Source of the DNA: Candidatus Methylacidiphilales bacterium
GTDB lineage: Bacteria; Verrucomicrobiota; Verrucomicrobiia; Methylacidiphilales; JAAUTS01
Direction: 5' to 3'
Assembly (NCBI GenBank): GCA_028713655.1
Contig: JAQTNW010000004.1
Span: forward strand, 1-64,000
Length of the DNA stretch: 64,000 bases
The notes below the pieces were generated by a model that saw only the letters and a list, made by a program, of their open reading frames with translations, had not been told where the DNA came from and made no database searches. Position 1 is the stretch's first letter, and every line of letters begins with the position of its first letter. Made by a program: the position numbers and the translations under genes. This document shows, in pieces, positions 1-64,000 of this stretch.

Positions 1-1165
1 AGCCGACGGGGTTCACGGTTTGCCGCCGCGCGAAGCTTGGACAGAAGCCGCCCGCCGCCGCCGCGACGCCTACGCCATCACACCCGGTGCGCCTCTTCTC
101 AAAACCGAGTTCGGTTACTTCTGCTGGGATGAGTGGAAAAAGCAGGGATTGCCTGACATTGAAGCGTGGTCACCGGAAGCGGCGGCATTTTTCCACTATG
201 ATGCCGTCGGGGAGGGGAGGCATAATCTCGGAGGGCTTGGATGGTGCGAACCCGAATATGTGCCGCAGTTCGAGGTGAAAATCCTCGAGGATCGCGGAGA
301 TACGGAAGTCGAACAGGATTGGGCGGGCCGGCATGTTCTTTATTTCAAAGGCAGACGGAACGGGTTCATGCCCGAATACCTCGACCACCCGGTCAAGGAC
401 ATGGAAACCTGGAAGTCTAATGCGGAATGGCGGCTCGATCCGAAAGACCCGCGCCGCTATGCAAATCTGGAAAAAACCATGTCCGCAGCGCGTGATGCTG
501 CCGCGCGCGGGGAAATGATTATCCAGGGCCTGGCCGGCTCGTTTATGTATCTGCGGTCGATGATCGGGCCGGAAGCGCTTCTCTATGCGTTTTACGACCA
601 GCCCGAATTGATTGAAGCCGCCATGGAGCGATGGATCGAGTTGGCCGATGCCGTTACCGCCGCCCACCAGCGTTATGTCACCTTTGATGAGATATTTTTC
701 GCCGAGGATAATTGCTACAATCACGGGCCTCTGGTTTCGCCCGAAATGATCCGCACCATGCTGCATCCCTATTACAAGGAACTTTTGAAGCGCGTGAGGG
801 CGCGGCAGATCGACAAGACCCGGCATCTTTACCTTCAGATTGATACGGATGGCGACTGCAGTTCCCTCATTCCGTTTTACATCCAGGACATTGGGATGGA
901 TTCCATGTCTCCGTTCGAAGTGGCCAGCGGTTGCGATGTCGTCAAAATCGGGCGCGAATATCCGCAGCTCTGCATGCGTGGCGGGATTGACAAACGTGTG
1001 CTGGCCGCCGGACCAAAGGCCATTGACGAGATGGTTGAACGCATTCTTCCGGCGATGCGGAAGCGTGGAGGGTATATTCCATGCTGCGATCACGGCGTCC
1101 CGGCTGAAGTTTCGCTCGAAAACTACCTCCACTACCGCAGGCGCTGTGTTGAGCTGGGTGAGTAA
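1..1165 (+). CDS. URO-D family protein (5' end outside window)
   Basis: The frame is open from the first bases of the window (reading A-D-G-V-H-G-L-P before the first possible TTG start at 20), so the gene begins upstream and only its C-terminal ~387 residues are seen. The protein resembles the uroporphyrinogen-decarboxylase superfamily, which also contains MtaA/CmuA-type corrinoid methyltransferases. The late segment SPFEVASGCDVV followed by MRGGIDKRVLA and the end IPCCDHGVPAEVS fit PVC-group URO-D-like proteins. These are usually not true HemE enzymes: the N-terminal HemE substrate motif is not visible and no haem genes are adjacent. Probable soluble TIM-barrel enzyme, substrate unknown. 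A 12-bp inverted repeat directly follows the stop codon. Confidence 0.8.
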   Translation, partial: ADGVHGLPPREAWTEAARRRRDAYAITPGAPLLKTEFGYFCWDEWKKQGLPDIEAWSPEAAAFFHYDAVGEGRHNLGGLGWCEPEYVPQFEVKILEDRGDTEVEQDWAGRHVLYFKGRRNGFMPEYLDHPVKDMETWKSNAEWRLDPKDPRRYANLEKTMSAARDAAARGEMIIQGLAGSFMYLRSMIGPEALLYAFYDQPELIEAAMERWIELADAVTAAHQRYVTFDEIFFAEDNCYNHGPLVSPEMIRTMLHPYYKELLKRVRARQIDKTRHLYLQIDTDGDCSSLIPFYIQDIGMDSMSPFEVASGCDVVKIGREYPQLCMRGGIDKRVLAAGPKAIDEMVERILPAMRKRGGYIPCCDHGVPAEVSLENYLHYRRRCVELGE

Positions 1166-1236
1166 GCAAAACCGCCTGAATGGGTATTTTGTTTTGATTT
1201 TTGAATTGGAACTGTCTTATTTTGAGGCGGTTTTGC
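1166..1236. repeat. 12-bp inverted repeat with AT-rich loop
   Basis: GCAAAACCGCCT at 1166-1177 is matched perfectly by its reverse complement AGGCGGTTTTGC at 1225-1236, enclosing a 47-base T-rich loop. It starts immediately after the URO-D stop codon, so it could form a 3'-end hairpin in the transcript. It has no classical U-tract, and it could equally be the shell of a small inverted-repeat element. Confidence 0.6.
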
Positions 1237-1238
1237 AA

Positions 1239-1329
1239 TAACCTGCATAGACCCAGCGCGTGTCTTTCCGCTGTTGCGTCCCGGCGCTAACAAGTTGCCC
1301 ATTGAAATGAGTATGGAATATGCAGGTTA
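1239..1329 (+). repeat. 89-bp terminal-inverted-repeat element, copy A
   Basis: The core is 1240-1328 (89 bp), bounded by AACCTGCATA and TATGCAGGTT; one more T/A pair extends the arms to 11 bp. By eye its reverse complement matches 31198-31286 at 73 of 89 positions, including an unbroken block ATTGAAATGAGTATG. A third, more diverged 89-bp element with the same end motif lies at 5528-5616. The element ends 44 bp before the response-regulator start codon. Confidence 0.8.
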
Positions 1330-1350
1330 AGCCTTGTAAAGCGCCTCAAG

Positions 1351-1369
1351 ATGGGCAAAAATTGCCCAT
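1351..1369. promoter_or_regulatory. palindrome abutting response-regulator start
   Basis: ATGGGCAA, three A residues, then TTGCCCAT form a perfect 8-bp-arm palindrome that ends 3 bases before the ATG at 1373. No Shine-Dalgarno sequence is visible, so the palindrome occupies the ribosome-binding region. It could be an operator or an RNA hairpin affecting initiation; the sequence does not decide which. Confidence 0.5.
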
Positions 1370-1372
1370 TCC

Positions 1373-2767
1373 ATGAAGCTGGAACGTATCCTGGTTGTTG
1401 ACGATGAAAGCCCCGTCCGCGTCTTGGTGACGGATTTGTTGCGCGAGATGGATTATCTGGCGCTTGGAGTCGCATCGATTGAACAGGCCAGAAACGCTCT
1501 GAAGGAAGACGCCTTCGACCTTGTGATTTGCGACCTTCGACTCAGCGACGGCAACGGGCTTGTCTTGCTTCAGGAAATCCGAAAGTCGTATCCCAACATT
1601 CATACCATGCTGATGACAGGATTCGGCAGTTTGGATTCCGCGGTGGAAGCGCTGCGCATCGGTGTTTTTGATTACCTGCTTAAACCGATCGACGGGCGGC
1701 GCCTGGCGGTGACGCTGGACCGTTTGCAGTGCGTGCTGGATCTCGAGGCGGAGAATGTTTATTTGCGCGACGCGGTGGCGGAACGGGACGGCGATTTGGT
1801 TTCATGGGGCAACAGCCCGGCCATGTTGCGCGTCAAGGAAGTGATAGACCGGATATGCCAGACGGATGCCACGGTTTTGATCCAGGGGGAGAGCGGCACG
1901 GGCAAGGAGGTTGTCGCGCATGCGCTGCACAGGCAGAGCCATCGTTCAAGCCAGCCGTTCATCCGGGTCAACTGTGCGGCGATCCCTGCCACATTGCTGG
2001 AGAGTGAATTCTTCGGGCATGAAAAGGGGGCTTTCACCGGCGCGGTGCAGCGCCGGGAAGGGCGCTTTGAACTGGCGAATGGCGGTACGTTGCTGTTGGA
2101 TGAAATTTCAGAAATTCCTCCGGACCTGCAGGTCAAATTGCTGCGCGTCCTGCAGGAGCGGGAGTTTGAACGGGTCGGCGGCAACAAAACCATCAAAGTG
2201 GATGTGAGGATCCTGGCCACCACGAACCGGAACCTTCTCAAGGCGGTGAAATCCGGAAGCTTTCGCGAGGATTTGTATTACCGGTTGAACGTGGTCCCCC
2301 TCGAACTGCCGCCGCTCCGCGAGCGGGGTGAGGATGTGCAGCATTTGGCCTCGCACTTTTTGCAGGAGTTCAACCGGAAGCACGGAAAAAAAATCAACAA
2401 GATGTCGCACGAAGCGCTGCTGAAGATCCAAGCCTACCACTGGCCGGGCAATGTCAGGGAACTGCAGAATGCGATTGAACGCGCGGTGATTTTGGCGTCG
2501 GACAACGTGGACTTGCGGCCTGACGACCTGCCGTTGGCGGAAGCCGCAGAGACGGAGGGATTGCCGGGCGACGGGCACATTTTGAAAATGGAGGAAATGG
2601 AGCGGCAATTGATCCTGCGCGCCCTGGACCGCTGCAACGGGAATCGGACCCATGCGTCTGAAATGCTGGGCATCAGCCTGCGCACCATGCGCAACAAACT
2701 CGCGCTGTACCGCAGAATGGGGCTGGAGTTGAGTGCGACTAACACTCAAAATACAAAACAGACTTAA
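1373..2767 (+). CDS. NtrC-family sigma-54-dependent response regulator
   Basis: This 464-residue protein has three standard domains. A receiver domain (about 1-120) carries acidic residues Asp10/Asp11, phospho-acceptor Asp54 in VICDLRLSDG and Lys104 in LLKPIDG. An AAA+ sigma-54 activation domain (about 145-375) has Walker A GESGTGKE at 172-179 and the sigma-54-contacting loop GAFTGA at 219-224. A Fis-type helix-turn-helix lies near the C-terminus (NRTHASEMLGISLRTMRNKL). It should activate RpoN-dependent promoters by ATP hydrolysis when phosphorylated. No histidine kinase is adjacent, so it is an orphan regulator here and its regulon cannot be inferred. MKLERILVVDDE is the natural start for this family. 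Confidence 0.93.
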   Translation: MKLERILVVDDESPVRVLVTDLLREMDYLALGVASIEQARNALKEDAFDLVICDLRLSDGNGLVLLQEIRKSYPNIHTMLMTGFGSLDSAVEALRIGVFDYLLKPIDGRRLAVTLDRLQCVLDLEAENVYLRDAVAERDGDLVSWGNSPAMLRVKEVIDRICQTDATVLIQGESGTGKEVVAHALHRQSHRSSQPFIRVNCAAIPATLLESEFFGHEKGAFTGAVQRREGRFELANGGTLLLDEISEIPPDLQVKLLRVLQEREFERVGGNKTIKVDVRILATTNRNLLKAVKSGSFREDLYYRLNVVPLELPPLRERGEDVQHLASHFLQEFNRKHGKKINKMSHEALLKIQAYHWPGNVRELQNAIERAVILASDNVDLRPDDLPLAEAAETEGLPGDGHILKMEEMERQLILRALDRCNGNRTHASEMLGISLRTMRNKLALYRRMGLELSATNTQNTKQT

Positions 2768-3072
2768 CGCAAGGGAAGCCATTTTACAGAGAGATCGCGA
2801 AGAACGGGGAAGCTTTTACCACAGAAAAGCAGGGGCTTATAACTTAAGCTTTAAGCTGCTTTCATGGCGTTCATCTGCGGTTTAATTTGATCTTCCATTT
2901 TGTTCTCCTTGTGTTCTTTTGTCGCAATAAATGCTTTTCTCCGCGTTCTGGCCGCCTCGGCGCTGAAACCTGCTTTTTGCGACTTGGCGTTAAAATCCCC
3001 CCGGTAAAACCACAGGATTTCCCGCACCGGGAAATCCTCGACGTTCCCGGAAAACGCATTAGATTCTAACCC
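2768..3072. other. non-coding gap upstream of ispH
   Basis: This 305-bp stretch holds no convincing gene. It contains degraded intergenic repeat text (ttaacgcaaggg, ttaccacagaaaa and, on the other strand, gcagatgaacgcc) of the cgcagat family seen elsewhere in the window, plus a strong hairpin at 3014-3038. Reading frames crossing it on both strands have no recognisable domains. Confidence 0.6.
3014..3038. promoter_or_regulatory. perfect 11-bp hairpin before ispH
   Basis: AGGATTTCCCG and CGGGAAATCCT are perfect reverse complements separated by CAC. The hairpin ends 34 bp before the ispH start codon and lacks a following T-run, so it does not look like a terminator of the upstream gene. It may be a 5'-UTR structure or a remnant of a palindromic repeat. 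Confidence 0.5.
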
Positions 3073-4308
3073 ATGCCCGAAAATCAGGTTAAGCCCAGAA
3101 AAGTCAACCTCCGCACGCCCGAGGTGATGTCGATTGTCCAAGCCCAGGTCGAAAGCCATTACCGCAGCCGCGTGGTGGATTATGTGCGCAACTCCGGGCA
3201 CCGGCTTTCGGCAAATTCCCTCGTCGTCAAACTGGCGAAGGCGTTCGGTTTTTGCTATGGCGTGGAACGCGCCATCGATCTGGCCTATGCGGCAGCCAAA
3301 TATTTCCATGACCGCAAGATTTATCTGCTGGGGGAGATCATCCACAACCCCGAAGTGAACGACCAATTGAAGGAAATGGGCATTCATTCCCTGCAGGAAG
3401 GCGAGCACGGCTATGATCTTTCGCATATCACAGTGGAGGATGTGGTCATTGTGCCGGCGTTTGGCGCTCCGGTGGAAACCATGAACCGGCTGAAGGAATT
3501 GAATTGTATCACGGTTGATACGACCTGCGGCGACGTGATGAGCGTTTGGAAACGCGTGCGGCAATACAATCGCGAAAAAGTGACCTCGATCATCCACGGC
3601 AAGGCCTGGCATGAGGAGACGAAGGCCACCAGTTCCCGCGCGCTGGGCGACGATGCCAGCGGCCATTATCTCGTGGTGTTCACGCTTGATGAGACCGATT
3701 ACGTTTGCAATTACATCCGGCATGGCGGCAACAAGGAAGATTTTCTGAAAAAATTCGAGGGCGCTTATTCTCCCGGCTTTGACCCGGACCAGCACCTGCG
3801 TTATGTCGGCGTGGCCAATCAGACGACGATGATGCGCAACGAGACCGAGGAAGTGCAGCGCCGGATCCGCCAGGCGATCGAAGACCGTTATGGCAAGGAG
3901 GCGTTGCCGGAGCATTTCCGATTTTTCGACACGATTTGCGGCGCCACGCAGGAGCGGCAGGACGCCTTGAGTGTCATGCTGGCCGAACCCATGAATCTGC
4001 TGATTGTGGTGGGCGGTTACAACAGCAGCAACACCTCGCACCTCGCGGAAATGGGCGAGGCCAAGCTGCCGACGTATTTCATCAAGAACGCCTCCAAAAT
4101 GGAATCGACGAAGTTAATCCGCCATTGGAACCAGCATAAAAATGTCGAGGAATCGACAGAGAACTGGCTGCCCGACGGAGACGTGACGGTGGGGGTGACG
4201 GCGGGCGCGTCCTGTCCGAACAACCTGATTGAGGAAATCATCCACAAGCTCTACGCCTTCCGAGGGGTGAAGGTGCTGGATCTGCTGCCTGAGTGGGCGC
4301 GGGAGTGA
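3073..4308 (+). CDS. ispH: 4-hydroxy-3-methylbut-2-enyl diphosphate reductase, long form
   Basis: IspH (LytB) makes IPP and DMAPP from HMBPP in the last step of the MEP isoprenoid pathway, using an oxygen-sensitive Fe-S cluster. The three expected cluster cysteines are visible: Cys61 in FGFCYGVERA, Cys152 in VDTTCGD and Cys289 in FDTICGATQERQ. The substrate-binding segment GGYNSSNTSHL and the late motif TAGASCPNN are also present. At 411 residues it is about 90 longer than the E. coli enzyme, with extra N-terminal sequence before the first cysteine, as in cyanobacterial and plant-type IspH. dxs, the first MEP enzyme, lies 10 kb downstream on the same strand. Confidence 0.95.
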   Translation: MPENQVKPRKVNLRTPEVMSIVQAQVESHYRSRVVDYVRNSGHRLSANSLVVKLAKAFGFCYGVERAIDLAYAAAKYFHDRKIYLLGEIIHNPEVNDQLKEMGIHSLQEGEHGYDLSHITVEDVVIVPAFGAPVETMNRLKELNCITVDTTCGDVMSVWKRVRQYNREKVTSIIHGKAWHEETKATSSRALGDDASGHYLVVFTLDETDYVCNYIRHGGNKEDFLKKFEGAYSPGFDPDQHLRYVGVANQTTMMRNETEEVQRRIRQAIEDRYGKEALPEHFRFFDTICGATQERQDALSVMLAEPMNLLIVVGGYNSSNTSHLAEMGEAKLPTYFIKNASKMESTKLIRHWNQHKNVEESTENWLPDGDVTVGVTAGASCPNNLIEEIIHKLYAFRGVKVLDLLPEWARE

Positions 4309-4408
4309 AGCGTTCACCGCTTAATCGCGGGGAACGCTTAGTTTTAAGTTTGTAAGTCTTAAGTTTTAAGTCAGAGACGCAGTCAGCTCTCAGCCTTCAT
4401 CATTTCCC

Positions 4409-5371
4409 TCACAACCCGGCCATGAAGTTGAACGTCATGTCCACATGGCCGGGCAGGTGCTCGTGCCCGTAGTCGGGGTACAGCTTGAGCTGTTTTGGGG
4501 CGGTAATCTTATTATAGGTAGCGAATTGTGAAGACGGCGGGCAGATGGTGTCCATCAGCCCCATGAACAGCAGTACGTCCGCCCGGATGCGCGGCGCCAG
4601 GTTCTGAAGATCGATGTAGCCCAGCGTGCGGAAAACTTCATCCTTCCGCTCGTGCCGGGGATCGAAGAGCCGGAAATAATCCCTGAGTTCCTGATAGGCG
4701 TCCCTGGCCAGATCCATTTCCCAGACGCGAAGATAGTCACTCAAAAATGGATACAACGGCGCCGCCTTCCGGATGCGCGGTTCCAGGGCTGCGCATGCCA
4801 GTGTGAGCGCGCCTCCCTGCGAACCGCCATGGGCTCCGACACGGTTGGCATCGACCTCCGGAAAGCCCATGACAATCCGGGCCAGTTGTGCGGTATCGAG
4901 AAAAATATGCCTGAAAAGAAGGTTGTCGGGATGGTCGTCCAAGCCGCGGATGATATGGCCGCGGTGGGTGTTTCCCTTGGTGCCGCCCTTGTCTTCGCTG
5001 AGTCCGCCCTGGCCTCGGCAATCCAGAGCGGCAACGCAATATCCCTGGCTCACATAGTTGAGTTTGTCCGCCCATTCGCCGCTGTTTCCCGAATAGCCAT
5101 GAAACAGCAACACAGCAGGTCCGGGTTTCTTGGAGTGCTTGGGACGAAGGTATTTTGCATGAATCCGGGCGCCGCGCACCCCGGTGAAATAGAGGTCGAA
5201 GCATTCGACGGTTTCAGAGTCCAGTCCCTTGAAGGAGACCAGCGCGATATCGGGATCCGTGCCGTGCATTTCGGCCAGCCCACGCTCCCAGTAGGAGTCG
5301 AAATCCTTCGGACGCGGGTTGCAGCCCTGATACGTGTACAATTGGTCCAAAGGAAGTTCAAAGGTGGCCAT
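4409..5371 (-). CDS. acetylxylan esterase (AXE1) family hydrolase
   Basis: This 320-residue protein matches the AXE1/cephalosporin-C deacetylase family of alpha/beta hydrolases. The nucleophile motif HGGSQGG places Ser184; the expected acid and base are Asp274 (GLMDTICPPS) and His303 (DYGHEHLPG). The oxyanion region LLFHGYSGNSG and the family-typical RGQGG segment are present. Family members remove acetyl groups from xylan oligosaccharides or other acetylated small molecules. No signal peptide is visible, so cytoplasmic action on imported oligosaccharides is likely. No xylan genes are adjacent, so the substrate is not settled. Confidence 0.9.
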   Translation of the reverse strand: MATFELPLDQLYTYQGCNPRPKDFDSYWERGLAEMHGTDPDIALVSFKGLDSETVECFDLYFTGVRGARIHAKYLRPKHSKKPGPAVLLFHGYSGNSGEWADKLNYVSQGYCVAALDCRGQGGLSEDKGGTKGNTHRGHIIRGLDDHPDNLLFRHIFLDTAQLARIVMGFPEVDANRVGAHGGSQGGALTLACAALEPRIRKAAPLYPFLSDYLRVWEMDLARDAYQELRDYFRLFDPRHERKDEVFRTLGYIDLQNLAPRIRADVLLFMGLMDTICPPSSQFATYNKITAPKQLKLYPDYGHEHLPGHVDMTFNFMAGL

Positions 5372-5688
5372 AGGTTGGATTTTTTAATTAAAGGTTTGGA
5401 TTGTGTTGTCAATAATGTACAGGATCCCTGCCTCTCAATCTCGATCTTAATCTTAATCCTGCTCTTAATCTTCCCCCGCCTTCTTTGCGATCTCTCTGTA
5501 AAATTGCTTTGCCATCAACGCCGTCTTAGCCTGCATACCCCGGCCTTCTTTGGAAATCGCGCCGCTTGCCGTTCTTATCCATGTGCAGGAAGGAAGGTGC
5601 CGGGAGCATGCAGGCTGCGAAAACAAATTCGCGGAGAAGCTGCAAATTCCCTTGAACTACACCGTGCGTCTATTACTGTTTCTCAGTT
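5372..5688. other. intergenic region between esterase and nuoB
   Basis: This 317-bp gap has no convincing gene and is too short for a typical full nuoA, which usually precedes nuoB. It holds repetitive text (atcttaatcttaatcctgct near 5445-5465), a fragment of the cgcagat-type repeat family read on the minus strand, and 89-bp element copy C. No clear Shine-Dalgarno or sigma-70 promoter was found just before nuoB. Confidence 0.6.
5528..5616 (-). repeat. 89-bp terminal-inverted-repeat element, copy C (diverged)
   Basis: It begins AGCCTGCAT and ends ATGCAGGCT, the same ends as copy B, and is exactly 89 bp like copies A and B. A second inner inverted pair (CCCCGGC near the left end, GCCGGG near the right) lengthens the stem. 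Internal similarity to A and B is weak beyond the first ~30 bases of the reverse complement, so membership rests mainly on the ends and the length. Confidence 0.55.
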
Positions 5689-6201
5689 ATGCCGCAAGCG
5701 GGTGAATTTGCCTATAATTCAAAGGTTGAAGGAAACATTGTCCTGACGACCGTCGAGTCATCCATCAACTGGATGCGCAAAAATTCACTCTGGCCCATGC
5801 CCATGGGGCTGGCGTGTTGCGCGATTGAGCTCATGGCGGCCGCTTCTTCCCGTTATGACATTTCCCGCTTCGGCGCCGAGGTCATGCGTTTTTCCCCGCG
5901 TCAAGCGGACCTTTTGGTGGTGGCCGGCACCGTGACTTATAAAATGGCGCTGGCAACCAAACGGATCTGGGACCAGATGCCGGATCCGAAATGGTGCATC
6001 GCCATGGGCGCGTGCGCGAGCACGGGCGGCATGTATCGGAGCTATGCGGTACTGCAGGGGATTGATAATTTGATTCCGGTGGATGTTTATATCTCCGGCT
6101 GCCCGCCCCGGCCGGAAGCGTTGCTAGAAGGGTTGATGAAATTGCAGGAAAAAATCGCCGGGGAACATTCTCTCCGTACGCTGAAACAGGCCGCCGCTTG
6201 A
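5689..6201 (+). CDS. nuoB: NADH-quinone oxidoreductase subunit B
   Basis: NuoB carries the terminal Fe-S cluster N2 of complex I and passes electrons to quinone at the NuoB/NuoD interface on the cytoplasmic side of the inner membrane. The four cluster ligands are visible: adjacent Cys43-Cys44 in GLACCAIEL, Cys109 in GACASTGG and Cys138 in SGCPPRPE. The 170-residue length is normal. It is the first gene of a nuoB-C-D-x-E-F-G-H run. nuoA, normally immediately upstream, is absent, and the preceding gene is an unrelated esterase on the opposite strand. No Shine-Dalgarno sequence stands out before the ATG. Confidence 0.96.
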
Positions 6202-6203
6202 GT

Positions 6204-6800
6204 ATGTCCGCCCCCTCCGCATTAAACGACACCTATACGGGCAAATTCACGGGCAGGCTGTCGGTGCAGCCCGAGTTCCGCGGTGAAACCACCTGGCTGG
6301 TTGAAAAATCCCAGGTCCTTGCCGTCCTCGAATCGCTCAAAAAAGACGGGTTTGATTTTCTGACCGATCTTTCCTCGGTGGACAACTCCGATCAAGAGCC
6401 GCGCTTCGAGGTGGTGTATGAATTGCTGAATCTTTCCACCCTGCAGCATCTGCGGATCAAGACGCGTGTTGCGGACGGCGAGGCGGTGCCTAGCGTGGTA
6501 CATCTTTGGAAGACGGCCAACTGGCATGAGCGCGAAGCCTATGACATGATGGGTATCACCTTCGAGGGACATCCCGATCTGCGCCGCATTTTGATGTGGG
6601 AAGGCTACCCCTATTATCCCTTGCGCAAGGAATTCCCGCTGGAGGGCAAAAAGACCGAAATGCCCGACATCGCCTTCACCAAGCCTGCGCCGCTGGAAGG
6701 CGGGCCGTTTGTGACATCGCCGACCGGCAATTTGCTGCGCCGTGAACCGCGAGCCCGGCCCCCGGAACAGGAAGATCCGAAACGCCAACCCCAAAACTAA
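6204..6800 (+). CDS. nuoC: NADH-quinone oxidoreductase subunit C
   Basis: NuoC is a hydrophilic peripheral-arm subunit of complex I that packs against NuoD. The family signature around HLWKTANWHEREAYDMMGI, followed by HPDLRRILMWEGYPYYPLRKEFP, is clear. I chose the ATG at 6204 (MSAPSALND), 2 bases after the nuoB stop; a TTG two codons earlier at 6198 overlaps that stop and is a possible alternative. NuoC is separate from NuoD rather than fused as in enteric bacteria. The C-terminal ~25 residues are proline- and arginine-rich. Confidence 0.95.
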   Translation: MSAPSALNDTYTGKFTGRLSVQPEFRGETTWLVEKSQVLAVLESLKKDGFDFLTDLSSVDNSDQEPRFEVVYELLNLSTLQHLRIKTRVADGEAVPSVVHLWKTANWHEREAYDMMGITFEGHPDLRRILMWEGYPYYPLRKEFPLEGKKTEMPDIAFTKPAPLEGGPFVTSPTGNLLRREPRARPPEQEDPKRQPQN

Positions 6801-6811
6801 AGCTATTTTTC

Positions 6812-8056
6812 ATGAGCTCGGTACAGGAACTTGAAATCAAGGACACAGCGGCCAAAAACTCCGAGGCGGCGGGGCAGGTTGTCGATACAGTCGGCGAAAA
6901 ACTGGTACTGAACCTGGGGCCGTCGCACCCGAGCACGCACGGCGTGCTGCGCATCGTGCTGGAACTGGACGGGGAGGTCATCGTCAAGGCCGATCCCGAC
7001 GTGGGTTATCTCCACCGGGGCGATGAAAAAATCGCCGAGAACATGACGTGGACCCAATTTATCCCCTACACGGACCGCCTGGATTACCTGGCTCCGCTGG
7101 CCAGCAACGTGGCCTACGCATGCGCGGTGGAGAAACTGATGGGATACGAACTGACGCCGCGCGCAAAGGTCATCCGTGTCATTTGTTGCGAACTCGCGCG
7201 CATCTCGGCCCATTTGCTGGGCGTGGGTTGTTATGCGATGGACTGCGGCGCCATGACGGTATTTCTTTACACCTTTGAGGAACGTGAGAAAATTTATAAT
7301 TTGATCGAGCTATTGACCGGAGCCCGCTTCACCACTTCCTACACGCGCATCGGCGGGTTGGCGCGCGACCTGCCCGAGGGCTTTATCCCCAATCTCAAAC
7401 TTTTCCTCGACCAGTTCCCTGCAAAAATCGATGAGGTGGATAATCTGATCACCAAGAACCCGATTTTTGTCAACCGCACGAAGGATATCGGCATCATCTC
7501 GCGCGAAGACGCCATCAGCTACGGGCTGACGGGTCCGAACCTGCGCGGCTCGGGCGTCGATTATGATGTCCGCAAGAAAAGGCCTTACCTGGATTACGAT
7601 CAATACGACTTCGACGTTCCCCTGGGTTCGGTCGGGGACAGCTATGACCGTTATCTCGTCCGGATGGAGGAGTTGCGCCAGAGCGTCCGCCTCCTGAGGC
7701 AGGCCATCGACCGGTTGCCCGGCGGCCCGATCTTTGTCGATGACCCCAAAAACATCCTGCCGAAAAAGGACAAAGTCCTGACCAAGATGGAGGAGTTGAT
7801 CCAGCAATTCATGATTGTGACCGAGGGCATCGACGCGCCGAAGGGTGAAGTTTATTTCGGCGCGGAAAATCCCAAGGGCGAACTGGGCTTTTACATCAAC
7901 AGCCGCGGCGGCGGCGTGCCGCACCGGATGAAGATACGCTCGCCCTCCTTTGTCAACCTGAGCATCCTGCCGCATCTGTTGCCGGGTTGCACGGTCAGCG
8001 ATGTGGTGGCGATTTTGGGCAGCCTGGATTTTGTGATGGGAGAATGCGACCGCTGA
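6812..8056 (+). CDS. nuoD: NADH-quinone oxidoreductase subunit D
   Basis: This 414-residue subunit is the 49-kDa homologue that forms the quinone-binding site with NuoB. Diagnostic segments are NLGPSHPSTHGVLR near residue 35, GYLHRGDEKIAE, and the C-terminal LGSLDFVMGECDR that ends complex I D subunits. An N-terminal extension of about 25 polar residues precedes the conserved domain. It starts 11 bp after nuoC and is followed 26 bp later by a small lipoprotein gene before nuoE. Confidence 0.96.
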   Translation: MSSVQELEIKDTAAKNSEAAGQVVDTVGEKLVLNLGPSHPSTHGVLRIVLELDGEVIVKADPDVGYLHRGDEKIAENMTWTQFIPYTDRLDYLAPLASNVAYACAVEKLMGYELTPRAKVIRVICCELARISAHLLGVGCYAMDCGAMTVFLYTFEEREKIYNLIELLTGARFTTSYTRIGGLARDLPEGFIPNLKLFLDQFPAKIDEVDNLITKNPIFVNRTKDIGIISREDAISYGLTGPNLRGSGVDYDVRKKRPYLDYDQYDFDVPLGSVGDSYDRYLVRMEELRQSVRLLRQAIDRLPGGPIFVDDPKNILPKKDKVLTKMEELIQQFMIVTEGIDAPKGEVYFGAENPKGELGFYINSRGGGVPHRMKIRSPSFVNLSILPHLLPGCTVSDVVAILGSLDFVMGECDR

Positions 8057-8082
8057 TAATCAGCGAACTGGAGTTATAACCT

Positions 8083-8364
8083 ATGAACTATAAAAAGACG
8101 GCGGGCCGCTTGGCGGCGATTGTTGTGTTCGGTTTCATGGTGATCGCCTGCGGAGCGCGTTTGACCAATGACAACCTGCTCAAGGTCAAAAATGGGATGA
8201 CAGAAGCCCAGGTGAAGGATATCCTCGGCGGGCCCACCAAGGTTGAGTCGGGCGAGGTGCTGGGCCTGCGCGGCTCCACCTACTACTACGAAAAGGGCAA
8301 AACCCGGGTACAAATCAATTTCATCAATGACGGGGTCGTCAGCAAAACCGGAAGCTTCGAGTAA
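8083..8364 (+). CDS. small BamE/SmpA-like lipoprotein within nuo cluster
   Basis: This 93-residue protein has a positively charged start, a hydrophobic stretch and a lipobox-like VIAC followed by G at about residue 24, so it is probably a lipid-anchored envelope protein. The rest resembles the SmpA/OmlA/BamE fold: LLKVKNGMTEAQVKDILGGPTK matches the characteristic helix-turn before the GxP motif, followed by short beta strands (TYYYEKGKTRVQINFINDGV). BamE proteins assist outer-membrane protein assembly, but many small relatives have unknown roles. It sits between nuoD and nuoE on the same strand (26 and 17 bp gaps), so it is probably co-transcribed with complex I genes. I know of no standard complex I subunit like this. 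Confidence 0.8.
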   Translation: MNYKKTAGRLAAIVVFGFMVIACGARLTNDNLLKVKNGMTEAQVKDILGGPTKVESGEVLGLRGSTYYYEKGKTRVQINFINDGVVSKTGSFE

Positions 8365-8381
8365 CAGCCGTTCCCAATGCC

Positions 8382-8870
8382 ATGAGTGTTTCATTGCCAG
8401 CCGAATTGGAAAAAAAGATCGACGAGGTCATCACCCATTATCCGGTGTCGAAGCGCAGCGCTTCGCTGCCCGTGCTTCATCTCTGGCAGGAACAGTTCGG
8501 TTTTATTTCCGATGAAGCGATTGAGTTCATCGCCAAAAAACTCGATCTGCAGCCGGTGCATATTCTGGAACTGGTGACGTTTTATCCCATGTTCCGGCGT
8601 GAAGCCATTGGCAAGCACCACATCAAGGTTTGCCGGACGCTGTCCTGCGCCTTGGGAGGCGCCCACGAGACCCACGCCTGTTTTAAAAAGCAGACCGGCG
8701 CGCAGGGCGACGACCACGGCCCGATCAGCAGCCCGGACGGCAAATACACGATTGAATATGTGGAGTGCCTGGCTGCCTGCGGCACGGCCCCGGTGGTCAT
8801 GGTGAATGATGATTTTTACGAAAACGTCGGCCCGCAAAAAGCCGGGGAACTTTTGAACAAGTACAAATAA
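8382..8870 (+). CDS. nuoE: NADH-quinone oxidoreductase subunit E
   Basis: NuoE is the 24-kDa thioredoxin-like subunit holding the [2Fe-2S] cluster N1a in the NADH dehydrogenase module. The four ligands are visible as Cys84 and Cys89 (VCRTLSCALGG) and Cys129 and Cys133 (ECLAACGTAPV). The helical N-terminal part (SLPVLHLWQEQFGFIS) is typical. Length is 162 residues. It starts 17 bp after the small lipoprotein gene and ends 4 bp before nuoF. Confidence 0.95.
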   Translation: MSVSLPAELEKKIDEVITHYPVSKRSASLPVLHLWQEQFGFISDEAIEFIAKKLDLQPVHILELVTFYPMFRREAIGKHHIKVCRTLSCALGGAHETHACFKKQTGAQGDDHGPISSPDGKYTIEYVECLAACGTAPVVMVNDDFYENVGPQKAGELLNKYK

Positions 8871-8874
8871 GATT

Positions 8875-10206
8875 ATGGCCGCTGCTGAACGACGCATCAT
8901 TTTCAAACACATCGATGAACCGGGTTACACTCCGGACATCGCGTGTTATCTCAAGCACGGCGGCTACGAGGACCTGAAGAAGGCCGTGCGCCTCGACCCG
9001 GCTGCGATCCGCGAGGATGTTAAAAAATCCCAGCTTCGGGGCCGTGGCGGCGCGGGCTTTTCCTGCGGCATGAAATGGGGATTCATCGATCCGAAGAAAA
9101 ACACCAAGCCGGTTTACCTGATTTGCAACGCCGATGAGTCCGAACCCGGCACCTTCAAGGACCGGCAGATCATTTACAAGGACCCGCACCAGTTGCTGGA
9201 GGGAATGATCATTTCCTGCTTCGCGAACCATGTGAAGCTTTCCTACATCTACATCCGGGGCGAGTTTCCCGACGGCGCAAAAATCCTCGAGCGCGCGATT
9301 GAGGAAGCCCGCGCCAGGAATTTCCTCGGAAAGAGAATCCTTGGAACCGATTATGAGCTTGAGATTTATGTCCATCGCGGCGCTGGAGCTTATATTTGCG
9401 GCGAGGAAACCGGCCTGATCGAATCCCTGGAAGGCAAGCGCCCGTATCCCCGCATCAAACCTCCCTATTTCCCGGCCGTCCTCGGCCTTTACATGTGCCC
9501 GACCATCGTCAACAACGTGGAAACCTTGTGCAATGTGAAGCACATCATCGCCATGGGCGGCGAGGCCTTTGCCAAAATTGGCAAACCGAACAACACCGGC
9601 ACCCGCGTCCTGGGCGTGAGCGGCGACGTGAAGAAACCGGGCTACTACGAATTTGAATGTGGCGCGATTACTTTGGGCGAGCTGATTTATGATGTCTGCG
9701 GCGGCATCCGGAACGGGAACAAGCTTAAGGCGGTCATTCCCGGCGGATCTTCCTCCAAGGTGTTGCGCGCCGGAGTCCGTTACAGGATCCGGGAAAAAGC
9801 CGCGGATGGCAAAATGGTGGAACGTGAAATCGGTCTGGAAGACATCCCGCTGGATTTTGACACGATGGCCGCGGCCGGTTCCATGGCGGGTTCGGGCGGA
9901 GTGATCGTCATGGATGACACGCGCGACATGGTGGAATGCCTGTCGAATCTTGCCGAGTTTTATGCGCATGAATCCTGCGGCCAGTGTACTCCTTGCCGCG
10001 AAGGCGCGCTTTGGATGAAGAAAATCCTGCACCGCCTCTCGCATGGGCATGGCCGCGCGGAAGACGCCGATTTGTTGAAGAGTGTGGCGGACAACATCGC
10101 GGGTCGCACGATCTGCGCCTTTGGCGAAGCCTGTGCCTGGCCGGTGCAAAGTTTTGTGGACGGGTTCCGGGAAGAATTTCTGGCGAAAGCGAAAACGGCG
10201 GGATGA
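8875..10206 (+). CDS. nuoF: NADH-quinone oxidoreductase subunit F
   Basis: NuoF binds NADH and FMN and carries the [4Fe-4S] cluster N3; it is where electrons enter complex I. Evidence is the glycine-rich nucleotide segment GRGGAGF at 55-61, GAGAYICGEETGLIESLEG, and the cluster motif ESCGQCTPCREG (Cys368, Cys371, Cys374) with a fourth cysteine in TICAFGEACAW. Length (443) is normal. It follows nuoE by 4 bp, but a 207-bp repeat-filled gap separates it from nuoG. Confidence 0.96.
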   Translation: MAAAERRIIFKHIDEPGYTPDIACYLKHGGYEDLKKAVRLDPAAIREDVKKSQLRGRGGAGFSCGMKWGFIDPKKNTKPVYLICNADESEPGTFKDRQIIYKDPHQLLEGMIISCFANHVKLSYIYIRGEFPDGAKILERAIEEARARNFLGKRILGTDYELEIYVHRGAGAYICGEETGLIESLEGKRPYPRIKPPYFPAVLGLYMCPTIVNNVETLCNVKHIIAMGGEAFAKIGKPNNTGTRVLGVSGDVKKPGYYEFECGAITLGELIYDVCGGIRNGNKLKAVIPGGSSSKVLRAGVRYRIREKAADGKMVEREIGLEDIPLDFDTMAAAGSMAGSGGVIVMDDTRDMVECLSNLAEFYAHESCGQCTPCREGALWMKKILHRLSHGHGRAEDADLLKSVADNIAGRTICAFGEACAWPVQSFVDGFREEFLAKAKTAG

Positions 10207-10413
10207 TTTACCGCAGAGCCGCAGAGGACGCAGAGAAATCAAGAGAATGAGCGCGAGTATGAGTATGAGAACAAATTTACCGCAGATCACGCTGATGAGC
10301 GCAGATATGTGCAGTTTTATAAAGATTTTGAAACTTAGCGGCTTCGTGGCTTCGTGTGAGAAAATGTATTTGCGCAATTCTTTGAGATCTTTGCGCTCCT
10401 TTGCGGCTACATT
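10207..10413. repeat. cgcagat-type degenerate repeats between nuoF and nuoG
   Basis: The gap contains two runs of spaced near-repeats: ttaccgcagagccgcagagg followed by acgcagagaaat, and ttaccgcagatcacgctgat followed by gagcgcagatatg, plus gagtatgagtatgag and related text (cttcgtggcttcgtgtgag, gcgctcctttgcggc). The same style recurs at 2768-2830, 13398, 17205, 17370, 22450, 33722 and 45990-46085. No gene is evident. Confidence 0.65.
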
Positions 10414-12135
10414 ATGAATTCTCCTAAAATGAATCCCTTCAATCACGACATCGCGGCGCCCGAGACGCCGCTGGTGAATGTCAATTTCAACGGCAAATGG
10501 ATACAGGTGCCCAAGGGCGCGAATGTGGTCGAAGTGACCCGCGAGCAGGACGAGTTCCTCCCGCATTATTGCTACCATCCCAAACTTTCCATTTCCGGCA
10601 ACTGCCGCATGTGCCTGTTTGAAATGGGTACGCCCAAAATGGACGCCAAGCGCCAGCCCGTGATGGGCGCCGACGGCAAGCCCGAGATCGCCTGGATTCC
10701 CAAGCCGCAGATCGGTTGCGCCACCCAGGTGACAGAGGGAATGGGCATCCGGACCAACTCGCCTCTCGCGGAGGAATGCCGCAAGGGCGTGATGGAATTT
10801 TTGTTGATCAATCATCCGCTGGACTGCCCCATTTGCGACCAGGCGGGCGAGTGCAAGCTGCAGGAATATTCCAGCGAGTACGGCACCAACACCAGCCGCT
10901 TCGTGGAGGAGAAGGTCAAGAAACCGAAGCTTTTTGATCTCGGCCGGAACATCATGCTCGACGACGAGCGTTGCATTCTTTGCACGCGCTGCATCCGCTT
11001 TGCCAAAGAGGTCATGGACGACGACGTGCTGGGCATTGTCAATCGCGGCAGTCACAACACCGTGACCTGCCATCCCAACAAGCGCTTCGACAACAATTAT
11101 TCGCTCAACACGGTCGATATCTGCCCGGTCGGCGCGCTGACGAGCAAGGATTTCCGTTTCAAGATGCGCGTCTGGTTTTTGAAGGAGACCAACAGCATTT
11201 GCACAAGCTGCGGCACGGGTTGCAATGTGACCGTCGGCTCGCGCGAAGGAGTCGTGTACCGCTTGACACCGCGCGAGAACGAAGAGGTCAATTCACTCTG
11301 GATGTGTGATGCCGGGCGTCTGAACATCCATTATTTGCATGATGAAAAGAGGTTCAGTCGGCCTCTGGCCCGTGTCAGTGGCGACTTGTTTGAATCGGGC
11401 TGGGATGATGTTTTGGGACAGGCCTCCCGGCGCTTGAAAGCTTTTTCGGGCGGGCAGATTGCCGTTGTCGCCTCCGCGCGCATGACCAACGAGGAATTGT
11501 TCCTGGCCAAGCTGTGGATCGATGAACTGAAGGTTTCGCTTTATGACGTAGTGCCGAGGGCAGGGAAGGCCGACGGCTTCCTGCGTTCCGCCGACTTGAA
11601 TCCCAATTCAAGCGGAGCCCGCCTGCTCGGTGTTTCCAAGGAGGGCAAGGATTTGCCCGCCATCCGGGATGCGGTGAAGTCGGGTGCGATCAAGGCCCTG
11701 ATTGTTTTGCATGAGGATGCCGCTGAGATTGGATTGACGCCTGAGGACCTCAAAAAGCTGGACCTGATAGTGTTCGTCGGACTGATTCCGAATGCGACAA
11801 CCCAGGCTGCGCATTTCATTCTCCCGGCTGCGGGTTTTGCGGAAAAGCGCGGATCGATGATCAACGTGAACGGACGCCTGCAGCGGCTCAATCCGGCGCA
11901 TCAACCGCCCGGCGAGGCGTTGGAAGACTGGGAAATCCTGCGCGACCTGCGCAGCCAGACCACAGGTGGCAACGGAATTGGCTCGGTCGAGGATGTGTTT
12001 CACGCCATGGCGGGACAGATTTCGGTTTTGTCAGGCTTGTGCCTCGGTCGAATTGGAGATATGGGTGTGCCTCTGGATTTGGAAGCCAAAGCGCCCAAGC
12101 GCGAATCGAGTCCGGCCGGGGTTGCGGCTTCTTGA
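10414..12135 (+). CDS. nuoG: NADH-quinone oxidoreductase subunit G
   Basis: This 573-residue subunit has the N-terminal Fe-S half of NuoG and a shortened molybdopterin-oxidoreductase-like half. Visible cluster motifs are HYCYHPKLSISGNCRMC (2Fe-2S N1b), HPLDCPICDQAGEC (N5, with His ligand), CILCTRCIRFAKEV with CPVGALTSKDF (N4), and CTSCGTGCN with a later WMCDAGR, the ligand set of the extra N7 cluster found in some bacteria. The usual C-terminal catalytic-like domain is cut down to about 250 residues, so no molybdenum chemistry is expected. The two starts MNSPKMN and MNPFN are 6 codons apart; I used the first. Confidence 0.94.
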   Translation: MNSPKMNPFNHDIAAPETPLVNVNFNGKWIQVPKGANVVEVTREQDEFLPHYCYHPKLSISGNCRMCLFEMGTPKMDAKRQPVMGADGKPEIAWIPKPQIGCATQVTEGMGIRTNSPLAEECRKGVMEFLLINHPLDCPICDQAGECKLQEYSSEYGTNTSRFVEEKVKKPKLFDLGRNIMLDDERCILCTRCIRFAKEVMDDDVLGIVNRGSHNTVTCHPNKRFDNNYSLNTVDICPVGALTSKDFRFKMRVWFLKETNSICTSCGTGCNVTVGSREGVVYRLTPRENEEVNSLWMCDAGRLNIHYLHDEKRFSRPLARVSGDLFESGWDDVLGQASRRLKAFSGGQIAVVASARMTNEELFLAKLWIDELKVSLYDVVPRAGKADGFLRSADLNPNSSGARLLGVSKEGKDLPAIRDAVKSGAIKALIVLHEDAAEIGLTPEDLKKLDLIVFVGLIPNATTQAAHFILPAAGFAEKRGSMINVNGRLQRLNPAHQPPGEALEDWEILRDLRSQTTGGNGIGSVEDVFHAMAGQISVLSGLCLGRIGDMGVPLDLEAKAPKRESSPAGVAAS

Positions 12136-12160
12136 ACGCCCGGGCGAGGGGAACTGATTT

Positions 12161-13384
12161 ATGATAGACGGACCTACACTTGTTTTTATTCTGGCCTCGG
12201 CGCTTAAATGCGCCGTGGTGGTCGGGATCATGCTGGGCATGGTGGCCTACAGCGTGGTGGCCGAACGCCGCTTCAGCGCCTGGTTCCAGGACCGGATCGG
12301 GCCCAACCGCGTCGGCATGCTGCTCGGCGGCGTGCGAATCGGAAAATTCACGGTACCCAACTGGCGCCTGTGGGGTTTGGGCCAGCCCATCGTGGACGGC
12401 TTAAAATTCATCCTCAAAGAGGAAATCACGCCCGGCCATGTCAACAAGCCGTATTTCTTCCTGGCGCCCGTGCTGGCCATGGTTCCGGCCCTGATGACCG
12501 TCGCCGTCGTTCCCTTTGGCAGCATCATCGATCTCCGTCCGCTGGCGGCCTGGGTGGCCGTTTCATTCAAGCTGCCCTTGGATGCGGCGACTCTGAACGC
12601 ATTTGCCATTCCCGCGGTGATCGCCGACCTCAATGTTGGGATTCTTTTTGTCTTTGCAATTGTCTCCATCAGCGTGTACGGCATCGTGCTTGCGGGCTGG
12701 TCGTCCAATTCCAAGTATTCGTTCCTGGGCGGCATCCGCTCTTCCGCGCAGATGATTTCCTATGAGATTTCAATGGGCCTGGCCGTGGTCCCGATCTTCC
12801 TGGTGATAGGCCAGTTGAACCTGGGCAAGATCGTGGAATACCAGGCGCAACACGGCTGGCTGGCGCTCGCGGTGTTTGCACCGAGAAGCCATTGGGGCGC
12901 TGAGACTGAGAGTCTCGTACTCTGGCCGTTCCTGGCGCTCTCCTTTATTATTTTCCTGATTGCTGCGTTTGCCGAAACCAACCGCCTGCCTTTCGACCTG
13001 GCGGAATGCGAGACTGAACTCGTCGGTGGGTATCACACCGAATATGGCGCGTTCAAGTTCGCCCTCTTTTTCCTCGGAGAATACGCCGCCATGTTGGTGA
13101 CTTCCGCGATCATGGTGACTTTGTTCTTTGGTGGCTGGACCCTGCCGTTCCATCCCTGGCTCTACGACGTTTCTGTCGCGCCGTGGTGGTTTACTCCGGT
13201 GCATATTTTGGTGTTCCTGGGTAAAATGTTTTTCTTCATCTTTTTCTTCATCTGGGTGCGCTGGACGCTTCCGCGCTTCCGTTACGACCAGCTCATGGGT
13301 TTGGGTTGGAAATTCTTCATCCCCGTCGCGCTGGCCAACGTGCTCGTCACCGCCGGCATCGTCGCCTGGTTCCAGTTGAGATAA
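12161..13384 (+). CDS. nuoH: NADH-quinone oxidoreductase subunit H
   Basis: NuoH is the membrane subunit that joins the peripheral arm and lines the quinone channel. The protein is strongly hydrophobic with about eight or nine membrane segments. Family motifs include AERRFSAWFQDRIGPNRVG near the N-terminus, GGIRSSAQMISYEI, and AETNRLPFDLAECETELVGGYHTEY. At 407 residues it is longer than the usual ~330, with added sequence in the loops around residues 60-80 and 230-260. It is the last nuo gene in the window; nuoI-N do not follow. Confidence 0.95.
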   Translation: MIDGPTLVFILASALKCAVVVGIMLGMVAYSVVAERRFSAWFQDRIGPNRVGMLLGGVRIGKFTVPNWRLWGLGQPIVDGLKFILKEEITPGHVNKPYFFLAPVLAMVPALMTVAVVPFGSIIDLRPLAAWVAVSFKLPLDAATLNAFAIPAVIADLNVGILFVFAIVSISVYGIVLAGWSSNSKYSFLGGIRSSAQMISYEISMGLAVVPIFLVIGQLNLGKIVEYQAQHGWLALAVFAPRSHWGAETESLVLWPFLALSFIIFLIAAFAETNRLPFDLAECETELVGGYHTEYGAFKFALFFLGEYAAMLVTSAIMVTLFFGGWTLPFHPWLYDVSVAPWWFTPVHILVFLGKMFFFIFFFIWVRWTLPRFRYDQLMGLGWKFFIPVALANVLVTAGIVAWFQLR

Positions 13385-13717
13385 GTGCGAAGCAAAACGG
13401 ATTTTAACGCAAAGCCGGAATGCGCCTGCGGCGCACGCAAAGAAAGGCTTAAAACTCAGCTTGAACTATCCCCCTGATAAGGGGGAAGACAAGGGGGTTT
13501 GTGTTTTCAGTGGACCGCGCTGAAAGTGCGGATCAAAACGCCAACGGCGTTTCGTCCTTCAGCCCAGGGTTTCACGCCGAAGCCTGCGCGGAGGCGGATA
13601 CGCCCCATGCACCCGCGTCATTGCGAGAAGTCCGGCTTTGACAGACTCCTCTTCCGCCGCGGGAGGGTGAAATTTAAGGCTCGACGGGCTGGCGGATTCC
13701 TATTTTCATATACGTCT
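13385..13717. other. repeat-bearing gap between nuoH and xseB
   Basis: This 333-bp stretch marks the end of the nuo cluster. It includes a cgcagat-family fragment (ttttaacgcaaagccgg, then atgcgcctgcggcgcacgca), copy 1 of a C-rich hairpin repeat at 13466-13501, and tcattgcgagaag, a piece of a palindromic repeat seen in fuller form near 46655. An upstream extension of the xseB frame to 13499 crosses this repeat text and is not coding. Confidence 0.6.
13466..13501 (-). repeat. C-rich hairpin repeat, copy 1
   Basis: Read on the minus strand it begins CAAACCCCCTTGTCTTCCCC and ends TTATCAGGGGGATAG. Two C-runs precede one G-run that can pair with the second C-run across a short loop. The same layout occurs at 29533-29568 and 62070-62104. 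All three lie just past a gene end. Confidence 0.7.
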
Positions 13718-14011
13718 ATGTCCAAGGCGGCCAAAGATATGTTGACCTTTGAATCCGCGCTTGGACGGCTGGAGGAAATTGTTGCGCAGATGGAGTCTGC
13801 GGAACTGCCTCTGGATAAAATTATCGACAAATACGAGGAAGGCATGAAGCTTCTCGGTTTTTGCGAGGAAAAATTGGAGGCGTCTGAAAAGAAAATCGAG
13901 CTGTTGACCCGGGACAAAGCCGGGAAACTACAGCGCGGGGAACTGGAAAGCGCGGAATCGCAACAGGGCGATTCACGTGGAGACGGTCCTTCTGAAACGT
14001 CCCTTTTTTAA
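13718..14011 (+). CDS. xseB: exodeoxyribonuclease VII small subunit
   Basis: XseB is the small helical subunit that coats XseA in exonuclease VII, which degrades single-stranded DNA. The motif TFESALGRLEEIVAQMESAELPLDKIIDKYEEG is the family signature. I place the start at ATG 13718 (MSKAAKDMLTF) because all conserved sequence lies after it and the upstream frame crosses repeats. Length is 97 residues. It lies 36 bp upstream of dxs, matching the common xseB-(ispA)-dxs arrangement, but no ispA is between them and xseA is not in the window. Confidence 0.92.
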   Translation: MSKAAKDMLTFESALGRLEEIVAQMESAELPLDKIIDKYEEGMKLLGFCEEKLEASEKKIELLTRDKAGKLQRGELESAESQQGDSRGDGPSETSLF

Positions 14012-14047
14012 ATTAAACAGGTGGAATAGAGAGACACGAGGAACATT

Positions 14048-15943
14048 ATGGCGCGTATTTTGGACACGATTGAAAGCCCGGCAGATGTGAAGAAACTTCC
14101 GCTCGAGGATCTTCCGATACTGGCGGAGGAAATTCGCGAGGAACTGATCACGGTTCTGAGCAAGAACGGCGGGCATCTGGGCCCCAATCTGGGCGTGGTG
14201 GAATTGACCATCGCCATGCATCGTGTTTTTGAAACGCCGAAGGACCACTTCGTTTTTGATGTCAGCCACCAGGCCTACGTTCACAAGCTGCTGACCGGCC
14301 GCCGTTCCAGGTTCCATACCGTCCGTCAGCCGGAGGGATTGAACGGGTTCATGCTGCGGACCGAAAGCGAGCATGACTGTTTTGGAGCGGGCCATGCCGG
14401 CACCGCCTTGTCCGCTGCGTTGGGCATGGCCAAGGCGCGCGACATGCGCGGAGGCGATGAGCATGTGGTGGCCCTGGCCGGGGATGCGGCCTTTACCTGC
14501 GGCGTTTCGTTTGAAGCCCTCAACAATATCGCCACCACAACCAAACGGATGATCGTGGTGTTGAACGACAACGAGTGGTCGATTGACAAGAATGTGGGCG
14601 CGATTGCGCATTATCTGAACAAAATCGTCACCAACGACAACTACTCGCATCTGCATGACAAGGCCGCCCGGTTTATTGAAATGATCGGCGGCAAGGGCGC
14701 GGTGAAGATTGCGCGGAGGGCGGAGGAAGCGATGAAGGGCTTTTTGCTGCCCAGCGTTATTTTTGAGGAATTGGGCCTGATCTATTATGGACCGATTGAC
14801 GGGCACGACATCCCGACGCTGATCAACACCTTTGAATTTCTCAAAGTGCAGGAAACCCCTGTGATCGTGCATGTGCTTACGCAAAAGGGCAGGGGCTTTG
14901 AGCCGGCCATGCAAAAGCAGAAGGCCTTTCACGGCACCCCTGCCTTTGATCCGGAGACGGGTGAAACAAAATCCGGCGGACTGCCGACGTTTTCCCAGGT
15001 CTTTGCCGATACGCTGGCGAAGCTGGCGGAAACCAACCAGAAGCTGCTGGCCATCACAGCCGGCATGCCGAACGGTACTGCGCTGGACCGGTTCCAGCCG
15101 AAATTTCCGGACCGTTATTTTGATGTGGGCATCGCGGAGGAACATGCGGTTCTGTTTGCCGCGGGCATGGCGACCAAGGGTTTCAAGCCGGTCTGCGCCA
15201 TTTACTCAACCTTCCTCCAGCGCGCCTATGACATGGTCATCCATGATGTCTGCCTGCAGAACCTGCCTGTTATATTCTGCATGGACCGCGGCGGGCTTTC
15301 GGGCGACGACGGTCCGACCCATCACGGTATTTTTGATATTTCGTATTTCCGCTGTGTGCCGAACGTGGTTCACATGTCGCCGAAGGACGAGGACGAATTT
15401 GCCGACATGCTGTTCACGGCCACGCAACATTCCGGCCCGATTGCGATTCGTTACCCGCGCGGGACCGGCACGGGGGTGAAGATCAAGGAGCAGCCGCAAT
15501 TGATACCGATTGGCAAGGCCGAGGTGGTGAAGCATGGGCAGCAGGTGGCGATTATGTTTTATGGCCGGATGTCGAAAATGGCCGAGGAACTGGCCGCGCA
15601 ACTCGAAGCCAAGGGTTATTCCGCCGCCATTATCAATGCCCGGTTTGCAAAGCCGATTGACACCGGCACGCTGGAATTTTTCGGGCGTTCCGCCGGCTTG
15701 ATCATCACGCTGGAGGACCATGTCGTGGCGGGCGGTTTCGGCAGCGCGGTCTTGGAGGAAGTTTCCAACCTGGGCCTCTCGGTCCCGGTGGTGCGCGTGG
15801 GCTGGCCCGACGAGTTCATCCCGCACGGCAAGGAAGACGGCTTGCGCGAGGCTTACGGCCTGAGCGTTGCGGCCGCGTTGAGCAAAGCGGAACCCTGGCT
15901 GAAAAAAATCAAACCGCTGAAAAAAGCGGCGGCTGTCGCGTAA
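14048..15943 (+). CDS. dxs: 1-deoxy-D-xylulose-5-phosphate synthase
   Basis: DXS condenses pyruvate and glyceraldehyde-3-phosphate with thiamine diphosphate in the first step of the MEP isoprenoid pathway. The 631-residue protein shows GHLGPNLGVVELTIAMH near the N-terminus, the TPP/metal motif beginning GDAAFTCGVSFEALNN, and a pyrimidine-domain/transketolase C-terminal section with DVGIAEEHAV and CMDRGGLSGDDGPTHHG. The C-terminal 120 residues match the transketolase C domain. Its cofactor supply connects loosely to the TPP-riboswitch-controlled thiC at 46.9 kb. Confidence 0.96.
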   Translation: MARILDTIESPADVKKLPLEDLPILAEEIREELITVLSKNGGHLGPNLGVVELTIAMHRVFETPKDHFVFDVSHQAYVHKLLTGRRSRFHTVRQPEGLNGFMLRTESEHDCFGAGHAGTALSAALGMAKARDMRGGDEHVVALAGDAAFTCGVSFEALNNIATTTKRMIVVLNDNEWSIDKNVGAIAHYLNKIVTNDNYSHLHDKAARFIEMIGGKGAVKIARRAEEAMKGFLLPSVIFEELGLIYYGPIDGHDIPTLINTFEFLKVQETPVIVHVLTQKGRGFEPAMQKQKAFHGTPAFDPETGETKSGGLPTFSQVFADTLAKLAETNQKLLAITAGMPNGTALDRFQPKFPDRYFDVGIAEEHAVLFAAGMATKGFKPVCAIYSTFLQRAYDMVIHDVCLQNLPVIFCMDRGGLSGDDGPTHHGIFDISYFRCVPNVVHMSPKDEDEFADMLFTATQHSGPIAIRYPRGTGTGVKIKEQPQLIPIGKAEVVKHGQQVAIMFYGRMSKMAEELAAQLEAKGYSAAIINARFAKPIDTGTLEFFGRSAGLIITLEDHVVAGGFGSAVLEEVSNLGLSVPVVRVGWPDEFIPHGKEDGLREAYGLSVAAALSKAEPWLKKIKPLKKAAAVA

Positions 15944-15990
15944 TTGGCCCGCAAGCCTGGCCGGATATTTTTTGACAGTCTCTTAATATT

Positions 15991-17199
15991 ATGAAGATCG
16001 TAGTTGCCTATTCCGGGGGTTTGGATACCTCCATTTTACTGACCTGGTTGAAAGAAACCTATAATGCCGAAGTGATCGCCTTTTGCGCCGATATCGGGCA
16101 GGAGGAGGAGTTGGACGGCCTTGACAAAAAGGCCATCAAGACCGGGGCGTCCAAGTGTTACATTGACGACCTGACGGAAGAATTTGCCCGGGATTTTATT
16201 TATCCGATGATTCGCGCCAGCGCTTTATATGAGAACCAGTATTTCCTGGGCACGAGCATCGCGCGCCCGCTGATTGCCAAACGGCAGGTGGAAATCGCCC
16301 GCAAGGAAAAGGCGGACGCGGTTGCGCACGGCGCCACGGGCAAGGGGAACGACCAGGTGCGCTTTGAGCTGACCTTTGCGGCGCTGGCGCCCGAGTTGAA
16401 AATCATCGCGCCCTGGCGGACCTGGAATTTCAAGGGCCGGACGGACCTGATCAATTACGCGAAAAAGCATGGCATCGAAGTGCCGGTGTCGGTGAAGAAA
16501 CCCTATTCCATGGACCGCAACCTGCTGCACATCAGTTTTGAAAGCGGGATTCTGGAAGATCCCTGGAACGAGCCGCCCGCCGATATGTTCAAGCTTTCGG
16601 TTTCGCCCGAAAAGGCGCCTAACAAGCCCGAGTATGTCGAGCTTGAGTTTGAAAAAGGGGACTGCGTCGCCGTCAACGGCAAGCGCATGACTCCGGCCAA
16701 TGTACTCCGCACCCTGAACAAGCTGGGCGGCAAGCATGGCATCGGGCGGGTGGATCTGGTGGAAAACCGTTTCGTCGGAATGAAATCCCGCGGTGTTTAC
16801 GAAACCCCCGGCGGTTCCATCCTGCATTTCGGCCATCGGCAGATCGAGACCCTGACCATGGACCGCGAAGTCATGCATTTGCGCGACGGCTTGATTCCGA
16901 AGTATTCCGAGCTGGTCTATTACGGGTTCTGGTTTGCTCCCGAGCGCGAGTTTTTGCAGGCGGCGATTGATCAGAGCCAGGAACACGTTTGCGGCACGGT
17001 GCGGCTGAAGCTATACAAGGGAAACATCATCACGGCCGGACGCAAGAGCCCGCAGTCGCTGTACAATCCGCAGATTGCGACAATGGAAGCGGACCAGGGC
17101 GCTTACAATCAGGGCGACGCAACCGGGTTTATCAATTTGAACGGGCTGCGCCTGCGTTCCTGGGCCCGTCGTTCGGGCGGTAAAGGCAAAAAAGGCTGA
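15991..17199 (+). CDS. argG: argininosuccinate synthase
   Basis: ArgG joins citrulline and aspartate using ATP in arginine biosynthesis. The N-terminal PP-loop [15 protein letters not shown] at residues 5-19 and later segments [32 protein letters not shown] and [19 protein letters not shown] are diagnostic. Length (402) is normal. The last ten residues are Ser/Gly/Lys-rich. No other arginine genes are adjacent; it follows dxs by 47 bp. Confidence 0.96.
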
Positions 17200-17505
17200 A
17201 GAGTTTTAACGCAAGACGCAGAGAAAAAACCGGAATTGAACCGCGGATGACACGGATGTAGGCAAGCATTGAGCGCCAACGGCGCGGATTTATACCAGCC
17301 TGGGGCATTGCCCCAGGAACTTCGACATATAAAGCGTCCCAAGCCCTGAAGGGGCGCACTAACACAGGTTTAACCGCAGATAACGCAGATTCCTGCAGAT
17401 GATTTTTTCCGTAGCCCGTTGATTATTGAGAGTTGACCCCCAATCTCATTTGAGAGTTTCCTGCAGTCCGTTGGTTATTCAGAGTTGCTCCCGAAATTCC
17501 TCTTG
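17200..17505. other. repeat-rich gap after argG
   Basis: This 306-bp gap contains several repeat types and no gene. There are two cgcagat-family runs (gttttaacgcaagacgcaga, and taaccgcagataacgcagat near 17370). Between them is a segment reading ataccagcctggggcattgc and then caagccctgaaggggcgc, whose two short self-complementary parts (CCTGGGGCattGCCCCAGG and GCCC-tgaa-GGGGC) look like a PVC-type palindromic repeat. A 52-bp tandem repeat begins at 17416. Confidence 0.55.
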
Positions 17506-17519
17506 TTAGTTGCTGTGCG
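17416..17519. repeat. imperfect tandem repeat, 52-bp period
   Basis: CCGTTGATTATTGAGAGTTG at 17416 recurs as CCGTTGGTTATTCAGAGTTG at 17468, and similarity continues through CCC...AAT/AAT-rich text to the end of each unit. The second unit runs into the 3' end of the small membrane-protein gene, whose stop is at 17506. Two units only. Confidence 0.55.
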
Positions 17520-17829
17520 CAGCAGCAGCGGGGCCACTTATCCATTTGTGCATGCACCAGGCGATGAACTGCCATTGGGCAAGATAAAATACCGTGACAA
17601 CAATGGGCGGAATAAGATCGTGCGGATCCCATGATATCGGGAACCACATAAACAGAAGCGATCCCAGAAGCGTCGAAGGGAATCCGAGGTAGCCCAGACT
17701 GAAGCAGACACCTTCGGTGCGCATTTCGCGACCCTGTGGAAGGCAAATTGCGAGAATCGTAAGACCAAATAGCGCGCTACCAATAGATATGATCCAAGGA
17801 ATGCGTATCTTGCATAGGAATGCTTTCAT
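17506..17829 (-). CDS. hypothetical small membrane protein
   Basis: This 107-residue frame has three likely membrane helices (WIISIGSALFGLTILAICL, LGYLGFPSTLLGSLLFMWF, LIPPIVVTVFYLAQWQFIAW) and ends in a short polar tail. I recognise no family. The hydrophobic periodicity and single frame make it more plausible than the overlapping frames, but there is no strong ribosome-binding site and the region on both sides is rich in repeats. Confidence 0.5.
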   Translation of the reverse strand: MKAFLCKIRIPWIISIGSALFGLTILAICLPQGREMRTEGVCFSLGYLGFPSTLLGSLLFMWFPISWDPHDLIPPIVVTVFYLAQWQFIAWCMHKWISGPAAAAHSN

Positions 17830-17949
17830 TGCGCCGCGTGCGGTATAACTCCAGCAAATGCAACTCGATTGTGGACAAGCTGCCGTTGGCGTTGCATGCG
17901 GGCAGTTTGCGCTTCAATAAAACTGGATCAAGAGAATTGGCGCTGTTAC

Positions 17950-17965
17950 GTCCGCCGTTGCGGAC
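17950..17965. repeat. small hairpin beside cloverleaf element
   Basis: GTCCGC, CGTT, GCGGAC form a 6-bp stem with a 4-base loop, 2 bp before the 83-bp palindromic element. It may be part of the same element or a leftover arm. Confidence 0.45.
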
Positions 17966-17967
17966 TT

Positions 17968-18050
17968 TGGAGTGCGCAGACATGTCTGCGCTTTTGAAGC
18001 GGACGACATGTCGTCCGTAATAAAAAGCGGCGTCGTGCCGCCGCACTCCA
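17968..18050. repeat. 83-bp cloverleaf-like palindromic element
   Basis: Outer arms TGGAGTGCG (17968-17976) and CGCACTCCA (18042-18050) are perfect complements. Inside lie three tandem palindromes: GCGCAGACATGTCTGCGC (17974-17991, perfect), CGGACGACATGTCGTCCG (18000-18017, perfect) and the imperfect GCGGCGTCGTGCCGCCGC (18027-18044). The first and third share bases with the outer arms. The three share a GC-arm / ACATGT-like-centre design and look like diverged copies of one unit. The element ends 38 bp before the stop of the GH16 gene on the opposite strand. Confidence 0.75.
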
Positions 18051-18087
18051 TATAAGATGCCCCAATCCGTAAGGTTGGAGAGCTTTG

Positions 18088-19578
18088 CTACATGCCCTGA
18101 TAAACGCGGACATAATCCACCCACATGTCGCTTTGATTGCCGTAGCGCAGAAGATTGGCAGGCCAACTGCCGCCAATGGCCAGATTTATGATGAAGATGA
18201 AGGGATTGTTCGCGGAGATCACGCCCGTGGGATGACGCAGTACCTCGATGTCGTCCAAATAATAGACGGTGAAATCGTGTGTGATCAATAAGCCATACGT
18301 GTGGAACGTCGTGGACCAGGAGGATTTGCCACCTGTTTGCATGGTCTCCACCATCTTATGGGCGTCATACGGATTGCCGTCGGGGCCCTTCATTGTCTTG
18401 CTTGTAACCCAGGCCGGAGCTGGCTGGCCCCAAAAATGAGTGGTGGCGTGGTATCCGGTCCAGATGCCACCGTTCTTGGAATTAGTCCCGTACGCCTCTA
18501 TCACGTCCAATTCATCGCAGGGCCCCTTGTTTGTCCCAAGATCTTCCGGCTTTTTGGACCCGCCCCAAAAAGCGGGCCAGGTGCCTGTGGCGTTTTGTGC
18601 CAGGAACCGGCACTCCAAGTAGCAGGGTGCTGTAGAGCTAAAATGTGTGGGTGTGAGACTGCCTGTGGAACCGCGGGTGCCCGGCGGTTTGGAGGCGTGA
18701 ATCCGCAGATAATTCTTGATCTTGCCTTTGACCTGGCTGAAAGGATTGTTGGGGCCTGAGTTGTTGGTAAAGGGCCAGGAGCTGCCGTCGCCGCCGCCCC
18801 AATGGGTCCAATACTTGGCTGTGGTATCCTTGTCGTCAGTGGCAATCGAGAGAGGGCCATCGAAGTCATCGGAGAAGACCAGCTTCATGCCGTTGGCAGG
18901 CGCAGGGTTTGTCTTGGGAATGCCCTGGTTCCAGACGACGCCACCGTCATTGAAGAGTTGAAGCTCGCAGTAATCCTGCCTGTCGCCGTCGTCCTTGGCG
19001 TAGATGCGCAGGTTGATGGGTCCGTTGGGGAATTGGTCCGCATGGAAAACGAAGCTGCCGCTGCCGTCTGCTTCAAGTTTGAGGTCGGGCGCCAAATCCA
19101 CGTCGTGTCCCCATGGACTGGGATTGTCCGTTGTGGGCTGCTGCCAGCAGAGTGCGTGAACGGTGGTCATCCTGCGCGCCGTAAAGGTGACGGTGACATC
19201 TCCTTTGATATTCGAGCAATAAGCCGGTGAACTCACTGAGATCGATGGGGACCAAAAGGTCTTTACTTTGCTGGCTCCACTGGCCTCGGTATAAAAAGTG
19301 GATAGAAAATCGGACAGATCCGGCTTGGAACTGGCTTGGGCTGCTGGTGCAGTGGTTGTGGGAGTGACGGTGGGTGCCGCGGCTGTGGTGGCTGCAGGTG
19401 CGGTGGGGGCCGTGGCGGTGACAGGTTCCGTGACGGCGGGCGTGGCAGGTGCAGTGGGGGCTGGGGTAACGGGTGTTTCATTTTGTGCCAGAACGTCCGT
19501 TGTCACGGTTGCCAGCATCAATGTCAGGGCCAGCAGGTACAGGGTATTCAGGCTTGGTTTGCTTGTATGGGGGGTCAT
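18088..19578 (-). CDS. secreted GH16 family glycoside hydrolase
   Basis: This 496-residue protein has an N-terminal signal peptide (LYLLALTLMLATVTTDVLAQ), then about 50 residues rich in Pro, Thr and Ala that look like a linker, a ~140-residue beta-rich segment beginning near FWSPSISVSSPAYC, and a C-terminal GH16 domain from about 230. The catalytic signature ExDxxE is present as ELDVIE (Glu356, Asp358, Glu361), with WPAFWGG before it and YYLDDIEV after it. GH16 enzymes cut beta-1,3/1,4-glucans, laminarin, agar or carrageenan; the exact substrate cannot be read from sequence. It should act outside the cytoplasm. It stands alone, without a polysaccharide-utilisation cluster. Confidence 0.9.
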   Translation of the reverse strand: MTPHTSKPSLNTLYLLALTLMLATVTTDVLAQNETPVTPAPTAPATPAVTEPVTATAPTAPAATTAAAPTVTPTTTAPAAQASSKPDLSDFLSTFYTEASGASKVKTFWSPSISVSSPAYCSNIKGDVTVTFTARRMTTVHALCWQQPTTDNPSPWGHDVDLAPDLKLEADGSGSFVFHADQFPNGPINLRIYAKDDGDRQDYCELQLFNDGGVVWNQGIPKTNPAPANGMKLVFSDDFDGPLSIATDDKDTTAKYWTHWGGGDGSSWPFTNNSGPNNPFSQVKGKIKNYLRIHASKPPGTRGSTGSLTPTHFSSTAPCYLECRFLAQNATGTWPAFWGGSKKPEDLGTNKGPCDELDVIEAYGTNSKNGGIWTGYHATTHFWGQPAPAWVTSKTMKGPDGNPYDAHKMVETMQTGGKSSWSTTFHTYGLLITHDFTVYYLDDIEVLRHPTGVISANNPFIFIINLAIGGSWPANLLRYGNQSDMWVDYVRVYQGM

Positions 19579-19744
19579 TGGGAGTGATTCCTTTATGGGT
19601 TTCGGATGAAAAGGTGACTAATACAATAATCGTTACTATTCTTTTTTAGCTTGGTCAAGGTGATTGCGACTGAACAAAAAGATTTTTATGGTGAAATGAT
19701 TTGCTTTAACGAATTAGTAGCGTCTCTAAAGGAAGTGAAGCGAT
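19579..19744. other. GH16 upstream region
   Basis: This AT-rich stretch lies upstream of the minus-strand GH16 gene. On that strand TTGACC is followed 17 bases later by TAACGA, a weak sigma-70-like pair roughly 70 bp before the start codon, and AAAGGAATC a few bases before the ATG could serve as a ribosome-binding site. Nothing else is recognised. Confidence 0.3.
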
Positions 19745-19900
19745 TTATCCCATTGGTGAACACACCGCCAGTTGTTTATTGCGGAAGGCATGGCCGGAAC
19801 CCGACTTGAGATATTTTTCAAACGCCATGGCTTTTGATTTTGCGGGGAAGGCGGAATACCAAACAAGATCCCAAGCGAAAAATCTCAATTGATGTTGCGG
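19745..19900 (-). pseudogene. C-terminal remnant of a GIY-YIG nuclease-like gene
   Basis: On the minus strand the frame reads WDLVWYSAFPAKSKAMAFEK and then YLKSGSGHAFRNKQL before a stop. This closely resembles the last ~35 residues of small GIY-YIG family endonuclease-like proteins (the FEKYLKSGSGxAF motif). The N-terminal half with the GIY and YIG strands is missing: upstream the frame runs into tRNA-Gly. It is therefore a truncated remnant directly downstream of the tRNA gene, not a functional gene. Confidence 0.6.
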
Positions 19901-19950
19901 AGGCTTGGCCGAAGGAGACTGTGTCCACCCTAGCTCCGAAGGAGCGAAGG

Positions 19951-20026
<76 letters not shown>

Positions 20027-20080
20027 AATAAGAACAGGGGGTCAGACTGCCAAACCCGGCTGCCCAGACAAGCAAAAATT

Positions 20081-21403
20081 TCAGCGGATTGTAGCGTCGG
20101 ATTTTTGCCGGAGCAGGGCAATCTGCTGGTCCGCCCGGGACTGCAATTCCTGCTGGTACTGCTGCAAAAGTTGGGTCCGGAGACTTTCAGCCTGAGTATC
20201 AATGGCCCGGAGAACCCGGTTGCGCTCGGCCATTTGCTCGCTGCGAACCGCATTGGCCCGTTGGATCTCGCGCTTTTCGTGTTCGCGCCCGGCAAAAATA
20301 CCGCCCAACAGACCGGCCGCCGCTCCCGCTCCGGCGCCAATGGCCGCGCCATCGCCGCCGCCCGCTGCGGCCCCGATTCCGGCACCAAGCCCGGCTCCCG
20401 CAAGGGTTCCGATTCCCGCGCTGGTGGGTGTGCCGCTGCCGGAACCGCCATGGCGGTCCACAGGTGCGGCGTTGATCGTAGGCAGGTCGCCCATCCGGCT
20501 TTGCCGGAAATTGGCCACCTGTTGGTTGATTGCATTCATGCGGTCGTTGAAGGACTGCAACGCGCTGTTTCTCTTTGTCGCGGCTGCCTGGCGCTCGGTT
20601 TCGGAACGCAAAAGATAGACGGGCGCGCCCCCGGCTTCCTGCAGCAACCGGCTTTCGTAGGCATAATTGCGATCGAGGGGGAGGGGATCGGCTTCAAAAA
20701 TCTGCCAACTGCCCTCGGATTTGGCCATGCGCCGCGCCGTCCAGTGGTATTGCAGCGGCTGGTCAACCGTGGCGATCAAGATGGTGTTTATGGATTGATA
20801 AGATTTCCCTGGAGGCAGGTCATCGGAAAGCACCAGAAGCTTGCGCAGATTTTTCTCCGCGGCGTCGGCCTTGGCCGGGGCCGGTTCGTCGATGATTGAT
20901 ACCAGATACAGGGTGGCGCGGCTACGGAAGCTCGCGAGGTAGGACATGGAAAAGCTGCTGTCGTTCTTGTCATAGGAAACAAGCTTGAGGTTGGTTAGGG
21001 ACAGGTTTGGATCCATCCGGCTTTCCAGATGGTTGCGTGCCGGGCCGTCGCCGGGGAGATGGAGTAGCCGGTCCCAGAAACCGATTTTGGTTTTGCCGGT
21101 TTCAACAGGCGGTGTTTGGGCGCCGAGCAATTGGAGGCTATTTTTCCAATTTTGGTAATCGGCTTCGGTTGCGACATATTTGGATGGAGCGGATGCGGAA
21201 GCTGCGGACTGGGGATTGCCGCTGATTGTCCGGTATCCAAAATAAATCGTAACGACTGCGACAAGCAGGAGGAATCCAAGGACAAGAATTCCGCCGAACG
21301 TGCCCAGCAGAAGCATGGGATTGAGGCGGAGTACGATTTCTTTTCCTCCTGATTTTTCCGGAAGGGGAGGGGTTTGCCCACTGGATGGCGATGGATTTGG
21401 CAT
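20081..21403 (-). CDS. glycine-zipper membrane protein of unknown function
   Basis: This 440-residue protein has a Pro/Ser-rich cytoplasmic start, one strong membrane helix at about 30-55 (LLLGTFGGILVLGFLLLVAV), a ~250-residue soluble region, then a glycine-zipper section (about 325-375: GIGTLAGAGLGAGIGAAAGG and continuing) of the type that inserts in membranes. It ends in a charged helical coil (HEKREIQRANAVRSEQMAER) rich in Gln. The arrangement suggests an inner-membrane-anchored envelope protein with a second membrane-active segment. I do not recognise the central domain. It is a single gene upstream (on its own strand) of tRNA-Gly. Confidence 0.75.
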   Translation of the reverse strand: MPNPSPSSGQTPPLPEKSGGKEIVLRLNPMLLLGTFGGILVLGFLLLVAVVTIYFGYRTISGNPQSAASASAPSKYVATEADYQNWKNSLQLLGAQTPPVETGKTKIGFWDRLLHLPGDGPARNHLESRMDPNLSLTNLKLVSYDKNDSSFSMSYLASFRSRATLYLVSIIDEPAPAKADAAEKNLRKLLVLSDDLPPGKSYQSINTILIATVDQPLQYHWTARRMAKSEGSWQIFEADPLPLDRNYAYESRLLQEAGGAPVYLLRSETERQAAATKRNSALQSFNDRMNAINQQVANFRQSRMGDLPTINAAPVDRHGGSGSGTPTSAGIGTLAGAGLGAGIGAAAGGGDGAAIGAGAGAAAGLLGGIFAGREHEKREIQRANAVRSEQMAERNRVLRAIDTQAESLRTQLLQQYQQELQSRADQQIALLRQKSDATIR

Positions 21404-21554
21404 GGTGGAGCTTTCGTTGGAGTTGAGCGAGTTTATACCATGAGGACGGGATTGTGGACAAGCGCAAGGTTGTATTTGGCGGTGTTAATTGTGCCCTGCG
21501 TTGCAGATGAATCCCGTCTTGCCGCCGGGGGGGGGGATGGATTAGGCTCGAAGC

Positions 21555-22442
21555 ATGTCGTATCGGAACTGGCCATCTTCGAATTGGTCGTACGCGCCGA
21601 TGACGTATTTTCGGGGCATCCCGGTGGATCTCACCGTTTCCATCACCGTCCTGCATGTGCTGACCATGCTGTTATGCACCGTGGGGATTGCAATGGGATA
21701 CGGAAACCTGTGCTGGTCCGAATTAGTCTTCAGCACTTCCAGTTTTTGGAGCGGCAAATACTGGACCTTGTTCACCGATATTTTCTATCATAATATTGCG
21801 ACGGAACATATTTGGTTTCTGGTTTCAATTGCCTTGTTCTGCTGGTTTGGGCGGGATGTGGAACGGTTTATCGGGCGCCTGCATTTTGCCGTTTTGTATC
21901 TGGCCTTGATGGTGGTTCCGCCTTTGGTTTGCCTGGCGGCGGCGCATGTATTGAAACTCCATGACCTGAGCGTACACCTGCCGTACATCTGGCAGTTTTC
22001 CATTTTCGTCGGATTTGCCGTCATTTATCCGAATGTCATGCTTCTGCCTGGCATCAAAGTCAAGTGGGAGGCACTGGCTTTGGTTGCGGTGTTCGGCCTG
22101 GTGCTTTTGGCGTTTCTATCGCAGCCCGGCCAGAGCCGCTATGCCCTGATCCCGTACTGCGCTTCGCTTGCGACCGTTTATCTCTACCTGCGCTTTGTTG
22201 GCGTGGGGAATGGGATCGGTTTCTGGGAATGGTTTGAAAGCTGGCGCCAGCAGCGCGCTGAACGTGGCTTCATTCGCCGCCGGGAGGCTTATGAGAACAA
22301 GGTCAGGCATCAGGAGGAGACGGTGGATGGAATCCTTGAAAAAATCTCCTGCTCGGGATTGTCATCACTCACGCCGCAGGAACGGATCATTCTGGAAAAG
22401 GCCAGCCATCAACTTTCGCAACGCGAGAAATTTCCGCGCTAA
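21555..22442 (+). CDS. rhomboid-fold protein lacking catalytic residues
   Basis: This 295-residue protein has about six membrane helices and rhomboid hallmarks: WTLFTDIFYHN (family WxxxTxxFxH), IWFLVSIALFCWFGRDVERFIG (fG.xvE) and a C-terminal VDGILEKISCSGLSSLTPQE, the small domain often found after bacterial rhomboids. The GxSG serine motif expected before GFAVIYPNVMLLPG reads YIWQFSIF, and the helix that should carry the catalytic His reads SRYALIPYCASLAT with no His. It is therefore predicted to be an inactive rhomboid-like protein rather than a protease; its binding role is unknown. Confidence 0.8.
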   Translation: MSYRNWPSSNWSYAPMTYFRGIPVDLTVSITVLHVLTMLLCTVGIAMGYGNLCWSELVFSTSSFWSGKYWTLFTDIFYHNIATEHIWFLVSIALFCWFGRDVERFIGRLHFAVLYLALMVVPPLVCLAAAHVLKLHDLSVHLPYIWQFSIFVGFAVIYPNVMLLPGIKVKWEALALVAVFGLVLLAFLSQPGQSRYALIPYCASLATVYLYLRFVGVGNGIGFWEWFESWRQQRAERGFIRRREAYENKVRHQEETVDGILEKISCSGLSSLTPQERIILEKASHQLSQREKFPR

Positions 22443-22542
22443 TCTCCAACGCTAAAAATTTAACGCAGAGGCGTCCGCCAGAGGACGGATTCGTCCCGTG
22501 TGCGAACAATGCGCCTGTGGCGCACGCCAAGACGCGAAAAAC
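22443..22542. repeat. intergenic repeat text after rhomboid-like gene
   Basis: It contains tttaacgcagaggcgtccgc, gaggacggattcgtcc and atgcgcctgtggcgcacgcc. The last piece nearly matches atgcgcctgcggcgcacgca at 13420, and both occur between a ttaacgca start and a ttaaaac end, so this is a second copy of a composite intergenic repeat. Confidence 0.5.
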
Positions 22543-23211
22543 TTAAAACCTTATCGGCAGCTCGATGGCGTGCTTCAGAAGCAGAAGGTATTCCTCCCGC
22601 GGGATGTCGATGGCACCCAGACGCAAGGTGTGCGGCGTGCTGACCTGCGTGTCAAACAGACTGAATCCCCGCTGTTTCAAATGCTGCATCAACGCGGCAA
22701 GGGCGATGTTCGAGGCGTCCGTCACGCGGTGGAACATGGATTCGCCGGCAAAAAATCCGCCCAGGCACACGCCGTAGAGGCCTCCCGCGAGAGTGTCGCC
22801 CTGCCAGCATTCCACGCTGTGCGCATGGCCGCAGCGTTGCAATTCCGCATAGGCGCTGAACATTTCACCCTCAATCCAACTGGACTCGCGGCCCGGCGCG
22901 GATGCGGCGCAACCTTCCATCACAGCATGAAAGACCTGGTCGAATGTAATCCGGAACTTTTGTTGTTTTAGTTTCTGCGACAAACGTCGGTGGATGTGGA
23001 ATGTATCGATGGGAATGATGCAGCGCGGATCGGGTGACCACCATGTCACCGGGTTTGCGGACCAGGGAAAAATGCCGTTCCGGTAGGCCTCCAGCAGGCG
23101 TGGAACGGAGAGATCCCCGCCAATGGCCACCAGTCCGTCAGGACGGGCGCCGCGGGGGTCGGGTAGCGGCGTGCCGTGCTTGAGCACGGGCACAGAAAAT
23201 CCTGATTTCAC
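22543..23211 (-). CDS. aat: leucyl/phenylalanyl-tRNA--protein transferase
   Basis: Aat adds Leu or Phe to proteins with N-terminal Arg or Lys, marking them for ClpS/ClpAP degradation (N-end rule). Segments LVAIGGDLSVPRLLEAYRNG, GIFPWSANPVTWWSPDPRC, HSVECWQGDTLAGGLYGV and FFAGESMFHRVTDASN are diagnostic. Length (222) is normal. It is transcribed divergently from the helicase gene with about 42 bp between start codons. clpS and clpA are not in the window. Confidence 0.95.
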   Translation of the reverse strand: MKSGFSVPVLKHGTPLPDPRGARPDGLVAIGGDLSVPRLLEAYRNGIFPWSANPVTWWSPDPRCIIPIDTFHIHRRLSQKLKQQKFRITFDQVFHAVMEGCAASAPGRESSWIEGEMFSAYAELQRCGHAHSVECWQGDTLAGGLYGVCLGGFFAGESMFHRVTDASNIALAALMQHLKQRGFSLFDTQVSTPHTLRLGAIDIPREEYLLLLKHAIELPIRF

Positions 23212-23253
23212 TCCCTGAAAATAATACGGGACAGAGCCTTTGACAACTGTGGG

Positions 23254-25281
23254 TTGATCTCTACTTTGCGGACTGTGTCCCGGCTCTTATCAGGCTTAAA
23301 TCCATCCCAACGCGAGGCGGTCCAGGCCCTTGACGGGCCTGTGTTGGTCCTGGCGGGCGCGGGCACGGGCAAGACGCGGGTCATCACGCACCGCATGGCC
23401 TATCTGATCGAGCAGGGGGCGGATCCAAGGCAGGTGCTGGCACTAACTTTTACGAACAAAGCCGCGCGCGAGATGAAGGAACGCTTCATGGCGCTGGTGC
23501 GGAGCCGGCATGATACCGAGGCCTTGAAACAGCTCTTCGCCGGAACTTTCCATTCCTTTTGTGTGAAGTTGCTCCGGGAATTTATTGAAAAGTTGGATTA
23601 CAGCCGCAATTTCACCATTTACGACGAATCCGACCAGGTCTCGCTCTTGAAACAAATCATCGGACGTGTCGCGGGGCACAACAGCGATGTCGATTTGCAA
23701 AAAATAAAGGCCCTCATCAGCCTGGCAAAAAACAAAGGGCATGAAGCTCCCGAGGAAGCGGGGGATTCCGTGGCGCCCGCCATCTTTCGAAAGTACCAGG
23801 ACGAACTCAAACTGCGCAATGCCGTGGATTTCGACGATCTCCTCGTCCTGGCGGTCAAGTTGTTGCGCGACCACCCCGAAGTCCGCAGCCAGGTGCGCGG
23901 ACGCATCCGCTATCTGTTGGTGGATGAATACCAGGACACCAACCGCATCCAGTTTGAAATCGTCCGGCTGCTGGCTTCGGAGACCCGCGATGTGTGTGTC
24001 GTCGGCGACGACGACCAAAGCATCTACAGTTGGCGCGGGGCCGAGAGCTCGCACATTCTGGAATTCGAGCAGTTTTTCCCGAAGGCGACGGTGGTCCGGC
24101 TGGAGCAAAATTACCGTTGCACTCCTAACATATTGAAGGCTGCGAACAGCGTGATCCGGAACAATGCGCGGCGCCATGTGAAGTTGCTCTGGTCGGACGG
24201 CCCGCCCGGCGAAAAAATCCGCCTGGTGACCGCCGCGGGCGAGCAGGAGGAGGCGGCCTGGGTGGTGTCGGATATTCTGCGCTTGCGGCGCGAGCAGAAT
24301 CTTTCCTGGGAAAGTTTCGCGTTGCTCTACCGCGCGAACCACCTTTCCCGCGTGTTCGAGCATGAGTTCCGCAGGTTGCGCATCCCGTATCGGATCGTGG
24401 GCGGGCTGGGCTTTTACGAGCGTCGCGAAGTCAAGGACGTGCTGGCCTATCTCCAGGTGATTTTAAACCCGAACGACGACATCAGCCTGTTGCGCATCAT
24501 CAACCAGCCGGCGCGCGGCATCGGAAAGACAACGCTCGAGGAATTGATACGCTCGGCGCGGGAGCGGAAACATCACATCTGGCTGGAGCTTCAAGAGGAA
24601 CGGAAGAAAAGCGGAAGGGCGTCCGCGGGACTCGAAAATTTTTCGAGCCTTGTGCATCGCTATCATGCGAGGTTCAAGCAGGAAACGACCTGGTCGAAGA
24701 TACTCAAGGATTTATTGGAAGAGATCCGCTTTTTCGAGGAGATCCGCCGCACGAGCAAGGATAACAACGAGGCGTCGAGCCGTTGCGAAAACGTCCAGGA
24801 ACTGGTGTCGGCCCTGGCTTCGCATGAACAAAAGCGCGGGGGCACACTGCAGGATTTTATCGACGGGCTGCGCCTGGACCAAAAGGATGAGAAGGACGAG
24901 GAGAAGGACGGTTATGGCGTGACCTTGATGACGCTGCACTCGGCCAAAGGGCTGGAGTTCAACCGCGTGTATCTGGTCGGCTTGGAGGAGGGGATTTTAC
25001 CGCACGACCGCAGCAAGCTGGAAGGCAATGTGGAGGAGGAGCGGCGTTTGTTTTATGTGGGCATGACGCGCGCCATGCGGGGACTGGTGCTGAGCCAGTG
25101 CGGCAGCAGGCGCCGTTACGGGCAGGAAGAACCGCGGCATCCTTCGAGCTTTCTGCTCGAACTGCCGGAGGACATCATCGAGCCGATTGATGCGGCCAGC
25201 ACCCTGACCCAGGCGGGTGCGGAGCAGGTGGTGGACCGGTTGAGCGCGTTGCGGGCGCGGCTCGGTGAATATCCTGAATAG
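23254..25281 (+). CDS. pcrA: UvrD/PcrA-type superfamily 1 DNA helicase
   Basis: All SF1A helicase motifs are visible: Q-motif LNPSQREAVQ, Walker A GAGTGKT, motif II VDEYQDTN, motif III GDDDQSIYSWRGAE, motif IV LEQNYRCTPNIL, motif V MTLHSAKGLEFNRVYLVGLE and motif VI EEERRLFYVGMTRA. Such 3'-5' helicases act in repair, replication restart and removal of recombinase. The 675-residue length suits this family. The start used is TTG 23254; a GTG at 23275 is an alternative and no ATG lies upstream of the Q-motif. UvrD, PcrA and Rep cannot be separated confidently by eye. Confidence 0.92.
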   Translation: MISTLRTVSRLLSGLNPSQREAVQALDGPVLVLAGAGTGKTRVITHRMAYLIEQGADPRQVLALTFTNKAAREMKERFMALVRSRHDTEALKQLFAGTFHSFCVKLLREFIEKLDYSRNFTIYDESDQVSLLKQIIGRVAGHNSDVDLQKIKALISLAKNKGHEAPEEAGDSVAPAIFRKYQDELKLRNAVDFDDLLVLAVKLLRDHPEVRSQVRGRIRYLLVDEYQDTNRIQFEIVRLLASETRDVCVVGDDDQSIYSWRGAESSHILEFEQFFPKATVVRLEQNYRCTPNILKAANSVIRNNARRHVKLLWSDGPPGEKIRLVTAAGEQEEAAWVVSDILRLRREQNLSWESFALLYRANHLSRVFEHEFRRLRIPYRIVGGLGFYERREVKDVLAYLQVILNPNDDISLLRIINQPARGIGKTTLEELIRSARERKHHIWLELQEERKKSGRASAGLENFSSLVHRYHARFKQETTWSKILKDLLEEIRFFEEIRRTSKDNNEASSRCENVQELVSALASHEQKRGGTLQDFIDGLRLDQKDEKDEEKDGYGVTLMTLHSAKGLEFNRVYLVGLEEGILPHDRSKLEGNVEEERRLFYVGMTRAMRGLVLSQCGSRRRYGQEEPRHPSSFLLELPEDIIEPIDAASTLTQAGAEQVVDRLSALRARLGEYPE

Positions 25282-25322
25282 CCGTATTGTCATCGGCCTA
25301 AGATGGAATACACTGCAACTCC

Positions 25323-25655
25323 ATGAAATCGGGCATTTATCTGGTCACGTTTCAGTCCAGTCTTGAAAACTTTGGAAGCGGGATTGTTGTTATTGATAAT
25401 GGAAAGGTGCATGGCGGTGATGCGGGCTTTGTGTATCTGGGTACCTACAAGGAAAATCCTCCGAATGGCACGGCCACCATCACGATTAAAAACTTCGATC
25501 CGCAGCAGCACTCGGTTTTTGGAGCCTTGAACCATTGTGGCCTTACTCTTTCGGGAACTGCATCGGCCAGCTCCTTTAGTTTGACGGGAAACGTCACCCA
25601 ACAGCCTGACTTGAGAATCGCCATTTCGGGCCGGCTGATTTCGGAGTTGCTGTAA
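25323..25655 (+). CDS. GrlR-like family protein
   Basis: This 110-residue protein begins MKSGIYLVTFQSSLENFGSG and continues through GGDAGFVYLGTY and VFGALNHCGLTLSG. That matches the small beta-barrel GrlR family, first known as a negative regulator of a type III secretion locus in enteric pathogens and since found as short uncharacterised proteins in many bacteria. No type III secretion genes are present here, so the regulatory role should not be transferred. It precedes the ExoD-like gene by 26 bp on the same strand. Confidence 0.7.
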   Translation: MKSGIYLVTFQSSLENFGSGIVVIDNGKVHGGDAGFVYLGTYKENPPNGTATITIKNFDPQQHSVFGALNHCGLTLSGTASASSFSLTGNVTQQPDLRIAISGRLISELL

Positions 25656-25681
25656 GACGCCGCGCTGCCACGCTCTTTCAA

Positions 25682-26350
25682 TTGAAGCCTGAAGACGTGA
25701 AAGACTCAACGGATGGCAAGCTGCCTGTGTCAGCGGTTCCGAGAAGGCTTTCCGAGGACATTGCCATGCTGCTTCTCGAGTTTGCCGAGCGGCCTGTGCG
25801 GCTCGGCGAGGTGATGGAACTCATGCGGCACCGTTCCTACTCGTTTCTGCTTATACTGCTTTGTCTGCCTTTTTGCACGCCGATCCCTCTTCCGGGCCTC
25901 TCGACCCCGTTTGGGCTTGTGGTCGCGCTGATTGGATTCCGCCTCGCGCTGGGCCAGGCGCCCTGGGTCCCGCAGCGCATGCAGCAGATTCAACTGCCTG
26001 CCAAATTACTGCCGCGTGTATTGATGGCTGCGGAAAAACTCATCGTGAGACTTGAGTATCTGCTCAAGCCCCGCTGCGCCGCCGTGTTCAAGCTCCCGCT
26101 TCTGGTAAATGGCATGGGCTTGATGATCCTGATTGCCGGAGCACTCCTATTGCTGCCGCTGCCGATTCCCTTTACCAACCTGGCTCCGGCACTGACGGTC
26201 ATTTTGCTGGCGTTCGCCATGATTGAGAAGGACGGCTATTTTGTCATTGCGGGAACGCTTGCTTTCGCTGTGACGATCCTGTTTTTTGCCGCCCTGTTTC
26301 TGGGAGGAATCTCGGCGGGCGCGTTTGTGGGCCATTTATATGGGGACTGA
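25682..26350 (+). CDS. ExoD family membrane protein
   Basis: This 222-residue protein has a soluble N-terminal stretch and about four membrane helices, with SYSFLLILLCLPFCTPIPLPGLSTP matched to the conserved ExoD core; a PIPFTNLAPALTVILLAFAMIEKDG repeat-like half follows. ExoD was named for a rhizobial exopolysaccharide-synthesis phenotype; its biochemical role is unsettled. The frame starts at TTG 25682; an ATG at 25766 would still keep the core. The stop codon lies inside 91-bp repeat copy D, so the native C-terminus may have been altered by that insertion. Confidence 0.8.
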   Translation: MKPEDVKDSTDGKLPVSAVPRRLSEDIAMLLLEFAERPVRLGEVMELMRHRSYSFLLILLCLPFCTPIPLPGLSTPFGLVVALIGFRLALGQAPWVPQRMQQIQLPAKLLPRVLMAAEKLIVRLEYLLKPRCAAVFKLPLLVNGMGLMILIAGALLLLPLPIPFTNLAPALTVILLAFAMIEKDGYFVIAGTLAFAVTILFFAALFLGGISAGAFVGHLYGD

Positions 26351-26438
26351 GCCGGATATTTCACATCCTTCTGAAAACTCCTGCGAAGTGTTCAGTCAAA
26401 AGGCCGGGCAAAATCAGGGGCGCGCCACATCCGGGTTA
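26348..26438 (+). repeat. 91-bp terminal-inverted-repeat element, copy D
   Basis: It starts TGAGCCGGATAT and ends ACATCCGGGTTA. Compared with the reverse complement of copy E (31290-31380, also 91 bp) it shares both ends and internal blocks TTTCACA, CTTCTGAAAAC, AAGTGT and CAGGGG with small compensating gaps. Its first three bases are the stop codon of the ExoD-like gene. Confidence 0.75.
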
Positions 26439-26532
26439 AGCGCGCGCAACGCGTCTGGTTTTGGGGCTTCGCCAAATTTCCTTGCCCCACTCATGGAGGC
26501 GGGCATACTCTTTCCCGCTATCGCATAAAAAG

Positions 26533-26616
26533 GCCGATGTGGCGGAATTGGCAGACGCGCCAGACTCAAAATCTGGTACTGGCAACAGTGTGTGGGTTCG
26601 ACCCCCTCCATCGGCA
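26533..26616 (+). tRNA. tRNA-Leu (CAA)
   Basis: The sequence begins GCCGATGTGGCGGAATTGGC, the class II tRNA start typical of leucine. The anticodon arm is CCAGA-CTCAAAA-TCTGG with anticodon CAA, followed by a long variable arm (TACTGGCAACAGTGTGT) and the T-loop GGTTCGACC. The acceptor pair is GCCGATG/CATCGGC with discriminator A. The following bases are CGCC, so the CCA end is not encoded, unlike tRNA-Gly in this window. Confidence 0.93.
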
Positions 26617-26709
26617 CGCCTTTTGAGGCGTACCCACCGCCGGCTTTTTTCTCCACCGCCCACTAACGGAGCGCTTGCCGCACCATTGGCAATCCGGTAA
26701 ATTACTTTC

Positions 26710-26868
26710 ATGAGCGAGATCCTCTTCGAGGTGCGGGAAGACGAAGCGGATGTCAACGGGCCGCAACCAGTCAAGGCTCTGCGCGTCCCCGGCTATGCGG
26801 TTGATCGGCAAAATGGCTCCCTTACCGGAACTGTCAATGTCAAGAGGCTGTTGAAAAAGGGGTGTTAG
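26710..26868 (+). pseudogene. remnant of a small HicB-like ORF cut by an IS end
   Basis: The reading frame starts MSEILFEVREDE, similar to the start of short uncharacterised proteins often grouped with HicB-type antitoxins. It then loses similarity and runs at about 26846 into GGCTGTTGAAAAAGG, which looks like the terminal repeat of an IS1182/IS5-type element; the stop is inside that element. The frame is 52 codons. The assignment of the N-terminus is from recollection of family starts and is weak. Confidence 0.35.
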
Positions 26869-27275
26869 GTTGCACATGGAATGCATCTGAAGGTTGCTCG
26901 ACTGATTTCGATAAACAGAAGGTTCAATTGCCGCGCAAAAAAGTCGGCTGACTGTTGGGCTTGATTTTGAACTGCAGTTATTGCGGCTGCAGGCATCCGC
27001 TCCAGCGCCTTGACCAAGCGCTTGATATTTTGGGCTGTGGCTGTCATCAGGCATTGTTCCAACACATTTATTTTGCCTCGCAACCGGGCGCGCCGCAATC
27101 CCATCTGTTTCTTGGCTTCTCCAAAGAGGTGTTCGATCTGCTTGCGACAACGCATGCTCAAGCGGTAAGCCTCTGTTTGCCTCTCCCGCTCCATTTGCTC
27201 AATTAGTTCTTGATGAGCGTGCCGATGAATCACCCGGTTGGAACTGCGGGTGCATTGCGCTTTAAGCGGGCATCA
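26846..27275 (-). mobile_element. truncated IS1182-type insertion sequence
   Basis: On the minus strand the frame open between the stop at 27275 and 26865 encodes about 135 residues: CPLKAQCTRSSNRVIHRHAH, then RKQIEHLFGEAKKQMGLRRA and RGKINVLEQCLMTATAQNIK. This is the C-terminal end of an IS1182-like DDE transposase, including the CPxxxxCT pair and the final vExxFGxxK helix that carries the last catalytic Glu. The catalytic Asp residues and the N-terminus are missing, so it cannot transpose by itself. The end GGCTGTTGAAAAAGG at 26846 resembles an IS terminal repeat; no matching left end was found. Confidence 0.75.
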
Positions 27276-27375
27276 TATCCAAGTGCGACACTTCCCTCTC
27301 GCTAAACGTTCAATTTTTATTCAGAATTCGGGCAACAGCCCGATGACAAGTGATAAAATTTTGAATGGCGGCAAA

Positions 27376-27585
27376 ATGTCCAAAACACAAATCATGTCCC
27401 GCCTCGTCATTTTCTTTCCCAAAATCTTGTTATTTCTGCTGATTGCTCTATCCGCAAAATATTTTTTGCTGGGTCTCAGAATCATGGGTGGTTTGCTTCT
27501 TGTGTTTCTGATTGCCATTCTCTCCGCTTGGATGTACGGTTTGACGCAGCTTCAAAATCAGACACCTTGTGTGACGTTTAGGTGA
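27376..27585 (+). CDS. possible small membrane peptide
   Basis: A 69-residue frame from ATG 27376 has two hydrophobic helices (IFFPKILLFLLIALSAKYFL and MGGLLLVFLIAILSAWMYGL). It matches no family I recognise and lies in a disturbed region beside the IS remnant. No good ribosome-binding site is visible. It may be real or a chance hydrophobic frame. Confidence 0.3.
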   Translation: MSKTQIMSRLVIFFPKILLFLLIALSAKYFLLGLRIMGGLLLVFLIAILSAWMYGLTQLQNQTPCVTFR

Positions 27586-27649
27586 ATTATCGCCCGTGGC
27601 GCGATCTGCATATTGACGCTGTCAACTGGCTTGCTTTAGTCTTTGCCTG

Positions 27650-28447
27650 ATGATTACAAGCACCAGCCAATCCCGCTGCCTTGCCGTTTTTTTCGCCCTT
27701 CTCACTTTGATTTCCTTTGTCTGGGCGAAGGATGCGACTCCGGCCCATTACGTCGTTCCGTCCGAGATCGACTTCACTAAAATTCTTCCTTCCATTGCCG
27801 CTGTCACGGATCCGCAGGCCAAGGTTGAAAAGGATTTCGAGCTTTCCGTGGTCATCGAGACGCAGAAGGAAGCTTCCGCAGCCGATGTCCAGCGCGCACG
27901 CGACGAAGCTCGCACGCCCGACCACATGCCTTCTCCGTTCTCGTTTTCGGATGTCATTGGTCCCTGGTTCAAGGCCGACAACGCGAATATCAGTCTCACT
28001 GTCGCGCTGCTCAAAAATGCCCTTGATGACGCTGAAGGTGTCATTAGACCGGCCAAGAAAAATTGGAATCGTACGCGCCCATTCCGTCAGGACCCCGCCG
28101 ATATCAAGCTTCAGACGGATGATCCCGGAGAAGTTCCCGGGCCGACCAGCGCTTCCTATCCCAGCGGCCATGCCACTGACGGCATGGTTTTTGCGCTTGT
28201 TCTTTCCGACCTTGCGCCCGAGCTCAAAGACAAGCTAATCGCCCGTGGCGTCCAGTATGGCAATGACCGCGTGATCCTCGGCGTTCATTTTCCAAGCGAC
28301 GTTGCCGCCGGGCGTGTTCTCGCTCAGGCCATTTACACAGCGCTTAAGGACAAGAAATCCTATCAAAACGATCTCGCTGCCGCGAAAGTGCAGTTCCAAA
28401 AGGAACTTCTCGTCCATGCCGGGCAATCGGGTGCGGTTTCAAAATAG
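27650..28447 (+). CDS. class A nonspecific acid phosphatase (PAP2 superfamily)
   Basis: A signal peptide (about 1-25, ending near FVWAKDA) is followed by a PAP2-type phosphatase domain. The three-part active site is visible: KNWNRTRPF (first Lys/Arg block), SYPSGHATDG (nucleophile-activating His) and GNDRVILGVHFPSDVAAG (last Arg, catalytic His and Asp). Size (265) and layout fit PhoN-like periplasmic acid phosphatases, which release phosphate from many organic monoesters. It is a single gene in a region of secreted hydrolases. One expected Ser of the SRxxxxxH motif is replaced (GNDR). Confidence 0.9.
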   Translation: MITSTSQSRCLAVFFALLTLISFVWAKDATPAHYVVPSEIDFTKILPSIAAVTDPQAKVEKDFELSVVIETQKEASAADVQRARDEARTPDHMPSPFSFSDVIGPWFKADNANISLTVALLKNALDDAEGVIRPAKKNWNRTRPFRQDPADIKLQTDDPGEVPGPTSASYPSGHATDGMVFALVLSDLAPELKDKLIARGVQYGNDRVILGVHFPSDVAAGRVLAQAIYTALKDKKSYQNDLAAAKVQFQKELLVHAGQSGAVSK

Positions 28448-28457
28448 GGCAAACGTG

Positions 28458-29471
28458 TTAGTCAGTCTTTGGGATCTCCGGAAGGTTGAACACCGCAAGC
28501 AGCGGACGGTGGTCGCTGGGCGCGTAGGTGCTGTATTCGGGAGGATCATTCTGGTTCTGCCGGTACACGCAGGACTTGGAGGTGTTCCACTCGCCGAACA
28601 AATGTTTGCTGACGACCATGTAATCGATCCGCTCGTATGATTTTTCAGGAAAATGGTAATGAGTCCACCAGTCGCCCAGCCAGTCTTTCAACCAAAGGTC
28701 GAAGCAGCGGTTGGCGGCGTCCTTTGAGCCGATGATGGTCGTGACGGCGCGGCTTCGGGATGTGTCGTTGAAATCGCCCATGACGATGAGGCGGGCCTCG
28801 GGGTCGGCGTCGAGAACCCGGTTCATGGCGCCCTTCACGATCAGGGCCTCGTTGCGGCGCACGAAGGCATCGCCTGATTCCTTCGCCTCGTCGCTGACAA
28901 TCCCCGGGTCGGCCCGTTTGGATTTAAGATGCACGAGCATGACGCGCACCTGATAGCCGGGTTTGATTTCAATGACGGAGTTGATGATGCCGCGCTCCAT
29001 TTTGTGCGGTTGCCTTGTCTTTAGTTTTGTGACGGGATCTTTGAGGGTGCTGTCGAACGTTTGATCCGTGACGGGTTCCTCGCGCAAGATGGGGAAACGC
29101 GAGAGCAATACATTTTGGATGCGGCTGTCGCCGCCTTTGCAGGTGCTGAGGTGAGGGTAGTCCAGACCCGCTTTTTTCAATTCCGACTGCACTTGTTTGA
29201 CGTAGCGGTCCTTGGGGTCCTGGAGAATTTCGCAAAGGCCGAGGATGTCGGGGTGCAGGCGTTTTAAAATCGCCATCATGGAGGCGATTTCCTTGTCGGG
29301 TTTCATGGCGATCTCCACGCGGTTGCCGTCGATGATGCGGTCGGTGACGCCAAAGTTTTCCACGTTCCAGGAGCAGATGCTGTAGGTTTCCGCGGCCTGG
29401 AGTGGGGAGGAGAGGCAGGCCAGGAAGATTCCAAATGCAGGAAGTAGAAGGCGGAGCGGAGTGGCAGGCAT
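28458..29471 (-). CDS. secreted endonuclease/exonuclease/phosphatase family protein
   Basis: This 337-residue protein has an N-terminal signal peptide (LLLPAFGIFLACLSSPLQAA) and an EEP (DNase I-like) domain. Catalytic elements are ICSWNVENFG (Asn), LGLCEILQD (metal-binding Glu), MLVHLKSKR (His), IVMGDFNDTS (Asp and Asn) and PSDHRPLLA (terminal Asp-His). The family includes nucleases and inositol-phosphate or sphingomyelin phosphatases, so the substrate is open. Tail-to-tail with the acid phosphatase (10 bp apart), it may help scavenge phosphate outside the cytoplasm. Confidence 0.88.
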   Translation of the reverse strand: MPATPLRLLLPAFGIFLACLSSPLQAAETYSICSWNVENFGVTDRIIDGNRVEIAMKPDKEIASMMAILKRLHPDILGLCEILQDPKDRYVKQVQSELKKAGLDYPHLSTCKGGDSRIQNVLLSRFPILREEPVTDQTFDSTLKDPVTKLKTRQPHKMERGIINSVIEIKPGYQVRVMLVHLKSKRADPGIVSDEAKESGDAFVRRNEALIVKGAMNRVLDADPEARLIVMGDFNDTSRSRAVTTIIGSKDAANRCFDLWLKDWLGDWWTHYHFPEKSYERIDYMVVSKHLFGEWNTSKSCVYRQNQNDPPEYSTYAPSDHRPLLAVFNLPEIPKTD

Positions 29472-29662
29472 GGAAGAATGCTAGATGAGGCGGAGCGGCT
29501 TGCCAATATAATAGAATGCGATAATCCAAAAGAAAACCCCCTTTTCTTCCCCCTTGTCAGGGGGATGGCGAAGATGGATCGCCACGGCCCAGAAAACCAC
29601 ACACCCCGAAGCGGTCGCCGCGGCGACCTTTCCGCCCCTCTTGATAGAAGGGATTGAGATCA
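29472..29662. other. repeat-rich gap between EEP and ABC transporter genes
   Basis: It contains C-rich hairpin repeat copy 2 (29533-29568), a 20-base match gatggatcgccacggcccag at 29573-29592 that recurs at 46561-46580, and a perfect 16-bp palindrome GGTCGCCGCGGCGACC at 29613-29628. No gene is seen. Confidence 0.6.
29533..29568 (+). repeat. C-rich hairpin repeat, copy 2
   Basis: It reads AAAACCCCCTTTTCTTCCCC then CTTGTCAGGGGGATGG, the same order of C-run, C-run, G-run as copies 1 and 3. It is followed by gcgaagatggatcgccacgg, part of which recurs near 46561. Confidence 0.7.
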
Positions 29663-30394
29663 CTAATACAGCGTGTAGGTCTGGAGAAAGGAGCGCAGTG
29701 CCGGGGTCTCGGCGCTCTGAAACAGGCGCGAAGCCGGGCCGGATTCGCCCACGGCGCCATCGGTCAGAAAAACAACATGATCCGCCACCCGTCTCGCAAA
29801 GGCCATGTGGTGGGTGACGAGGATAAAGTCGGTGCCTTCGGTCTTGAGTGTTTCAATCACCGCAAGGACTTCGGCCGACATTTCCGGATCAAGCGCGGAG
29901 GTGGGCTCATCAAACAAAAGCAGTTTGGGTCCGGCTCCCAGGGCCCGGGCAATGGCGACGCGCTGGCGCTGTCCTCCGGAGAGTTCAGCCGGTTTTTTGT
30001 TGGCATGATCGGCCAGGCGGAATTTTTCGAGCAAAGCAAGTGCGCGCTCGCGTGCTGCTTCCGGGCTGTAACGGTGCACTTTTTCGAGCGGAAGCATGAT
30101 ATTTTGAAGCGCAGTCAGGTGGGGGAAAAGATTATACGCCTGGAAGACGATCCCGAGGCTTTTTCGATACCGCCGCAGCTCGGGTTCCTGATGGGCCAGA
30201 CTCTGTTCGTTAAGCACGATCGAGCCGCTGTCGGGCGGGAGCAGTCCGGCGATGAGGCGCAGCAGCGTGGATTTACCGCCTCCCGAAGGCCCTATAAGCG
30301 CCAGAGACTGGCAGGACTCGCAACGGAATGTAACGCCGGAGAGTGCGCGGTGCATGCCGAAGGATTTGCGCAGGCCGCGAAGCTCAAGTTTCAT
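29663..30394 (-). CDS. polar amino-acid ABC transporter ATP-binding protein
   Basis: This 243-residue ATPase has Walker A GPSGGGKST, the signature LSGGQRQRVAIARAL, Walker B LLLFDEPTSALDPEM and the switch His in LVTHHMAFA. LFPHLTALQNIMLPL and the overall pattern match the GlnQ/HisP subfamily that drives uptake of polar amino acids. It overlaps the permease gene start-to-end by 11 bp and is translated after it. No substrate-binding protein is encoded beside the pair. Confidence 0.93.
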   Translation of the reverse strand: MKLELRGLRKSFGMHRALSGVTFRCESCQSLALIGPSGGGKSTLLRLIAGLLPPDSGSIVLNEQSLAHQEPELRRYRKSLGIVFQAYNLFPHLTALQNIMLPLEKVHRYSPEAARERALALLEKFRLADHANKKPAELSGGQRQRVAIARALGAGPKLLLFDEPTSALDPEMSAEVLAVIETLKTEGTDFILVTHHMAFARRVADHVVFLTDGAVGESGPASRLFQSAETPALRSFLQTYTLY

Positions 30395-31142
30395 AATGGA
30401 AGCTCCTTTCGAGCGAGCGCGTCCACCAAGTGACGGGAAGGGTGAGCAGCAAGTAGCCGGCTGCCAGCGGCAGGTAGGATTCGAGTGTGCTGTAGGTGAA
30501 GGAATTCACCTCCTGGGCGTTGAGCGTGAATTCGCTGATGGAGATGATGGAGAGCAGCGAGGAATCCTTGATGAGCGAAACGAATTGTCCGGCCATGGCG
30601 GGCAGGCTTTGCCGGAGCGCCTGGGGATAAATGACATAACGATAAATTTGCCAGGGAGCCAGGCCGATGGCCCGGGCGGATTCGATTTGAGAAGCGCCCA
30701 CGCTTTCGATGCCGGAGCGGATGATTTCGGAAAGATAAGCGCCGCTGAAGAAGGCGAGGATGAGCACGCCGGCGACGTAGCGGTTTTCCAGGCCCAGAGC
30801 GTCGGCTACAACGTAAAAGAGGATCAAAATTTGCACCAACAGCGGTGTGCCACGTACGACTTCGGTATAAATCAGGCTGAGATAACGGAGGGGCAGGAAG
30901 GGTTGTCGCCGGGCGAGAGCGGAGGCAAGGCCGAGAAGCAGGCTCAGGACGAGCGCGGCGGAGGAAACGGCAAGGGTGACCAGCCAGCCTTGGACGAACT
31001 TGGGCCAGTAGGGCAGGATTGCGGCCCAATTCCAGGAATGGTCGAGACGCCGGAAAGCCCAGTCGAATATCAGTATGATGGCGCCAATTGCCAGCGCAAA
31101 ACTGAAAATATGGCGCATGGTAGATTGGACTTTCGGGTTCAT
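30384..31142 (-). CDS. polar amino-acid ABC transporter permease
   Basis: This 252-residue inner-membrane protein has about five helices and the HisM/GlnP-type EAA segment SARAIGLAPWQIYRYVIYPQ with VRGTPLLVQILILFY and SGAYLSEIIRSGIESV before it. It pairs with the ATPase at 29663-30394 (11-bp overlap). The N-terminal first helix starts near residue 12. The transported amino acid is not predictable because the solute-binding protein is missing from the locus. Confidence 0.92.
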   Translation of the reverse strand: MNPKVQSTMRHIFSFALAIGAIILIFDWAFRRLDHSWNWAAILPYWPKFVQGWLVTLAVSSAALVLSLLLGLASALARRQPFLPLRYLSLIYTEVVRGTPLLVQILILFYVVADALGLENRYVAGVLILAFFSGAYLSEIIRSGIESVGASQIESARAIGLAPWQIYRYVIYPQALRQSLPAMAGQFVSLIKDSSLLSIISISEFTLNAQEVNSFTYSTLESYLPLAAGYLLLTLPVTWWTRSLERSFHYET

Positions 31143-31197
31143 CGGTTTCCTTGCTCCGTATTATTACCCATTCGCAGGTTCTATAAAACCAATATTT

Positions 31198-31286
31198 AGC
31201 CTGCATATTTCATACTCATTTCAATGGTCAACCTGCTTGCGCCGGCACATAACAGTGGAAAGATGCGTGCTGGGGATATGCAGGCT
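31198..31286 (-). repeat. 89-bp terminal-inverted-repeat element, copy B
   Basis: Ends are AGCCTGCATAT and ATATGCAGGCT (11-bp perfect inverted repeat). Its reverse complement aligns without gaps to copy A (1240-1328) at about 82% by eye. Where copy A has an A-T pair at the second arm position, copy B has G-C on both sides, so pairing is preserved. It lies 3 bp from 91-bp element copy E. Confidence 0.8.
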
Positions 31287-31289
31287 ATG

Positions 31290-31380
31290 TAACCCGGATG
31301 TCGCTGCACCCCTGTTCTTGCAACACTTTGGAGCAGGACACTTTGCCGGGTTTTCAGAAGCGTGTGAAACATCCGGGTTA
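31290..31380 (-). repeat. 91-bp terminal-inverted-repeat element, copy E
   Basis: Ends TAACCCGGATGT and ACATCCGGGTTA form a perfect 12-bp inverted repeat. Its reverse complement corresponds to copy D at 26348-26438. It sits between the ABC permease promoter region and the secreted hydrolase gene, 15 bp before that gene's first possible start. Confidence 0.8.
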
Positions 31381-31395
31381 GGCCAGTAACGCAGC

Positions 31396-32379
31396 TTGAA
31401 GGCGGTCCTGTTGTCTGTTATCTTAAAACAGTTGAACCGCTTTATTCCCAGTCTTGTATTCAGTATGGCGTGTCTGTTGTGGCAGGGCCCTTGCATGGCC
31501 GAGCAGCAGCAAGCCTGGGATTATGAGGCACCCCCGGACCGCGCCTACCAAACCGCCAAATTCCGTTGTTGGATACCGCCCGGGCTTAAGTCGCTCCGGG
31601 CGATTTTGGTGTTGCTGCCGGGCCAGAATGCAGACGGCCGACCGGCCGTGGAGGAACCGCAATGGCAGGACTTTGCCGCCAAAGAGAGTCTGGCTCTGGT
31701 CGGCGTCTTTTTTGAAGGCGATGCCGTGAGGGATTACAGCCAGGCGGAACGAGGCAGCGGCCTGACACTTATCCGGGCCATTGAAGATTTTTCTCGAAAG
31801 CCCCAGGGTCGTGATTTGCTGCTGGCCCGGATTTTTCTTCGAGGCAGCTCCAGTGGCGGGCAGTTTGCCTATAGTTTTACCCAATACCAGCCGCAACGGG
31901 TTGCCGGGTTCGCCTGTTCGAATGGGCTGTATTTCACTTCATTTCCGACAGGTGGCGGGCAGCGTGTGCCGGGTTTGTTTGCTGTGGACGGAGCGGAGAG
32001 CGATGAGCGAGTGCAAAAAAACCTGGATTTTTTCGGCAAAAATCGCGAAAGAGGCGCGCTTTGGTCCTTTGTGCGGTATGCGGAGAGCTCGGAAGGCGGC
32101 GCAGCAACTGAATTTGACCGGAAATATATATCGGCGGTTTTGACGGCGCGCCTGAATCCACTCAGTCCGCTTTCGGCCCTGGAAAATGTGACGGAGATCC
32201 TGGGCTGGGGCGGACAACTTCAAACGCGCGCGGTTTTGTCCGCGCGGCAGATTCCCCGGGGACAGGAACCGCAGCATGCCTGGTTTGTGAATGAGAAAAT
32301 TGCCCGAGATTGGGCCGTGGTTGCTGCGCCGATCCACGTCAAAGCGAAACCGCCTTCCGCACCCCGGGAGTATCAATAG
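31396..32379 (+). CDS. secreted alpha/beta-hydrolase-like protein
   Basis: This 327-residue protein has a hydrophobic N-terminal signal (FIPSLVFSMACLLWQGPCMA, cleavage likely after MAEQ) and an alpha/beta-hydrolase core. ILVLLPGQNADGR fits the oxyanion strand and IFLRGSSSGGQFAYSFT the nucleophile elbow with a Gly-Ser-Ser-Ser-Gly-Gly sequence. It resembles poly(3-hydroxybutyrate) depolymerase or feruloyl-esterase-like proteins only in fold. The acid and base residues are not clear by eye, so activity is uncertain. An internal ATG (MACLLW) is a possible alternative start. Confidence 0.65.
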   Translation: MKAVLLSVILKQLNRFIPSLVFSMACLLWQGPCMAEQQQAWDYEAPPDRAYQTAKFRCWIPPGLKSLRAILVLLPGQNADGRPAVEEPQWQDFAAKESLALVGVFFEGDAVRDYSQAERGSGLTLIRAIEDFSRKPQGRDLLLARIFLRGSSSGGQFAYSFTQYQPQRVAGFACSNGLYFTSFPTGGGQRVPGLFAVDGAESDERVQKNLDFFGKNRERGALWSFVRYAESSEGGAATEFDRKYISAVLTARLNPLSPLSALENVTEILGWGGQLQTRAVLSARQIPRGQEPQHAWFVNEKIARDWAVVAAPIHVKAKPPSAPREYQ

Positions 32380-32448
32380 GGAAATCCGTGTTTATCCGCG
32401 TCCACCTGCTCGCGACGGATGTCGGAGTCAGTGGTTCAATTGTTGAGC

Positions 32449-33699
32449 TTAAAACTCGCGGGCTTTGAGGAAGCCGGTGCTGGGAGTGACGTGTGAGTTG
32501 GGAGGCAGGATGGCGATCAATTCCTGGTTGAGATCGCAGAGGCGTATCTCATCCGCGGGAACCCAGATTTGGGGGATGGCATGCCCCAGATCCGTCGAAT
32601 CGGAAAGGGCGATTTCCTTGTACCCGGCATTGTAGCCGATGATGAGGATGCCATGTCCGGCTATCTGAGGCGACTTGGAAGTGTAGCGGGGTGAGGCGGG
32701 GAGGTGGGTTGAGCGCTGGTTGTTGCGATCCACCCACTCGCGCAACAACTGGGCGTCCAGGCACCAGAGCAGCGGAAGGCCCTGGTCGATGTATTTTTTC
32801 AGCAGCGTGAAGTTGTCAGGCTTTGATCTCTCATACACGAGGCTGTAACCCAAGGGTTCAAGCCGGCTGCTGATGCCCCGGGCAAACGGTATCCATGTGC
32901 TGCCAAACGCGGTTGTCCTGCCCTCGTCTGCCAAATCATAGACGTTGAAAGTCAGGCCGTAATGGCGCAGGTATTTTTCCCAGGCGGCAGGTACGCAGAA
33001 GCCGCGGTTGCCTTGTGAGATCGGGGGAATGCCGTCAATATAGACATCCCCTTCCCCGGTGCGTTTTACATAGCTGGCGGGGCTCATCACCGTCTGGTCC
33101 ATTTCGTGCGCTTTCTCGGACTCGGCCGTTGTGGGAGCATATTGGCCTTTTTGAATGGTCAGGATCAGGGCTTCCCTGCTGCGTTCCAAAACCAATTGAT
33201 GGCCGACCCATTGCCAGATCTCGGCTTTGCCTGCCTCAATGGGCTGGCCCAGACGCAGGATGAGCTTGCTCCGTATGGTATCCCGCTCCTTGCCCAGATT
33301 GCGGTCGAAATCGATCAAAAACGGGCCGATGACTTCTTTGGGTGAGGTGCTGGAGTAGCCCAGTTGCTGCAGCAAATCCGCTTTGTTTAAAAAGCCGAAG
33401 ACAACGCGTTGGACTGTTCCGTTGTTGCCATAGAGATCGATGGCGTAGAGTTTGGCGCCCAACACGGTTCTTTGGCCCATGAATTCCGCCCGGTATGATT
33501 CGCCTCCCGAATTTGAAACGCCCCGCAGACCGAGCCGTTCAGCGGCGCCCCTGGCAGTGTCGTCCCACAGTGACTCGTCTTTCCAGAGAGGGAGGCCGAA
33601 AGTATCGTTCAGGCCTTGGCTAAAGGCTGGTGCAACGGCCAGTATCCAGACAAGGACAGCCAAGGCTTGGCATGCTTTGAATGAATGGATGTGTCGCAT
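32449..33699 (-). CDS. secreted C39-like cysteine peptidase domain protein
   Basis: This 416-residue protein has a signal peptide (ACQALAVLVWILAVAPAFSQ), an N-terminal ~190-residue region of unknown type and a papain-like C39-type domain from about 215. The expected catalytic Gln/Cys appear in PPISQGNRGFCVPAAWEKYL, and the His in QIAGHGILIIGYN, with a following Asp in LSDSTDLG. Such secreted C39-like proteins in PVC bacteria are mostly uncharacterised and unlike bacteriocin C39 transporters. It is divergent from the Tad locus with a 254-bp gap, so a link is possible but unproven. Confidence 0.75.
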   Translation of the reverse strand: MRHIHSFKACQALAVLVWILAVAPAFSQGLNDTFGLPLWKDESLWDDTARGAAERLGLRGVSNSGGESYRAEFMGQRTVLGAKLYAIDLYGNNGTVQRVVFGFLNKADLLQQLGYSSTSPKEVIGPFLIDFDRNLGKERDTIRSKLILRLGQPIEAGKAEIWQWVGHQLVLERSREALILTIQKGQYAPTTAESEKAHEMDQTVMSPASYVKRTGEGDVYIDGIPPISQGNRGFCVPAAWEKYLRHYGLTFNVYDLADEGRTTAFGSTWIPFARGISSRLEPLGYSLVYERSKPDNFTLLKKYIDQGLPLLWCLDAQLLREWVDRNNQRSTHLPASPRYTSKSPQIAGHGILIIGYNAGYKEIALSDSTDLGHAIPQIWVPADEIRLCDLNQELIAILPPNSHVTPSTGFLKAREF

Positions 33700-33953
33700 G
33701 GATTAATCAGTCTATGGAGGCTTAAACCACAGATAACACAGATAAATACGGATGGGAAACCGTTTTTCCTTTCCCATTTTGTGTGTTTTGCGGGTAAAAC
33801 TTTGCGTCTCGGCAGCTTCTTGCGAGAAGATAAGGCAGTTGGCAGATGGATTTGCGGACGATAAATTGATCTTATTCACGAAGGCCCAAGCCCTTAGGAT
33901 ATAAACTAATTGACGTAATCCGAGGATTTTACTAATTTCTGTGTAAATTCTAT
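33700..33953. other. upstream region of the Tad locus
   Basis: This 254-bp gap separates the C39-like gene from cpaB. Near 33722 it carries cgcagat-type text (ttaaaccacagataacacag then ataaatacgg). There is no ORF with a Flp pilin processing motif. The promoter proposed for cpaB lies at its right end. Confidence 0.6.
33910..33938 (+). promoter_or_regulatory. candidate sigma-70 promoter for cpaB
   Basis: TTGACG at 33910-33915 is followed by a 17-bp spacer and TAATTT at 33933-33938. Transcription would start near 33945, only about 9 bases before the cpaB ATG at 33954, where no Shine-Dalgarno sequence is seen. That spacing suggests a leaderless or very short-leader mRNA, if the promoter is real. 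Confidence 0.4.
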
Positions 33954-34853
33954 ATGCCTAAAAAGGGTTTAACATTTTTAATTATTCTTGCCTTGGCTCT
34001 CGCTGGGCTGAGTATTTATTTGTTCAAGACCCTTTTGGATAATGCCAAGGCCCAGGCAAATGTAGCGCCTGCCCCGCAACCGGAGCAGATGGAAATGCAA
34101 AAAGTTTTGATCGCCAAGGAAGATATCCCTATGGGAAAGCCGATCGGATTGCTCGATGTGGATACGGTTGATTTTCCGCAGAAATTCACGCCTCCCGGCG
34201 CCTTAAAATCCATGGATGATCTGAATGGGAAACTATCGGCGCAACTTATTCCGAAGGGCGATATCCTTTTGGACAAAAAAGTGGCCCTCCCGAACCAGTT
34301 GCCGCGGGCGTCGATGATAGTTGAACCGGGCCGCAGGCTGGTTTCGATCCGCGTGGATGATATCAAGGCCAATGGTTACCTGGTCAAAAACGGGGATTAT
34401 GTGGATTTGGTCGGCACGTTTCCCATACCGGATGGCATGGCAAAGCCAGGGGACACGGCCAACAAGAACCTGACCGTTACCTTTCTCCAACGGGTCAAAA
34501 TATTCGATATTATTTATGGCGATGAAGCCGGTAGTACGGGACAGGAAACGAGCGGAACGGGGCCGGGCGTCGGCAAGGGGAAAAATCCTGCCGGGGATAA
34601 ACGCATGGCAAGAGGGACGGCGACAGCGACTTTTGATGTGACCCCCCATGAAGCGGAGTTGATTTTAACGGCGGAGGGGCAGGCCAGCAATCTCATGCTG
34701 ATGTTGCGCCGTTTTGACGATGAAACAATCACCCCGCCGCCATCGGATTTGTACAAGGATTTGATTACAAACCTTTCAGGGGAATCAGCCCGCAAGAAAG
34801 TCGAAGAGGCGCCGGTTCAACCCGCGCCGCAGCCACGGAAGAGGGTTTTATAA
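33954..34853 (+). CDS. cpaB: Tad pilus assembly protein CpaB/RcpC
   Basis: CpaB/RcpC is a periplasmic protein of the Tad (Flp) pilus machine associated with the outer-membrane secretin. The N-terminal membrane helix (FLIILALALAGLSIYLFKTL), an SAF-like domain (VLIAKEDIPMGKPIGLLDVD) and the RVDDIKANGYLVKNGDYVDLVG stretch are the family pattern. Length is 299. It is the first gene of the locus, 15 bp before the secretin gene. The C-terminal ~25 residues are Pro/Gln-rich. Confidence 0.9.
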   Translation: MPKKGLTFLIILALALAGLSIYLFKTLLDNAKAQANVAPAPQPEQMEMQKVLIAKEDIPMGKPIGLLDVDTVDFPQKFTPPGALKSMDDLNGKLSAQLIPKGDILLDKKVALPNQLPRASMIVEPGRRLVSIRVDDIKANGYLVKNGDYVDLVGTFPIPDGMAKPGDTANKNLTVTFLQRVKIFDIIYGDEAGSTGQETSGTGPGVGKGKNPAGDKRMARGTATATFDVTPHEAELILTAEGQASNLMLMLRRFDDETITPPPSDLYKDLITNLSGESARKKVEEAPVQPAPQPRKRVL

Positions 34854-34868
34854 ACTATTGGAGCTAAA

Positions 34869-36914
34869 ATGAGAAAAACATTTTCCACGTTAAGCGGCTT
34901 TATTGCGCTGGCCCTGTTTCCCGCCATTATTTTGGCTGCGGACACGGTTCAATTGGCCGACGGAAAGGACAAGGCCTCCTTCGACGGCGAGTTCTCGGGT
35001 TATGTGCAGGAAAACATCACCATTCCGGTGAATGATTTCCGCACAGCCGTGGTCAAGATTGACAACAAGGCGGTTGCGATAGACGGTTACTGGGAATTCA
35101 AGGACGAAGCGGGCCAGGTGCTGAAGACGCCGGTCATTTTGTCCCAGCCTGCCGACATTACGGCCCAGATGGTGGTGGCGCTGCGTTCGCCGGGCGAGGC
35201 GATTGTGACGGTCACGGAGGACGGAAAAACCAAACATTATAAAATCAATTCCAATGCCCGTTTCAAGGCGAACAGCATCGAAAAAGAAGTGGAGGAGGCG
35301 ATTCGGATTTTTGTGAACGATCCGGGACTGAAGGTCCGGGTCTTGCCGCCGCAGGCGTCCCTGGTTGGGGCCAACCTGAGCCGCGCCTTTGGCGATGATA
35401 CGGCATCGGATATTGTGGCGCCGCGCGGGCAAACTGCCGGCAATGCAGCCAGCTCACTGTTGGGCGCCGATGATTTTCGCCCGACGATCATCCTGGAGGG
35501 CGAGGTGGAGAATGACATCGTCGTCACAAAGGCCGTCAACATTGCCCATGCCTATACGAAGAATCTTGTCAATCTGCTGAGCGTCAGAAACCCCCTGCAG
35601 GTGAAAATCGCGGTCAAGGTTGTTGAGGTGACTCATAATATGGATTCCCACATCGGGCTCCAGCATCGTTCTGCCGCCAGCAAAGTGGATGCAGCCGCCA
35701 GCGGAGGCGGGTCAACGGCGGGATTCGCCCTTGGTTTTTCCTCTGCGGCCCCATTTTTTGAAACCGGCGGCAATGGCAACATTCCCATCTTTGGGGCGAA
35801 TCTGCCCACTAACATCAACACGACCGTCAATTTGAGTGAACTGAATGCCACTGCAACCCTGTTGCAGGAACCGACCCTGACCGTGCTCAACGGCCAGCCT
35901 GCGATGTTTTTGGTCGGCCAGACTGTTTCGGTCCCCACGAGCGTTTCATTCGATGCCAACCACAACCCGATTCAAAGTTTTGCCCAGCAAAACATCGGCA
36001 TTGAACTTCTGGTCAACCCCTTGGTAAAGGAAGAAGAAACCTACCGTCCCGATGCGGCCGGGTTGATTCCCTGGGGGAATATCACGCAGCAGGAAAACAA
36101 GCAGCCACGATCCAACCCCGGACCTTCCTTCAATCAAGTCACCAACACCATATCGGAAAATGGAATTGTACAATTGGGGGTGCAACCCTCGATCTCATCG
36201 CTTGGGCCGGATGTGAACGGAGTCTCCTCCTTCAACAGGAATGCCGTGGAAACGCGTGTGGCGATCAAGCACGGCGAGTCCCTGGTCATCGGCGGTTTGT
36301 TTGACGATCAAACCCGCAAGAACCTGGAAAGTATCCCGTTTATCAGCAAGATTCCGATCCTGGGTGAATTATTCAAGGACCGCTCGAAGGACAAGAAGCG
36401 GAACGAATTGATTTTTGTGTTAACGCCCACAATCCTGGGCCTTAAAGATTTGGACAATGCCAAGGATTATAATCCCAGAAGCCAGACCATGCGTGATATT
36501 CTGACTGATGAAGGTGTGCTCCCGATGGTAGCCAAACCGACCCGGATCAGCGCGGCGGAGGTTCTGCCAAGAACGCTGGAAACGGCGGTGATTCATGTGC
36601 CGAGCGAGGTGAAACCTGACGCTACGGCAAGCTCCCAAAATTCCAAAAGCAATGCCAATTCCAATACCCAACAAACCAAGTTGAACACCGCGCCTGAGCC
36701 GGAATCTGCCCCGTCCGTGGCGCCGGCTCCCGCCGCGCCGCCCGAAGGCGCACAACCGGTTACACCCGATCAGGCACAGCCAGTTCCTGCTGCCCCCGCA
36801 GATGCGGCCCAGCCTGCCAATCCTCCTGCTGATGCCGTTCCCAGTGATAACGGGCCCAAGCCCGAACCGAAAAGCCCCGAAGGCGCATTGACGCCGAGGC
36901 CGGAACAACCCTAG
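34869..36914 (+). CDS. cpaC: Tad pilus secretin (RcpA/CpaC)
   Basis: This 681-residue outer-membrane secretin forms the pore through which the pilus passes. A signal peptide (about 1-23) is followed by an N-terminal BON-like/N0 region, and the secretin core lies from about 230 to 520 with VEVTHNMDSHIGLQ, LSELNATATLLQEPTLTVLNGQPAMFLVGQ, GVQPSISSLGPD and KHGESLVIGGLFDDQTRKN ending with ELIFVLTPTI. The last ~110 residues are low-complexity Pro/Ala/Gln, which is longer than usual. TTGGAGC before the ATG is a good ribosome-binding site. Confidence 0.92.
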   Translation: MRKTFSTLSGFIALALFPAIILAADTVQLADGKDKASFDGEFSGYVQENITIPVNDFRTAVVKIDNKAVAIDGYWEFKDEAGQVLKTPVILSQPADITAQMVVALRSPGEAIVTVTEDGKTKHYKINSNARFKANSIEKEVEEAIRIFVNDPGLKVRVLPPQASLVGANLSRAFGDDTASDIVAPRGQTAGNAASSLLGADDFRPTIILEGEVENDIVVTKAVNIAHAYTKNLVNLLSVRNPLQVKIAVKVVEVTHNMDSHIGLQHRSAASKVDAAASGGGSTAGFALGFSSAAPFFETGGNGNIPIFGANLPTNINTTVNLSELNATATLLQEPTLTVLNGQPAMFLVGQTVSVPTSVSFDANHNPIQSFAQQNIGIELLVNPLVKEEETYRPDAAGLIPWGNITQQENKQPRSNPGPSFNQVTNTISENGIVQLGVQPSISSLGPDVNGVSSFNRNAVETRVAIKHGESLVIGGLFDDQTRKNLESIPFISKIPILGELFKDRSKDKKRNELIFVLTPTILGLKDLDNAKDYNPRSQTMRDILTDEGVLPMVAKPTRISAAEVLPRTLETAVIHVPSEVKPDATASSQNSKSNANSNTQQTKLNTAPEPESAPSVAPAPAAPPEGAQPVTPDQAQPVPAAPADAAQPANPPADAVPSDNGPKPEPKSPEGALTPRPEQP

Positions 36915-36929
36915 CCTGCCTAACGGTTT

Positions 36930-38081
36930 ATGAGCGACTTTTTCCTGGTCCATCAAGACCCAGCGGTCAGCCAGGCAATTCGGGATGCAGTTACGGCGAT
37001 CGCAGGTTTCCGGGTGGTGGGCACGGCGCGATCAGGCCCGGAAATGTTTTCCAAAATCGGGACATCTGGCGCCAAAATATTGCTGCTCCAACTTCGTCTT
37101 CCCGACGCGGATGGGTTTGCCCTGGCCGGACAAATCCAAAACCGGAATCCCGGCATTTATATTGTGCCGATTTTGCAGGGAAATGAAACCGGAGAGGTTT
37201 GGCAGAGGCTTTTGCAGTTGGGTTTGCGTGACGTGTTGCTGCCGCCATTTACCGCGCAAAACCTTACACAGAGCATCGGGCAGGCCGCGCAGCATGCCCA
37301 GGCCCATGCTGGAATGAGGGCTGCCGCAGACCAGCCTGTCGGCAGTTACATTGTTGCGGTTGCAAGCGCTCGTGGGGGCGTGGGCAAAAGTATTTTTGCG
37401 ACCAATCTGGCCCTTGCCATGGCCCGCCAATCCGCAAAAGTTGCCCTGCTGGATTACAGCATGAATGCGGGGGATTTTTTTACCATGCTGGATCAGGTGC
37501 CGCGAAACACCATGGCGGACGCCATATCGCAGGGGATCGGCCTGGACTCGGTACTGCTGACCAATTTGTTTGCGGAACACAATCTGGGTTTCAAGTTCCT
37601 TGCCTGTCCGAATGACGAATTTGATTTTTACGGATTCGACGCGGAACAAGCGCGAAATCTGCTGAAGGAATGCCGGCAGATCATCGACTATCTTGTGGTC
37701 GATACCGGCGCCTACGATCTTGCCCCTACGACTGCAGCCGTACAGGAGGCGGACCTGGTCTATTTGATCACCACACGGGACCTGGCGCGCCTGATGTCCT
37801 TGCAGCGTTGGATCAAGAATGTGACCTCGCAGAGTATTTCCTCGGAAAAACTCAGAATTGTGGTCAATCACTCGGAAGTCGGCTCCGAATTGAAGGATGA
37901 GGAAATTGAGGAAATTCTCGCCTGCCCGGTTACGGCCTATCTTCCGAGTTGCGCCAGTGAGGTGACTTACAGCATTAACAGCGGCAAGCCCATGGTGCAT
38001 GCCCGCCCTGATCATCCGCTTTCCATAGTCATTGACAAACTGGCCGAATATACGGTTACGAGGTGGGCGGATGGAGCGTGA
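36930..38081 (+). CDS. cpaE: Tad pilus assembly ATPase CpaE with degenerate receiver
   Basis: This 383-residue protein joins an N-terminal receiver-like domain to a MinD/ParA-type ATPase. The phospho-acceptor position in ILLLQLRLPDADG is Gln54 and the usual Lys-Pro motif reads LLPPF, so the receiver should not be phosphorylated. The ATPase has a deviant P-loop ARGGVGKS (147-154), LLDYSMNAGDFFTML and VVDTGAYDL. In other bacteria CpaE positions the Tad machine at the pole. It lies between the secretin and cpaF genes. Confidence 0.9.
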   Translation: MSDFFLVHQDPAVSQAIRDAVTAIAGFRVVGTARSGPEMFSKIGTSGAKILLLQLRLPDADGFALAGQIQNRNPGIYIVPILQGNETGEVWQRLLQLGLRDVLLPPFTAQNLTQSIGQAAQHAQAHAGMRAAADQPVGSYIVAVASARGGVGKSIFATNLALAMARQSAKVALLDYSMNAGDFFTMLDQVPRNTMADAISQGIGLDSVLLTNLFAEHNLGFKFLACPNDEFDFYGFDAEQARNLLKECRQIIDYLVVDTGAYDLAPTTAAVQEADLVYLITTRDLARLMSLQRWIKNVTSQSISSEKLRIVVNHSEVGSELKDEEIEEILACPVTAYLPSCASEVTYSINSGKPMVHARPDHPLSIVIDKLAEYTVTRWADGA

Positions 38082-38146
38082 ATCAGATGAAGCACCCCCC
38101 CCTTTGCGATTGAACGGGCATGAAAATCAGTTAAGGTAGTTTTTGC

Positions 38147-39595
38147 ATGAGACCCATACCACCAGGATACGGCGGAGCGAGTGCAACCCGACCGGCCATG
38201 CGTCCTCCCGGGCTCGCCCGCCCGTCGGCCGCGCCGGTTTCTGTGTCTCCCGGGATGGCGCCTCCCGCCATAGCGCGATCTGCGGGCGGCGGACCGGCCC
38301 ATCCCGCAGCCACCAATGCGGCGGCTGAATTCCTGCTGCAATTCAAGCGCACATTGCTGCCCTACCTGATCCAAAGGATCAATCCGCAATTGCTCAACAG
38401 CGGCAATCAGGAAGCCTTGAAGCAAACAATCGAGCAGTTGATCGACGAGAAGTTGTCGGCGGACAAGATTCCGATTGGCAAGCAATTGCGCGACAAACTT
38501 GTCAATGATGTCATCAATGAAATGGTGGGTTTTGGCCCGCTGGAGGAATTGCTGAAGGATGACGCCATCACAGAAATCATGGTGAACGGCGCCCACAAGA
38601 TTTATATAGAGCAAAAGGGCATGGTGTCCCTTTCTCCGGTGAAGTTCGTGGATGAATCCAGCACCCGCCGGGTCATTGATAAAATCCTCTCGCCCCTGGG
38701 CCGCCGTGTGGATGAGTCCAGCCCGATTTGCGACGCGCGTCTTCCCGATGGTTCGCGCGTGAACGTGGTCATCCCGCCCTGTGCGCTGGACGGCTGCACG
38801 ATCACCATCCGCAAATTCAGCAAAAACAAGCTGACGATGGAAAGGTTGATGGATTACAAGGCGCTGTCCAAGGGGATGTGCATGTTTTTGCAAAGCGCTG
38901 TGCGCGGCGCCCTGAATATCGTCATTTCAGGCGGCACCGGCTCCGGCAAGACGACCATGTTGAACGCGCTTTCGAACTTCATACCGGAGAATGACCGCAT
39001 CATCACGGTGGAGGACGCCGCGGAGCTGCAGTTGATGCAGGAACATGTGGTGCGGCTGGAATCCAAGCCTGCAAATATTGAGGGCAAGGGGGCCATCACG
39101 ATCCGGGACCTGGTCAAGACCTGCCTCCGGATGCGCCCCGACCGCATTGTGATCGGCGAGTGCCGAGGCGGGGAAGCGCTCGACATGCTTCAGGCGATGA
39201 ATACCGGCCACGACGGCTCGTTGACCACGACCCATGCAAACTCGCCTCGCGAGGCTCTGGCGCGCATCGCCACCTTGGTGATGATGGCCGGGGTGGAGTT
39301 GCCGGAAAAAGCGATCAAGGAGCAGATCGCCGGCGCCATCCATTTGTTTGTGCAATGCGGACGCCTCCAGGACGGTTCGAGGAAAATAACCTACATTACG
39401 GAGGTGCAGGGAATGGAGGGGCAGACGATTATTCTCCAGGATCTGTTTAGATTTGAACAAACCGGCATCACGCCGGAAAACAAGGTGAAGGGATCCTTTC
39501 ACGGCTGCGCCATTATACCGAAGTGCATGGACCACCTGAGGGCTCATGGTGAAAATCTGCCGGTCGAAGTGTTCCAAACAACAATGGAGGTTTGA
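38147..39595 (+). CDS. cpaF: Tad pilus secretion ATPase CpaF/TadA
   Basis: This is the hexameric ATPase that powers Flp pilus assembly and retraction. After an ~80-residue Pro/Ala-rich leader, the family N-terminal helical domain precedes the RecA-like core with Walker A GGTGSGKTT (Lys268), the Asp box VEDAAELQL, Walker B MRPDRIVIGECRGGEALDM and the His box GHDGSLTTTHANSPREAL. Length is 482 because of the leader. The gene ends exactly where tadB begins. Confidence 0.95.
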   Translation: MRPIPPGYGGASATRPAMRPPGLARPSAAPVSVSPGMAPPAIARSAGGGPAHPAATNAAAEFLLQFKRTLLPYLIQRINPQLLNSGNQEALKQTIEQLIDEKLSADKIPIGKQLRDKLVNDVINEMVGFGPLEELLKDDAITEIMVNGAHKIYIEQKGMVSLSPVKFVDESSTRRVIDKILSPLGRRVDESSPICDARLPDGSRVNVVIPPCALDGCTITIRKFSKNKLTMERLMDYKALSKGMCMFLQSAVRGALNIVISGGTGSGKTTMLNALSNFIPENDRIITVEDAAELQLMQEHVVRLESKPANIEGKGAITIRDLVKTCLRMRPDRIVIGECRGGEALDMLQAMNTGHDGSLTTTHANSPREALARIATLVMMAGVELPEKAIKEQIAGAIHLFVQCGRLQDGSRKITYITEVQGMEGQTIILQDLFRFEQTGITPENKVKGSFHGCAIIPKCMDHLRAHGENLPVEVFQTTMEV

Positions 39596-40585
39596 ATGTC
39601 CCCGCTGTTTTTTGTCATGTCGGTTTGCTGGTTGCTTTTCCTCCTTGTGTCGGCGATGGTGATCGCCGACATATTTATCGGGAGCGGCAAGTCCGCGGTG
39701 AAGACCCGCTTCCAAAAGCTGACCAGCGTTCCCGAGTCGCTGAAATCCGAATTGACCGCCGTTGCGATTGACGAACCTCGCCGCGGAATTCTAAGCTCTA
39801 TTGATTTACAGCCAATTCTTGGCAGAATCACAGGTGAGGGGTACTTTACCCAGGTCGAGGAACAATTGGCGCGGGCCGATCTTCCCTTCAGAGTTTCGGA
39901 ATTTTTAATCCTTCGTTTTGCTTTTACCGTTGTGGTTGGGATGTCGGCCATGCTTCTTTTCCATAATATCGTCTATGGCATCCTGTGCGCCCTGCCTGTC
40001 CTGTTTTTGCATATCCCCATCCTCGTGATCCTGAGAAAGAGCCGGGTTGCCAAGTTCAACGTCCAGCTCGCGGATTTTCTCATCCTGGTTGTGAATTCCC
40101 TGCGGGCCGGGCAAACATTTATGCAGGGATGCGCGGTGGCGGTTTCGGAGACCGGCAATCCCATCTCGGCCGAGTTCAAACAGGTCATCAAGGAAGTCAA
40201 TCTTGGGATGCCCGAGTGGGAGTCGATGGAAAACATGCTCACACGCGTTCCCAGCGAGGATTTAAAAATCGTTGTCAGCGCCTATGTGATCCAGAGGAAG
40301 GTTGGCGGCAACCTGGCTGAAATCCTGGAAACCACGGCTGCGACGATCCGTGAGCGCATTAAAATCCAGGGCCAGATATCCGTGCTGACCACCCAGGGCA
40401 AGCTTTCCGGGTGCCTGGTGGGTTCATTGCCATTTGTTATCGGTTTTGCGATCTCATGCATCAACCCTTCCTATATCAAGCCGTTGCTTACGACGGTGCC
40501 GGGCTATTTTCTAATGGGCCTGGCCGTTTGCATGCAGCTCACAGGCGCTTTTATCATCTGGAGGGTAGTTGATATCGAAATTTAA
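39596..40585 (+). CDS. tadB: Tad pilus inner-membrane platform protein TadB
   Basis: TadB is one of two GspF-like inner-membrane proteins that couple the CpaF ATPase to the pilus. It has membrane helices near the N-terminus and at positions around 110-140 and 270-320, flanking a cytoplasmic domain with ADFLILVVNSLRAGQTFMQG and IQRKVGGNLAEILETTAATI, the family's F-domain signature. Its start codon abuts the cpaF stop, suggesting coupled translation. Length is 329. Confidence 0.92.
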   Translation: MSPLFFVMSVCWLLFLLVSAMVIADIFIGSGKSAVKTRFQKLTSVPESLKSELTAVAIDEPRRGILSSIDLQPILGRITGEGYFTQVEEQLARADLPFRVSEFLILRFAFTVVVGMSAMLLFHNIVYGILCALPVLFLHIPILVILRKSRVAKFNVQLADFLILVVNSLRAGQTFMQGCAVAVSETGNPISAEFKQVIKEVNLGMPEWESMENMLTRVPSEDLKIVVSAYVIQRKVGGNLAEILETTAATIRERIKIQGQISVLTTQGKLSGCLVGSLPFVIGFAISCINPSYIKPLLTTVPGYFLMGLAVCMQLTGAFIIWRVVDIEI

Positions 40586-40590
40586 CGCCT

Positions 40591-41526
40591 ATGTTTTTTT
40601 TCATCATCATCCTTTGGACCTCTGCTCTCCTGATGTTCGCTTTTGCGGTCAGCGGGCTTCGCGCCAAGCCTGTGAGCCTGGCGGCCCGTGTCCGCCAGGC
40701 CCAGGGAACAGGGGATGATGCGGGCTTGGGCATCCGTGACTCGGATGAGATGGATAAGAGCCTCATGACCCGCGTCATGTTGCCCCTTGCGAGCAAATGG
40801 TCCAAAACTTTTTCCGGCATCACGCCGGTTAGCATGGTAAGCAAGGCCGAGGACGCCATCGCACAGGCCGGGATGATAGGAAAGGTGAGTGGAGTGCAGT
40901 TGACCACATTGTGCTGGGTTTTGATGGTGGCCTTGCCGGCCTCCATGTTCCTGGCGTTTTTACCCCATGTGTTTCGCGGCGATGTTTCGATTATACTTTT
41001 GATCGTCATTTGCGCCGTTTCCGCTTTTTTGGGATTTCGACTCCCCATTGGAATTGTGCAGGGCCGGGCGAAGAAGCGGGCGCATGAAATCCAGCTTTCA
41101 CTGCCGTTCACCTTTGACTTGATCAGCATCAGCGTTCAGGCGGGAATGGCTTTTGACGGGGCGATGGCTGTCGTGTCGGAAAGAACAAAAGGCGCCCTTG
41201 CGGAGGAGATGAAACGTACCCTCAGGGAGATTAATTTGGGCATTACACGGGAAGAGGCCTTGAAAAACCTGGCCCGGCGCAGCGGTGTGGAGGATCTGAG
41301 AACCTTTATCACCGCGGTGAATTACATTACCAAACTGGGCGGCAGCCTTGTGGATGTCATCCAGGTACAGACGGAGGCCATGCGAGTCAAACGCCGGCAG
41401 CGGGCGGAACGGACGGCAAACCAGGCGCCCGTAAAAATCATGATCCCGCTGGTTCTCTTCATTCTGCCTTGCCTGTTTATCGTGATCCTTGGACCCGCAG
41501 GACTCCTGTTATTTACATCAAAATGA
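40591..41526 (+). CDS. tadC: Tad pilus inner-membrane platform protein TadC
   Basis: This second GspF-like platform protein has 311 residues. The cytoplasmic domain shows LPFTFDLISISVQAGMAFDG and the repeat-like motif TKLGGSLVDVIQVQTEAMRV, and membrane helices occur at the N-terminus, near 105-150 and at the C-terminus (MIPLVLFILPCLFIVILGP). It follows tadB by 5 bp. A 224-bp gap without genes then separates it from the pseudopilin genes. Confidence 0.92.
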   Translation: MFFFIIILWTSALLMFAFAVSGLRAKPVSLAARVRQAQGTGDDAGLGIRDSDEMDKSLMTRVMLPLASKWSKTFSGITPVSMVSKAEDAIAQAGMIGKVSGVQLTTLCWVLMVALPASMFLAFLPHVFRGDVSIILLIVICAVSAFLGFRLPIGIVQGRAKKRAHEIQLSLPFTFDLISISVQAGMAFDGAMAVVSERTKGALAEEMKRTLREINLGITREEALKNLARRSGVEDLRTFITAVNYITKLGGSLVDVIQVQTEAMRVKRRQRAERTANQAPVKIMIPLVLFILPCLFIVILGPAGLLLFTSK

Positions 41527-41669
41527 ACCTGATTTGTCTCCTTGAACGACAAATCAGGGCTCTATATCTCCTGTAGCGAGCAGTGTACATTGTATTCAAA
41601 GATGTAGGTATTTTTGAAGCGCTTCTGCCCTTATCAGATTCTTATTCACAGGCCGGACATGGTTTTGCC

Positions 41670-41699
41670 TTGAAATTTGCCTTTGCTCGGAGGTACACT
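41670..41699 (+). promoter_or_regulatory. candidate sigma-70 promoter for pseudopilin genes
   Basis: TTGAAA at 41670-41675 and TACACT at 41694-41699 are separated by 18 bp. This places transcription start around 41707, about 45 bases before the first TadE-like gene, and would let the pseudopilins be expressed separately from the machine genes upstream. Confidence 0.35.
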
Positions 41700-41750
41700 G
41701 GCCACAGCAAGGCCGAACTACTCTAGTGAATAAGGTCAAAATACCCTATT

Positions 41751-42368
41751 ATGATGTCTTTGATTAAAGGGCTAAGAGTGGCGACCCCGCAATCCAGTGA
41801 AAATTTGCCTTCGGAGCATTTTCATCATAGGGGAGCGGAAAAGCGCCGCAGATATCGCTGGTGGAAAGCAGCCCAGTCCACGGTGGAGTTTGCCTTGGCC
41901 TTGCCGGTTTTTCTAATGATGATCCTGGGGTTGACGGATCTTTCCCGTTACATGCTTATTCAATCCACCATGACCCATGTCATCCGCACCGGTTTGCGCT
42001 ATGCAATCACCGGGCAACAAATGAGCAGCACCGACAGCAATGGCAATACGGTTGTTTCTTCTTTGAGGCAGTCTATTATCACATATTCGACAAACAATCA
42101 CCCGTTGATTGCCATGATCCCGTTGACAGCCGGCAGTGCCGGAGCGGCAACAGGGGACAACTTTATCATCCAGCACTCCTCGGATTCTGGAAGCTCATGG
42201 CAGGATCTCTCGTCGACCCTGGGTTTGCCGGATGTATCGGGGGATCTGATCAAAATTACCTATACATACAACTTTCAGTTTATAACGCCTTTTATGACAT
42301 TTCTAAAGAGTTCGACCACGGGATACACCATGTCTGTCAGTACGTTTTATCAGGCAGAGCACTTTTAA
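41751..42368 (+). CDS. TadE-like minor pilin/pseudopilin
   Basis: This 205-residue protein has a TadE signature: QSTVEFALALPVFLMMILGL, a pilin-like helix with the conserved Glu at position 5 after the presumed cleavage point, followed by DLSRYMLIQSTMTHVIRTGL. The N-terminal ~45 residues before it are basic. TadE-like proteins are processed by a prepilin peptidase (TadV) and are minor components needed for pilus assembly. It is followed 7 bp later by a second TadE-like gene. ATG ATG at the start gives two adjacent candidate starts. Confidence 0.85.
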   Translation: MMSLIKGLRVATPQSSENLPSEHFHHRGAEKRRRYRWWKAAQSTVEFALALPVFLMMILGLTDLSRYMLIQSTMTHVIRTGLRYAITGQQMSSTDSNGNTVVSSLRQSIITYSTNNHPLIAMIPLTAGSAGAATGDNFIIQHSSDSGSSWQDLSSTLGLPDVSGDLIKITYTYNFQFITPFMTFLKSSTTGYTMSVSTFYQAEHF

Positions 42369-42375
42369 CAGTTTT

Positions 42376-43026
42376 ATGAAAACGAGAAGGCATAATGCCA
42401 ATGGGAAGAGCGGCCAGGCGGCCATAGAGCTCAGCATACTGGTCATTGTGCTATCGCTCATTGTGTTTGCCGCCATTGAGCTCGGCATGGATTGTTCCTT
42501 GTCCCTGAGGATGGCGGCCACAGCCCGCGAGGGCGGACGGCTTATTATATCGAACAACATCACCCCCGATCCGACCCTGTCCACTGCCTCCAACAGCGCC
42601 AATCTTTCCTCTCAACTGAACACAACGGTTTATGCCGACATTGACAACATGACGCAGCCGGCGGATATTCCCAATAAGGGCCGTGTGATTATTTCATACC
42701 TGATCCGCTCGGATCCCAGCAATAATACCAATTACAGCGATGCCTCGACGCAGACGGACGATTACATCCAACTGGATTATCAATTTACCTTCCCCTCATC
42801 TTCGACGGTTTCGGTCTCCTCCAAAATTCCGACGAGTTCGTTTACCGATGTGAATAGCAAAACGGTCCAAAAAGTGGACACGTCATTTTTACCACTGAAC
42901 GCCTTGCGGGTGGGGGAACGAACAGTGGTTGTTGAGATTTTTCACCAAACGGGAATGTTGCCCGGCGTTGCCAACCTCATGCAGATGACAGGCTTCCAGT
43001 ATTTGTATGAATATGCCATGTACTGA
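42376..43026 (+). CDS. TadE/TadF-like pseudopilin
   Basis: This 216-residue protein begins MKTRRHNANGKSGQAAIELS, with the pilin-like Glu and a hydrophobic helix (LVIVLSLIVFAAIELGM), then CSLSLRMAATAREGGRLIIS. The remainder is Ser/Thr/Asn-rich and probably periplasmic. It fits the TadF slot between TadE and TadG. The gene begins 7 bp after the TadE-like gene. Confidence 0.8.
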   Translation: MKTRRHNANGKSGQAAIELSILVIVLSLIVFAAIELGMDCSLSLRMAATAREGGRLIISNNITPDPTLSTASNSANLSSQLNTTVYADIDNMTQPADIPNKGRVIISYLIRSDPSNNTNYSDASTQTDDYIQLDYQFTFPSSSTVSVSSKIPTSSFTDVNSKTVQKVDTSFLPLNALRVGERTVVVEIFHQTGMLPGVANLMQMTGFQYLYEYAMY

Positions 43027-43045
43027 TACCTAACAATATAAGTCT

Positions 43046-45514
43046 ATGAAAGATAAAATAGTTATCCCAGCATTTGGACGATTTAAACTCACGCCGTTGC
43101 GCCGGGGCCAGATGCTCGTGTTGTTTGCAATTTTAACGCCGCTCTTTTTCGGGATGCTGGGTTTGTCCATTGATGCGGCGCTCATGTACCACACCAAAGC
43201 CCAGCTCTCTCGCGCGGCCGATGCGGTTGCACTGCGCATGGTCCGGCAGGCGTACAATTCATCCTCCATTCAATCCATGCGGGAGAGCCTGGCCCTTAGC
43301 ATCATGCAGGACAATATGCCGGGCTATATGAAAAATCCCGGAACCTGGGCCAGCAGCGGTGATTTGGCCACCGGCACTTCTGAAACATTGACACTCAGTT
43401 CGACGGATACTTATCCCGGTGGTGTCATGCAAAAGATTACGATTTACACACAATCCTTTACCTCAACAGGCGTGATTCAAAGTACAATTACTGCTGAAGC
43501 TACACATACCAATCTCTTTCTGCCGATTTTCAGTTCCAATTTGAAATATGTTCATTTTAGCGATATTGCCCAGGGGCAACGTTATCCCTCCGTTAATATT
43601 CTCGTGCTGGATATTTCGGCCTCCATGTATGGGAATGGCGGCGCCACGGGCATCTTGGGAAGCGGCAGCAACAAGGGCGCGGTACAGTTGTTTGTCGATG
43701 AATTTGACGAAACCCGGGATTACATGATGGTGGTGACCTTCTCATCCAAGGCAGAGGTCATTTGGCCGAAAACGGCGAATTTTACGAATACAATCTCCGG
43801 AAGCCGAATGTACGGCCTTCCCTATTTCGGTCCGGCGAAAATGTTTGTCACGGGCGATACGTCCACCTCATCCGCAACCTACAATGGTGGTCCCTTGATG
43901 GATTCTGTCAACAACTACCTTGCGTATTGTTCCGTGGATGGCGCCGGCACCAACGGCGCCGAAGGCCTGCGTTATGCGGCTGAGAATGTGCAGAAATGGC
44001 TGGATAATACCATTCCCGATGCCACCAACCGCTCGCTGACGCGAATCAACTACATATTCATGACGGACGGCGGCTTTAACCTCGTGCGCAGTTACGTCCG
44101 GGGCCCGGGATTTGGAATGAATTTGAGGGGAAACACCGAGACTGCCGCTTCCAGGCTTTCAGTCCATAATACATTCCATGATTTTGCACCTCTGGTGGGT
44201 GCATATATCTCGTCTACTGCGAGTTGGAAGAGCACTACAAGCACCGTTAGCCGCAGTATGACGGGATTGACCAATACCAATAGCGCCAACATGCCTGGGA
44301 TCTGCGCCAATTTCGCGCCTACCAATCTCACGGATAGTCCTATTAACACCATCTGGTGGGCGCCAACAAATCCAAGTACTCAGACTGTTTCGCCTACCAC
44401 CACTACTACATCGAACAGCGGAGTCCCTGGTTATAGTTTCACCTTTTCCCATTTGGTTTTGACCTCGGATACATCCTCCTTTAACCAGATGAGTCCCATG
44501 GCCAACATTACCATCACCTCTTCGCCAAGTATTTTGGATACGGAAGAAAAAATGGGTGTAGCGGCAAACAATAAGAGCACTCCAAGAGCGGAGTTTGACC
44601 GTCTGGTTCTTCCCTTACAAGTGACCAGCCCCTTGCAAAACCCCGCCCGAGGTACGGATTTTTATCTGGCCGCTAACGGGTCTGCGCCCAGCTCCAGCGC
44701 GGATGGGAATGACACCAGTTGGACGCAGGTTGGAAATACCAGCGGAATCACCCGTAATGGCTATACCTATGTCTGGTTGCCTGAAGGCTATTACCAAAAC
44801 TACCGCCAACATAACTATGTGGACGCGCCAAATTATCAACTGACGGATGCAAGAGTGAACTCGTACCCGGTTGGCGCCTATTATGCGCCTCTGGCAGGAT
44901 GCCCGCTTCGGGAAATGGGCCTGGCCGCACAGGAGACTTATACCAGTGGTTTTGCGCCCACCTCCACTAGTAGCCCCTATTTGCTTTTTCCCAGCAACAA
45001 TGAGGGTTGGTACAGCATCAGTGCGAGAATCACTGATTACTACCCGGATTACACCATGTGCGGAAACGGAGCCGGTCCTGACACTGTCACTGGCGCAACA
45101 AATACTATCGGTGATCCAAAATTATATGAATGGTGGAGTTTTATGGACAAGCAGTGGTACGCCAGCGGCTCCGGCAGTATCGCAGGCGAGGCTTATTGGC
45201 TGGCCATGTGCCAGTCATATGTCTTGAGGTACAAAGACAAGACAAACGCCTTGAATGGCCAAAATGCCACGATTTACGTCATCAAGTATGGCACGGATAA
45301 CAGCAACTATGATGTGTATCTGGCGACCATGGCCAATGATCCCGGCGCTACGCGTAATACTTCAGGTACCACCATGTCACCAACGATCATAGCCGGCCAG
45401 AATCAGGGAAAGTTTTATCCGATCACCAACGGCAATCAGGCGGTTCAAATTCAGACCTTGAAAGACGCGTTTAAGGAAATCGCCGCCCGCATCACCGTAC
45501 GCCTGAGCCAGTAA
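43046..45514 (+). CDS. TadG-like protein with VWA domain
   Basis: This 822-residue protein has the TadG N-terminus (RGQMLVLFAILTPLFFGMLG, then LSIDAALMYHTKAQLSRAAD), a von Willebrand A domain starting near 183 with MIDAS residues Asp189, Ser191 and Ser193 in LDISAS, and a long Ser/Thr/Asn-rich periplasmic section to the end. TadG proteins are anchored in the inner membrane and reach across the periplasm to the outer membrane. The unusual feature is the size: most relatives are 400-600 residues. It starts 19 bp after the TadF-like gene. Confidence 0.88.
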   Translation: MKDKIVIPAFGRFKLTPLRRGQMLVLFAILTPLFFGMLGLSIDAALMYHTKAQLSRAADAVALRMVRQAYNSSSIQSMRESLALSIMQDNMPGYMKNPGTWASSGDLATGTSETLTLSSTDTYPGGVMQKITIYTQSFTSTGVIQSTITAEATHTNLFLPIFSSNLKYVHFSDIAQGQRYPSVNILVLDISASMYGNGGATGILGSGSNKGAVQLFVDEFDETRDYMMVVTFSSKAEVIWPKTANFTNTISGSRMYGLPYFGPAKMFVTGDTSTSSATYNGGPLMDSVNNYLAYCSVDGAGTNGAEGLRYAAENVQKWLDNTIPDATNRSLTRINYIFMTDGGFNLVRSYVRGPGFGMNLRGNTETAASRLSVHNTFHDFAPLVGAYISSTASWKSTTSTVSRSMTGLTNTNSANMPGICANFAPTNLTDSPINTIWWAPTNPSTQTVSPTTTTTSNSGVPGYSFTFSHLVLTSDTSSFNQMSPMANITITSSPSILDTEEKMGVAANNKSTPRAEFDRLVLPLQVTSPLQNPARGTDFYLAANGSAPSSSADGNDTSWTQVGNTSGITRNGYTYVWLPEGYYQNYRQHNYVDAPNYQLTDARVNSYPVGAYYAPLAGCPLREMGLAAQETYTSGFAPTSTSSPYLLFPSNNEGWYSISARITDYYPDYTMCGNGAGPDTVTGATNTIGDPKLYEWWSFMDKQWYASGSGSIAGEAYWLAMCQSYVLRYKDKTNALNGQNATIYVIKYGTDNSNYDVYLATMANDPGATRNTSGTTMSPTIIAGQNQGKFYPITNGNQAVQIQTLKDAFKEIAARITVRLSQ

Positions 45515-45535
45515 TCCAGTGATTTTTCCGGAGCT

Positions 45536-46078
45536 TTATTTTTCCGGCAGGCCTCTGGCTTTATCTGCGGGCGAAATCTTGTTTCCGACAAACCATCCCT
45601 GATTGGTTTCGAGCGCATAGGCAACCAGAGGGCTTCGGGATGACACCGCTGTTTCATCGTAGGGGAACATGTCATGGATTTCCAGAATCCGCCCCGTGGC
45701 ATCCAGATAGGCCACCGAGAGAGGGATCCGCGTGTTGCGCATCCAAAATACAGCCTGTTTCGGCTCCGGAAACACAAACAGCATGCCCTCATTTTCACCA
45801 AGGGATTTCCGGAACATGAGCCCGCGCTCCATTGTCTCCGGTGTGTCGGCAATTTCCACATTCAATTGATGTGAGCCTACGGTCAGAACAGCCGTTTTGA
45901 GCCTGGCCTGCGACGGGTCCTGGCTTTGCGGCTTGGTGCAGCCTGAGACGAAAAGCGCCAGAACGATAATCCAAATGCGAATCCATCCGCTGATTGACAC
46001 AGATTTGCACAGATTGGGGAAAAGGTAACAAGCCAACTCTTTTTTTAGCTCTGAAAATCTGCGTGTATCTGCGTCCAT
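45536..46078 (-). CDS. DUF192 family lipoprotein
   Basis: The protein contains a DUF192 domain: VEIADTPETMERGLMFRKSL, GMLFVFPEPKQAVFWMRNTR, IPLSVAYLDATGRILEIHDM. A lipobox LFVSGC near residue 46 follows a hydrophobic stretch (IWIIVLALFVSGC), so it should be anchored in an envelope membrane. The first ~30 codons are read out of intergenic cgcagat-type repeat text, so the true start is probably the in-frame GTG near 46000, giving about 154 residues. Function of DUF192 is not known. It is convergent with tadG (21 bp apart). Confidence 0.82.
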   Translation of the reverse strand: MDADTRRFSELKKELACYLFPNLCKSVSISGWIRIWIIVLALFVSGCTKPQSQDPSQARLKTAVLTVGSHQLNVEIADTPETMERGLMFRKSLGENEGMLFVFPEPKQAVFWMRNTRIPLSVAYLDATGRILEIHDMFPYDETAVSSRSPLVAYALETNQGWFVGNKISPADKARGLPEK

Positions 46079-46090
46079 CTGCGGTTCTTT
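45985..46090. repeat. 10-bp-period intergenic repeat run
   Basis: On the plus strand ATCTGCGTGT, ATCTGCGTCC and ATCTGCGGTT occur back to back, an exact 10-bp period, near 46058-46087. Nearby CACAGATTTG and CACAGATTGG repeat with a 10-bp step near 45999. The run overlaps the proposed N-terminal extension of the DUF192 frame. Confidence 0.65.
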
Positions 46091-46139
46091 TCTCCTTTAA
46101 GTGTCAAGCTTTCTGAATTCTACATTCTGAATTCCTCAT

Positions 46140-46508
46140 TTACTGGCTCGGTGTTTCTTCCCAGCGCCAGTCCGGATAAAGGTTGATCTCCTCCGGCGTG
46201 GCTTCGAAGCCGCAGGACTTGAGCAAATACGCCACGCCTTCGCGGGTTTCCATCGTCTCGCGCAGGCAGCGCGCAAAAAGTTCAATGTACTCCTTGTAGG
46301 AATCCAGCTTCAATTGGCCGTTGCTTACATAGGTTTCAAGGGAACGGTCATGGTTGTCGATCAGTTCCAAGAGCGCTTTTTTCAAGCGAACCCGCATGGC
46401 GGGATCGACTACGGTGCGAAAGGGGCTCGCGCCGGCGTCTGTGGTGGCAATTTCAGCGGGCGCCTGCCGCTGGATCAGCATTAATTCCAAATCCTGGGTT
46501 TCATTCAT
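46140..46508 (-). CDS. hypothetical protein
   Basis: This 122-residue protein is mostly helical and charged, with RVRLKKALLELIDNHDRSLE and SYKEYIELFARCLRETMETR, and ends in a tryptophan-containing LYPDWRWEETPSQ. I recognise no domain. There are no membrane segments or signal peptide, so it is likely cytoplasmic. It is followed on the same strand by the DUF192 gene, with a 61-bp repeat-containing gap. Confidence 0.6.
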   Translation of the reverse strand: MNETQDLELMLIQRQAPAEIATTDAGASPFRTVVDPAMRVRLKKALLELIDNHDRSLETYVSNGQLKLDSYKEYIELFARCLRETMETREGVAYLLKSCGFEATPEEINLYPDWRWEETPSQ

Positions 46509-46765
46509 GTCCTGACCTTATCCAGAAACTGAAAACTTTAAACTTAAAACTGGAATCAAGGATGGATCGCCACGGCCCAGGATGGGCCGCGCGAGGACGA
46601 TTCCCATGTGGCGGTGGCCTTGGTTCCGCAGGCAGGCGTGCCTCACGCGACTGCGTCATTGCGAGCGGAGCGACGCGGCAATCCAGAGATCGTGGATTGT
46701 AATGCCCAGAATGGACATAAGAGTGAGATTTTTCATTGCCCGGTGTAGCCCGCAAGCTATCGTAC
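46509..46765. other. palindromic-repeat region before the TPP riboswitch
   Basis: This region holds gatggatcgccacggcccag (46561-46580, also at 29573-29592), then gcgtcattgcgagcggagcg at about 46650 continuing into acgcggcaatcc, which resembles a widespread palindromic repeat whose first part also appears at 13617. No gene is apparent. Confidence 0.6.
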
Positions 46766-46768
46766 TTG

Positions 46769-48879
<2,111 letters not shown>

Positions 48880-48996
48880 TGAACAGCGGGTACCACCATG
48901 ACTCCGAACCTTGCAGGCTACAAAGGGCCGGGCATGGAGGCTGTCCAACGGCAAAATTTTATCAAATAGGGCTTGCGCCGGGTTTATTTTGTCATA

Positions 48997-49020
48997 ATAT
49001 TTAACCATATGGTTAAATAT
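48997..49020. promoter_or_regulatory. 24-bp perfect palindrome over arsR-type start codon
   Basis: The half-site ATATTTAACCAT (48997-49008) is followed directly by its exact reverse complement ATGGTTAAATAT (49009-49020). The second half begins with the start codon of the ArsR-type regulator gene. ArsR dimers bind 12-2-12-like palindromes, so this is a strong candidate autoregulatory operator. Confidence 0.7.
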
Positions 49021-49353
49021 ATAGCGAGATCGCTGGACCGCACCTTCGCCGCCCTGGCCGACCCGACCCGACGTCGCATCCTCGAACATCTCGCGGGCGG
49101 CGACCGCTGCGTGACCGACCTGGCGCGGCCCTACCGGATGTCGCTCCCCGCCGTTTCAAAACATTTGCGCGTTTTGGAACGCGCGGGACTGGTCCGTCGC
49201 AAGCGTGACGGGCGCGTGCATCACCTGAAGCTGGAGGCCAAACCCATGCAACAGGCGGAGGCCTGGATCGGGGAATACCGGAAATTCTGGGAGGATAACT
49301 TTGATCGTTTGGACGAATACTTGAAACAACTGCAAGCCAAGGAGAAAAAATGA
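49009..49353 (+). CDS. ArsR-family transcriptional regulator
   Basis: This 114-residue winged-helix protein matches the ArsR subgroup linked to SRPBCC proteins: RTFAALADPTRRRILEHLAG, CVTDLARPYRMSLPAVSKHL and RVLERAGLVRRKRDGRVHHL. The metal-binding ELCVCDL motif is not present, so it probably is not a metal sensor. Start is the ATG at 49009 at the centre of a 24-bp palindrome. Its stop overlaps the next gene by 4 bases (ATGA), so the two are translationally coupled. Confidence 0.9.
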   Translation: MVKYIARSLDRTFAALADPTRRRILEHLAGGDRCVTDLARPYRMSLPAVSKHLRVLERAGLVRRKRDGRVHHLKLEAKPMQQAEAWIGEYRKFWEDNFDRLDEYLKQLQAKEKK

Positions 49354-49838
49354 GCACAAACAAAATGACGGAAGGAACAATCAAGCTGCAACTGACCCGT
49401 GTGTTTGACGCGCCGTGTGAACTGGTTTGGCGCGCATGGACGGATGTGAACCAATTCAGCCGATGGTTTGGCGCGGCGGCATGCGAAGGATCCTCACTGA
49501 AATCGGTGAAGATGGATGCGCGCACGAAGGGGAAATACCGTATCCAGGTGTTGCGTGCGGATGGCGAATTTTTTACAACCGTTGGGGTTTATCGCGAAGT
49601 AAAACCACTGGAGCGCCTGGTGTTCACATGGCAGTTTGAAAAGGACGGCAGCGGCAATGAATTCGGCGAAGTCGAGCCTCCCGAAATGCTCGTAACGCTT
49701 GAATTCAAGGCACGCGGCAAACAAACGGAACTGACGTTGACGCATGAGAAATTTGCGTCTGTTGAAAGCCGTGACCGCCACAACCTTGGCTGGACCCGTT
49801 GCCTCAACGAACTCAGCGCTTTCCTGCCAAAGCAGTGA
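49350..49838 (+). CDS. SRPBCC (AHSA1-like) domain protein
   Basis: This 162-residue protein has the START-like SRPBCC fold: LTRVFDAPCELVWRAWTDVN, QFSRWFGAAACEGSSLKSVK and GVYREVKPLERLVFTWQFEK, ending GWTRCLNELSAFL. Such proteins bind small hydrophobic ligands and are often co-encoded with an ArsR regulator. The ArsR gene lies upstream with an ATGA overlap. The ligand is unknown. Confidence 0.9.
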   Translation: MSTNKMTEGTIKLQLTRVFDAPCELVWRAWTDVNQFSRWFGAAACEGSSLKSVKMDARTKGKYRIQVLRADGEFFTTVGVYREVKPLERLVFTWQFEKDGSGNEFGEVEPPEMLVTLEFKARGKQTELTLTHEKFASVESRDRHNLGWTRCLNELSAFLPKQ

Positions 49839-50019
49839 CCCAAGGCCTGGTTGGGAATCGAATCTGATATCACCTGGTGTATTGTCGAATTGCATCCATA
49901 CTGGGATTGTGCTGACATATTACTAAACGCATATCTATGGAGAATAATCCCCCAAATGCCTGCATTCCCGGTTCCGGCTTTTTCCCGGGATTGCCGCCCG
50001 GCAGGCCGCTATTATTGGA

Positions 50020-50334
50020 GTGTTGGTGTTGACAGGCTGGATGTGGGATATTGACTGGTTCAAGCGCATCCTGCTGGATTTGAAGATGTCCAAGGTGGGT
50101 GGATTGGAAGTCCTGCGCCAGATCAAGAATGATCCCAGTCTCAAAATGATTCGGGTCGTCGTGATGACCTCCTCGCGTGAGGAGCAGGATTTGCTGAACA
50201 GTTATCAACCTGGCGTGAATGCCTATGTGGTCAAGCCTGTGAAATTCCAGGGATTTGTTGAAGCGGTCAGGCAAATCGGTTGTTTTTGGGCTCTTTTCAA
50301 TGAGGCGCCGCCCGGGTCCGCCGGACGCGCATAA
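50020..50334 (+). pseudogene. 5'-truncated response-regulator receiver remnant
   Basis: The frame encodes ILLDLKMSKVGGLEVLRQIK, VVVMTSSREEQDLLNSYQPG and VNAYVVKPVKFQGFVEAVRQ, the second half of a CheY-like receiver with its phospho-acceptor Asp and Lys. The N-terminal ~55 residues with the acidic pair are missing, and the preceding sequence (MLVLTGWMWDIDWFKR) is unrelated. A full receiver needs them, so this is probably a broken gene. The C-terminal FWALFNEAPP tail is typical of single-domain regulators next to hybrid kinases, none of which is here. Confidence 0.75.
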
Positions 50335-50359
50335 GCTGTACGCAAAAAGGCAAAATTGT

Positions 50360-50686
50360 TCAGGCTTTTTTCACGAAGCAGGCTTTAAGGCCGATGGAGA
50401 TGCCGTCGATCCTGCAGGAAATTTCGTGATCGCCGTCAACAAGGCGGATCGGTTTGGATTTTGTCCCGCCTTTTAGAACCTGCGATGAGCCCTTCAACGG
50501 CAAGTCCTTGATCAAAACCACCATGTCTCCGTCAGCGAGCGCATTGCCGTGGGCATCTTTGACGACCCGAGCCTTCTCCGCTTCAGGCTCGCGCTCCCAC
50601 TCGTGCCCGCAGGTCACGCATTCCCAGTGCGTGGGGTGCTCCATAATTTCGGTCATTTCGCACATCGGACACGAGGACTTGCTCAT
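50360..50686 (-). CDS. phnA: PhnA-like zinc-ribbon protein
   Basis: This 108-residue protein begins with a zinc ribbon, CPMCEMTEIMEH then WECVTCGHEWE, followed by the PhnA C-terminal beta domain KDAHGNALADGDMVVLIKDL, PLKGSSQVLKGGTKSKPIRL. PhnA was named for a phosphonate-linked locus but is not a phosphonoacetate hydrolase; its role is unclear. It stands between the receiver remnant and the TMEM175-like gene. Confidence 0.9.
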   Translation of the reverse strand: MSKSSCPMCEMTEIMEHPTHWECVTCGHEWEREPEAEKARVVKDAHGNALADGDMVVLIKDLPLKGSSQVLKGGTKSKPIRLVDGDHEISCRIDGISIGLKACFVKKA

Positions 50687-50754
50687 AAGCCATGCACCTT
50701 AACCCGCCGTTATGCTGGCTTTCAAGCGTCTATTGAACAGAGGGTTGATAAAAC

Positions 50755-51330
50755 CTATTTTACGAGCATGCGTTCAATGCGCCGGTCTGGGATGAGCCAG
50801 AGGAGTGCAACGAACGCATACAGACTGCTCGCAATCCACGGACTTAGAAACGCGAGCGGGATGGCGGTAAGATAGCACACGGGCGAAAGTTTGCCTTTCC
50901 AGTCCTTTCCAATTGCCTCAGCCAGCAGGGAGTTGCGGCCTTGCTCGGCGATGATGGTGCGTTGCAAAATGTAATACGCAAGGGCCGCCATCAAGAGCAC
51001 GAATCCATAAACGGCTGTGGGTATCGGCGCAAGATGGTTTTCGCCCATCCAGCCTGTCGTGAATGGAAAGAGCGACAGCCAGAACAGCAAATGCAGGTTT
51101 GCCCACAGGATGCCGCCGGTTACGAATTTGGTTGAATGGAACATATGATGATGGTTGTTCCAATAAATGCCGACGTAGATAAAGCTCAATACATAGCTTA
51201 AGAACACCGGCAGCAACGGTTGCAGACCGCTGAATTCAGTTGTGTGGGGCACTTTCAATTCCAGCACCATGATGGTGATGATGATGGCAAGTACGCCGTC
51301 GCTGAAGGCTTCAAGCCGGTTTTTCCGCAT
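50755..51330 (-). CDS. TMEM175-family potassium channel-like protein
   Basis: This 191-residue membrane protein has about six helices and the family signature RLEAFSDGVLAIIITIMVLEL, whose FSDG (residues 9-12) lines the pore entrance in TMEM175 channels. YWNNHHHMFHS and LLFWLSLFPFTTGWMGEN are also typical. Bacterial homologues form potassium-permeable tetramers. It stands alone. The start is ATG 51330. Confidence 0.9.
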   Translation of the reverse strand: MRKNRLEAFSDGVLAIIITIMVLELKVPHTTEFSGLQPLLPVFLSYVLSFIYVGIYWNNHHHMFHSTKFVTGGILWANLHLLFWLSLFPFTTGWMGENHLAPIPTAVYGFVLLMAALAYYILQRTIIAEQGRNSLLAEAIGKDWKGKLSPVCYLTAIPLAFLSPWIASSLYAFVALLWLIPDRRIERMLVK

Positions 51331-51407
51331 CCGGGGATTTTATCCGAGAGACTGCAGCGATGCAATTACTGGTCTTTCCCGCCGGGTGGTGTTACTATGT
51401 ACAGGCT

Positions 51408-53003
51408 ATGACTACCGAGCCTTCTCTCCCGCCCGATGCAGCCAGTTTGGAAATCGATCTGGCGCAATGTTTTCTCCCGGCGTGGACCAGGGAGGCTGGC
51501 AGCTCGGAACGGCTGGCGCGCATGGCCGAACGCGATGCGGGTGGCAGTCGTCGGGAAGGTTCGGGCAGACGGCGTGATGACGGGGGAGGACGCCCGGCCC
51601 GGAGATCGGCGCCAGGTGGTGGATTTGGCGCAGGCATGGGCGGCAGCGCAGGCAATCGTCCTAAGCCGCGCGAGAGTGGCAGGCGCGATGGCAGACGGGA
51701 AGATCGAGGCCGGGGCGCGCGACACGAACAGCGCCCGGTTCCCGAAGTGCGGAGCGAGCCCGCTTTGACCGGTTGGGAGTTGCAGTTCATACCCGACTCG
51801 CACGGGATTGAGGGCCTGGCCCGGCAAATCAAGACCGGAACCAAAGCTTTCCCGTTATTTGAACTTGCCCGGCTTGTTTTGGAAAAGCCGGAGCGTTTCC
51901 GTGTGGAGTTCAAGCGTGCGGCAGACACTGCGTCCTCATTGTTCCAACTCAAGATTGACGGCAGTGTTTGGCTAAGCGAACAGGAGGCCATTGCCCATCT
52001 GTTGGCGCATCATCTGGACGCATTTTACCGCCGCGAACGCGTGCCCGTGGAACCGCCGAAAGGGGTGTACACTTCCGTGGCCCAGTGCGGACTGAGCGGT
52101 GTTGTATTGGGCCCGTCGAATTACCACGATTACCAAAGCAAGATCCGCAAACTGCATGCTGAGCGCTTTGCTCACATGCCTTTCGAAGCGTACAAGAACC
52201 GCATTCGCATCGTGAAGGACGAAGCCTTGATTCAGCAGTGGAAGGACGAGCTGAGTTCAAAGGACGAATTTTATCCGCTGGAAATCCCTGAGCGAAGCGA
52301 ACCGGTCAAACTGGGTACGCTGGCCGAAGTGGAGGCCCATTTCCGGCAAAACCACATGGGGGCGCAGGTCGAGGCGATACGCAGCCGTGTCGCGTTGCCC
52401 GGCGCCATGGCCGTGAACCGCTCGGCACCGCCGGTTCAATTGCTGGTGCGGCGCTCGTTGGACGAACTGAGGCGTTTCCCATTGCCGATGGTGCATTTGA
52501 TAAGCCGGCAACTGGAGTCAAAAGGGCTGAAAATTTTCAAGGCTCACCAAAACGTTACGTATGTTGCTCCCGCCAGTCCGCGGTATCTGGACCGTGAAGC
52601 CACCCCCGTTTCCGAAGCGGTGTGGGGCATGCTGGAATATTTGGAAACTCACGTTTCAACGCCAAGAGCCGGGCAATGGAAGGCGCTTCTTGAGCTGCGC
52701 CCCCTGGCGCCGGAGATGAGCGAGAGTGCCCGTGAAACTGCCGTGATGGCGGATTTCATCTGGCTCTTGCGTGAAGGGCACGTCATGGATTACGCGGCAC
52801 GCGGCCTGGAAGTTGCCCGGAAGCCGGCACAGCCAAAGGCCAATCCCAAAAGTTCGCCAGCCGCGGTGGATGGAGCGGGAGCGCAGACAAGCGAGCCCCC
52901 CAAAGCCAAGCGCTCCCGCCGCAGACGCCGCCGGGGTCGCGGGCAGGGACGCGGGGAAACTCCCGCAGTTCCAGAAATCGCAGAAGCCGAGATTGCAGAA
53001 TAG
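51408..53003 (+). CDS. uncharacterised protein with Arg/Gly-rich ends
   Basis: I do not recognise this 531-residue protein. From the ATG at 51408 (MTTEPSLPPDAA; a frame upstream to 51360 is possible) it has an N-terminal Gly/Arg/Asp-rich disordered region to about 105 (GRRRDDGGGRPARRSAPGGG), a folded central region with WELQFIPDSHGIEGLARQIK, FELARLVLEKPERFRVEFKR and a stretch around PKGVYTSVAQCGLSGVVLGP, then a Pro/Lys linker and a strongly basic tail (KRSRRRRRRGRGQGRG). Such tails usually bind nucleic acid. No catalytic motif is evident. Single gene between TMEM175-like and wrbA. Confidence 0.75.
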   Translation: MTTEPSLPPDAASLEIDLAQCFLPAWTREAGSSERLARMAERDAGGSRREGSGRRRDDGGGRPARRSAPGGGFGAGMGGSAGNRPKPRESGRRDGRREDRGRGARHEQRPVPEVRSEPALTGWELQFIPDSHGIEGLARQIKTGTKAFPLFELARLVLEKPERFRVEFKRAADTASSLFQLKIDGSVWLSEQEAIAHLLAHHLDAFYRRERVPVEPPKGVYTSVAQCGLSGVVLGPSNYHDYQSKIRKLHAERFAHMPFEAYKNRIRIVKDEALIQQWKDELSSKDEFYPLEIPERSEPVKLGTLAEVEAHFRQNHMGAQVEAIRSRVALPGAMAVNRSAPPVQLLVRRSLDELRRFPLPMVHLISRQLESKGLKIFKAHQNVTYVAPASPRYLDREATPVSEAVWGMLEYLETHVSTPRAGQWKALLELRPLAPEMSESARETAVMADFIWLLREGHVMDYAARGLEVARKPAQPKANPKSSPAAVDGAGAQTSEPPKAKRSRRRRRRGRGQGRGETPAVPEIAEAEIAE

Positions 53004-53024
53004 TGAAGTTCCTTGTGCTGCGGT

Positions 53025-53624
53025 TTATTTCTTCAATTGAGCCGCGATGCCGGCCACGTGTTTGCCCTGGAAACGCGCTTGTGCGAGTTCTTTTGCGCTG
53101 GGTTGGCGGGAGCCGTCCGAACCGGCTATGGTAGCGGCGCCCCAGGGCGAACCGCCCTTGACTTCGCTGATGTCGGCCAGTTCGGGACACGCGTAGGGCA
53201 GGCCGACGTAGATCATCCCGTGATGAATCAGCGTGGTGACAAAGCTGATGATGGTGCTTTCGTTGCCGCCGCCGGTTCCGGTGCTGGTGAACACACTGCC
53301 AACTTTTCCAACAAGTCCGCCCTTGACCCACAGTCCGCCGGTCTGGTCCAGAAAGTTGCGCATCTGCGCGGTCATGTTGCCGAAACGGGTGGGCGTGCCG
53401 AAAATGATGGCATCATAGTCGCCCAATTCCTTCGGAGAGGCAACAGGCGCGGCTTGGTCGAGTTTTGCGCCGCTGCGTTGCGCCACTTCAGGTGGCATGG
53501 TTTCCGGCACGCGTTTGATGATCACTTCCACGCCTTCGACGGAGCGGGCGCCTTCGGCGATGGCACCGGCCATGGTTTCGATGTGGCCGTACATGGAATA
53601 GTAGAGGACGAGGAGTTTGGTCAT
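53025..53624 (-). CDS. wrbA: NAD(P)H:quinone oxidoreductase WrbA
   Basis: This flavodoxin-like FMN enzyme reduces quinones by two electrons, avoiding semiquinone formation. Visible parts are [20 protein letters not shown] (FMN phosphate loop), [40 protein letters not shown] and [11 protein letters not shown]. Length (199) is normal. It follows the pirin gene by 37 bp in the same direction, suggesting one operon, and both face a divergent LysR regulator. Confidence 0.95.
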
Positions 53625-53661
53625 ATGTTTTTTCGGTTGGGTTGGTTTATCGATTGGCTGC

Positions 53662-54357
53662 TTAATTTAGATCGAATATCAAAACCTGCGAGGGTTTGAT
53701 TGTGAAAATTTTCAGTTGGGTTTCTTCGCTCACAGCAGCGGCATCACCCCCGAAAAGCCGGTGCCCATTCAGCTCAACTTCGCCTTCGGCGACATGAACC
53801 CAAGCATGGCGTCCTTGCGCCAATGAATGTGCCACGCCGTTGCCTGCATCAAGTTTGGCCAGCCAGAGGTCGGCGTCCTGGTGAATCGCAATCGAGCCAT
53901 CACGGCCGCTTTTGCTGGCAGCGAGCAACAGCTTTCCCGTTGGAGCGTCCTTGAACGACTTTTCCGCATAGCGCGGGCTCACGCCCTTCGCGTTCGGTTT
54001 GATCCAGATTTGCAGCAGATGCGCGGCTTCGTCCTCTGATGGGTTAAATTCGCTGTGTTGAACTCCAGAGCCTGCCGCCATGTATTGGACTTCTCCCGCG
54101 CGGATCACGCGGCCATTGCCCATGGAATCCTTGTGTTCCAGTGCGCCGCTCAGGATGTAGGTAATGATCTCCATGTCGCGATGCGGATGGGTTCCGAAGC
54201 CCATTCCCGGCATGATAAGATCGTCGTTGATGACGCGCAGGCTGCGGAAGCCGTTCCACTGCGGGTCATGATAATCCGCGAAGCTGAATGTGTGGTAACT
54301 GTCGAGCCAGCCATGTTCGGCATGGCCGCGTTCGTTTGATTTGCGAATAATCATCAT
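53662..54357 (-). CDS. pirin family protein
   Basis: This 231-residue bicupin protein has the pirin metal-binding set in the N-terminal cupin: [20 protein letters not shown], then [13 protein letters not shown]. Bacterial pirins (YhhW/YhaK type) can show quercetinase activity in vitro or act as redox-sensitive regulators. The start [20 protein letters not shown] is typical. It is upstream of wrbA on the same strand and divergent from a LysR gene, so an electrophile- or redox-responsive unit is likely. Confidence 0.93.
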
Positions 54358-54373
54358 GAAATGAGATTATCAC

Positions 54374-54432
54374 GCATGCCGGTGCGCCGTGAAATATCAT
54401 GTTTCTTGCCTCAGCATAACTTAAAGGCATGC
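54374..54432. promoter_or_regulatory. pirin/lysR divergent control region
   Basis: The 82-bp region between the divergent start codons contains GCATGCC (54374-54380) and GGCATGC (54426-54432), a 7-bp inverted repeat 45 bp apart. LysR-type proteins often bind two sites in such regions. The sites are short and could be chance. Confidence 0.3.
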
Positions 54433-54439
54433 TCGGGGA

Positions 54440-55333
54440 ATGGAGCTGCGCCACCTTCGCTACTTTGTCGCCGTCGCAGATGAGGAGAATGTTTCGCGCG
54501 CGGCCCTCAAGCTGCATGTTTCGCAGCCGGGCTTGAGCAGGCAAATCCATGATCTGGAAGAGGAAATCGGTTTCCAACTTTTCACACGCAGCGCGAAGTC
54601 CCTTTATTTGACCGAGGCCGGCAAAATTTTTCTGAATGAGGCGCGCGCGGTGCTCCGGCATGCGGAGGAAGCGGTGAATACGGCCCGGGCCGTCGCCACC
54701 GGAAATCGCGGAGAACTTCACATTGGTTATGCCCCCTCGCTGTACGCTCGCATTTTGCCCTCGGTATTGCGTGCGTTTCAAGCTGTCCTTCCCCATGTTC
54801 GCGTGGTGCTGCATGATCTGTCCACCGAGGAGATGCTCGCCCAATTGCGGGAAGGGAAGCTGCAGATTGCCCTGCTTGTGCGTCCTTCGCGAACACTGTT
54901 GAATGGGTTGCGCTTTGAGGAACTGGGCCGCGAGCTCATGTGCCTGGCAGTGGCGCCAAACCATCCTCTTGCCCGGCGTCGCATGGTAACTTTATCGGAG
55001 GCTGTGCGGGAACCGCTTATTGTTTACAGTCGGAAGGAGTATCCTGACTATCATGTATTTTTGGCAGAAACCTTTGCTGCGACGAAACGCAAGCTGCGCA
55101 TAGCGGAGGAACACGATGGACTTAGCAGCCTCATTGCCTCAGTCGAAGCTGGTGGCGGCGTGGCCGTAGTGTCAAAATCAGTGGCCTGTTTTACCGGAGC
55201 GCGACTCAAGCTTTTGCCGCTTTTACCCGCGCCCAAGCAGTTGGTTATTGGGGCCGGGTGGAGCAAAAAGGGCCTTAGCGCCGCCGGGGAGGAATTTTTA
55301 AAGTGCGCAAAAAAGGCCGCACTAAAAAAATAA
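54440..55333 (+). CDS. LysR-family transcriptional regulator
   Basis: This 297-residue protein has the LysR N-terminal helix-turn-helix (MELRHLRYFVAVADEENVSR, then AALKLHVSQPGLSRQIHDLE) and the two-lobed LysR substrate-binding domain from about 90 (RGELHIGYAPSLYARILPSV). LysR proteins bind a small-molecule co-inducer and activate divergent genes, here pirin and wrbA. The start codon is ATG 54440, 82 bp from the pirin start. Confidence 0.93.
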   Translation: MELRHLRYFVAVADEENVSRAALKLHVSQPGLSRQIHDLEEEIGFQLFTRSAKSLYLTEAGKIFLNEARAVLRHAEEAVNTARAVATGNRGELHIGYAPSLYARILPSVLRAFQAVLPHVRVVLHDLSTEEMLAQLREGKLQIALLVRPSRTLLNGLRFEELGRELMCLAVAPNHPLARRRMVTLSEAVREPLIVYSRKEYPDYHVFLAETFAATKRKLRIAEEHDGLSSLIASVEAGGGVAVVSKSVACFTGARLKLLPLLPAPKQLVIGAGWSKKGLSAAGEEFLKCAKKAALKK

Positions 55334-55455
55334 CAGGCGAAGGATAAGGGGCATGTGAACGCACCTGCACGGCGGCCAATTCTGACGGAATTTTTGTAAC
55401 CTTGAGCGGGGTTTGTGGTTTATTTGAATATCCGGCAGTAATTTATGGAGACGGA

Positions 55456-56436
55456 ATGAAGTCATTTTATAAATTATTCGGGGCGATTTGTGCTTGCGTG
55501 CTGTGTGAGGCCTGTTGTCTTGCGTATGACCCGTTGTCTGTGGCCAATCCGGATGCCGTCCGCATTCAGGATTTTACGGTGCAGGACAAGGCGCGGAATC
55601 GGGAAATTCCCATCCGGGTGTATTGCCCGGTGGACAAGACGCCTGCGCCTGTGGTGCTTTTCAGCCACGGACTTGGCGGGTCGCGCGAGGGCAGTACGTT
55701 CCTGGGTCGGCATTGGGCGGGACGGGGTTATATGGCCGTTTTTATGCAGCATCCCGGCAGCGACACCTCGGTTTGGCAGGGCAAACCTCTGCTGGAGCGG
55801 ATGGGTGCAATGAAAGAAGCCGCCAATGGTCGGAATTTCATTCTGCGGACGGAAGATGTTCCAGCGGTTATCAATCAACTGGAGCTTTGGAACAAAACCT
55901 CAGGCCACCCGTTGTCGGGCAGGCTGGATATGGCAAAGTTGGGCATGTCGGGCCATTCGTTCGGCGCTGTTACGACACAGGCAGTGAGCGGACAAAGTTT
56001 TGCCATGTTGGGGCCGCGTTATACGGATTCGCGCATCAAAGCCGCCATTGCTTTCAGCCCCAGCGCCCCGCCCGTGGGTGATCCCAGGATGGCATTTGGA
56101 CGGGTGAAGATTCCCTGGATGCTGATGACCGGCACCAAGGACCTGGCACCGATCGGCGGCGCCACGATGGAGACGCGCCGAGCTGTTTATTCGGCTTTGC
56201 CGCCGGGCGGCAAGTATGAACTGGTTCTTTATAATGCGGAGCATTCGGTTTTCACCGATCGTGCGTTGCCCGGCGATCATGAACCGCGCAACCCCAACCA
56301 TCACCGCGTTATTCTGGCCTTGAGCACGGCTTTTTGGGACGTATGGCTGCGCGGTGACGCGGAGGCGAAGGCTTGGCTTGAGAGTGCCGGGCCGGCGTCG
56401 GTGCTTGAGTCCAACGACCACTGGCAGTACAAGTAG
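55456..56436 (+). CDS. secreted dienelactone-hydrolase-like alpha/beta hydrolase
   Basis: From ATG 55456 the protein has 326 residues with a signal peptide (FYKLFGAICACVLCEACCLA). The hydrolase core shows VVLFSHGLGGSREGSTFLGR (oxyanion region), the nucleophile elbow LGMSGHSFGAVTTQ, DLAPIGG and a late ELVLYNAEHSVF that provides the base His. It resembles the COG4188 predicted dienelactone hydrolases, some of which act on polyesters. Exact substrate unknown. An earlier frame start at 55402 would place the signal peptide internally and is less likely. Confidence 0.8.
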   Translation: MKSFYKLFGAICACVLCEACCLAYDPLSVANPDAVRIQDFTVQDKARNREIPIRVYCPVDKTPAPVVLFSHGLGGSREGSTFLGRHWAGRGYMAVFMQHPGSDTSVWQGKPLLERMGAMKEAANGRNFILRTEDVPAVINQLELWNKTSGHPLSGRLDMAKLGMSGHSFGAVTTQAVSGQSFAMLGPRYTDSRIKAAIAFSPSAPPVGDPRMAFGRVKIPWMLMTGTKDLAPIGGATMETRRAVYSALPPGGKYELVLYNAEHSVFTDRALPGDHEPRNPNHHRVILALSTAFWDVWLRGDAEAKAWLESAGPASVLESNDHWQYK

Positions 56437-56574
56437 CCCACTTGGCCGGCTTATGACCGGGTATTTTGAAATAAGCGGCTTTTATATCGTGCAATACGGG
56501 TCATCCACCCTTGACTTTGTTAGGTATTCCGCCTCAACTCTCCATCTCGAAAAACAACAAAGGAGAGTTATATC

Positions 56575-56733
56575 ATGAACCCAATTATTCTGATTATTCT
56601 GGCCATCTTGATTCCGCCGCTTGCAGTTTATCTCAAAACAAATTCAGCCAAAGACACGATCATCAACGTGATTCTTTGTTTTGTGTTTTGGGTTCCAGCC
56701 GTCCTCCACGCGCTCTATATTGTCCTGAAATAA
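56575..56733 (+). CDS. YqaE/Pmp3-family small membrane peptide
   Basis: This 52-residue gene begins at ATG 56575, preceded by AAGGAGAG with a 7-base spacer, an excellent ribosome-binding site. The peptide has two hydrophobic helices, MNPIILIILAILIPPLAVYL and INVILCFVFWVPAVLHALYI, separated by a short polar turn with a Thr-Asn-Ser-Ala-Lys-Asp sequence. This is the Pmp3/YqaE layout. The family is induced by cold, salt or membrane stress in other organisms. A weak TTGACT-17-TCAACT pair upstream could be its promoter. Confidence 0.85.
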   Translation: MNPIILIILAILIPPLAVYLKTNSAKDTIINVILCFVFWVPAVLHALYIVLK

Positions 56734-56816
56734 GGCGTTCAGGCCCGGCTGTGCAGGACCTTGTCCTGTTCATATTCTAATATTGCGAAGGAGCGGCGCT
56801 CTGATAGCCTTATATT

Positions 56817-57545
56817 GTGCTCCAGACCCAATCCGATCCCGTAGATTTGATGGGCAAATGCCGGGCCTATATTGAATCCCAAGGTTCCGTCAAAGTTCTC
56901 AAAAACACGTCGTTTTATCCTTCGGTGGCTTTTTCACGCCAGGCGGGCGCGGGGGGGCTCGTGGTGGCCCGATTATTGGTTGATTACCTTGAAGAGCACC
57001 GCAAAAGGACCGAACCGGCCTGGACCCTCTTCGATCGCAATCTGGTGCATCAGATCCTCGAAGACCACGATCTGCCGCGATCCATTGAAAAATTTTATCC
57101 GGAAGATGTGCGTTCCGAGCTGGAAAGCACGGTGGAGGAAATGTTGGGATTGCATCCGTCCACAGCCACCATGGTCGAGCAGACGAGCAAGACGATCATC
57201 AAGCTTGCGAACAAAGGCCATGCGGTTCTCGTGGGCAGGGGAGCCAATATCATCACGCATGGATTGAATAACATGATTCATGTGCGCCTGGTCGCCCCGC
57301 TGGATTTCCGGTTAAAGCACATCAAACAATTTTACAGTTTGAGCACGTCGGAAGGGCTGGCTTATATCAATCAGGCGGACCGGGCGCGGGCGCGTTATGT
57401 GAAACGTTATTTCAGCCGAAATATTGAAGATCCATTGCAATACGATCTCGTTATCAATACCGCCACGATAGGCTTCGAGGCTGCGGCGGGATTGATCGCC
57501 ACCGCGGTGGCCGCCCTGGAGGCCGGGCAAGGCCGCGCCGGTTAA
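56817..57545 (+). CDS. cytidylate kinase-like family protein
   Basis: This 242-residue P-loop-type protein matches the cytidylate-kinase-like family (AAA_26). VAFSRQAGAGGLVVARLLVD takes the place of the Walker A region, FDRNLVHQILEDHDLPRSIE follows, and GHAVLVGRGANIITHGLNNM with RLVAPLDFRLKHI is typical. The usual GxxGxGK Lys is not evident, so classical CMP kinase activity is doubtful. Start used is GTG 56817; ATG 56850 is an alternative. Its stop overlaps the dapL stop by 4 bases, tail to tail. Confidence 0.82.
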   Translation: MLQTQSDPVDLMGKCRAYIESQGSVKVLKNTSFYPSVAFSRQAGAGGLVVARLLVDYLEEHRKRTEPAWTLFDRNLVHQILEDHDLPRSIEKFYPEDVRSELESTVEEMLGLHPSTATMVEQTSKTIIKLANKGHAVLVGRGANIITHGLNNMIHVRLVAPLDFRLKHIKQFYSLSTSEGLAYINQADRARARYVKRYFSRNIEDPLQYDLVINTATIGFEAAAGLIATAVAALEAGQGRAG

Positions 57546-58783
57546 AACTCAAACGCAAATGGCGAGAGCCGTTCCACGAGGGCGTTTATCACGCGCCGTT
57601 CCTCTTCCACACTGGCAGCCTGGAAGGTGACGCTGAATCGCACATACGTTCCGGCGTCGTCCCAGGGTACAGTGGAGATGGAATGCTCGCGGATCAGCCA
57701 TTGTGAAAAGTCCTCGGCGCTGGCGAATTCGGCGGACTTGCATCCGCTTGCCACGCGTTTTGGGCTTTTCACATAAAGGAAAAAGGAGCCCTTTGGCTTG
57801 GCGGCCTTGAATCCGAGGCGGTTCAGCGCCTGCACCAGCAGATCCATGCGGCGTGAATATTTGGCGGCGATTTTTTCCGTGATCTCGGGATGTTCGAAGC
57901 AATACGCGGCCGCGTTCTGAATGGCCAGGAACTGGCCGGAATCGGTGTTGTCCTTGACGTCGCCATACGCTTTCACGAGCAACTCATTGCCCGAGACGAA
58001 CCCGCAGCGCCAGCCGGTCATGTTGAACGATTTGCTGGTGGAATGCAGTTCAATGCCGACGTCGATGGCGCCCGGCGTGGCCAGGAAACTCAGGGGTTTG
58101 CCTTCAAAAACAAGCGCGGTGTAGGCGGCGTCATGGATGACCACGATGCTGTTCCTTTTGGCAAACAAAACCGCTTTTTCGAAAAAGGCCGGGCTGGCGC
58201 TGGCGCCTGTTGGATTGTTAGGATAATTAATGACAAGTACCTTGGCTTTTTTCAGGATGTCCTCAGGGATGGAATCCAAGTCAGGCAAAAAATTGTTTTC
58301 AACAGTGAGTTTCAGGTTGTGAACAATGCCGCCGTAATACCTGGCATGCGTGCCAAAAACCGGGTAACCGGGAGTGGTCATCAGTACGATGTCGCCGGGA
58401 TTGATCAGGGCCGCAGGCAGGATGCTGAGAGCGGCCTTGGAGCCGATGGAATGCAAAACCTGGGTTTCGGGGTCGATGGACACGCCGCAGACATTCTTCA
58501 AATAGCGCGCCGCAGCTTCCTTGAGCCGCGCCCCGCCGTTGTCGGAGTATCCCCGGTTCTCGGGCTTGCGCGCTTCAGAGGCCAGGGCGGCCACCACCTC
58601 GGGAAAGGCCATTTCGTCGGGTTCGCCGACGCCAAGGTCAAACAGCTCAACATTTGGGCGTTCCTGCAGAGCCGCCCTTTTGGCCCGCTTGATTTTCTCA
58701 AATTTATAAATGGCTGTGTCCAGGCCGTAGCGGTTCCCTCCGATACGGTCGGCGAATAAGTTTTGAATGTAGCTGTCTGACAT
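57542..58783 (-). CDS. dapL: LL-diaminopimelate aminotransferase
   Basis: DapL makes LL-diaminopimelate directly from tetrahydrodipicolinate, a shortcut to lysine and cell-wall precursors used by PVC bacteria, plants and some others. This 413-residue PLP enzyme has catalytic Lys251 in HSTSKSFNMTGWRCG, Asp218 in VVIHDAAY, NYPNNPTGAS at 186-195, and an N-terminal QNLFADRIGGNRYGLDTAIY segment that marks the family. The presence of dapL and not dapC/dapD here supports a PVC affiliation. It is a single gene, divergent from panC with 21 bp between starts. Confidence 0.93.
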   Translation of the reverse strand: MSDSYIQNLFADRIGGNRYGLDTAIYKFEKIKRAKRAALQERPNVELFDLGVGEPDEMAFPEVVAALASEARKPENRGYSDNGGARLKEAAARYLKNVCGVSIDPETQVLHSIGSKAALSILPAALINPGDIVLMTTPGYPVFGTHARYYGGIVHNLKLTVENNFLPDLDSIPEDILKKAKVLVINYPNNPTGASASPAFFEKAVLFAKRNSIVVIHDAAYTALVFEGKPLSFLATPGAIDVGIELHSTSKSFNMTGWRCGFVSGNELLVKAYGDVKDNTDSGQFLAIQNAAAYCFEHPEITEKIAAKYSRRMDLLVQALNRLGFKAAKPKGSFFLYVKSPKRVASGCKSAEFASAEDFSQWLIREHSISTVPWDDAGTYVRFSVTFQAASVEEERRVINALVERLSPFAFEF

Positions 58784-58804
58784 CTATGCTTCCTCCATTA
58801 AACC

Positions 58805-59590
58805 ATGAAAATTATTACGAGCTCACGGCAAATGCAACGACAAGCTTTGCAATTCAAGCGGCTGGGTCGAAAAATCTCCTTTGTGCCCACCATGGGGGCC
58901 CTGCATGCCGGGCACCTGAGTTTGGTGCGCCTGGCCCGTAAAAAATCGGATATGGTGGTGATGAGCATCTACGTCAACCCAACCCAGTTCGGGCCGAAAG
59001 AGGATTTTTCCAGATATCCACGGCCTTTCCGCAAGGACGCGCGCCTGGCGGCGGCAGCGGGGGTGGATATCCTGTTTGCCCCACGGAATCTCTATATGCC
59101 GGACGATTCCACGCAGGTTTCAGAGAGCCGCCTCTCCCAAGGGCGTTGCGGACGGTTCAGGCCGGGCCATTTCGACGGGGTCACGACCGTGGTTGCCAAA
59201 CTCCTGAACATCGTCCAGCCTGACGTGGCGGTTTTTGGGCAAAAGGATGCCCAGCAATGTGATGTATTGGAACGTATGGCGAGAGACTTGTATTTTCCGG
59301 TCCAGATGGTCCGGGCGCCGATTTTGCGCGACAGCAGGGGGCTTGCGATGAGCTCGCGGAACGCCTATTTGAGCGCCCGCGAGTATGAAACAGCTTTGAA
59401 CCTGTCCCAGATTCTGAATAGGGCCGCGAAGGCTGGCATGGGGAGCGCAGTGGCGCGCGCCCGCAAGCTTTTGTCAAGGGCGCCGGGAATGAAGCTTCAA
59501 TATGTGGAGGCTGAGGCGGGCAGATTGTGCGCTGCTGTGCAGGTGGGCTCCACGCGGTTGATTGACAATGTTCCCCTTAAGGTGAAATAA
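58805..59590 (+). CDS. panC: pantothenate synthetase
   Basis: PanC joins pantoate and beta-alanine using ATP to make pantothenate. The 261-residue protein shows the HxGH nucleotide motif in PTMGALHAGHLSLVRLA, VSIYVNPTQFGP-like VMSIYVNPTQFGPKEDFSRY, GRFRPGHFDGVTTVVAKLLN, DVAVFGQKDAQQC and the KMSKS-like MSSRN. It is slightly shorter than typical enzymes at the C-terminus. panB and panD are not adjacent. Confidence 0.95.
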   Translation: MKIITSSRQMQRQALQFKRLGRKISFVPTMGALHAGHLSLVRLARKKSDMVVMSIYVNPTQFGPKEDFSRYPRPFRKDARLAAAAGVDILFAPRNLYMPDDSTQVSESRLSQGRCGRFRPGHFDGVTTVVAKLLNIVQPDVAVFGQKDAQQCDVLERMARDLYFPVQMVRAPILRDSRGLAMSSRNAYLSAREYETALNLSQILNRAAKAGMGSAVARARKLLSRAPGMKLQYVEAEAGRLCAAVQVGSTRLIDNVPLKVK

Positions 59591-59620
59591 AGCGAGCAGG
59601 CGGCGCCGGAATATTTCCAA

Positions 59621-61159
59621 ATGAGTCAGTTCCGTATTTTAATTTTGCTGGCAGTTTTGATCCAGCCTGTGTTCCGTGCCCGGGCGGACGACTGGAAAGA
59701 AGCAAAGGTGGATGGCCTTCCCTGTGTCACGTTTAATTCATTTTGCCAGTTTTATGAATTTACGCAGGCGCCGGTTCCGGATGACAAGCCTTTCACCATC
59801 AAGGGAATTTATGGCACGCTGACGCTTCGTTCGGGCAATCGCGAGGCTGGCTTCAACGGGCGCAAAGTCTGGTTGAGTTATCCTTTTATCAAAAAAGACG
59901 ACGGCACTTGTTATGTCTCCCGGCTCGATGTGATCAAACTCTTCGACCCGTTGCTGAGGCGCGCCGAGGTGGCGCCGCGCCATCCGGTCAAGGGGGTCAT
60001 TATCGATCCCGGGCATGGCGGCACGGATGAGGGCGCCAAGAGCCGCAGTGGCAACCTGGAAAAGAACATGACCCTGGATACCGCGATGCGGTTGAAGGAA
60101 ATACTGACCGGGCAGGGGATCCCGGTCCGGCTCACCCGAAATTCGGACTTGTATCATCTGCTGGAAGAGAGGGCTGACATTGCAAACCGCAATCCTGACT
60201 ATATTTTTGTCAGCCTGCACTACAACTGCAGCACGCCCTCGGCGCACGGAATTGAAATTTATAGCCTAACTCCACAGTATGCGTCATCAACCTCGGATGG
60301 CTCGTATCAGAGAAGGTCCGACCGCGAGCGCCAGCTTGGCAATGACAAGGACCAGTTGAACATCCTGCTTTCGGACTTCGTTTATCAGCAGGCCCTCAAG
60401 CTGTTCCCGCAGGATGGGGACCGGGGCATGAAGCGCGCGCGGTTTGTTGTTTTGCGGGAAACCAAAATTCCGGCCGTCCTGGTTGAGGGAGGTTTCCTGA
60501 GCAATCCGAGCGACGCCCGGATGATCGCCACGCCCGCATACCGGCAGCAACTCGCGGAGGCGGTAGCTCTCGGGATCAAAAACTACATGGCTTTGATGAA
60601 CAGCCCGGTCGGCCGCGCTCCGCTGGTAATCCAGCAGACCGTTACAAAGCCCCCGGCCAAACCGGCGCCCAAGCCTTTGCAGCCTACGGCTGTTCCGCAG
60701 CAGGTTTCGCCAACACCTCCTGTTCTCGCGCCAGTCCCGGAAGGTCCGTTGCAACCGTCGGCGATTACGCCCGTGCTTCCTGAAGAAAAGCCGTCCGAGA
60801 ATCCGGCGCCTGCTCCGGAAGCCTCGACGCCCGCCACCAAGGCGCAGAATGAGAAACCTGCAGTTCCAGCGCCCGGGACTACGCTCTCTCCAGCCCAGGA
60901 ACCGGTGATCACCCCGGTGACCTCCGAGCAAGCAAAGCCTGCGGAACCGCCGAAAACAACGCCAGTAACCCCCGACTTGAGCAAGCCGGTGGAATCTCCG
61001 AAGACAGCTCCGGAAAATTCCGATGTGAAAAAGCCCGTTGTGGTGCCTTCGTTTAAAGAATGGAAAAGGCCCGTGGATAACCAGCCCGAAGGCGGGTCGG
61101 AGTCCAAACCTGCGGATCCGAAACCCGAGCCTGCGGCTACAACAACCAAATCAAACTAA
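59621..61159 (+). CDS. N-acetylmuramoyl-L-alanine amidase (Amidase_3)
   Basis: This 512-residue secreted protein has a signal peptide (about 1-22), an N-terminal region of about 100 residues and an Amidase_3 domain from about 120 to 320. Zinc-site residues are visible: His in IDPGHGGTDEGAKS, Glu in GNLEKNMTLD and His in FVSLHYNCS, with catalytic Glu in LVEGGFLSN. Such enzymes cleave the bond between peptidoglycan sugar and peptide and separate daughter cells or remodel the wall. The last ~170 residues are Pro/Lys/Thr/Val-rich, a long flexible tail. murI follows 4 bp later. Confidence 0.93.
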   Translation: MSQFRILILLAVLIQPVFRARADDWKEAKVDGLPCVTFNSFCQFYEFTQAPVPDDKPFTIKGIYGTLTLRSGNREAGFNGRKVWLSYPFIKKDDGTCYVSRLDVIKLFDPLLRRAEVAPRHPVKGVIIDPGHGGTDEGAKSRSGNLEKNMTLDTAMRLKEILTGQGIPVRLTRNSDLYHLLEERADIANRNPDYIFVSLHYNCSTPSAHGIEIYSLTPQYASSTSDGSYQRRSDRERQLGNDKDQLNILLSDFVYQQALKLFPQDGDRGMKRARFVVLRETKIPAVLVEGGFLSNPSDARMIATPAYRQQLAEAVALGIKNYMALMNSPVGRAPLVIQQTVTKPPAKPAPKPLQPTAVPQQVSPTPPVLAPVPEGPLQPSAITPVLPEEKPSENPAPAPEASTPATKAQNEKPAVPAPGTTLSPAQEPVITPVTSEQAKPAEPPKTTPVTPDLSKPVESPKTAPENSDVKKPVVVPSFKEWKRPVDNQPEGGSESKPADPKPEPAATTTKSN

Positions 61160-61163
61160 TTTT

Positions 61164-61976
61164 ATGGATGACAGACCCTTGGGAATTTTTGATTCCGGTC
61201 TCGGCGGCCTGACAGTGGCGCGGGCTTTGCGCGAGGTGATGCCGGGCGAGTCCCTGATTTATCTGGGTGACACGGCCCGGGTGCCGTATGGCAACAAATC
61301 GAGCGAAACCATCATCCGGTACTCGCGGGAAAACTCGCGGTTTCTTCTTTCGCGGGACGTTAAGGCTGTTGTGGTCGCCTGCAACACCGCATCGGCCTAT
61401 GCCCTCGAAACCCTGCGCGTTGAATTGAAAACGCCGGTTTTCGGGGTGATTGAGGCGGGTGTGGAGGCAGCGCTCAAAGCCACAAAAAACAACCGTGTGG
61501 GCATCATGGGGACATCGGGCACGATCCGCAGCTCCGCCTATCAGGACGCCCTCAAGGCCAAAAGGCCTGACATCCAACTGGTGGCAGAAGCAACCCCGCT
61601 GCTGGTCCCGTTGATCGAGGAGGATTGGCTGGATCATGCCGCAACCCGCTCGATTCTGGAGGAATATCTTTGGAAATTCCGCAGGGCGGGGGTGGACACG
61701 CTGGTATTGGCCTGCACCCATTACCCTCTGCTCAAGCCCACGCTGCTGGATATGCTTGGCCCCTCGGTTGAACTGGTGGATTCAGCGCGTACCTGCGCGG
61801 ATTATGTGAGGCGCGAGCTGGAGCAGTCTGGCAGTTTGAGTGCGCAACCGGGCGGGGCCGGGATGGAGGTTTATCTGACAGACCAACCGGCGCAGTTTAC
61901 GCGCCTGGCAGAACGCTTTCTCAAGCAAAAGCTCGAGCATGTCGAGGTGATCTCAGTGGATGGAACGCATTTTTAG
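61164..61976 (+). CDS. murI: glutamate racemase
   Basis: MurI makes D-glutamate for peptidoglycan. The 270-residue protein shows GIFDSGLGGLTVARALREVM near the N-terminus, the first catalytic Cys in VACNTASAYALETL, VGIMGTSGTIRSSAYQ, and the second Cys in LACTHYPLLKP. I use ATG 61164 (MDDRPLGIFDSG), 4 bp after the amidase stop; an earlier frame overlapping the amidase gene is ignored. It pairs naturally with the amidase gene in a cell-wall operon. Confidence 0.95.
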   Translation: MDDRPLGIFDSGLGGLTVARALREVMPGESLIYLGDTARVPYGNKSSETIIRYSRENSRFLLSRDVKAVVVACNTASAYALETLRVELKTPVFGVIEAGVEAALKATKNNRVGIMGTSGTIRSSAYQDALKAKRPDIQLVAEATPLLVPLIEEDWLDHAATRSILEEYLWKFRRAGVDTLVLACTHYPLLKPTLLDMLGPSVELVDSARTCADYVRRELEQSGSLSAQPGGAGMEVYLTDQPAQFTRLAERFLKQKLEHVEVISVDGTHF

Positions 61977-62069
61977 CGCGGACGCGTTAAAAATGGATGG
62001 ACGCGAATACCGCGTCCCATCAATTGCACTTGTATTCCCATGTAACCTTGTGTTTTTCGCAGGCAAACA

Positions 62070-62104
62070 CAAACCCCCTATCATCCCCCTTTTCAGGGGG
62101 ATGG
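62070..62104 (+). repeat. C-rich hairpin repeat, copy 3
   Basis: It reads CAAACCCCCTATCATCCCCC followed by TTTTCAGGGGGATGG. The arms CATCCCCCT and AGGGGGATG pair perfectly around a 4-base loop. It sits between the convergent murI and ppk1 genes, but no U-tract follows on either strand. Confidence 0.75.
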
Positions 62105-62142
62105 AGGCAGCTTGCATGAGAGTTCCAAGTTATTGGTTTCAA

Positions 62143-64000
62143 TCAAATATCTTCCTCGTCGGGCGGGTGCTCAATCGGAATGAATTCCACCGGTTTGTTC
62201 AAGACAAGGGGCTCCACCACGGCCTTTTCTTTTTCTGCGGCGCGCATGAAAAATTCCTGGGCTCGAAAATGGTGCTGTCCCTTGCCGACGGCGATGCGTA
62301 CATGGCTGCCATCAGGCAGGATACGGCGGGACTTCTGGTTGTCCTTCCAGTAGCTGTGGATGACATTATCGACAAGATGTTGTTTGAGTTTGGGGTCTTC
62401 AACCGGGAAAACCACTTCAACCCGGCGCCGCAGGTTGCGTGACATCCAGTCCGCGCTGCCCAGATAAATTTCGTACTGGCCGTCGTTTTCAAAGTAGAAA
62501 ATCCGGCTGTGTTCGAGGTATTGGTCCACAATGCTGCGCACCTCGATGTTTTCGCTCACTCCGGGCAGGCCGGGGCGCAGGCAGCAGATGCCGCGCACCA
62601 GAAGCTCTATTTTGACGCCGGCCGTGGAGGCATCGTAGAGCAGGGTGATGATTTCCGGTTCGGCGAGGGAATTGATCTTGGCGAAAATCCGGCCTGGCCT
62701 GCCCGCGCGGGCATGGGCGATTTCCCTTTCGATCAGTTCGCGGAATCTTTCCTTCATGTTGAAAGGCGCAACGATGAGTTTTTTGGACCCGCGGTAGTCT
62801 GACATTCCTGTGAGGGCGTTGAACAGCGTGGCGACGTCGTTGGTGATTTCCTCCTGGGTCGTCAGCAGGCCGAGGTCCGAGTAGAGCCTGGCTGTGCGTG
62901 AATGATAATTGCCGGTGCCGAGGTGGACGTAATGCCTGATTTTATCGGCATCACGCCGCACGATAAAGAGCAGCTTGCAATGGGTTTTCAGGCCGACAAG
63001 CCCATAGACGACATGGCAGCCGGCGTCCTCCATGCGCCGCGCCCAGGCGATGTTGTTTGCCTCGTCGAAGCGCGCCTTGAGTTCCACCATGACGGTGACT
63101 TGTTTGCCGTTGTTTGCGGCGCGGATGAGGGCTTTGACGATAGGGGAGTCGCCGCTGGTGCGGTAAAGCGTCATTTTGATCGCAAGGACCGTTGGGTCCG
63201 CGGCCGCTGTTTCAAGAAATTCCACAATCGATGAAAAATTGTGGTAGGGATGATGCAGCAGCACGTCCTGATGGCGTATAATCTCGAAAATATCCGTTTC
63301 CGATTGCAACAGAGGGGCAATGGCTGGAGTGAAGGGCTTGTATTTGAGCCCGGCTAGGCCCTCGCTCTCGGTCAACGGCATAAGGCGTAGCAAGTTGAGA
63401 GGCTCATCGACCAAATAGAGGTCTTCCTGCTGGAGCTTGAATTTTTGCAGGAGAAAAGATTGGACGACGGGAGGGCATTTCTTTTCCAGCTCAAGGCGGA
63501 CCGCGTTGCCCCGGTTGCGCTTGCGGAGTTCCTCCTCAATGCTACGCAGCAGGTTTTGGGCTTCTTCCTCGTCGATGTAGAGGTCGCTGTTGCGTGTCAC
63601 GCGGAACGCGTAAGCCCCCAGCACGTTGACCCCGGGAAACAGGCTTTGCGCGAATCCCTCGATCACCGCGCTTAGAAAAATGAAGTCGCGGCTCTTCTCG
63701 GAACGGGGAGGCAGGCTGATGAGACGGTTGAGCACGCGCGGTACCTGTACGATGGCATGGCGTGTTTCGCCCTCCATATCCGGCTTTTCGAGCATGACGA
63801 TAATATTAAGGCTTTTGTTGAGGAGTTGCGGAAAGGGGTGGCTGGGATCAATCGCCAAGGGGGTCAGGACGGGGTAGATTTCACTGATGAAATATTCCTC
63901 GATCCATTTCTTTTCAGATGCTGTCAGTTCCTGGAGGTTGTGAAAATGGATGTCATTTTTGGCGAGATCGGGCAGCAGTTCTTCCTTCCAGAGAAGATAC
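62143..64000 (-). CDS. ppk1: polyphosphate kinase (5' end outside window)
   Basis: PPK1 builds polyphosphate from ATP through an autophosphorylated His. The frame stays open to the window edge (upstream codons read KEELLPDLAKNDIHFHNLQE), so the N-terminal part is cut off; about 619 residues are seen. Conserved sequences include LTPLAIDPSHPFPQLLNKSL, DVLLHHPYHNFSSIVEFLET, MVELKARFDEANNIAWARRM, THCKLLFIVRRDADKIRHYV, HLGTGNYH and EVVFPVEDPKLKQHLVDNVI-like. The C-terminal ~50 residues (RAAEKEKAVVEPLVLNKPVE) are typically variable. murI is convergent. Confidence 0.95.
   Translation of the reverse strand, partial: YLLWKEELLPDLAKNDIHFHNLQELTASEKKWIEEYFISEIYPVLTPLAIDPSHPFPQLLNKSLNIIVMLEKPDMEGETRHAIVQVPRVLNRLISLPPRSEKSRDFIFLSAVIEGFAQSLFPGVNVLGAYAFRVTRNSDLYIDEEEAQNLLRSIEEELRKRNRGNAVRLELEKKCPPVVQSFLLQKFKLQQEDLYLVDEPLNLLRLMPLTESEGLAGLKYKPFTPAIAPLLQSETDIFEIIRHQDVLLHHPYHNFSSIVEFLETAAADPTVLAIKMTLYRTSGDSPIVKALIRAANNGKQVTVMVELKARFDEANNIAWARRMEDAGCHVVYGLVGLKTHCKLLFIVRRDADKIRHYVHLGTGNYHSRTARLYSDLGLLTTQEEITNDVATLFNALTGMSDYRGSKKLIVAPFNMKERFRELIEREIAHARAGRPGRIFAKINSLAEPEIITLLYDASTAGVKIELLVRGICCLRPGLPGVSENIEVRSIVDQYLEHSRIFYFENDGQYEIYLGSADWMSRNLRRRVEVVFPVEDPKLKQHLVDNVIHSYWKDNQKSRRILPDGSHVRIAVGKGQHHFRAQEFFMRAAEKEKAVVEPLVLNKPVEFIPIEHPPDEEDI

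Follow-up and report, generated by a model that had tools for sequence, protein, structure and literature searches.

The window analysed here is a stretch of 64,000 nucleotides from one contig (JAQTNW010000004.1, assembly GCA_028713655.1) of a Candidatus Methylacidiphilales bacterium. It carries a compact palindromic element flanked by an argG-like and a GH16 gene, both named by inspection and from Pfam; the element starts 38 bp beyond the end of the GH16 gene. The sequence-only reading had described an outer stem (TGGAGTGCG, 17968-17976, facing CGCACTCCA, 18042-18050) around two perfect 18-bp palindromes and a third imperfect one, with a hairpin 2 bp upstream, and all of these are present in the sequence. 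Since the tag at its ends takes in the TTT/AAA beyond that stem, the natural element runs from 17966 to 18052 and is an inverted pair of tagged REP-like units that encloses a third palindrome; the genome has 13 full-length copies of it.

Read along the + strand, the order is tag TTTGGAGT, hairpin A, TTT, spacer, hairpin B, spacer, AAA, hairpin C and inverted tag ACTCCATA. The 5' tag or foot of unit 1 (17966-17973, +) has a constant GGA(G/C)T preceded by T-rich bases in 110 units that adjoin genes of REP-associated tyrosine transposases (RAYTs). It is followed by hairpin A, the perfect 18-bp palindrome GCGCAGACATGTCTGCGC (17974-17991, +), with one pair changed on both sides among the 13 copies, and by the 3' TTT (17992-17994, +), which is invariant in these copies and pairs with the AAA at 18024-18026, closing the middle arm. 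Hairpin B, the untagged perfect 18-bp palindrome CGGACGACATGTCGTCCG in the middle (18000-18017, no strand assigned), also shows a two-sided pair change among copies. Unit 2 lies on the - strand, and consists of its 3' TTT (the AAA of the + strand, 18024-18026, equally invariant in the 13 copies), hairpin C, an imperfect palindrome GCGGCGTCGTGCCGCCGC with a stem of 6 and a loop of 6 (18027-18044) in which a compensatory C-G to U-A change occurs in three copies, and its tag (18045-18052), delimited from the alignment of copies and having ACTCCAAA, often CAGTCCAAA, as the family form. The GCG within the outer stem has two pairing options, across the stem or inside hairpins A and C. The motif GACATGTC is common to two of the palindromes, and all three had been taken for diverged copies of one unit; A and C do share the tag and the GCG/CGC base, but their stems are unrelated and B carries no tag, so that the three palindromes are not simply copies of one unit. 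The upstream hairpin GTCCGCCGTTGCGGAC (17950-17965, no strand assigned) is untagged and ends two bases before TGGAG; a similar hairpin also precedes the element in L002, L006, L015 and L021, and it may be a decayed unit.

Copies of the element and their folding

The genome-wide search proposed from the sequence was run with a 111-base stretch as query and returned 13 full-length copies, together with partial and variant ones, from the 3.29-Mb assembly, in both orientations and with unrelated flanks. With these copies, and with relatives across many phyla, the element is far from unique. Single units, or half-elements, are common in the genome: TTGGASTGCG-N8-24-CRCTTT, the pattern of one unit, is matched exactly 49 times, and the reversed control pattern never. 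In a second subtype, of six copies, GCGTCCGCCGCGGCGGACGC stands in place of the whole of hairpin A (GCGCAGACATGTCTGCGC), and the tag and C half are retained. The pairs of the cloverleaf are kept in 95.5% of cells among the 13 copies of the first subtype, and two-sided changes occur at three pairs, one each in A, B and C (in hairpin B the window copy has an A-T pair, against G-C in the other 12), although this is a modest test of compensatory change because the 13 copies are 92% alike. A crude ORF call places 20 of 30 copies outside any ORF, which is weak evidence for an extragenic position since the elements are often open in one frame. Inspection of the flanks of the copies in the window genome disclosed no visible target duplication.

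Other features of these loci were noted. A palindrome-like sequence, roughly AATTCGCCATGTGGCGATCC, follows the TCCAAA end in eight flanks (L003, L005, L006, L008, L012, L017, L020 and L030) and represents either one more module, now decayed, or a site favoured for insertion. Longer-stemmed units that carry this same tag of the element (matches of 38-39 nt) occur at G000:C13:33243, 47964 and 69131, C14:65137 and C23:51168, G000 being the window genome; they resemble units beside RAYT genes in other genomes, suggesting that the window genome holds more than one unit family. On contig C7, at about 18.5 and 20.6 kb (L028 and L029), the same stretch of at least 80 bases comes before a half-element each time; the two sites are 2 kb from each other, and this is a local duplication.

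As single-stranded DNA, the element folds into a four-arm cloverleaf on both strands (-28.1 kcal/mol, z -6.9 and -6.1), and none of 200 shuffles folded as well; the folding of both strands that had been suggested as a check therefore gave a structure beyond chance on each. Folded as RNA it reaches z -4.6 and -4.7 on the two strands, with a long rod favoured on the + strand and a cloverleaf on the - strand, so that the structure suits DNA at least as well as RNA. The sequence-only reading had named a protein target with several sites, a cruciform and a branched RNA as options; folded single-stranded DNA is the best supported form, and neither a double-stranded multi-site operator nor a known structured RNA is borne out, no Rfam covariance model matching the element at the gathering threshold. 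Elsewhere in the window, Rfam marks an ordinary TPP riboswitch and two tRNA genes (46762-46874, +; 19954-20026, -; 26533-26616, +).

Related units and adjoining transposase genes

The unit TTTGGA(G/C)T-GCG-[variable stem]-CGC-TTT recurs across phyla, with stems that differ by genome and a constant tag, basal GCG/CGC and TTT. Among 388 genomes from the phylum of the window genome, 19 contain the tag-bounded pattern and none its reversed control. In a scan of named genomes, a few of whose matches may be chance and some of whose record names look misassigned, the matches listed include Verrucomicrobia, Chlamydiae, Kiritimatiellales, Lentisphaerae, Planctomycetes and Acidobacteria, as well as Sumerlaeota, Armatimonadetes, Hydrogenedentes, WOR-3 and Anaerolineales records. 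A genome of the window genome's order (G024) has 33 exact units with two alternating stems and no detected RAYT of the clade described below, being another orphan population. The element pattern also matches a few contigs of a viral collection (L322-L331), which may be proviruses, host DNA filed in the wrong place or genuine viral carriers.

The form with three palindromes is itself recurrent: middle palindromes of at least 7 pairs were found in 36 of 145 distinct unit pairs, and elements of the same layout directly adjoin RAYT genes in L221, L297 and L299, their middle palindromes resembling GACATGTC or GACACGTC. The copies in L299, from another Verrucomicrobia genome, match the window element at 75-80% identity over its full length, and one has a hairpin A identical to that of the window copy; the window element itself, beyond the tag alone, is therefore tied to a RAYT system.

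A search for REP-associated transposases had been recommended, and it linked the repeat family to a single RAYT/TnpAREP clade in related genomes. Three element-bearing loci contain a divergent Y1 transposase gene between tagged units, and these three RAYTs, found through the elements, served as seeds of a protein profile that has relatives in 55 of the 388 phylum genomes at E <= 1e-20, with 41 above about 170 bits. At the 30 best-scoring RAYT loci, selected by protein, tags lie within 300 bp on both sides in 27 and on at least one side in 29; altogether 110 tags surround these loci, against 2.1 expected from shuffles, and inverted unit pairs stand beside the RAYT in 19 of the 30. No tag was found at 31 other Y1 loci of the element-bearing genomes and the window genome, nor at two more distant Y1 genes (L320 and L321). 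Among the named genomes, the linkage of RAYT and units occurs in Limisphaerales, Kiritimatiellales, Lentisphaerae, Chlamydiae, Parachlamydiaceae, Planctomyces, Phycisphaerae, Blastocatellia, Hydrogenedentes, WOR-3 and Anaerolineales records, being one-sided in Anaerolineales and at one Chlamydiae locus. Plasmids gave two weak RAYT matches (27-28% identity) and phages none.

Taking the set of 41 RAYT genomes, and with kinship ignored, a RAYT is present in 11 of 19 element genomes versus 30 of 369 others (p = 2e-7); in the other 8 of the 19 none was detected. In the window's own family, the RAYT and units (the latter with different stems) occur together in two genomes and are both absent from four. 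The window's own assembly (about 95% complete, in 90 contigs) is without a RAYT of the clade, and its copies are therefore orphans, or the gene is missing from the assembly; near the genome copies, no remnant of the clade was seen beyond two distant Y1 genes. The four Y1 transposase genes that the window genome does have were considered as mobilisers and set aside, none being flanked by these units within 300 bp. An IS200-type Y1 gene of this genome (L031, G000:C1 81459-84800) lies among CCCAGGG..CCCTGGG palindromes at positions 1171, 1417 and 1980 of the locus, and a similar palindrome occurs in the L023 flank, a second, independent palindromic repeat linked to Y1.

Members of the clade match the NCBIfam model NF047646 (REP_Tyr_transpos, REP-associated tyrosine transposase), two of three above its cut-off. 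An AlphaFold model built from 46 sequences (pLDDT 88; a model from 3 sequences was poor, with pLDDT 57) has as its closest solved structure 4ER8, TnpAREP with a REP hairpin (E 4e-9), which is also the best match by sequence. Both HUH histidines and the tyrosine are invariant in the 46 sequences, and the Y---NP motif is present. Residues W94, Q95, E100, H101 and R104 are reported to contact the GTAG in the E. coli TnpAREP (PMC6006769, PMC8266576); in the clade W94 is conserved and position E100 has D or E, whereas Q95 is replaced by F, H or Y, and H101 and R104 each by T or S. These changes fit an altered foot, short of proof. The tagged RAYTs are monophyletic in the tree, a result that the choice of the tagged set by profile score in part guarantees. 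GTGG occurs in L266, which branches first in the clade as drawn, and also in L251; this no more than hints at a route from GTGG feet to TTGG.

Proposed mobility and alternative explanations

Taken together, these data make it highly probable that the window element is a REPIN-like mobile element that is non-autonomous and belongs to a RAYT-REP system whose foot is (TT)GGAST. The repeat was very probably spread by a REP-associated transposase. On this reading, an inverted pair of REP-type hairpin units is separated by a spacer that contains the third palindrome. Both units have the TTTGGA(G/C)T foot, a stem with a GCG/CGC base and a variable remainder, and a TTT on the 3' side. In the single-stranded state, for instance on the lagging-strand template, it would adopt the four-arm fold, and a dedicated RAYT/TnpAREP, an HUH nuclease with one catalytic tyrosine, would recognise foot and hairpin, cut beside the element and move or copy it to new, mostly intergenic sites with no target duplication. 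We infer recognition, cleavage and mobility, and for the window lineage a RAYT that was once present or is unassembled. The wider proposal that REPs with a GGAST foot form a third major tagged class with its own RAYT clade across many phyla, and that the three-palindrome form is handled by the RAYT as a single four-arm single-stranded DNA substrate with the central palindrome under selection, is a tentative one that we hold to be possible yet somewhat doubtful.

The position of the element, just beyond the GH16 stop codon, and the GC-rich hairpin C followed by TTTTT on the - strand recall a bidirectional transcription terminator or a stabiliser of mRNA 3' ends that was domesticated, duplicated and retained for that role. 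As the principal explanation this is very unlikely: the region has 3 terminator-like sites against 2.0 in shuffles, which is no excess, neither the constant TTTGGAGT foot nor the inverted pair is needed in a terminator, and the linkage to the RAYT would be left without account. Termination can, all the same, be a secondary function of the same element, and the window copy might, on weak grounds, also help to terminate the GH16 transcript. A little less probable still is an origin as a MITE, that is, a deletion derivative of an insertion sequence with a DDE transposase, having TTTTGGA(G/C)TGCG as terminal inverted repeats and palindromes of secondary importance. Inverted ends, a size of about 87 bp and dispersed copies would suit such an element, but the inspected copies show no visible target-site duplication, half-elements are common, both ends form hairpins of their own that show compensatory change, and at the RAYT loci the gene found between units is Y1 and not DDE. 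The least probable reading, that of a double-stranded operator with several sites, or of a cruciform that serves the chromosome, with the palindromes as binding sites of dimers, could draw on the GACATGTC shared by two palindromes, but it is the palindromes that vary between genomes and are swapped whole within a genome, and the non-palindromic tag that stays.

Relation to known REP systems

The REPIN-like element favoured here has its nearest counterparts in the classic REP, BIME and REPIN sequences of the GTAG type with their RAYTs, known from E. coli (group 2/2.2) and Pseudomonas (group 3/2.5) (PMC2817692, PMC3116915, PMC6006769, PMC8266576). As in that type, short tagged hairpins are dispersed, often as inverted pairs, the stem diverges and the foot stays, and an HUH/Y1 gene whose protein fold matches 4ER8 is flanked by the repeats. 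The foot is different, being (TT)GGAST and set three bases into what would be GT[AG]G, and the constant basal GCG/CGC, the 3' TTT and the third palindrome that is often enclosed are further points of difference. Neither strand of the window element has GT[AG]G at the foot, which places it outside the canonical GTAG REPs; GTGG was seen in 6 of 112 units beside RAYT genes. In the wide sense it is a REP/REPIN, having a constant unpaired foot with a variable stem, dispersed copies and inverted pairs. The REPtron arrangement, a Y1 gene flanked by the same repeats, exists in related genomes, and no RAYT was found in the window's own assembly.

Other families share single traits. CGTC-tagged REPs are non-GTAG palindromes that are often inverted dimers and are reported to be without a dedicated transposase (PMC3733652); the present tag is TTTGGAST and a RAYT clade is linked to it, so that the element does not belong among them. 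TIRYT genes, reported in Acidobacteria among others, lie, as the sources describe them, between terminal inverted repeats with a GGGGWSAS motif (PMC3733652; subclass 2.1 of PMC6006769). Here too a Y1 gene stands between inverted repeats, but the tag is without GGGG, the units are hairpins, and the clade proteins, of about 180 aa, are without the C-terminal extension reported for subclass 2.1, although the two groups may overlap. Class 3 TnpAY1, described with a CnGA foot and a Y....Q motif, and subclass 2.6, described as mostly from Bacteroidetes with an NH[LIV]H motif and atypical structures left undescribed (PMC6006769), resemble the present system in having Y1-adjacent repeats with feet other than GT[AG]G; the GGAST foot and the tyrosine motif Y(V)HxNP set it apart from class 3, and NHYH from subclass 2.6. 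GT[AG]G feet are given for subclasses 2.2, 2.4, 2.5, 2.7 and 2.8 in that 2018 classification, whose main text mentions neither Verrucomicrobia nor a GGAG foot (PMC6006769). The tag strings matched only unrelated papers in open-access literature text. RAYT-REP systems are known, and the (TT)GGAST foot and its clade are provisionally regarded as new.

The hallmark of RAYT-linked REPs has so far been GT[AG]G, the motif that automatic searches for REPs look for. A widespread clade with another foot and altered GTAG-contact positions would constitute a natural experiment on DNA recognition by TnpAREP; it would also explain one class of palindromes found between genes in the genomes of PVC bacteria, acidobacteria and candidate phyla, and tie them to a testable enzyme.
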